From positions 1 through 22,345 of IMG/VR virus record IMGVR_UViG_3300048102_000077: DNA of 22,345 bases. One strand, 5' to 3'. Of the stretch, positions 1 to 22,345 are shown piece by piece (the stretch's first letter is position 1; each line of letters starts with the position of its first letter). The stretch comes from a virus. A model generated the notes under the pieces. The model ran no database searches. It had not been told where the DNA came from and worked only from the letters and a program-made list of their open reading frames with translations. The position numbers were made by a program, and so were the translations under genes.

Positions 1-1372
1 GTCGTCAGGGTCAATACCTTTTCTACATGTAGTAGACTCAGAGATGTTAGCCTTCTCACAAGGAAAGACTAGAAGGGGCAGCTATGCCGCTTACATGGAC
101 GTAAGCCATCCTGAGATTATAGAGTTTCTAGATATGCGTAAGCCTAGTGGTGGTGATGTACACAGGAAGTGTCTTAACCTACATCATGGCATTAACATAT
201 CTAACGACTTCATGGAGCTGATTGATAACTGTATCAAAGAACCTACGTTTGATGATAGCTGGAATCTAATTGACCCTCATACAAATGAGACAGTAAGAAC
301 GATATCAGCTCGTGAATTATGGCAACGCATATTAGAAAGCAGAGTAGCAACAGGTGAACCATACATTATGTTTGGTGACACAGTTAATGATGGGCTACCT
401 CAAGCACAAAAAGATTTAGGTTTAAAAGTAAACCATTCTAATTTATGTACAGAGATAACATTACCAACGAATGAAGAACGCACAGCTGTGTGTTGTTTGT
501 CTTCAGTCAACTTAGAAAAGTATGATGACTGGAAAGCTGACCCAATGTTCATACCTGATTTAATCCACTTTCTTGATAATGTGCTACAGCACTTTATTGA
601 CAATGCACCTGACACTTTATACAAGGCTAAGTTTTCTGCTGTAAATGAACGTAGCTTAGGGTTAGGTGCAATGGGATTCCATTCTTACTTACAATCTAAA
701 GGCATACCATTTGAATCAGCATTGGCTAAGTCTAAGAACCTACAGATGTTTAAACATATTAAGGAACAGGCTGTCAAAGAATCTAAACGATTAGCTATTA
801 AGAAAGGTGAAGCACCTGACATGGAAGGCACTGGGATGCGTAACGCTCACCTACTTGCTATCGCACCTAACGCTTCTAGCTCAATCATATGTGGTACTAC
901 ATCACCAGCTATCGAACCATACAGGGCTAATGCCTATGTGCAGAAGACAATGTCAGGTTCATTCTTGGTTAAGAATAAACACCTAGAGAAACTATTAGAA
1001 AGCAAAGGGATGAATGATGAGAAGACATGGAAGAAGATACTAGCCAACAGAGGTTCAGTATTAGAACTCAAAGGTCTTACTGATTATGAGAAGGATACAT
1101 TCAAGACAGCCATAGAGATTAACCAACAGTGGGTAATAGAACACGCAGCAGACAGACAAGAGTTTATTTGTCAGGGACAATCTGTTAATGTATTCGTTCC
1201 AGCTGATGTTCACATCCGTGAACTACATGACATACACATGTTGGCTTGGAAAAGAAAACTCAAGACACTTTACTACTGTCGCTCAGAAGCAATGAAGAGA
1301 GCAGAACTAGTGTCACAAAAGATAGAACGAACAATCATTCCTGATGGGGAATGTATAGCTTGCGAGGGATAA
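1..1372 (+). CDS. nrdA: Class I ribonucleotide reductase, large (alpha) subunit, C-terminal part
   Basis: Catalytic subunit of aerobic ribonucleotide reductase, which reduces ribonucleoside diphosphates to deoxy forms for phage DNA synthesis. The gene starts upstream of the window: the frame is open from base 2 (first full codon) and already reads conserved NrdA sequence (SGSIPF...) before the first ATG at 44, so 44 is not the real start. About 456 residues are present. Visible catalytic landmarks are the Asn-x-Cys-x-Glu active-site motif SNLCTEI (Asn 440-442, Cys 446-448, Glu 452-454), the partner cysteine in TAVCCLS (about 491-493), the Tyr-Tyr radical-transfer pair in LKTLYY (1271-1276), and the C-terminal redox cysteine pair in ECIACEG (Cys at 1352 and 1361). 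The first redox cysteine and any N-terminal ATP cone lie outside the window. It is followed by nrdB with a TAATG overlap. Family assignment is secure; subclass Ia rests on the NrdB partner. Confidence 0.96.
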   Translation, partial: SSGSIPFLHVVDSEMLAFSQGKTRRGSYAAYMDVSHPEIIEFLDMRKPSGGDVHRKCLNLHHGINISNDFMELIDNCIKEPTFDDSWNLIDPHTNETVRTISARELWQRILESRVATGEPYIMFGDTVNDGLPQAQKDLGLKVNHSNLCTEITLPTNEERTAVCCLSSVNLEKYDDWKADPMFIPDLIHFLDNVLQHFIDNAPDTLYKAKFSAVNERSLGLGAMGFHSYLQSKGIPFESALAKSKNLQMFKHIKEQAVKESKRLAIKKGEAPDMEGTGMRNAHLLAIAPNASSSIICGTTSPAIEPYRANAYVQKTMSGSFLVKNKHLEKLLESKGMNDEKTWKKILANRGSVLELKGLTDYEKDTFKTAIEINQQWVIEHAADRQEFICQGQSVNVFVPADVHIRELHDIHMLAWKRKLKTLYYCRSEAMKRAELVSQKIERTIIPDGECIACEG

Positions 1373-2322
1373 TGAATTTATTTAAAGAACGTACACACTA
1401 TAAACCATTTACATATGACTGGGCATTTGAGTCCTATGACATGCAACAGAAAATGCACTGGCTACCTTCAGAGGTTTCTTTACATGAAGATGTAAGAGAC
1501 TGGAATGAAAGGCTGACAGAACCTGAGAAGAATCTTATTAATCAGATACTTAAATTCTTTACACAAGGTGATGTAGATATAGCTAAGGCTTACCTAGATA
1601 AATACTTACCTAAGTTTAAAGCACCTGAAGTACGTATGATGTTAACTTCTTTTGCGTCCAGCGAAGCTAACCATGCTCATAGTTATTCATTACTAAACGA
1701 TACTATCGGATTACCTGAGACAGAGTACAAAGCATTTCAAGAATACAGGGAGATGGCTGATAAACATAAGTACTTATTTAAAGACAAAGGTAAAGGTGTA
1801 GAAGGACTGGCTAGAGACATAGCTTGTTTCTCTGCCTTTGGTGAAGGACTACAACTGTTCGCTTCTTTTGTTATGTTACTTAACTTCCAACGCTTTGGTC
1901 GTATGAAAGGTATGTGCCAAATAGTCACATGGTCTATCCGTGATGAGTCACATCATGTAGAGAGTATGATTAAACTATTTAAAGAAATGATTAAAGAGAA
2001 TCCAAACGTATGGAACGACGATTTCAAAGCCACTATCTATCAAACCTGTAGAGACATGGTTGAGCTAGAGGATAAGTTTATTGACCTAGCATTTGAACAA
2101 GGTGGTATTCGAGGACTAGAACCTAAGGAAGTTAAGCAATACATAAGGTACATTGCTGACCGTAGGCTGTTACAACTATCATTGAAACCTAACTACAAAG
2201 TAAAAGATAACCCATTAGAGTGGTTAGACTGGGTGCTTAATGGCGTTGAGCACGCTAACTTCTTTGAGAATAGAGCAACTGAATACAATAAAGGAACAAT
2301 AACTGGTACACTATGGACTTAA
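1372..2322 (+). CDS. nrdB: Class Ia ribonucleotide reductase, small (beta, radical-bearing) subunit
   Basis: Diiron, tyrosyl-radical subunit that partners NrdA. I start it at ATG 1372 (316 aa, MNLFKERTHYKPF), which overlaps the nrdA stop as TAATG and has GAGG at 1364-1367; an in-frame ATG at 1351 would add seven residues but lies inside nrdA and lacks a better site. All expected metal ligands are present with E. coli NrdB spacing: Asp67, Glu98 and His101 (in SEANHAHSY), Glu158 (GEGLQLF), Glu192 and His195 (RDESHH). The radical tyrosine is kept as Tyr105, seven residues after Glu98, so this is not one of the tyrosine-less variants. Length is somewhat below the 376 aa of E. coli NrdB, which is common for phage versions. 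The stop codon runs into a promoter-like motif, so nrdB probably ends one transcription unit. Confidence 0.96.
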   Translation: MNLFKERTHYKPFTYDWAFESYDMQQKMHWLPSEVSLHEDVRDWNERLTEPEKNLINQILKFFTQGDVDIAKAYLDKYLPKFKAPEVRMMLTSFASSEANHAHSYSLLNDTIGLPETEYKAFQEYREMADKHKYLFKDKGKGVEGLARDIACFSAFGEGLQLFASFVMLLNFQRFGRMKGMCQIVTWSIRDESHHVESMIKLFKEMIKENPNVWNDDFKATIYQTCRDMVELEDKFIDLAFEQGGIRGLEPKEVKQYIRYIADRRLLQLSLKPNYKVKDNPLEWLDWVLNGVEHANFFENRATEYNKGTITGTLWT

Positions 2323-2347
2323 AGTACCCGTTTTAGAAGGATAAAAT
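2319..2347 (+). promoter_or_regulatory. Candidate phage RNA-polymerase promoter, copy A
   Basis: The short gap after nrdB carries AGTACCCGTTTTAGAAGGAT, which matches AGTCCCCGTCTTAGAAGAAT before the tail fibre gene at 17 of 20 positions, with an identical TTAA just before both (partly stop codon). The end resembles the SP6 promoter start region (TATAGAAG), suggesting initiation at the G at 2336. Its place before the portal block matches T7 phi6.5. The same bases also supply the AGAAGGA ribosome binding site of the next gene. Promoter function is inferred. Confidence 0.5.
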
Positions 2348-2548
2348 ATGTTTATAAAAGATATAGTAGGTAAGGATGAAGAAGAAACCACCCTACCTAA
2401 GACAGTACCACAGTTTATTAAGCTGTTAAATAGTTTATATCCTGAGCAATCACCTGATATCTCAGATGAAATGAAGGACATATACTTCAAGGCTGGACAG
2501 CGTGATGTTGTCCGCTTTATTAATCAACTAAAGGAAAGAGATAAATAA
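2348..2548 (+). CDS. Small acidic hypothetical protein upstream of the portal block
   Basis: A 66-residue protein (MFIKDIVGKDEEETTLPKT...) that I do not recognise. It is preceded by AGAAGGATAAAAT, a good ribosome binding site at normal spacing, and it fills the space between nrdB and the next small gene, so it is very likely translated. The sequence is charged, has no signal peptide, membrane segment or cysteine, and looks mostly helical, with a C-terminal stretch (DVVRFINQLKERDK) suited to an amphipathic helix. As the first gene after candidate promoter A it should be expressed with the structural genes. In T7 the matching slot holds small accessory genes (6.5-7.3), but I see no clear sequence match to any of them. 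Confidence 0.75.
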   Translation: MFIKDIVGKDEEETTLPKTVPQFIKLLNSLYPEQSPDISDEMKDIYFKAGQRDVVRFINQLKERDK

Positions 2549-2549
2549 C

Positions 2550-2774
2550 ATGTGTGGATTTGGTAGAGGTGTCGGATTAGCAGAACGAATGGGAGCTGTT
2601 TCTAAAGTGGGAAGCAGAGACTCTATGATATCAGCACCTAAGGAAGAGACTAAAACCAAAGATGGTAAGAAAGTTAAAGTCAAAACCAAAGGTACAGGTA
2701 AACTATCTAATCCAGCTGTTGGTACAAGTACTTTAAACAAGTCAAACGCTGGCTTACAGATTCCAACTAAATAA
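2550..2774 (+). CDS. Small Met-Cys basic protein, relative of the neighbouring gp7.3-like gene
   Basis: A 74-residue lysine-rich protein beginning MCGFGRG. It has a basic middle (about residues 31-50, rich in KTK and KVK) and a C-terminal tail ending NKSNAGLQIPTK. Both ends resemble the following gene (2790-3014, also 74 aa), which starts MCTG and ends GSGLNIS, so the two look like diverged tandem copies. T7 gp7.3, a small tail/assembly protein, also combines a basic body with a glycine-rich Gly-Ile-Asn-Ile ending, so a virion or tail-assembly role is plausible. The ribosome binding site is modest (GGAAAGAGA somewhat far upstream). It begins directly after the preceding gene's stop. Function is inferred from position and end motifs only. 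Confidence 0.7.
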   Translation: MCGFGRGVGLAERMGAVSKVGSRDSMISAPKEETKTKDGKKVKVKTKGTGKLSNPAVGTSTLNKSNAGLQIPTK

Positions 2775-2789
2775 CAATAAGGAGACAAC

Positions 2790-3014
2790 ATGTGCACAGG
2801 TAGTCCAAAAGTATCTACTCCACCACCAGCACCTACTCCAGCTCCGCCTATCGCTTCACCATCAGGAGATGAGATAGCACCAACACTTAAGGTAGCTGAA
2901 GAGAAGTTAACTGAAGCAGAAAAGAAAAAGAAAGCTAAACGTAAAGGTACAAAAGCTTTACAAACATCAGGCTTATCTATTCCTACTTCAGGGTCAGGAT
3001 TAAACATTAGTTAA
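2790..3014 (+). CDS. T7 gp7.3-like small tail/assembly protein
   Basis: A 74-residue protein with a clear AAGGAG site six bases before ATG. It starts MCTG and has a Pro/Ala-rich stretch at residues 10-22, a highly charged segment at about 33-53 (EEKLTEAEKKKKAKRKGTK), and the ending SGSGLNIS. The Lys-rich body followed by a Gly-rich Leu/Ile-Asn-Ile tail is the pattern of T7 gp7.3, a minor virion protein needed for tail assembly and adsorption. It lies directly upstream of the portal gene; only two bases separate its stop from the portal ATG, so the portal is probably translated by reinitiation. The gp7.3 match rests on architecture, C-terminal motif and position, not on alignable full-length identity. 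Confidence 0.7.
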   Translation: MCTGSPKVSTPPPAPTPAPPIASPSGDEIAPTLKVAEEKLTEAEKKKKAKRKGTKALQTSGLSIPTSGSGLNIS

Positions 3015-3016
3015 TT

Positions 3017-4564
3017 ATGCAAGAGATGATGAAAGAGACAGCGAAACAACGCTATGAAAAGCTACAAGCAGATAGACAACATTATCTAGATAGAGCCCGT
3101 GAGTGCTCAGAACTTACAATACCAACCCTTATTCCTGACGACGGCTTCGAGTCTAGCTCAGAGATTTATACACCATTTCAATCAGTAGGAGCAAGAGGTG
3201 TCAACAACCTAGCTTCTAAACTTCTATTACTATTATTACCACCCAACTCACCTTTCTTTAGATTATCTTTATCAGGTAAAACTAAAGAAGAACTAGAGCA
3301 GAACCCTGAATTACAATCTGAAATTGAGAAGTCTCTAGCCAAAATTGAGCGTGAGATACACAAGAAAATAGAGAACCTAGCACTTAGAGTATCTGTATTT
3401 GAAGCACTAAAACATCTTATTGTAAGTGGTAATGTACTAACATATCTACCTAAGAAAGGCAACATGCGTGTGTATGGTATAACACAATTTGTGTGTAGAC
3501 GTGATGAAGATGGTAATTTATTAGAAGTAATTATTAAAGAAAGCATTAGTCCAGTAGCACTAGATGAAGAGACATTACAAATTATAGGTAAATATCCTGA
3601 TTATAAAGAAGATGAGGACTGTGAGATATATACTCATATATACAGATTACCTGACGGCAAGTACTATGTATGTCAAGAAATTATGGGACACAAAATACCA
3701 AGCTCAGTAGGTACGTACCCAGCAGACAACATGCCTTACCAAGCATTACGTATGGTTAGAGTAGATGGTGAAGACTACGGTCGTGGTTATGTAGAGGAAT
3801 TTCTAGGAGACCTAAGGTCACTAGAGGGACTATCACAATCACTAGTAGAATCATCAGCAGCTGCAAGTAAAGTAGTATTTATGGTTAGACCTAACGCTGT
3901 CACTCGTAAAAGAGACTTGGCTAACACTAGAAACGGGGACATAATTACAGGACAAAGAGACGACGTAACATGTCTACAAACTGAGAAGCAATATGATTTA
4001 GGTATTGTAGAACGTAGCATAGGACGTTTAGAAGAACGTATGTCTTACGCTTTCTTATTACACACAGCAATACAAAGAGACGCTGAACGTGTTACAGCAC
4101 AAGAGATTAGATACATGGCTGAACAGTTAGAGACTAGTATGGGTGGTATATACTCATTATTATCTCAAGAGTTTCAGTTACCATTAGTACAAGTATTAAT
4201 GAAGCGTATGTCTCAATCCAATGAGATACCAAAGCTTCCAAAAGATTCTGTAGCACCTACTATTATCACAGGTATAGAAGCTTTAGGACGTGGTAATGAC
4301 CTACAGAAACTAAGAGAATTTGTTATGGAGATAGGACAGCTAGCTCAGATTAGTCCTGAAGTAGTACAGGTATTAAACCCTAATGACCTGATTACTCGTG
4401 TTGCTACCAGCTTAGGTATTGACACTGAAGGATTAATTAAGAGTGAAGAGCAACTAGCTCAAGAGCAAGAAGCTGCTCAACAACAAATGCAACAGCAACA
4501 AATGATGGAAACTGTACAAAGTGCAGTCCCTAATGTTGCTAATAACATGACTAAACCACAATAA
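3017..4564 (+). CDS. Portal / head-tail connector protein (T7 gp8-like)
   Basis: Dodecameric portal through which DNA is packaged and ejected; it also nucleates capsid assembly and anchors the tail. The 515 residues compare with 536 in T7 gp8. Recognisable portal features are the N-terminal RYEKLQADRQHYLDRARECSE region, the conserved VGARGVNNLASKLLLLLLPP segment (about residues 56-76) corresponding to the T7 NLASKL region, the RVDGEDYGRGYVEEFLGDL motif (about 241-259), and a Gln-rich C-terminus (about 475-505). The start is uncertain: ATG 3017 has no good ribosome binding site and probably relies on coupling to the stop at 3012-3014; ATGs at 3026 and 3029 would remove only three or four residues. 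It is followed closely by the scaffold gene, as in T7. Confidence 0.95.
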   Translation: MQEMMKETAKQRYEKLQADRQHYLDRARECSELTIPTLIPDDGFESSSEIYTPFQSVGARGVNNLASKLLLLLLPPNSPFFRLSLSGKTKEELEQNPELQSEIEKSLAKIEREIHKKIENLALRVSVFEALKHLIVSGNVLTYLPKKGNMRVYGITQFVCRRDEDGNLLEVIIKESISPVALDEETLQIIGKYPDYKEDEDCEIYTHIYRLPDGKYYVCQEIMGHKIPSSVGTYPADNMPYQALRMVRVDGEDYGRGYVEEFLGDLRSLEGLSQSLVESSAAASKVVFMVRPNAVTRKRDLANTRNGDIITGQRDDVTCLQTEKQYDLGIVERSIGRLEERMSYAFLLHTAIQRDAERVTAQEIRYMAEQLETSMGGIYSLLSQEFQLPLVQVLMKRMSQSNEIPKLPKDSVAPTIITGIEALGRGNDLQKLREFVMEIGQLAQISPEVVQVLNPNDLITRVATSLGIDTEGLIKSEEQLAQEQEAAQQQMQQQQMMETVQSAVPNVANNMTKPQ

Positions 4565-4578
4565 AGGAGAAGAAATAA

Positions 4579-5319
4579 ATGGTAGAACAAGTAGTAGTAC
4601 AATCAGATGAAACTACATCAGAAGCCCCAGCAGTAGAAGAACAAGTAGAATCTTCTAGACCTGAGGGTTTACCTGAGAAGTTTGAATCTGTTGAAGCAAT
4701 GGCTAAATCATACGCTGAATTAGAATCTAAATTAGGGCAACCTAAAGAAGAACCTAAGGAAGAAGCGAAGGCTGAAGAACAACCTAAAAGTGATTTAGAG
4801 ATTAAAGCTGATGAAGCTGTTGAGTCTGCTGGACTTGACATGGATTCACTCAGTGCAGAATACGCAGAGAGTGGTCAACTAGCTGATGAGTCTTATGAAA
4901 GATTAGAGAAAGCTGGTATCAGTAGAGATATCGTAGACCAGTTTATTGCTGGACAAGAAGCTAGGGCATTACAACAAGGCACTGAAGTCAAAGGCTTAGT
5001 AGGCGGAGAAGAAGCTTACGTAGAGATGACTCAATGGGCTGGACAAAATTTAACTGAAGCTGAACAGACAGCTTATAACAATGCTGTTAACAGTGGTGAT
5101 ATGGAAACTATCAAGCTAGCTGTTACAGGTTTACAAGCTAGGTATACAGCAGCTGAAGGAAGTGACCCTAAATTATTATCAGGTAAAGCTGGAGCTACTT
5201 CACAAGGTGGCTATGAATCATGGGCTCAAGTACAAGCTGACATGGGCGACCCAAGATATGCTAAAGACCCAGCGTTCCAAGCTGAAGTACAAGAGAAATT
5301 AGCAAATAGTAACTTATAG
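4579..5319 (+). CDS. Capsid assembly scaffold protein (T7 gp9-like)
   Basis: Scaffold that guides procapsid assembly and leaves before maturation. The 246-residue protein is strongly acidic, with an unstructured Glu/Pro/Lys-rich N-terminal part (residues 1-85, including PEGLPEKFESVEAMAKSYAELE, the usual phage scaffold entry motif) and a helical C-terminal half ending in AKDPAFQAEVQEKL, the kind of tail that contacts capsid protein in T7 gp9 (307 aa). An AAAGGAG site sits eight bases before ATG 4579. Its position between portal and capsid is diagnostic. The identification combines composition, the LPEKF motif and synteny. Confidence 0.92.
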   Translation: MVEQVVVQSDETTSEAPAVEEQVESSRPEGLPEKFESVEAMAKSYAELESKLGQPKEEPKEEAKAEEQPKSDLEIKADEAVESAGLDMDSLSAEYAESGQLADESYERLEKAGISRDIVDQFIAGQEARALQQGTEVKGLVGGEEAYVEMTQWAGQNLTEAEQTAYNNAVNSGDMETIKLAVTGLQARYTAAEGSDPKLLSGKAGATSQGGYESWAQVQADMGDPRYAKDPAFQAEVQEKLANSNL

Positions 5320-5329
5320 GAGACATACA

Positions 5330-5377
5330 ATGGCATGTGGATATAAGAAAAAGAAGAAAGGAAAGGGCGGTAAGTAA
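5330..5377 (+). CDS. 15-residue Lys/Gly-rich micropeptide (possible leader)
   Basis: A 15-codon ORF (MACGYKKKKKGKGGK) with a near-ideal ribosome binding site (TAGGAGACATACA before ATG), which is the only strong site for the following block of tiny genes. Its stop overlaps the next gene's ATG (TAATG), so its translation probably drives the next gene. The product is almost entirely Lys and Gly and could bind nucleic acid or act only as a translational leader. I recognise no family. The strong site and exact coupling argue that it is translated; whether the peptide itself matters is unknown. Confidence 0.6.
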   Translation: MACGYKKKKKGKGGK

Positions 5378-5526
5378 TGGCTAAACGTGGACTATATGCA
5401 AATATCAATGCACGTAAGAAAGCTGGAACAAGTAGACCCAAGTCTAAATCTACAATAAGTAAGAAAGCCTATTCTAATATGAAAGCTGGTTTCCCTAAAA
5501 AGAAAACAGTCAGAAAGAAAAAGTAA
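5377..5526 (+). CDS. 49-residue basic phage protein (GLYANI-type)
   Basis: A 49-residue, very basic protein beginning MAKRGLYANINARKKAGTSR and ending in a run of Lys and Arg (KKKTVRKKK). The opening resembles a small family I recall from phage genomes that begins GLYANI(N/H)A(K/R)(K/R)(K/R), whose function is unknown. It overlaps the preceding micropeptide by TAATG, and its stop touches the ATG of the next gene with no gap, so the three form a single coupled cassette between scaffold and capsid. Its own ribosome binding site is poor (GGGCGG). High charge suggests DNA or capsid-interior binding, but this is inference. Confidence 0.75.
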   Translation: MAKRGLYANINARKKAGTSRPKSKSTISKKAYSNMKAGFPKKKTVRKKK

Positions 5527-5769
5527 ATGCCAGCAAAGAAACACCAAAGTCCTAGTGGCGGATTAAATGCCGCTGGTAGACGTTATTACAAACGTAAGAC
5601 TGGGGCTAACCTCAAAGCACCTGTAACAGGAAAAGTTAAAAGAGGTTCTAAAGCAGCTGGGAGACGTAAAAGTTTCTGTGCAAGAATGAGCGGTGTTAAA
5701 GGTGCGATGAAAAAACCAAATGGAAAGCCAACACGTAAGGCTCTAGCTTTACGTAAATGGAAGTGCTAA
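5527..5769 (+). CDS. Basic DUF6321-like phage protein
   Basis: An 80-residue basic protein. The pattern SPSGGLNAAGRRYYKRKTGANLKAPV, then RRKSFCARMSGVKGAMK, then GKPTRKALALRKWKC matches a conserved small family that I recall as DUF6321, common in marine phages and of unknown function. The name is from memory and would need a profile search to confirm. Two cysteines are present (about residue 57 and the last residue), too few and too far apart for a classic zinc finger. The ATG directly abuts the preceding stop, so translation is coupled. The strong charge and location beside capsid genes fit a nucleic-acid or capsid-associated role, which is unproven. A hairpin begins right after its stop. Confidence 0.8.
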   Translation: MPAKKHQSPSGGLNAAGRRYYKRKTGANLKAPVTGKVKRGSKAAGRRKSFCARMSGVKGAMKKPNGKPTRKALALRKWKC

Positions 5770-5799
5770 TAGCTGTGCTATCTCGTTAGATGGCAGCTG
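5770..5799 (+). promoter_or_regulatory. Strong hairpin in the capsid mRNA leader
   Basis: Directly after the stop of the 80-aa gene the sequence folds as AGCTG, bulge TG, CTATCT, loop CGTT, AGATGG, CAGCT: an 11-bp stem (one G-U pair) that can gain a twelfth wobble pair. No T-run follows, so it is not a standard terminator. It could be an RNA processing site or an end that stabilises the capsid transcript. Confidence 0.55.
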
Positions 5800-5822
5800 C
5801 CAACAAGTAGTAGTAACTTGAC

Positions 5823-5834
5823 CTTCTGCGGAAG
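5823..5834 (+). promoter_or_regulatory. Short UNCG-type tetraloop hairpin in the capsid leader
   Basis: CTTC-TGCG-GAAG forms a four-base-pair stem closed by C-G around UGCG, an unusually stable UNCG-class tetraloop in RNA. It lies between the larger hairpin at 5770-5799 and the promoter-like sequence at 5841-5867. The 131-nt gap 5770-5900 is the longest non-coding stretch in the window and holds only these elements and the capsid ribosome binding site. Confidence 0.4.
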
Positions 5835-5840
5835 ACAATC

Positions 5841-5867
5841 TTGGGGACGAAACTTAGAGGCGTTCAA
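5841..5867 (+). promoter_or_regulatory. Weak candidate phage promoter before the capsid gene, copy C
   Basis: ACGAAACTTAGAGG shares the CTTAG(A)(A/G)G start region with the intergenic motifs at 2319 and 16767 (possible start G at 5857) and is followed by TTCAA, similar to TCAAT after copy B. The upstream half does not match. Its place fits T7 phi10, the strong capsid promoter, which is the main reason to list it. Confidence 0.25.
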
Positions 5868-5900
5868 CAACAACTAAACTATAACCAAAGGAGATTTATT

Positions 5901-6884
5901 ATGGCAAATGCTAGTCCAGTATCTGTCGGTAAAATCAACACTGGTGGTTCAGAAGACGCTCTATTTCTTAAAGTATTTTCAGGCGAAGTTTTAACTTCAT
6001 TTGAACGTGCTTCAGTAACTCAAGGAGCTGAAACTGTCCGTACAATCAGTAATGGTAAAAGTGCACAATTCCCTGTAATGGGCAGAATTGACGCTTCTTA
6101 TCACACAGCTGGTACAGAAATCACTGGTAGTGACGTAAACCACAACGAGAAAATCATAACAATCAATGACTTATTGATATCTTCTGTCTTTCTTTCTAAC
6201 ATAGAAGAAGCAAAGAATCATTATGATGTTAGAGGTTCTTATTCATCCGAAATCGGTAGAGCATTGGCTTTCCAAAAAGATAAGCACATTCTACAAACAA
6301 TCGGACAAGCAGCACAAGGTTCTGCAAACGTAGCTGATTCAGGCTATGCTTCAGGAACTGTGCTAACAAACACTTCAATCGCTAGTGCTACAGCTTCTAC
6401 AGCTGCTAACGCTATGATTGATGAACTTTTCAATGCTGCAAAACAACTTGACGCTAACTATGTGCCAAGAGAAGGACGTAAGTGCTTCATCAGACTTGAA
6501 GAGTATTACAAATTAGCAAACGCTACCAACGCTATTAACGTTGACTTTAGTGGTCAAGGTTCTATTGCTGAAGGTAAAGTAGTCAAGATTGCTGGTATTG
6601 AATTAGTACCAACACCACACTTTGTGTCTTCTGACTTCTCAGCTTCAACAAACGTTGATGGTGGTTCTGCTACAGCTGGTGGTTCAAACCCACAACAAGT
6701 TAACTTAGCTAACTATGTTGCATTGGTTTGCCATCCTTCAGCTGCGGGGACTGTTAAGCTCATGGACTTAGCAACTGAAATGGAATATGACATAAGACGT
6801 CAAGGTACATTGATGGTAGCTAAATATGCTATGGGTCACGGAGTGCTCCGTCCTGAAGCAGCTGTAGGTATTAAAGAAGCTTAA
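5901..6884 (+). CDS. Major capsid protein (T7 gp10-like)
   Basis: HK97-fold shell protein of the head. The start at ATG 5901 (327 aa, against 345 for T7 gp10A) is chosen because AAAGGAG lies nine bases upstream and the protein then begins like T7 gp10, with a short variable start followed by DALFLKVFSGEVLTSFERAS and SNGKSAQFPVMGRIDASYHTAG. The frame is open to an ATG at 5841, but that upstream stretch lies in the structured leader, has no ribosome binding site and is not capsid-like. The body contains ITINDLLISSVFLSNIEEAKNHYDVR and the C-terminal QGTLMVAKYAMGHGVLRPEAAV, both typical of this family. A terminator hairpin follows. I see no slippery sequence for a gp10B-type frameshift product. 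Confidence 0.97.
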   Translation: MANASPVSVGKINTGGSEDALFLKVFSGEVLTSFERASVTQGAETVRTISNGKSAQFPVMGRIDASYHTAGTEITGSDVNHNEKIITINDLLISSVFLSNIEEAKNHYDVRGSYSSEIGRALAFQKDKHILQTIGQAAQGSANVADSGYASGTVLTNTSIASATASTAANAMIDELFNAAKQLDANYVPREGRKCFIRLEEYYKLANATNAINVDFSGQGSIAEGKVVKIAGIELVPTPHFVSSDFSASTNVDGGSATAGGSNPQQVNLANYVALVCHPSAAGTVKLMDLATEMEYDIRRQGTLMVAKYAMGHGVLRPEAAVGIKEA

Positions 6885-6905
6885 TCGTTTCTTATACTTA
6901 ACCTT

Positions 6906-6934
6906 GAGGGGATGGCTTTGGCTGTCCCCTCTTT
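6906..6934 (+). terminator. Hairpin terminator after the major capsid gene
   Basis: GAGGGGA (6906-6912) pairs perfectly with TCCCCTC (6925-6931). The stem continues inward through T-G, G-T, G-C and C-G pairs to a TTTG loop, giving 11 pairs, followed by a short TTT. The T-run is short, so termination may be partial. T7 has its late terminator T-phi at the same place, directly after gene 10. Confidence 0.8.
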
Positions 6935-6946
6935 ACTGAGGAAATT

Positions 6947-7549
6947 ATGGCAACACAAATAACACCAACTACCGAGTTACAAGCTATCAACACTATGCTC
7001 TCTGCTATTGGAGAAGCACCTGTTAACTCAATTAGCGGCGTAACAAACGTAGATGTATCTGTCGCTATAAATATCTTAGATGAAACTAGCCTTTCTGTAC
7101 AAAGTGAAGGCTGGAACTTTAACACAGAATACAATGTAACTTACTCAATAGATGATGATAGTAAGATTCCATTACCTTCCAACTGCGTCCAAGCTGACGC
7201 TCATGCAACACACAGATATCAAAACGTAGTAATACGTGATGGTAAACTGTATGACCTAGATAACCACACAGACGTCTTTACAATCGTCCCACCATTAGAT
7301 GTTGTATTAGTACAACAATTTGAACAACTACCTGAATACGCTAGACGCTATATTACAGTTAAAGCAGCTAGACGTTTTGCAGCTAGATTCATAGGTGACG
7401 CTGGTTTATCTGAGCTAATGAGCATAGATGAACAGGAAGCTTATAATAACTTTAAGCAGTCTGATTCTAGAAGTGAAGATGTAAACATACTAGAAGGTGA
7501 TGCTAATACATATTCAATAATCAATAGAACACCTAGAAGGACTTATTAA
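6947..7549 (+). CDS. Tail tubular protein A (T7 gp11-like adaptor)
   Basis: Adaptor ring joining portal to tail nozzle. The 200 residues are close to T7 gp11 (196 aa). The N-terminal TTELQAINTMLSAIGEAPVN followed by NVDVSVAINILDETSLSVQSEGWNFNTE is the hallmark of this family, and the middle QLPEYARRYITVKAARRFAARFIG also matches. GAGG lies six bases before ATG 6947, and the gene begins just after the capsid terminator. Its stop overlaps the start of tail tubular protein B (TAATG), the same pairing as T7 genes 11 and 12. Confidence 0.96.
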   Translation: MATQITPTTELQAINTMLSAIGEAPVNSISGVTNVDVSVAINILDETSLSVQSEGWNFNTEYNVTYSIDDDSKIPLPSNCVQADAHATHRYQNVVIRDGKLYDLDNHTDVFTIVPPLDVVLVQQFEQLPEYARRYITVKAARRFAARFIGDAGLSELMSIDEQEAYNNFKQSDSRSEDVNILEGDANTYSIINRTPRRTY

Positions 7550-10035
7550 TGGCAGTAGTTTCTCAGTCGATACCTAACTTTCTGAATGGTATAAGCCAAC
7601 AAACACCTACCCAACGTGGTATTAATCAAGGTGAAGAACAGATTAATTGTCAAAACAATATAATCAAAGGCTTAGGCAAACGCCCACCATCAGAATATAT
7701 AGCTACACTAGATGCTACAAATGTGTTTCCTAACACTACAAAGATATGGAGCATACAAAGAGACGAGAACAATAAGTACATTGTTGCGTTTTACAATGGT
7801 GGTGTAAGAGTCTTTGACTTACAAGGTAATGAGAAGACTGTAAGTTACCCTGACGGAACATCTTATCTTACAACTACAAATCCTAAGAATGACCTTAAGA
7901 TGGTTAACATTGCTGACTATACTTTTGTATCTAACAAATCTATAACACCAGCACAAAGTGGCACAACTACAGCAGCTAAAGTAGAATACTTTTATGTAGT
8001 GTTTAAGGTAACTAACTTTGGTAGAGAGTATGCAATACATCTTACTCACCCTGACTTACCTTATGGTATTCATGCAATTATACAAATGCCTGATGGTAGT
8101 GACGCTAACCATGACACACAGTTTAGAGATACAGCAAAGCTTATAGATATCTTTAGATATGGCACAAGCAGTACTTATTGGGACGCTTCTTCTAGTATAG
8201 GGTTTAAATTAACTAGAGCAGACACAGGGGCAACACTCACTACAACACAAGGCTTAAGTAGTTATTCAGCTGTCACAGCAGAGTTTACATTTACAGAACA
8301 CCAGTCTGCACTACGTGGTTATGTAGTAGACCAAAACGCTAACTATACAGTAGAGACACATGATGGTGCTGGTAACAGTGAACTGTATGCAGTTAAAGAT
8401 GAGATACAAGATTTTACTAAGTTACCTTATTATGCAAAGTTAGATGATAAGATTAAAGTAACAGGGGATGCTGGTGATACTACATCAGATTACTATGTTA
8501 ACTATGTAGGCAATGGTGTATGGGAAGAATGTATAGCACCTGACACAAGTACAGGGCTAGATAACTCTACAATGCCACATGCTCTTATTAATAATAATGA
8601 TGGTACATTTACTTTTGCACAGCAGACTTACACAGACAGGGACGCTGGGGATGATGTCACAAACCCTGACCCTACATTTGTAGGACAGAAAATACAGAAC
8701 CTTACATTCTATAAAAATAGACTAGGTATATTAGCTGGAGAGAATTTAATATTATCAGGTAATGCTGATTACTTTAACTTCTTTGGAACAACAGTAACAC
8801 AGGTATTAGATACAGATGTTATAGATGTTGCAGCTTCAGGTACAACTGTAAACGTATTAAGAAATTCAATATCATTCAACGAGACCTTACTGTTATTCTC
8901 CGACACATCACAGTATAAACTCGCTTCAGCAGCTGAGACAATTACCCCGACCTCAGCTGTGTTGAATGAAGTATCAACATTCTCACACAATGCTGATGTA
9001 ACACCTGTATCTTCAGGTAGATATGCTTACTTCTCACAAGTACGTAATGCAAACACAGCAGTAAGAGAATATTATTCAGACAATGATACATTAACTAATG
9101 ACGGTTTAGATGTTACTGTTGCGGTACAAACTTTGATACCTGACAACGCTTATTCAATATTAAGTAACACAACAGAAGATTCTTTGATAGTGCTGTGTTC
9201 AGATACAGCTGACACTCAGACAGCACCATACACTACAGGAACAGCTGTATCACCTACCAATGCCAACACAATGTATATGTACAAATACTTTTTTGATAGA
9301 GGTGAGAAAGTACAAACAGCGTGGTCTAAATGGCAACTAGACAATGTTAAAATAATAGGTGGGATGATAGACCGTAGTTTTGTATATTTATTTGTAGCTG
9401 AAGGAACAGACACAAAGTTACTACGTATTGACTTACAAGATTTAGCAGACTCAACCATAGGTCATAATGTATATCTAGACCTTAAGAAATCTGTAACTGG
9501 AACTTATGATTCAGGTACTGACCTTACTACATTCACTAGCCCATATGGAGCTAAGACAGGATTACTAGCTGTGAACGCTAGCACAGGAGCTGATTACACA
9601 GCAACAAATACAACAGGTTCAACATATACAATAGAAGGAGACCACACCAGTTTAATTATAGGTCTGCCTTATGAATCTAAATATACACTGTCACCACAGT
9701 ACGTAAGAGAATCTTCAGGACAAGGGGCTATAGCTGTCACTTCAGGTAGATACCAAGTGCGTACTATATCGTTTGACTATGAAGACAGTGGGTTTTTTAA
9801 AGTAGAAGTAACACCTGAGAATAGAGATACATATACCACATTTATGAATGGTTACATTATTGGTTTAACAGGAGCAGTAGATAACCCAGCGATTTCGTCA
9901 GGTACTATTATTGTCCCTGTACAAAGTAGAAATACATTATTTACATTAGATATAAAGAGTAGCTCACACTTACCTATGTTTATTCCTAGTGCTGAAGTGG
10001 AAGGTTACTACCACAGACGTTCTAGGAGAATATAA
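7549..10035 (+). CDS. Tail tubular protein B (T7 gp12-like nozzle)
   Basis: Hexameric tail nozzle protein that closes the tail and contacts the fibres. It has 828 residues (T7 gp12: 794). The start SIPNFLNGISQQTPTQRGINQGEEQINCQNN is the conserved N-terminus of this family, continuing into GLGKRPPSEYIATL. Further matches include KIQNLTFYKNRLGILAGENLILSGNADYFNFF (about residues 382-413) and FNETLLLFSDTSQYKL (about 443-458), both beta-propeller elements typical of gp12. ATG 7549 overlaps the gp11-like stop and is preceded by AGAAGGA. Its stop touches the ATG of the next gene. Confidence 0.97.
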   Translation: MAVVSQSIPNFLNGISQQTPTQRGINQGEEQINCQNNIIKGLGKRPPSEYIATLDATNVFPNTTKIWSIQRDENNKYIVAFYNGGVRVFDLQGNEKTVSYPDGTSYLTTTNPKNDLKMVNIADYTFVSNKSITPAQSGTTTAAKVEYFYVVFKVTNFGREYAIHLTHPDLPYGIHAIIQMPDGSDANHDTQFRDTAKLIDIFRYGTSSTYWDASSSIGFKLTRADTGATLTTTQGLSSYSAVTAEFTFTEHQSALRGYVVDQNANYTVETHDGAGNSELYAVKDEIQDFTKLPYYAKLDDKIKVTGDAGDTTSDYYVNYVGNGVWEECIAPDTSTGLDNSTMPHALINNNDGTFTFAQQTYTDRDAGDDVTNPDPTFVGQKIQNLTFYKNRLGILAGENLILSGNADYFNFFGTTVTQVLDTDVIDVAASGTTVNVLRNSISFNETLLLFSDTSQYKLASAAETITPTSAVLNEVSTFSHNADVTPVSSGRYAYFSQVRNANTAVREYYSDNDTLTNDGLDVTVAVQTLIPDNAYSILSNTTEDSLIVLCSDTADTQTAPYTTGTAVSPTNANTMYMYKYFFDRGEKVQTAWSKWQLDNVKIIGGMIDRSFVYLFVAEGTDTKLLRIDLQDLADSTIGHNVYLDLKKSVTGTYDSGTDLTTFTSPYGAKTGLLAVNASTGADYTATNTTGSTYTIEGDHTSLIIGLPYESKYTLSPQYVRESSGQGAIAVTSGRYQVRTISFDYEDSGFFKVEVTPENRDTYTTFMNGYIIGLTGAVDNPAISSGTIIVPVQSRNTLFTLDIKSSSHLPMFIPSAEVEGYYHRRSRRI

Positions 10036-10518
10036 ATGGCACACGTGAGGCGGGCAATATCAGCAGACATAGCTTTTCTTGCACCTAAGATGAGGAAAGC
10101 AGATAGAGATGAAATCAAAGCATCAGATAACATAGGAGCTGCTGAGGCTCTTATGACACCTTTCCAAGAAAAAGGACATAGAACATGGAGTGTCATAGGA
10201 ACAGAAGAAGAATATGTTGTAGGCATGTTTGGTAGTGTACCAACGTTAGACCGTGACTATGGTGTAGCTTGGTTATTATCTAGTGATGAGTTATTTAATT
10301 ACAAGAAAGAATTTATAAAACAGTCACCTGAATGGGTGGCACAAATGGGAAAAGGTTATAAATATTTATTTAACTATGTAGATGTTAGAAATGACAAGTC
10401 TATTAAGTGGCTTAGGTATTTAGGATTTAAAACAATAAGACGAGAGGAGCAATATGGCAAAGGTAAACTGCCATTCTATTTAATGATGAAGGAGATAACA
10501 TATGTGTGGCGTAGCTGA
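10036..10518 (+). CDS. GNAT-fold protein in the T7 gp13 position
   Basis: A 160-residue protein resembling the GNAT acetyltransferase fold, as does T7 gp13 (138 aa), a small protein needed for tail and core assembly. The pattern AISADIAFLAPKMRKADRDEI at the start, the central GMFGSVPTLDRDYGVAWLLSSDEL, and WLRYLGFKTIRREEQYGKGKLPFYLMMK near the end match the family (strand, then the closing helix-turn-strand with LGF). The classical acetyl-CoA loop (Q/R-x-x-G-x-G/A) is not obvious, so it may be structural and not enzymatic. GGAG lies within the end of the previous gene, whose stop directly precedes this ATG. It overlaps the next gene by 17 bases. Confidence 0.8.
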   Translation: MAHVRRAISADIAFLAPKMRKADRDEIKASDNIGAAEALMTPFQEKGHRTWSVIGTEEEYVVGMFGSVPTLDRDYGVAWLLSSDELFNYKKEFIKQSPEWVAQMGKGYKYLFNYVDVRNDKSIKWLRYLGFKTIRREEQYGKGKLPFYLMMKEITYVWRS

Positions 10519-11122
10519 AGCAATGGCAGTAATGTCAGTAATGCAATCTATACAGGGTTATCAAACCCAACGAGCAGCAGCAAAAGCTCAAGAAGAGTCT
10601 AACAGAATAACAGAACAAAATGCTAACATATCTTACCTAAACGATATCCAAAAGATAGAAGGTGAAAAAGTAGAAGCTGCTAGAGAATTTGCTCTAGAAG
10701 ATTTTAAACGTAAGATGGAGTTACGTAAGAAACAATCACAAGCACTTAACTTAGGCTTTGGTAATCCATTTAAGGTAGTACAAGATTTAGCTGGAACAGC
10801 TGACACAGATTACGTAGAACTACAAAATGCTTTCTTATCAGACATGTATAAAGCCAATAATCAATATACACAGGCTTATGCAAACATGAAGAACACCCGT
10901 GCTAAATATCTTAAACCTGTTGTTAAACCTAGTGCATTAGGGCTAGGGTTAGAGATAGCAACAGCGGGAGCTACTTATGCTGGTAATCCAAACGCTATAG
11001 TAAATGCTCAATCATTTACAGCAACAGCAGCAGAAGCTTCAAATAAAGCTATGTATGGAATGGGTGTCAATGCTCAAAGACAGTTAACAGGAAACAAAAC
11101 TCCATATCTTTTAGGAAAATAA
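10502..11122 (+). CDS. Internal virion / ejection protein, T7 gp14-like
   Basis: A 206-residue protein (T7 gp14: 196) expected to form part of the internal core and, on ejection, a pore in the outer membrane. It starts MCGVAEAMAVMSVMQSIQGY, a hydrophobic N-terminus like the MC(W)-start of T7 gp14, followed by a long Gln/Ala/Glu-rich helical region (about residues 20-85, KAQEESNRITEQNANISY and onward) and a small-residue-rich C-terminal region (LGLGLEIATAGATYAG, about 147-162). The site GAAGGAG before ATG 10502 is one of the strongest here. Order after the gp13-like gene and before two large internal proteins supports the call. Confidence 0.85.
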   Translation: MCGVAEAMAVMSVMQSIQGYQTQRAAAKAQEESNRITEQNANISYLNDIQKIEGEKVEAAREFALEDFKRKMELRKKQSQALNLGFGNPFKVVQDLAGTADTDYVELQNAFLSDMYKANNQYTQAYANMKNTRAKYLKPVVKPSALGLGLEIATAGATYAGNPNAIVNAQSFTATAAEASNKAMYGMGVNAQRQLTGNKTPYLLGK

Positions 11123-11125
11123 ACA

Positions 11126-12958
11126 ATGGCATATGAATCTAAAGTAACCAATAAATACTTCGGCACTACATTTGCGGGTGCTGGTAAAGCTAGTGTAGAA
11201 CAAACAGAACTCGGTGGTCTTGTTAATTCATTAAAAAACGTTGCCCCACAAATAGAACAGCTAGGTACACAATACATTAAAACTAAACAAGACGAAGCGG
11301 CTGTAGAGATTAATAAATTAAAAGCACAGGGAATGTCAACTGAAAGTATTAAAAAAGTTATTGATTCAGGTTCTAATGAAATACTAAGTAACATGTATGC
11401 GTCTGCTACTAACAACGTGTGGCTAGGTAAATTAAAAGCAGCTGAGGATATTAACTTGGCTAAACAAAATTTAGCTAACTACAATCCTGATGAACAAACT
11501 ATGGATGAGTTTCTATCTGAGTTTGTACAAACAGATTTTACAAAAGTAGATAAATATTATGCTGGTGGTTACTCTTCTATATTTAATGAACAGAAAGCTA
11601 AGCTATTATCTGTTGACGCTGAAGAAAGATTTAAAGTGGCGTCTCAAAAGAAAACACAAAGCTTAGGTAACTTTATGTTAGCCAATGACGCTACGGATGA
11701 GGAAGGCGTCAGTATCTTTGCTAAACTTCCACAAGATGGAACATACAGCAATAAACAAATAAATGACGCAGCTTTGTTTGCTGCTACTACTTTGTATTCT
11801 ACAGGTAAGACAGTAGACGATTTAGATAGAGCAATAGAGTATCTAAATGCTGACAGAGGTGCTGGTAAGAATGGTCAAAAACTAGGGTCGTTGTTATCAG
11901 CCAATAATAAAGACGCAACAGCCTTAAAAAAGAAAATAGAAGACAGAAGAATGACCTTAGTGCAACAGAATCGTCAACTTAGAAAGTATCAAGAAGAGGA
12001 TGAAGTTACTAACATATTTAAAAAAGCAATGGATATGGAAAACTTAACTGCTGTAGAAATAGACCAACTCAAAGAAGAATTACAAGTATATGGAAACCCA
12101 ACCTATGTAGACAATTTAATTAAAATTGTTAATCAAACACAATCACCTAATTCTGACGCAGCTTCTATAAACCAATTTAGAAGAAGGATAGCAGAAGGTC
12201 AATTTGATAGTCTTGAAGAAATGCTAGAAGCAGTGGACAAAGCTGGTGTTCCTTATAATGATAGCTTTAGAGTGCTACTTAGAGAATCAGAAACACGTAA
12301 GCCTATCTATGAAAGAGATTCTATTTACAAGGCTAAAACAGATGAGATAGTTAAAGCTACATCTGAAGATTTAACTGGTCGAAGAAGTACACTAAAAGCT
12401 AGTGATGTTAGAGATTTTGTAGAAAATGAAATAATAGACTTTTATTCTTCTGAAGAAGGTAGAAATGCAACCCGTGATGAAAAAAGAGCATTTATGAAAG
12501 AAATCAAAGAAAGTGTAATTGACCAGTTTAAGCTTTATGGTCAAACGGAATCACAAAGAAAAACAGATGTTGAAACACGTAGAGAAAAAGCAGAGCGTAA
12601 ACAAAGAGAAGCAGATGAAAGAGAAGCTTTAATTACAAAACTTACAGATAAAGCAACTGGTCTAACTCAAGACTTTGACAACACTGAAGCTATTAGTAAG
12701 AAACCAACATTTACGGATGATGATGATAAATTCTTAACTAGTGACGCTGAAGACCAGCGTACATTTAAACTAGATAAATTGTATCCATACATCAACAACT
12801 TTGTAAAAGATTACTTTGATAATGCTACAAGAGAAGATATGTCTCAATATTGGGAATCGTTAGAACAATCTGGCGTACAAAACTTTTATAATGTTTTAGC
12901 AGATATTCTACAGGTATCATCTGAAGACGTACAAAACGCACTGGGAGATTATAAATAA
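11126..12958 (+). CDS. Internal virion / ejection protein, T7 gp15-like
   Basis: A 610-residue, mostly helical charged protein (T7 gp15: 747) in the slot of the core protein that is ejected to form the periplasmic tunnel with gp16. Visible features are an N-terminal region with FAGAGKASVEQTELGGLVNSL (small-residue rich), long helical stretches, and a highly charged segment near residues 475-510 (TDVETRREKAERKQREADER) likely to form a coiled coil. Direct sequence similarity to gp15 is not obvious to me; the assignment rests on size, composition and exact synteny. TAGGA lies upstream of ATG 11126, and its stop overlaps the next ATG (TAATG). Confidence 0.8.
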   Translation: MAYESKVTNKYFGTTFAGAGKASVEQTELGGLVNSLKNVAPQIEQLGTQYIKTKQDEAAVEINKLKAQGMSTESIKKVIDSGSNEILSNMYASATNNVWLGKLKAAEDINLAKQNLANYNPDEQTMDEFLSEFVQTDFTKVDKYYAGGYSSIFNEQKAKLLSVDAEERFKVASQKKTQSLGNFMLANDATDEEGVSIFAKLPQDGTYSNKQINDAALFAATTLYSTGKTVDDLDRAIEYLNADRGAGKNGQKLGSLLSANNKDATALKKKIEDRRMTLVQQNRQLRKYQEEDEVTNIFKKAMDMENLTAVEIDQLKEELQVYGNPTYVDNLIKIVNQTQSPNSDAASINQFRRRIAEGQFDSLEEMLEAVDKAGVPYNDSFRVLLRESETRKPIYERDSIYKAKTDEIVKATSEDLTGRRSTLKASDVRDFVENEIIDFYSSEEGRNATRDEKRAFMKEIKESVIDQFKLYGQTESQRKTDVETRREKAERKQREADEREALITKLTDKATGLTQDFDNTEAISKKPTFTDDDDKFLTSDAEDQRTFKLDKLYPYINNFVKDYFDNATREDMSQYWESLEQSGVQNFYNVLADILQVSSEDVQNALGDYK

Positions 12959-15900
12959 TGGTAGATTTTACCAACCCTTTTGAAACACAGCAAAAAGAAG
13001 ACGCTAATGACCGCCGAGCAAGAACTAGAAAAGCTAGGCAAGAAAAGTTACAAACAGAAAACTTAAGAAAAGCTGAAACAGAAAAACGTGCTCTAGATGA
13101 AATACAATCAGAAAGATTTATTGAAACAGCTAGAAGTTATTATAACTATAGAGAAGGAACAGAAGAGTACAATGATTATTCTTCAGCTGATATCTTAGAA
13201 AAGTTTTATGAAGACAGAACATGGGGAAACTATAACACCTTTGCTATGGGGGCAGACGTAACTGCTACATCTACCGAAGAAAATGATGATAGATTAAAAC
13301 AGTTTGCATACTTACAACAAACCTTTGAAACATTGCCATCATTTTGGAATGACCCCAATAGGACATTTGGTGAGTGGTTAGTAGACGCTGGGGGAGCAAT
13401 GATAGCTGACCCTATAAATTTAATAGGTGCTGGTGTAGGTGGTATAGCTTCTAAAGAAGCATTTAAACAAGCTTTAAAACAACAGCTTAAAGGTAAGATG
13501 GCTAAAGAGATTACTGATAAGCAAATTAAAGAAGCAGCTAAGCAAGCACAAAAGGAAGCATTAGGTAAAGCAGCTAAGAAAGGAGCAGCTATAGAAGGCA
13601 GTATATCAGCTTTTGCTGGCGGGACACATGACACTTTACTACAAGTCAACGCTATTAACACAGGTGTACAAGACGAGTTTAGTTTTAAACAAATGGGAGT
13701 AGCAGCTGGTGTTAGTAGTGTATTCGGCTCAGCCTTTGGTGCTGGTACATCTGCATTTAGTTTTAAACTAACAAGTAAACAAATGCAAAACACAGCTGTA
13801 AAACAATTAAAAGATTTACATGACTACGGTGTTGACACCACAACAGGTAGAACCTTATTTAAGGACTTAACAGAGGTGAAACAATCACCTATGCTGTATA
13901 AGAACAAACCTAAAAAAGCCAAAGATGACCCATCTTTTAGTAAAATAGAGATGGACACCGACAATCCTACCTTTATCAAAAACCTTAGAGACATACCGCT
14001 AGGAAGGGGAAAACCACCTTATAAAGATTTTAACTATGACAGAATGGATGACCCTAAAAATGCACAACTGTTAGATAGGATTATTCAAGAAACAGCTTTA
14101 GAATTAACATCACCTAAAGTATCACTAAAACAAATGAGAGAAATAGCTGAAGAAATGGGATTAGACCCTGAAGAGGTCTTAAGAAGAGGTGAGGATTTAG
14201 CGTCACAAAAAGATATGTTTGCTGTAGTAATTGCACATAGTAATTTAATACAACGTCAATTATATGAAGTACAAATGTTAAGTAATAGGCTTAACAGACC
14301 TGATTTATCAGCTGCGGACAGAAAACAACTAGTAGAAGAAAGTGTAAAACGATTAGGATTAGTACGTTCATTGTCTAAAAAACAAAAAAAAATTACAGAA
14401 AACCCAGCAAGGGCAACCACAGCTGGACGAGTTACAAGAACAGCAATGGAAGCTGCTGATTTAAAATCAGACCCACAAGACCCTGTAATGAAAAGACTTT
14501 TAGAAGATGACCCTGAAGAGTTTTTAAAACGTATTGCATTATTAGACGACGACAAACAAATAATAATGGCATTAGATAATGTTAAGAATTTTAAAAAGTT
14601 AGATTTAGCAGCTGAGTATGTTAACAATAACCTGTTGTCTTCTCCTGATACTCATATACTAAACATTATGTCAGGTATGACTCAGTACATACACAAACCT
14701 TTTGTAATGGCGTTCAAAGCCGCTAACCTTGCAAAGCATGATAGACAACGTGCACAAGCAGTATTTAGAGAAGCTTACAATACATTAGCTATGCAGTTTG
14801 CGTATACAGGACACGCTTTGTCTAGAGCAAAAGCTGCATTTATACAAGGAAGACCTTTACTAGATAGACAACAATTAAAGGTAGATAGCAACATTAGACA
14901 AGGACAACTACAAAGATGGTTAAACGCTAGTGCAGAACTGATAACAACACCACTAGGTAGAACAGGGGCACTAATGCAAAAGTATTTAGTAGAACCAACC
15001 ACCTATGCTGTAACCACACCACTAAGAACATTAGGAGCTGGAGATGAGTTTCTAAAACAAATGTTATTTAAAGGTAGAATGGCTGCTAATATACATGAAA
15101 TTATTGTAGCTAAACACCCTGAACTAGTGAGTAACAAGTGGAACGCTTTTAAACAAACCAAAGAATATAAAGCTAAATTTAAAGAGTATGAAAAAATATA
15201 CACAGATAGTAAAGGTGAGGCTAAAAAGTTAGAAGACTTTACACCTGAAGAGAAAGCACAACTAAGACCTGAAGATTTAAAAGCATACAACACACCTTTA
15301 CGTTATGCACAAGAGGGTTCATACACACAAGACTATGAGGTAAAAGACGTTATTACAAATGGCTCAGCTCCCGTTAACATTACTAAAGGTATAATGGAAT
15401 TTACTCAGAAATTTCCTTTATTGCGTGTCATAGGTATGCACTTTATTAATACACCGTCTAACTTAATTAGGTGGAACATGCAACACTTACCATTTCTAGG
15501 GCGTTTTCAAATAGAAATGAGACAACTACTAAGGACTAAAGACGGTGGTACTCTTAACTTTGACCCAAGAAAAGATGGGTTAGCTATGACTGACTTATCT
15601 AAAGCAGTCGACCCTGAGGCAGCAGCTGAGGCTATTGGACGCATACAAATGGGTTACGTAATATGGACAGCTGGTATCTATGCGGCTTTGACAGGTAAAG
15701 TTACAGGTGGTGGTGACAGAGATTATAGAGTTAACAAAGAACGTACTAAAGCTACTGGTTGGCAACCATATTCTTATAGAAGAGATGATGGTGGTTACGT
15801 TAGTTTTAATAGATTAGACCCAATGTTTATGCCGTTTGGTATTGCAGCAGATTTGGTAGATTTATATGAAATGCAACAAGCACACAACTCTCAGGTGTTG

Positions 15901-16770
15901 CCTAAAGGCTATGAAGACAAAAGTAATGAAGTAGCATTAACAACGATTGCTACTATTGTTAGAAATTTAACATCTAAGTTTTATACAACAAATATATTAG
16001 ACACAGCTCATTTCTTTTTATCAGACGAAGCAATGCGTATGCAATCAGCTGAAAGAACAGCTGGTTCTATTATGGCTAGAGCAATATACAAAGCTACACC
16101 TTTATCAGGGTTCTTACGTTATAACAATAGAGTATGGGATGACGAAGCAAAAGAATTAACCAGTTTTATGGACAGGATGAAACGTCTAGACCCTACAGGA
16201 GCTGACGGTGTTATGCCTGAAAGAAACATGTTTGGTGAAAAAGTTAAAAGACCTAAAGGATGGTTCTTAGGAATGAAGCTGGTTTCTTCTCCATTTGCAT
16301 GGACTGAATTTGAGAACCCAGCAGTAGCTAATTTCTTTAGAAACAGAGAATTTAACTATACAAGACCGCCTACTAAAGTCCCTTTAACTCAATTAGATTT
16401 AAGAGACCTTAAGAACAAAAACGGACAATCAGCTTATGATTACATGATGGAACAGGTAGGTGAAACTAGGTGGAGATACAAAAAGAAAAAGAATTTAACT
16501 TTAAGACAATATATTGAAGAGTTAATAATGGATAAAAATAGTTACATTTATTCGCTCCCATCACCTGAGTACACATTGTTAAAAGATTATCAACAAAAAG
16601 AAATACTAAAGATAATTGACAGTGCTGAAAATGAAGCATGGGCTAAAACAAGAGAAGCTTTTCCTGAGATAGACGAGACAGTACTTAGAGGTAAACTATT
16701 CGACGCTGAGGGCTTTGTTAAATATAAAGCAGACAGGGAAAAAGTACTACAGAATATCTTAGACTATTAA
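12958..16770 (+). CDS. Large internal virion / ejection protein, T7 gp16-like, without visible transglycosylase domain
   Basis: At 1270 residues this is the largest gene here and close to T7 gp16 (1318 aa), which is ejected to help DNA cross the inner membrane. Expected features are a charged N-terminus (residues 1-60, Arg/Lys/Glu rich), several small-residue hydrophobic segments suitable for membrane contact (about 145-165, GGAMIADPINLIGAGVGG; about 247-268, VAAGVSSVFGSAFGAG; about 898-915, GYVIWTAGIYAALTG), and long helical stretches. T7 gp16 begins with a lytic transglycosylase domain; here I find no Glu-Ser-x-Tyr-type catalytic pattern in the first 150 residues, so the wall-degrading function appears absent or elsewhere. 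It is coupled to the gp15-like gene by TAATG, and a promoter-like motif follows its stop. Confidence 0.85.
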   Translation: MVDFTNPFETQQKEDANDRRARTRKARQEKLQTENLRKAETEKRALDEIQSERFIETARSYYNYREGTEEYNDYSSADILEKFYEDRTWGNYNTFAMGADVTATSTEENDDRLKQFAYLQQTFETLPSFWNDPNRTFGEWLVDAGGAMIADPINLIGAGVGGIASKEAFKQALKQQLKGKMAKEITDKQIKEAAKQAQKEALGKAAKKGAAIEGSISAFAGGTHDTLLQVNAINTGVQDEFSFKQMGVAAGVSSVFGSAFGAGTSAFSFKLTSKQMQNTAVKQLKDLHDYGVDTTTGRTLFKDLTEVKQSPMLYKNKPKKAKDDPSFSKIEMDTDNPTFIKNLRDIPLGRGKPPYKDFNYDRMDDPKNAQLLDRIIQETALELTSPKVSLKQMREIAEEMGLDPEEVLRRGEDLASQKDMFAVVIAHSNLIQRQLYEVQMLSNRLNRPDLSAADRKQLVEESVKRLGLVRSLSKKQKKITENPARATTAGRVTRTAMEAADLKSDPQDPVMKRLLEDDPEEFLKRIALLDDDKQIIMALDNVKNFKKLDLAAEYVNNNLLSSPDTHILNIMSGMTQYIHKPFVMAFKAANLAKHDRQRAQAVFREAYNTLAMQFAYTGHALSRAKAAFIQGRPLLDRQQLKVDSNIRQGQLQRWLNASAELITTPLGRTGALMQKYLVEPTTYAVTTPLRTLGAGDEFLKQMLFKGRMAANIHEIIVAKHPELVSNKWNAFKQTKEYKAKFKEYEKIYTDSKGEAKKLEDFTPEEKAQLRPEDLKAYNTPLRYAQEGSYTQDYEVKDVITNGSAPVNITKGIMEFTQKFPLLRVIGMHFINTPSNLIRWNMQHLPFLGRFQIEMRQLLRTKDGGTLNFDPRKDGLAMTDLSKAVDPEAAAEAIGRIQMGYVIWTAGIYAALTGKVTGGGDRDYRVNKERTKATGWQPYSYRRDDGGYVSFNRLDPMFMPFGIAADLVDLYEMQQAHNSQVLPKGYEDKSNEVALTTIATIVRNLTSKFYTTNILDTAHFFLSDEAMRMQSAERTAGSIMARAIYKATPLSGFLRYNNRVWDDEAKELTSFMDRMKRLDPTGADGVMPERNMFGEKVKRPKGWFLGMKLVSSPFAWTEFENPAVANFFRNREFNYTRPPTKVPLTQLDLRDLKNKNGQSAYDYMMEQVGETRWRYKKKKNLTLRQYIEELIMDKNSYIYSLPSPEYTLLKDYQQKEILKIIDSAENEAWAKTREAFPEIDETVLRGKLFDAEGFVKYKADREKVLQNILDY

Positions 16771-16794
16771 AGTCCCCGTCTTAGAAGAATCAAT
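16767..16794 (+). promoter_or_regulatory. Candidate phage RNA-polymerase promoter, copy B
   Basis: AGTCCCCGTCTTAGAAGAAT lies between the gp16-like and fibre genes and matches the copy after nrdB at 17 of 20 positions, with an identical TTAA just upstream. The possible start is the G at 16784. Unlike copy A it is separated from the ribosome binding site of the next gene (AGAGGAAAC at 16797-16805), so shared ribosome-binding function does not explain the similarity. T7 phi17 lies at the equivalent place. Confidence 0.55.
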
Positions 16795-16807
16795 TTAGAG
16801 GAAACAC

Positions 16808-18907
16808 ATGGCAAACAGTTTTGTAAGGTATACAGGTGATGGCAGCACAGCTACCTATTCTGTACCTTTTAGCTATAGGGCACAAGAAGATGTCTCTATT
16901 ACTATAGATGGTGTTGTAACTACAGCATTTACATGGAATGGTGCTGGTACACAGGTTACATTTACCACAGCTCCAGCTTCCTCTACAGCTATAGAAATCC
17001 GTAGAACCACAAGTCAGGGCACAAAGCTCGTAGATTATGCGTCAGGTTCAGTACTAACAGAATCAGATTTAGACACGGATAGTGACCAAGCGTTCTTTAT
17101 GTCTCAAGAGGCTATTGATGACGCTGGTGACGTAATTAAGTTATCTAACGCTAACTTTCAATGGGACACACAGAATAAACGTTTAACTAACGTAGCTGAC
17201 CCAACATCAGCTCAAGACGCAGCTACTAAGAATTATTTAGAAACCACATGGCTATCAGCTAGTGATAAAGCCAATATTAACACTGTGTCAGGAATAGCCA
17301 GTGCTGTAAGCACAGTATCAGGTAACACTACTAATGTTAATACTGTAGCGGGCATATCCAGCAACGTTACAACAACAGCTGGGATTGCTGGTAATATTAC
17401 CACAACAGCTGGTATCAGCTCAGACGTTACTTCTGTAGCAACTAATGCTAGTAATGTAACAACAACAGCGGGTTCAATAAGCAACGTAAACACAGTAGCT
17501 GGTAACATAGCTAATGTAAACACTGTTGCTACTAATATTAGTGACGTAGTTACTGTTGCTAACGACCTTAATGAAGCTATATCCGAAATAGAAACAGCGG
17601 CTAATGACCTTAATGAAACTACTTCAGAAATAGATGTAGTAGCTACTAATATTGCTAACGTTAATACTGTTGGTGGAAACATCACAAACGTTAATGCTGT
17701 AGCTGGTGAATTGTTGTTTACAGATGATTTAGGCTCAATAACAGGGGCTATAACTACAGGCACAGGAAATGACATAAACACTGTAGCTGGTGGTCTTACT
17801 GACGTAACCACAGTAGCTTCTAGTATAAACAATGTTAACACTACAGCTGGAGCAATAGCTAATGTAAACACAGTAGCTGGTATATCTTCAGATGTAACAA
17901 CAGTTTCAAGTAATGCTTCAAATGTAACAACAGTGGCTGGTATATCATCTGCTGTATCTACTGTAGCAGCTGATGGTACAGATATTGGCGTAGTCGCTGG
18001 AGCTGTTACTAATGTTAATAATGTTGGTGGTAGTATTGCTAATGTAAACACAGTAGCTGGTATATCCAGTGATGTAAGCACAGTAGCAGCTGATGGTACA
18101 GATATAGGAACTGTCGCAACTGATATTGCAAACGTAAATACCACAGCTGGTGCAATAGCTAATGTCAATACCACAGCTGGAGCAATAGCTAATGTAAACA
18201 CAGTGGCTGGAATTAGTAGTGACGTTACTTCTGTGGCGGGAATTAGCTCAAACGTAACAGCGGTAGCTAATGATTCAACTGACATAGGAACAGTAGCTTC
18301 TGATATTGCTAATGTTAATACAACAGCTGGAGCAATAGCTAATGTAAATACTGTAGCTTCTAATATTGCTGGTGTTAACAGTTTTGCAGACAGATACAGA
18401 ATAGGTTCGTCTGACCCAACATCTAGTTTAGATGAAGGTGATTTAGCGTACAACAGTACAGATAATGCTCTTAAATATTACAATGGTTCATCTTGGGCTA
18501 GTATAAGTGCTGGTCTTACAGATATTGTTGGAGATGTTACACCACAACTAGGTGGTAACTTAGATTTAAACTCTAATAATATTAGCGGTACAGGTAGTAT
18601 ATCTTGTAGTGGTAATGTAGGTATTGGTACAACTTCTCCTTCTGAAGAACTACATATTTCAAAAAGCTCAGATGTTAGAATTGCATTAGAAAATACTTCT
18701 AATCGTAGATACGATATAATTTCAGGCGATTCAGGAGAGTTTAGAATTTTTGATACTGCTGTTGGAGAACGTATACGTATCGACAACAATGGTAATGTAG
18801 GTATAGGTACAAGTAATCCTACTGCAAAATTAACAGTATCAGGGGATTTAGTAGTAGAAACTATTGATGGAACTAATTTACAAATTGACTTTGGAGGCTT
18901 AACTTAA
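16808..18907 (+). CDS. Tail fibre with T7 gp17-type N-terminus and decapeptide-repeat shaft
   Basis: A 699-residue host-recognition fibre (T7 gp17: 553). Residues 1 to about 105 match the T7 fibre attachment domain (VRYTGDGSTATYSVPFSYRA, then IEIRRTTSQGTKLVDYASGS and LTESDLDTDSDQAFFMSQEA). Residues about 158-527 are a shaft of ten-residue repeats of the type IANVNTVAGx. The C-terminal part (about 540-699) has LTDIVGDVTPQLGGNLDLN, common in phage fibres, and two GNVGIGT(T/S)xP units. AGAGGAAAC precedes ATG 16808, and candidate promoter B lies just upstream. The stop overlaps the next gene's ATG (TAATG). The receptor-binding tip is probably shared with, or supplied by, the following genes. Confidence 0.93.
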   Translation: MANSFVRYTGDGSTATYSVPFSYRAQEDVSITIDGVVTTAFTWNGAGTQVTFTTAPASSTAIEIRRTTSQGTKLVDYASGSVLTESDLDTDSDQAFFMSQEAIDDAGDVIKLSNANFQWDTQNKRLTNVADPTSAQDAATKNYLETTWLSASDKANINTVSGIASAVSTVSGNTTNVNTVAGISSNVTTTAGIAGNITTTAGISSDVTSVATNASNVTTTAGSISNVNTVAGNIANVNTVATNISDVVTVANDLNEAISEIETAANDLNETTSEIDVVATNIANVNTVGGNITNVNAVAGELLFTDDLGSITGAITTGTGNDINTVAGGLTDVTTVASSINNVNTTAGAIANVNTVAGISSDVTTVSSNASNVTTVAGISSAVSTVAADGTDIGVVAGAVTNVNNVGGSIANVNTVAGISSDVSTVAADGTDIGTVATDIANVNTTAGAIANVNTTAGAIANVNTVAGISSDVTSVAGISSNVTAVANDSTDIGTVASDIANVNTTAGAIANVNTVASNIAGVNSFADRYRIGSSDPTSSLDEGDLAYNSTDNALKYYNGSSWASISAGLTDIVGDVTPQLGGNLDLNSNNISGTGSISCSGNVGIGTTSPSEELHISKSSDVRIALENTSNRRYDIISGDSGEFRIFDTAVGERIRIDNNGNVGIGTSNPTAKLTVSGDLVVETIDGTNLQIDFGGLT
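17281..18390 (+). repeat. 30-bp-period repeat array encoding the fibre shaft
   Basis: About 35 units of 30 bp encode ten-residue repeats (consensus near I-A-N-V-N-T-V-A-G-x). Near-identical DNA units starting with (A/T)GCAATAGCTAATGT occur at 17851, 18151, 18181 and 18331, spaced by exact multiples of 30. The phase is interrupted near 17555-17640 by a duplicated 42-bp unit encoding ANDLNE(A/T)(I/T)SEI. This array should be prone to recombination and length change. Confidence 0.85.
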
Positions 18908-19722
18908 TGGCAAAACTATTACAACACAGAGGTGGCACAACCTCAGAACATTCATCATTTACAGGTGCAGTAAGAGAAGTTACTGTTGATACCGATTTAA
19001 AAACATTAAGAGTACATGATGGCTCTACTGCTGGTGGTACACAACTAGCAAGATTATCAGATGTAACTGGTACAACTTCTGTTGGTACACTTTCATCTTT
19101 AACAGTAAGTGGAGACGCAACTTTTGATACATCTACATTAAAAGTAGATTCTACAAACAATAGAGTAGGTATAGGAACTGCAAGTCCAGCACACGATTTG
19201 GTTGTAACAAGTGCTAGTGGTGACGCAACATTACAAATTTTATGCCCTACTACTTCTGATAGCTCACAAATATTCTTTGGTGATACTGGTGATGAAAACA
19301 TAGGTGTATTACATTATGACCATAGTCTTAATGCTTTTAGATTCAATGTTAATAATGGCGAAGAAATGAGACTAGAATCTGATGGCGACTTACATGTAGA
19401 TGGAGATGTCATTGCTTTTTCAACTACAGTTTCTGATGTTGCACTTAAAACAGATATACAAATGATACCTAATGCACTAGATAAAATTGATGAAGTCAGA
19501 GGTGTTACATTTACAAGACACAATGGACAAAAATCTGCTGGTATCATTGCACAAGAATTAGAAAAAGTTTTACCTGAGGCGGTTAGAGAAAAAGAACTTA
19601 AACTTGTAGATGGTAAAAAATATAAAACAGTAGAGTATGATGCAATTCATGGTTTACTAATTAACTGTATTAAAGAACTCAAAGAGCAAATTAAGGAGTT
19701 AAAGAATGGCTTTACAAAGTAG
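18907..19722 (+). CDS. Second fibre/adhesin with C-terminal S74 self-cleaving chaperone domain
   Basis: A 271-residue tail protein. Residues 1 to about 50 (LLQHRGGTTSEHSSFTGAVREVTV, then LRVHDGSTAGG) match the small N-terminal domain seen in phage tropism determinants and fibres. The middle contains RVGIGTASP, the same unit as in the preceding fibre. From Ser176 the sequence SDVALKTDIQMIPNALDKID, then GVTFTRHNGQKSAGIIAQELEKVLPEAV and YDAIHGLLINCIKEL is the intramolecular chaperone (Peptidase S74) domain. This domain trimerises the fibre and then cuts itself off at the conserved Ser; the Ser176/Lys181 pair is intact. The last 20 residues form a Lys/Glu coiled coil. ATG overlaps the previous stop (TAATG), and the 3' end overlaps the next gene by 17 bases. 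Confidence 0.92.
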   Translation: MAKLLQHRGGTTSEHSSFTGAVREVTVDTDLKTLRVHDGSTAGGTQLARLSDVTGTTSVGTLSSLTVSGDATFDTSTLKVDSTNNRVGIGTASPAHDLVVTSASGDATLQILCPTTSDSSQIFFGDTGDENIGVLHYDHSLNAFRFNVNNGEEMRLESDGDLHVDGDVIAFSTTVSDVALKTDIQMIPNALDKIDEVRGVTFTRHNGQKSAGIIAQELEKVLPEAVREKELKLVDGKKYKTVEYDAIHGLLINCIKELKEQIKELKNGFTK

Positions 19723-20266
19723 TGGTCAAATATCTTTAAGTCAAATAGCTACAGAATTTGGTGGCTCTGCACCTCACAGTTTATCTGAATACTATGGTAA
19801 TGGTAATGCACCAGCTAGTGGTGAGATACAACTAGCAGCAGATTTTTATGGAACATCAAATAACATTTCCCTTTCAACTACAATAAATATCGGTCAACAA
19901 ACACTTAAAGCTGGAATAGTAAACAAAGGATTTATAAGCTCACAAGGAAGAACTGTAGGTACAACTAATGATAATGCTAATGGAACAACAACTACAATTG
20001 GAAGTATCGGCAATAACAGTTATGGTTCTGGTGTTGTAGAGGCACTATATGTTACTGAGGGTACAACTGTAGGCGGACATATGCACTTTGAAATATCAAC
20101 CTCTCAAAGTAATTGGTCATCTATTACTGTAAATGGAAATACTTATTATCGTGTATCTTTTTCTAATGATGCTAATCAACTTTTTACAATAAGTGTAGGT
20201 GGTCAAAATCAAACAGGCAACGTATTTGGTAGTAGTGGCACAATAAACTTTTCAATAAACGCATAG
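19706..20266 (+). CDS. Small tail/adhesin-like protein (QSSGxISLSQI type)
   Basis: A 186-residue protein with an AAGGAG site inside the end of the previous gene. Its N-terminus, MALQSSGQISLSQIATEFGG followed by PHSLSEYYGNG and AADFYG, is a motif I know from many marine phage virion proteins located next to fibres. The rest is rich in Ser, Thr, Asn and Gly with alternating hydrophobic residues (for example FTISVGGQNQTGNVFGSSGTI), typical of beta-structured adhesin tips. There is no signal peptide or membrane segment. It is probably a fibre tip or fibre-associated protein, but no specific ligand can be read from the sequence. Confidence 0.75.
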   Translation: MALQSSGQISLSQIATEFGGSAPHSLSEYYGNGNAPASGEIQLAADFYGTSNNISLSTTINIGQQTLKAGIVNKGFISSQGRTVGTTNDNANGTTTTIGSIGNNSYGSGVVEALYVTEGTTVGGHMHFEISTSQSNWSSITVNGNTYYRVSFSNDANQLFTISVGGQNQTGNVFGSSGTINFSINA

Positions 20267-20274
20267 GGAAAATA

Positions 20275-20802
20275 ATGGCATATACATTTACAGAAAAAAC
20301 ATTTACAACAGGTTCTACATTCGATTCTTTGTATACAGATAGTCTTGGTTCTTTTGAAAATGGAACAGTAGTTTTTAATAATTCAGATACTGCTGATGAG
20401 AAAAAAGAATTTTTAATAAATTTAATGTGTAATCAAAATTATCATAATATGAAAAATATAGAAGTAGCTAAAGATGGTGTAGTTTGTATGTGGATTCAAG
20501 GCAAATTTATAGACAATATTTTTACATGGGAAAATGTAATGGTTGGTAAAATAAATAATAGTAAAGCATGGACATATACAAATGAATTTCATCAAGCACA
20601 TAAAGATTGGATTCAATCAATAGGCGGTACTAAGTTTGCACTTGAATGTGTAAAAGGAGCTGAAATAGATACTTATTTTACACAAGGAACTACTGATGGA
20701 GTTTGTTTAGGCTCTTTAACTATAGAAGATTTAGCATACATAGGCTCTGAAGATTATACAAGTAACTTACCAACTATGAAAAGAATGACATGGGAATACT
20801 AA
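20275..20802 (+). CDS. Hypothetical protein between adhesin and desaturase genes
   Basis: A 175-residue protein that I do not recognise. It starts MAYTFTEKTFTTGSTFDSLY, has three cysteines, Trp-containing segments (VVCMWIQGKFIDNIFTW, about residues 63-79), and a central HQAHKDWIQSIGGTKFALECVKGAEIDTYF region (about 107-136) whose layout faintly recalls the end of small acetyltransferase-like folds; I would not call it one. GGGAA precedes ATG 20275. It is distinctly AT-rich, like the desaturase genes after it, and its stop is one base from the desaturase GTG start, so it belongs to that coupled operon or links it to the tail genes. Confidence 0.75.
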   Translation: MAYTFTEKTFTTGSTFDSLYTDSLGSFENGTVVFNNSDTADEKKEFLINLMCNQNYHNMKNIEVAKDGVVCMWIQGKFIDNIFTWENVMVGKINNSKAWTYTNEFHQAHKDWIQSIGGTKFALECVKGAEIDTYFTQGTTDGVCLGSLTIEDLAYIGSEDYTSNLPTMKRMTWEY

Positions 20803-20803
20803 T

Positions 20804-21487
20804 GTGGCACTTACATTATTATTTGGAGTTTACTTCTTACTAGCATTATATTCTTTTGTAGCATTATCTTGGTTACAACTTCTATACACATACATACTTT
20901 TTTATTTTCTACTAGAGTTTGTAATGAGTTTGTTTATACACAGATGGGCTACACATAATCTATGGAATCCACCAGTATGGTTTCAAAACATAATGAGTGT
21001 AGTATCTATGACTGCATTAATTGGAACACCAATATCTTATGCAGCATGGCATAGAAATCATCATAAACATTTTGATACTAATAAAGACCCTCATAGTCCT
21101 AAGTACAAAAACTGGTTTAATATTATATTTAGAACACATGAACAAGAATCTAATATTAAACTTGTTACAGATAGGCTAAGAAATAAATGGCAATTATATT
21201 TAACTAAATATGAAACAACGTTGGTTTACGTGTTCAATGCTATTCTTTTCTTAGTCCTACCTATTGAATGGTTTTTAATTTGGGTAACAGCAGTAGCTAT
21301 GACTACATTTTGGGTAATGTCAGTTACAGGTATTATGTGTCATCTAGGTAAAGTAAAAGATGTACCTTATATGTACCCATTTGCATTTTCAGAATCATTT
21401 CATAAACAACATCACATAGAACCTAAATTAAAACATTGTAAGTTTGACCCTTGGGTTTGGATAATTAATAAACTGAGGTGGACATGA
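20804..21487 (+). CDS. Membrane fatty-acid desaturase 1 (divergent)
   Basis: Integral-membrane diiron oxygenase of the fatty-acid desaturase superfamily, which introduces a double bond into acyl chains using O2 and host-supplied electrons. The 227 residues carry the histidine boxes in order: HRWATH (His46, His51), HRNHH (83-87), His180 in MCHLG, and HKQHH (200-204). Hydrophobic helices flank them (about residues 3-40 and 138-180), leaving the His boxes on one face. It is shorter than most Delta-9 desaturases, and the loop before the last box lacks the usual Asn-rich motif and the GEGWHN form, so its product may differ. GTG 20804 is the only plausible start; upstream the frame closes and later ATGs would lose the first box. 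Its stop overlaps the next gene as ATGA. Confidence 0.88.
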   Translation: MALTLLFGVYFLLALYSFVALSWLQLLYTYILFYFLLEFVMSLFIHRWATHNLWNPPVWFQNIMSVVSMTALIGTPISYAAWHRNHHKHFDTNKDPHSPKYKNWFNIIFRTHEQESNIKLVTDRLRNKWQLYLTKYETTLVYVFNAILFLVLPIEWFLIWVTAVAMTTFWVMSVTGIMCHLGKVKDVPYMYPFAFSESFHKQHHIEPKLKHCKFDPWVWIINKLRWT

Positions 21488-22230
21488 ACCATGCAAGAGG
21501 TGTGCAATTACTAGCATTAATAAATCATATAATAGCTATAGCTGGTTGTATTTATTATCCTCAATATATTATATATGGATTAATAGCTTGGGGTGTAGTA
21601 AATATATTTTCAACTAATATAGCTTTACACAGATTTATGTGTCACAGAAGTTTTGAAACAACACCTATAAAAGAAAAGATTTTAAAATATCTTACAGTAA
21701 TATCAGCGTTTGGTAGTCCTTTATCTTGGGCTGCTATGCACAGATACCACCACAAACATTCTGGAAGTTTAGAAGATAATGAGTCACCTAAAAATATAGG
21801 TTACATAAGAGCGTGGCTGACTTTATATGACCCAATTATTGTTCCTAAAACAATGGTAAAAGATATTTTAAAAGATAAAGATTATATGTTTATAACTAAA
21901 CATTATTGGTTTTTATTGTTTAGTTGGATATTTGTTTTATATTTAATAGACCCTCTATTAGGAATATTTGCTTTTAGCTTTCCAGCAGCATGTATATATC
22001 AAGCAGCTGGTGCATTTGCAGTAATACCACATTGTAAATATTTTGGATATAAAGTTGTTGAATCAAGAAGAGACTGCACTGCAGTTAATTCACCTTTAAC
22101 AAGTTTAGTTAGTTGGGGTGAAGGATGGCATAACTACCATCACACAATATCAAAAGATTATAGACATGGACACAAGTGGTGGGAGTTAGACCCTTCTGCA
22201 TGGATAATTGAAAGGTTGTTTTTAAAATGA
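21484..22230 (+). CDS. Membrane fatty-acid desaturase 2 (Delta-9/DesC-like)
   Basis: A 248-residue desaturase of the classic acyl-CoA/acyl-lipid Delta-9 type. Full ligand set: HRFMCH (His49, His54), HRYHH (86-90), His183 in VIPHCKYFGY, then WGEGWHNYHH (216-220), the standard third box. The end HKWWELDPSAWIIERLF matches the family terminus. Hydrophobic helices lie at about residues 8-45 and 140-180. I choose ATG 21484 over GTG 21478 because GAGG at 21475-21478 gives correct spacing and the ATG makes an ATGA overlap with the previous stop. Electron donors (ferredoxin or cytochrome b5 type) are not encoded nearby and would come from the host. Substrate position cannot be read from sequence; Delta-9 is inferred from box spacing. 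Confidence 0.92.
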   Translation: MNHARGVQLLALINHIIAIAGCIYYPQYIIYGLIAWGVVNIFSTNIALHRFMCHRSFETTPIKEKILKYLTVISAFGSPLSWAAMHRYHHKHSGSLEDNESPKNIGYIRAWLTLYDPIIVPKTMVKDILKDKDYMFITKHYWFLLFSWIFVLYLIDPLLGIFAFSFPAACIYQAAGAFAVIPHCKYFGYKVVESRRDCTAVNSPLTSLVSWGEGWHNYHHTISKDYRHGHKWWELDPSAWIIERLFLK

Positions 22231-22345
22231 GACAACATCATAAAATGTTAGCAATTCAATTTGTTATTCAAATAACAGCTATAATTGGTTTAATTTATTA
22301 TCCATTTAGCTGGTCTTTGTTATTAGGTCTTATTGTTTTTCCTTT
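22227..22345 (+). CDS. Membrane desaturase 3, N-terminal fragment cut by window end
   Basis: A new frame opens at ATG 22227, overlapping the previous stop as ATGA, and stays open for the remaining 39 codons. It begins MRQHHKMLAIQF, and its first hydrophobic segment reads ITAIIGLIYYP, against IIAIAGCIYYP in the same place in desaturase 2. DNA is also alike there (both have AGCTATA before TGGTT and ATTTATTATCC). This supports a third, tandemly duplicated desaturase that continues past the window. No histidine box is yet reached, so the family call rests on N-terminal paralogy and operon position. Confidence 0.65.
   Translation, partial: MRQHHKMLAIQFVIQITAIIGLIYYPFSWSLLLGLIVFP

Follow-up and report, generated by a model that had tools for sequence, protein, structure and literature searches.

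Membrane desaturases are already an accepted kind of auxiliary gene in phages. Those of cyanophages (vFADs) are reportedly delta-9 lipid desaturases, characterised by Roitman in 2018 (ISME J), and they resemble the genes described here in being phage-encoded membrane desaturases thought to change host lipids. The vFADs are reportedly single genes of cyanophages, whereas the present locus carries a near-obligate pair (D1 and D2) found in several kinds of SAR11-type phages. When 50,697 phage records were searched with D1 and D2 at a threshold of E 1e-5, no cyanophage record was among the matches, so that within this collection no recognisable similarity to cyanophage desaturases was found. Close relatives of D1 or D2 were also absent from these records at this threshold; three records matched D2 and one matched D1, and the remote matches were to Pelagibacter phage Mosig (29% identity) and Acinetobacter phage MD-2021a (28%).

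Desaturases (FADs) have also been described in viruses of sea ice and cryopeg, two of which have five copies each, and were modelled on SCD 4ZYO (PMC7300359); in the section of that report considered here, the hosts are different, and neither a conserved ordered pair nor a spread over T7-like and T4-like phages is described. According to three further papers, a freshwater pelagimyophage carries a stearoyl-CoA desaturase (PMC7029224), a probable pelagiphage scaffold contains a desaturase (PMC11480375) and Lake Baikal viruses encode an acyl-CoA desaturase (PMC7678222). The FA_desaturase of Pelagibacter phage Mosig (MT647606) is likewise a short SCD-like protein of a SAR11 phage, but it is found at one place in the record, shares 29% identity with D2, forms a clade with a Bacteriovoracaceae gene and lies beside Asp_Arg_Hydrox and aminotransferase genes. 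SCD1 itself (4zyo, 4ymk and 6wf2) shares the fold and the histidine boxes of the phage enzymes, whereas its chains (318–339 residues) are longer than D1–D3 (227–250 aa). The locus had originally been put forward as a candidate for an undescribed system. This holds only in part, as phage desaturases, including those of the five-copy viruses, are in print (PMC7300359); no paper on a conserved desaturase pair in SAR11 phages was found in the open-access literature searched, and within that literature the novelty lies in the near-obligate pairing, in the additional members and in the occurrence of the pair across dissimilar phages of SAR11 type.

The window (the whole stretch of DNA analysed, a 22,345-base IMG/VR fragment) contains structural genes in T7 order, and its gene content comprises ribonucleotide reductase, connector, scaffold, capsid, tail tubular proteins, internal virion proteins and fibres. 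The features referred to below are as follows.

2..2322, + strand: ribonucleotide reductase large subunit (cut by the window start) and small subunit (phrog_84, phrog_86), at the same place as in HTVC019P
7549..10035, + strand: tail tubular protein B/nozzle (PF25675), the marker used for placing the phage
16808..18907, + strand: T7-type tail fibre (PF03906, E 5.5e-35)
18907..19722, + strand: Mtd_N/endosialidase-chaperone (S74) fibre protein (PF18454, PF13884)
19706..20266, + strand: U2, a putative tail/virion-like protein (assigned by eye) that precedes U1, as it does in relatives
20275..20802, + strand: U1, a GNAT-fold protein directly upstream of D1 (AlphaFold2 model, Foldseek)
20804..21487, + strand: D1, an SCD-fold membrane desaturase of 227 aa with a GTG start (PF00487, SCD1 fold, nine invariant histidines)
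21484..22230, + strand: D2, a delta-9-type membrane desaturase of 248 aa from ATG (PF00487, 4zyo and 4ymk profile matches, nine invariant histidines)
22227..22345, + strand: D3, a third desaturase cut by the window end (ATGA overlap with D2; complete at 240 aa in contigs L003–L006)

The backbone resembles that of HTVC019P, a SAR11 podophage, and the window belongs to the HTVC019P type, sharing the NrdA-NrdB-connector-scaffold-capsid order of that phage. Tail tubular protein B is 67.2% identical to that of Pelagibacter phage HTVC168P, and its 18 best phage records (62.6–67.2% identity) comprise 17 Pelagibacter phages and one marine fosmid; this similarity suggests a SAR11-type host. Pfam and PHROG searches gave no match for U2. 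A chimeric join near 20270–20800, for which the original prediction had allowed, is ruled out, because this region and the window end are covered by contigs of four IMG data sets at 99.98–100% identity (matching stretches of 8868, 8868, 5821 and 4025 bases). Two contigs identical to the last 8,868 bases of the window extend past position 22345 and contain D3 in full. In L006, D3 is followed by genes for 53-aa, 144-aa and 90-aa proteins, a terminase-small-like gene and the terminase large gene. The best PHROG match of the 90-aa protein is a family of unknown function, a holin family being matched only at E 0.0016. Family searches with the 53-aa and 144-aa proteins gave no named family; both precede the terminase genes (L004:9469-10064) and are conserved with or without the desaturase cassette.

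As had been predicted, the window contains two complete desaturase genes and the first part of another, with ATGA overlaps at the D1/D2 and D2/D3 joins. The predicted histidine boxes also agree, being located at H46/H51, H83–H87 and H200–H204 in D1 and, numbered from the ATG at 21484, at H49/H54, H86–H90 and H216–H220 in D2. An ORF tool placed the D2 start at the GTG at 21478, giving 250 aa and shifting the histidine numbering by two; relatives, by their consensus, favour the ATG at 21484. In profile searches with FA_desaturase (PF00487, cut-off 29.7 bits), D2 scored 53.5 bits (E 3.9e-14), and D3 and the additional members found in other contigs (D3a, D4 and D5) scored 48.5, 52.7, 42.0 and 47.9 bits, respectively, all above the cut-off. 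D1 reached 29.3 bits (E 9.5e-7), slightly below the cut-off, and 32.8 bits when read with its neighbours in frame. The proteins are assigned to the FA_desaturase superfamily on these matches, with D1 itself at the cut-off. The sole NCBIfam match was a DesA-family model at 57.3 and 18.1 bits, far below its cut-off of 400.

Searched against PDB chains, the D2 profile matched the acyl-CoA desaturases 4zyo (E 2e-14) and 4ymk (E 3e-14), and the D1 profile gave nothing better than E 0.17. The AlphaFold2 model of D1 (pLDDT 89.2) had the mouse SCD1 structures 6wf2 and 4ymk as its sole probability-1.00 matches in PDB (TM by query 0.69 and 0.68, respectively; E 0.003, none below 0.001), and in BFVD it matched a fragment from an Emiliania huxleyi virus as well as an uncultured phage's OLE1-type desaturase. 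The fold is that of SCD, for D1 by the predicted model and for D2 by sequence profile only. In a loose pattern test, the three histidine boxes (HX3-4H, HX2-3HH and HX2-3HH) were found in 129/129 distinct complete proteins (50 D1, 53 D2, 2 D3, 10 D3a, 11 D4 and 3 D5), and nine histidines are invariant in both D1 (37 rows) and D2 (38 rows). These include a histidine between boxes 2 and 3 (H180 in D1 and H185 in D2), which, by analogy with SCD1, would be the ninth histidine ligand. After box 2, D2 has the motif DNESP, whereas D1, D3 and D4 have DPH. As judged from sequence and model, D1 and D2 are intact SCD-like membrane desaturases, delta-9 activity being predicted for D2.

The pairing of D1 and D2 was followed in tables of 89 contigs, consisting of 80 loci from the D2 scan (which yielded at least 80) and nine from the D1-profile scan (best 80 matches taken), so that counts from these scans are lower bounds; L082 and L113 contain no desaturase ORF, many contigs are short and some represent the same virus in different samples. 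D1 lies immediately before D2 in 74/78 testable contigs, and D5 replaces it before D2 in the remaining four (D1-D5-D2 in L072 and D5-D2 in L073–L075). Read from the other side, D2 immediately follows D1 in 73/74 contigs, and D1 without D2 was seen in one locus (L303). Downstream of D2 (77 contigs), no further desaturase is present in 55 contigs, D3a-D4 in 10, D3 in eight, D4 in two and D3a in two; D3, D3a, D4 and D5 are optional extras to the pair. The original prediction of several membrane desaturases in series is borne out: they are real and conserved, and in this T7-like phage they come after the fibre genes and before those of the terminase.

Distances among D1 proteins are correlated with those among D2 proteins (rho 0.59 over 49 contigs, a value reached in 0/2000 permutations). 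For the subset of 36 contigs in which U1 is present too, rho is 0.64 for D1-D2, 0.16 for D1-U1 (14/500 permutations) and 0.00 for D2-U1 (244/500). Median dN/dS values are 0.13 for D1 and 0.10 for D2 (398/1225 and 256/1378 pairs used, respectively, the others lying outside the set range of synonymous difference), 0.21 for D3a and 0.33 for D4, indicating purifying selection on D1 and D2. This selection and the retention of the boxes in all 129 proteins rule out decay of the desaturase genes, and the loss of histidine boxes in relatives, of which the original prediction had warned, was not seen. In a tree of 77 chosen rows, D1 and D2 each form one well-supported clade, far apart from one another, and the two proteins share 22% identity, which rules out a recent tandem duplication. 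D1- and D2-like genes also adjoin in four phage contigs of larger size, namely L297 (where they are on opposite strands), L298, L304 and L306; those included in the tree join the D1 clade as outer relatives with support of 100/100 and the D2 clade only weakly (84/34). Because the two clades are separate, their outer relatives adjoin and their distances are correlated, the two genes have probably formed a unit for a long time and did not arise by recent duplication.

The AlphaFold2 model of U1 (pLDDT 90.6) has acetyltransferases, one of them named only Ard1, as its 50 listed Foldseek matches in PDB. By sequence, U1 has no Pfam, PHROG or PDB match, and 32 members gave no GNAT match, the best weak matches being to unrelated families. 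U1 is found upstream of D1 in 56/73 contigs and is absent before D1 in the other 17, which are T4-like by their neighbours; of 60 loci found with the U1 profile, 57 extend far enough for the next gene to be seen, and this is D1 in 54 of them but not in three. U1 evolves fast, with a median dN/dS of 0.64, and hhalign found no link between it and the 206–218 aa proteins before D2 in L298 and L304. The idea of U1 as a functional partner of D1-D2, considered for its regular position before D1 and its GNAT fold, is weakened by its fast evolution and lack of co-variation with D2, and further by the missing sequence match to GNAT and its absence before D1 in the T4-like contigs. We assign it here to the module at the fibre end that houses the pair.

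Carriers of D1-D2 include HTVC019P-type phages, T4-like phages and phages of 54–57 kb. G003 has an RNA polymerase, a DNA polymerase and a terminase of HTVC019P type. In the T4-like carriers, D1-D2, in some cases accompanied by D3a and D4, is flanked by the UvsW helicase gene plus a 135–136-aa gene on one side and by a late-sigma-factor gene (phrog_234) on the other; one T4-like contig encodes a cytidyltransferase-like protein with Pelagibacter phage HTVC008M as the best-ranked match (45.7% over 60%). The 54–57 kb carriers are G010 and, by like gene order, G013; the phage DNA polymerase and internal virion protein of G010 are ~30% identical to those of BcepIL02-type phages. Between T4-like and T7-like carriers (three vs two contigs), D1 is 76–77% and D2 78–83% identical, which would be best explained by exchange between phages sharing one host group. 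Among the best 80 matches of a terminase scan, 57 loci closely related to the window phage in their terminase have 2 kb or more of upstream sequence, and 6/57 show D1/D2, a lower bound that concerns close terminase relatives only; since only these six do so, the cassette is accessory in this group. In one T4-like carrier (G006), a 427-aa PF00487-type protein (L116:10426-11709) is the fifth there. Its sole phage matches are annotated as alkane monooxygenase, in two Acinetobacter phage MD-2021a records, and it was set aside as not belonging to the group.

Potential hosts were surveyed in 117 genomes of a SAR11-like order, recognised as such from two SAM-V riboswitches and a 1.2-Mb genome. Because FabA is over the cut-off in 103/117 of these genomes, the usual SAR11-like host presumably sets unsaturation during fatty-acid synthesis. 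PF00487 matches were found in 45/117 genomes, one each (44 above the cut-off), and the open frames are 314–365 aa in length apart from one weak match. None of 20 fetched SAR11-like desaturase loci matched the D profile at E 1e-5, and the four desaturases that were read are longer and of a different type from the phage enzymes. Acquisition from a present SAR11 host has no support, as none of these genomes has more than one PF00487 match and the desaturases examined are of another type. The single PF00487 desaturase is carried by 8/9 of the SAR11-like genomes lacking any FabA match, as if it replaced FabA there; five more genomes, with sub-cut-off FabA only, have no PF00487 desaturase, and these genomes may be incomplete.

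Cellular relatives of D2 were sought in 84,980 species using only two D2 peptide patterns, and the best 80 of 274 hits, 24–35% identical to D2, contained no close cellular source. In a one-class sample, 19/289 genomes match the D2 profile. A Bacteriovoracaceae MAG contains two overlapping desaturases (L132:3845-5283), one grouping with the Mosig phage gene, and their neighbours, named by eye, are aminotransferase-like and radical SAM-like genes.

We favour the reading, at a probability of about 0.6, that the phage-borne D1 and D2 form a module that desaturates existing host membrane acyl chains in an oxygen-dependent manner, the extra members widening its specificity. This rests on the fold family, the intact boxes, the selection, the pairing, the spread over phage types and the enzyme complement of the host. 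We infer that D1 and D2 are located in the inner membrane of the host, where they would use O2 and a di-iron site held by the nine histidines, with an electron donor, presumably of ferredoxin type, supplied by the host. Double bonds would be put into acyl chains already present in host lipids. D2 would be of delta-9 (SCD/DesC) type, and D1, its near-obligate and very divergent partner, probably acts at another position or on another lipid class, or is a member of a complex; D3, D3a, D4 and D5 may provide additional or alternative specificities. As unsaturation in SAR11 hosts is normally set via FabA during synthesis, the phage would gain a way to alter the membrane once host fatty-acid synthesis has stopped. 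The originally proposed host lipid target is retained in this form, host acyl chains being the likeliest target. Counting against this reading are the DNESP motif of D2, the sub-cut-off Pfam score of D1 on its own, the PDB profile result for D1 (E 0.17) and the many relatives in other phages that adjoin Asp/Asn beta-hydroxylase-type oxygenase and radical SAM genes, not lipid genes. No lipid gene or electron carrier was recognised among the neighbours of D1-D2.

The serious rival to desaturation of host lipids, although we consider it unlikely, is that the enzymes catalyse steps in an oxidative pathway of biosynthesis encoded by the phage, yielding an acylated amino acid, a modified peptide or another small molecule, and are not tools for bulk membrane lipids. 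An Asp/Asn beta-hydroxylase-type oxygenase occurs within two genes of a short phage desaturase in 20/23 loci (15/18 when apparent near-duplicates with equal gene lengths are counted once), a raw count obtained with a profile built in three rounds at E 1e-4 that may include other cupins. The 23 loci are the 27 listed minus Mosig (L115), the bacterial L132, and L271 and L294 (T4-like core type), and come from other phage contigs found with D1 and D3 queries; the loci with such a neighbour are L297, L298, L304–L306, L308–L317, L319, L320 and L330–L332. Within the 89 D1/D2 contigs, however, the hydroxylase profile matches only L073 and L074, and the T7-like carriers have no such genes beside D1-D2. 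Asp_Arg_Hydrox accounts for 13/78 scanned neighbours and radical SAM for 6/78, but Asp/Asn hydroxylase is named as core to pelagimyophages in one report (PMC7029224). The D5-D2 genes of L073 lie amid six radical SAM proteins among ten neighbours scanned (L073:3864-15004, G014; this contig also has a 4335-aa open frame), a 2OG-Fe(II) oxygenase (PF13640) is encoded three genes ahead of D1 in the T4-like carriers, and the Mosig desaturase has, beyond its Asp_Arg_Hydrox and aminotransferase neighbours, FMN reductase and molybdenum-cofactor-type enzymes beside it. The GNAT-fold U1 adjoining D1 would also fit such a pathway, except that it evolves fast, lacks a distance link with D2 and does not precede D1 in any of the 17 T4-like contigs. 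In a broader and rather speculative form, which we doubt, SAR11 phages would carry part of an unrecognised world of phage oxidative biosynthesis, in which SCD-type desaturases make a phage-specific product and do not merely fluidise the membrane; this would jointly comprise the divergent pair in SAR11 phages, its grouping elsewhere with Asp/Asn-hydroxylase-type oxygenases and radical SAM enzymes, and, as product, an acylated or hydroxylated small molecule or a modified envelope component.

It appears improbable that desaturation serves release or superinfection control, with the pair tuning the membrane for the adjacent small, possibly lytic proteins. The T7-like cassette lies directly before the conserved 53-aa and 144-aa genes, and the 90-aa protein with its weak holin match comes next in some carriers, but the 53-aa and 144-aa proteins belong to no named family. 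The 144-aa gene is present in 31/57 terminase loci, 25 of them among the 51 without the pair; the pair itself is present in only 6/57 terminase relatives, and lysis therefore does not need it. The connection to lysis timing suggested in the original prediction is also weakened because the cassette in T4-like carriers neighbours UvsW, the 135–136-aa gene and the late-sigma-factor gene, i.e. helicase and late-sigma genes. That the genes are passengers with no strong role, their cassette spreading in the vicinity of the variable fibre region, would agree with their accessory status (6/57 terminase relatives), their lower GC (0.308 vs 0.371) and their occurrence in unlike phages; it is difficult to reconcile with the purifying selection, the boxes kept in 129/129 proteins, the near-strict pairing and the lack of a close cellular source among the best 80 of 274 hits, and we regard it as very improbable.

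SAR11 is the most abundant group of bacteria in the ocean. In phages that appear to infect it, a two-to-four-gene desaturase module is maintained in near-strict order across unlike phage kinds, with no matching host gene in the genomes examined, and this conservation suggests that these phages profit greatly from controlling acyl chains during infection. The module raises the testable question of why two divergent desaturases are needed together, and it suggests a search of marine lipidomes for unsaturated lipids or products specific to infection. Because the well-preserved pair occurs in unrelated kinds of virus and this type of enzyme is absent from the host genomes examined, these viruses probably rebuild the membrane fats of their hosts, or make a new lipid-like compound, during infection.
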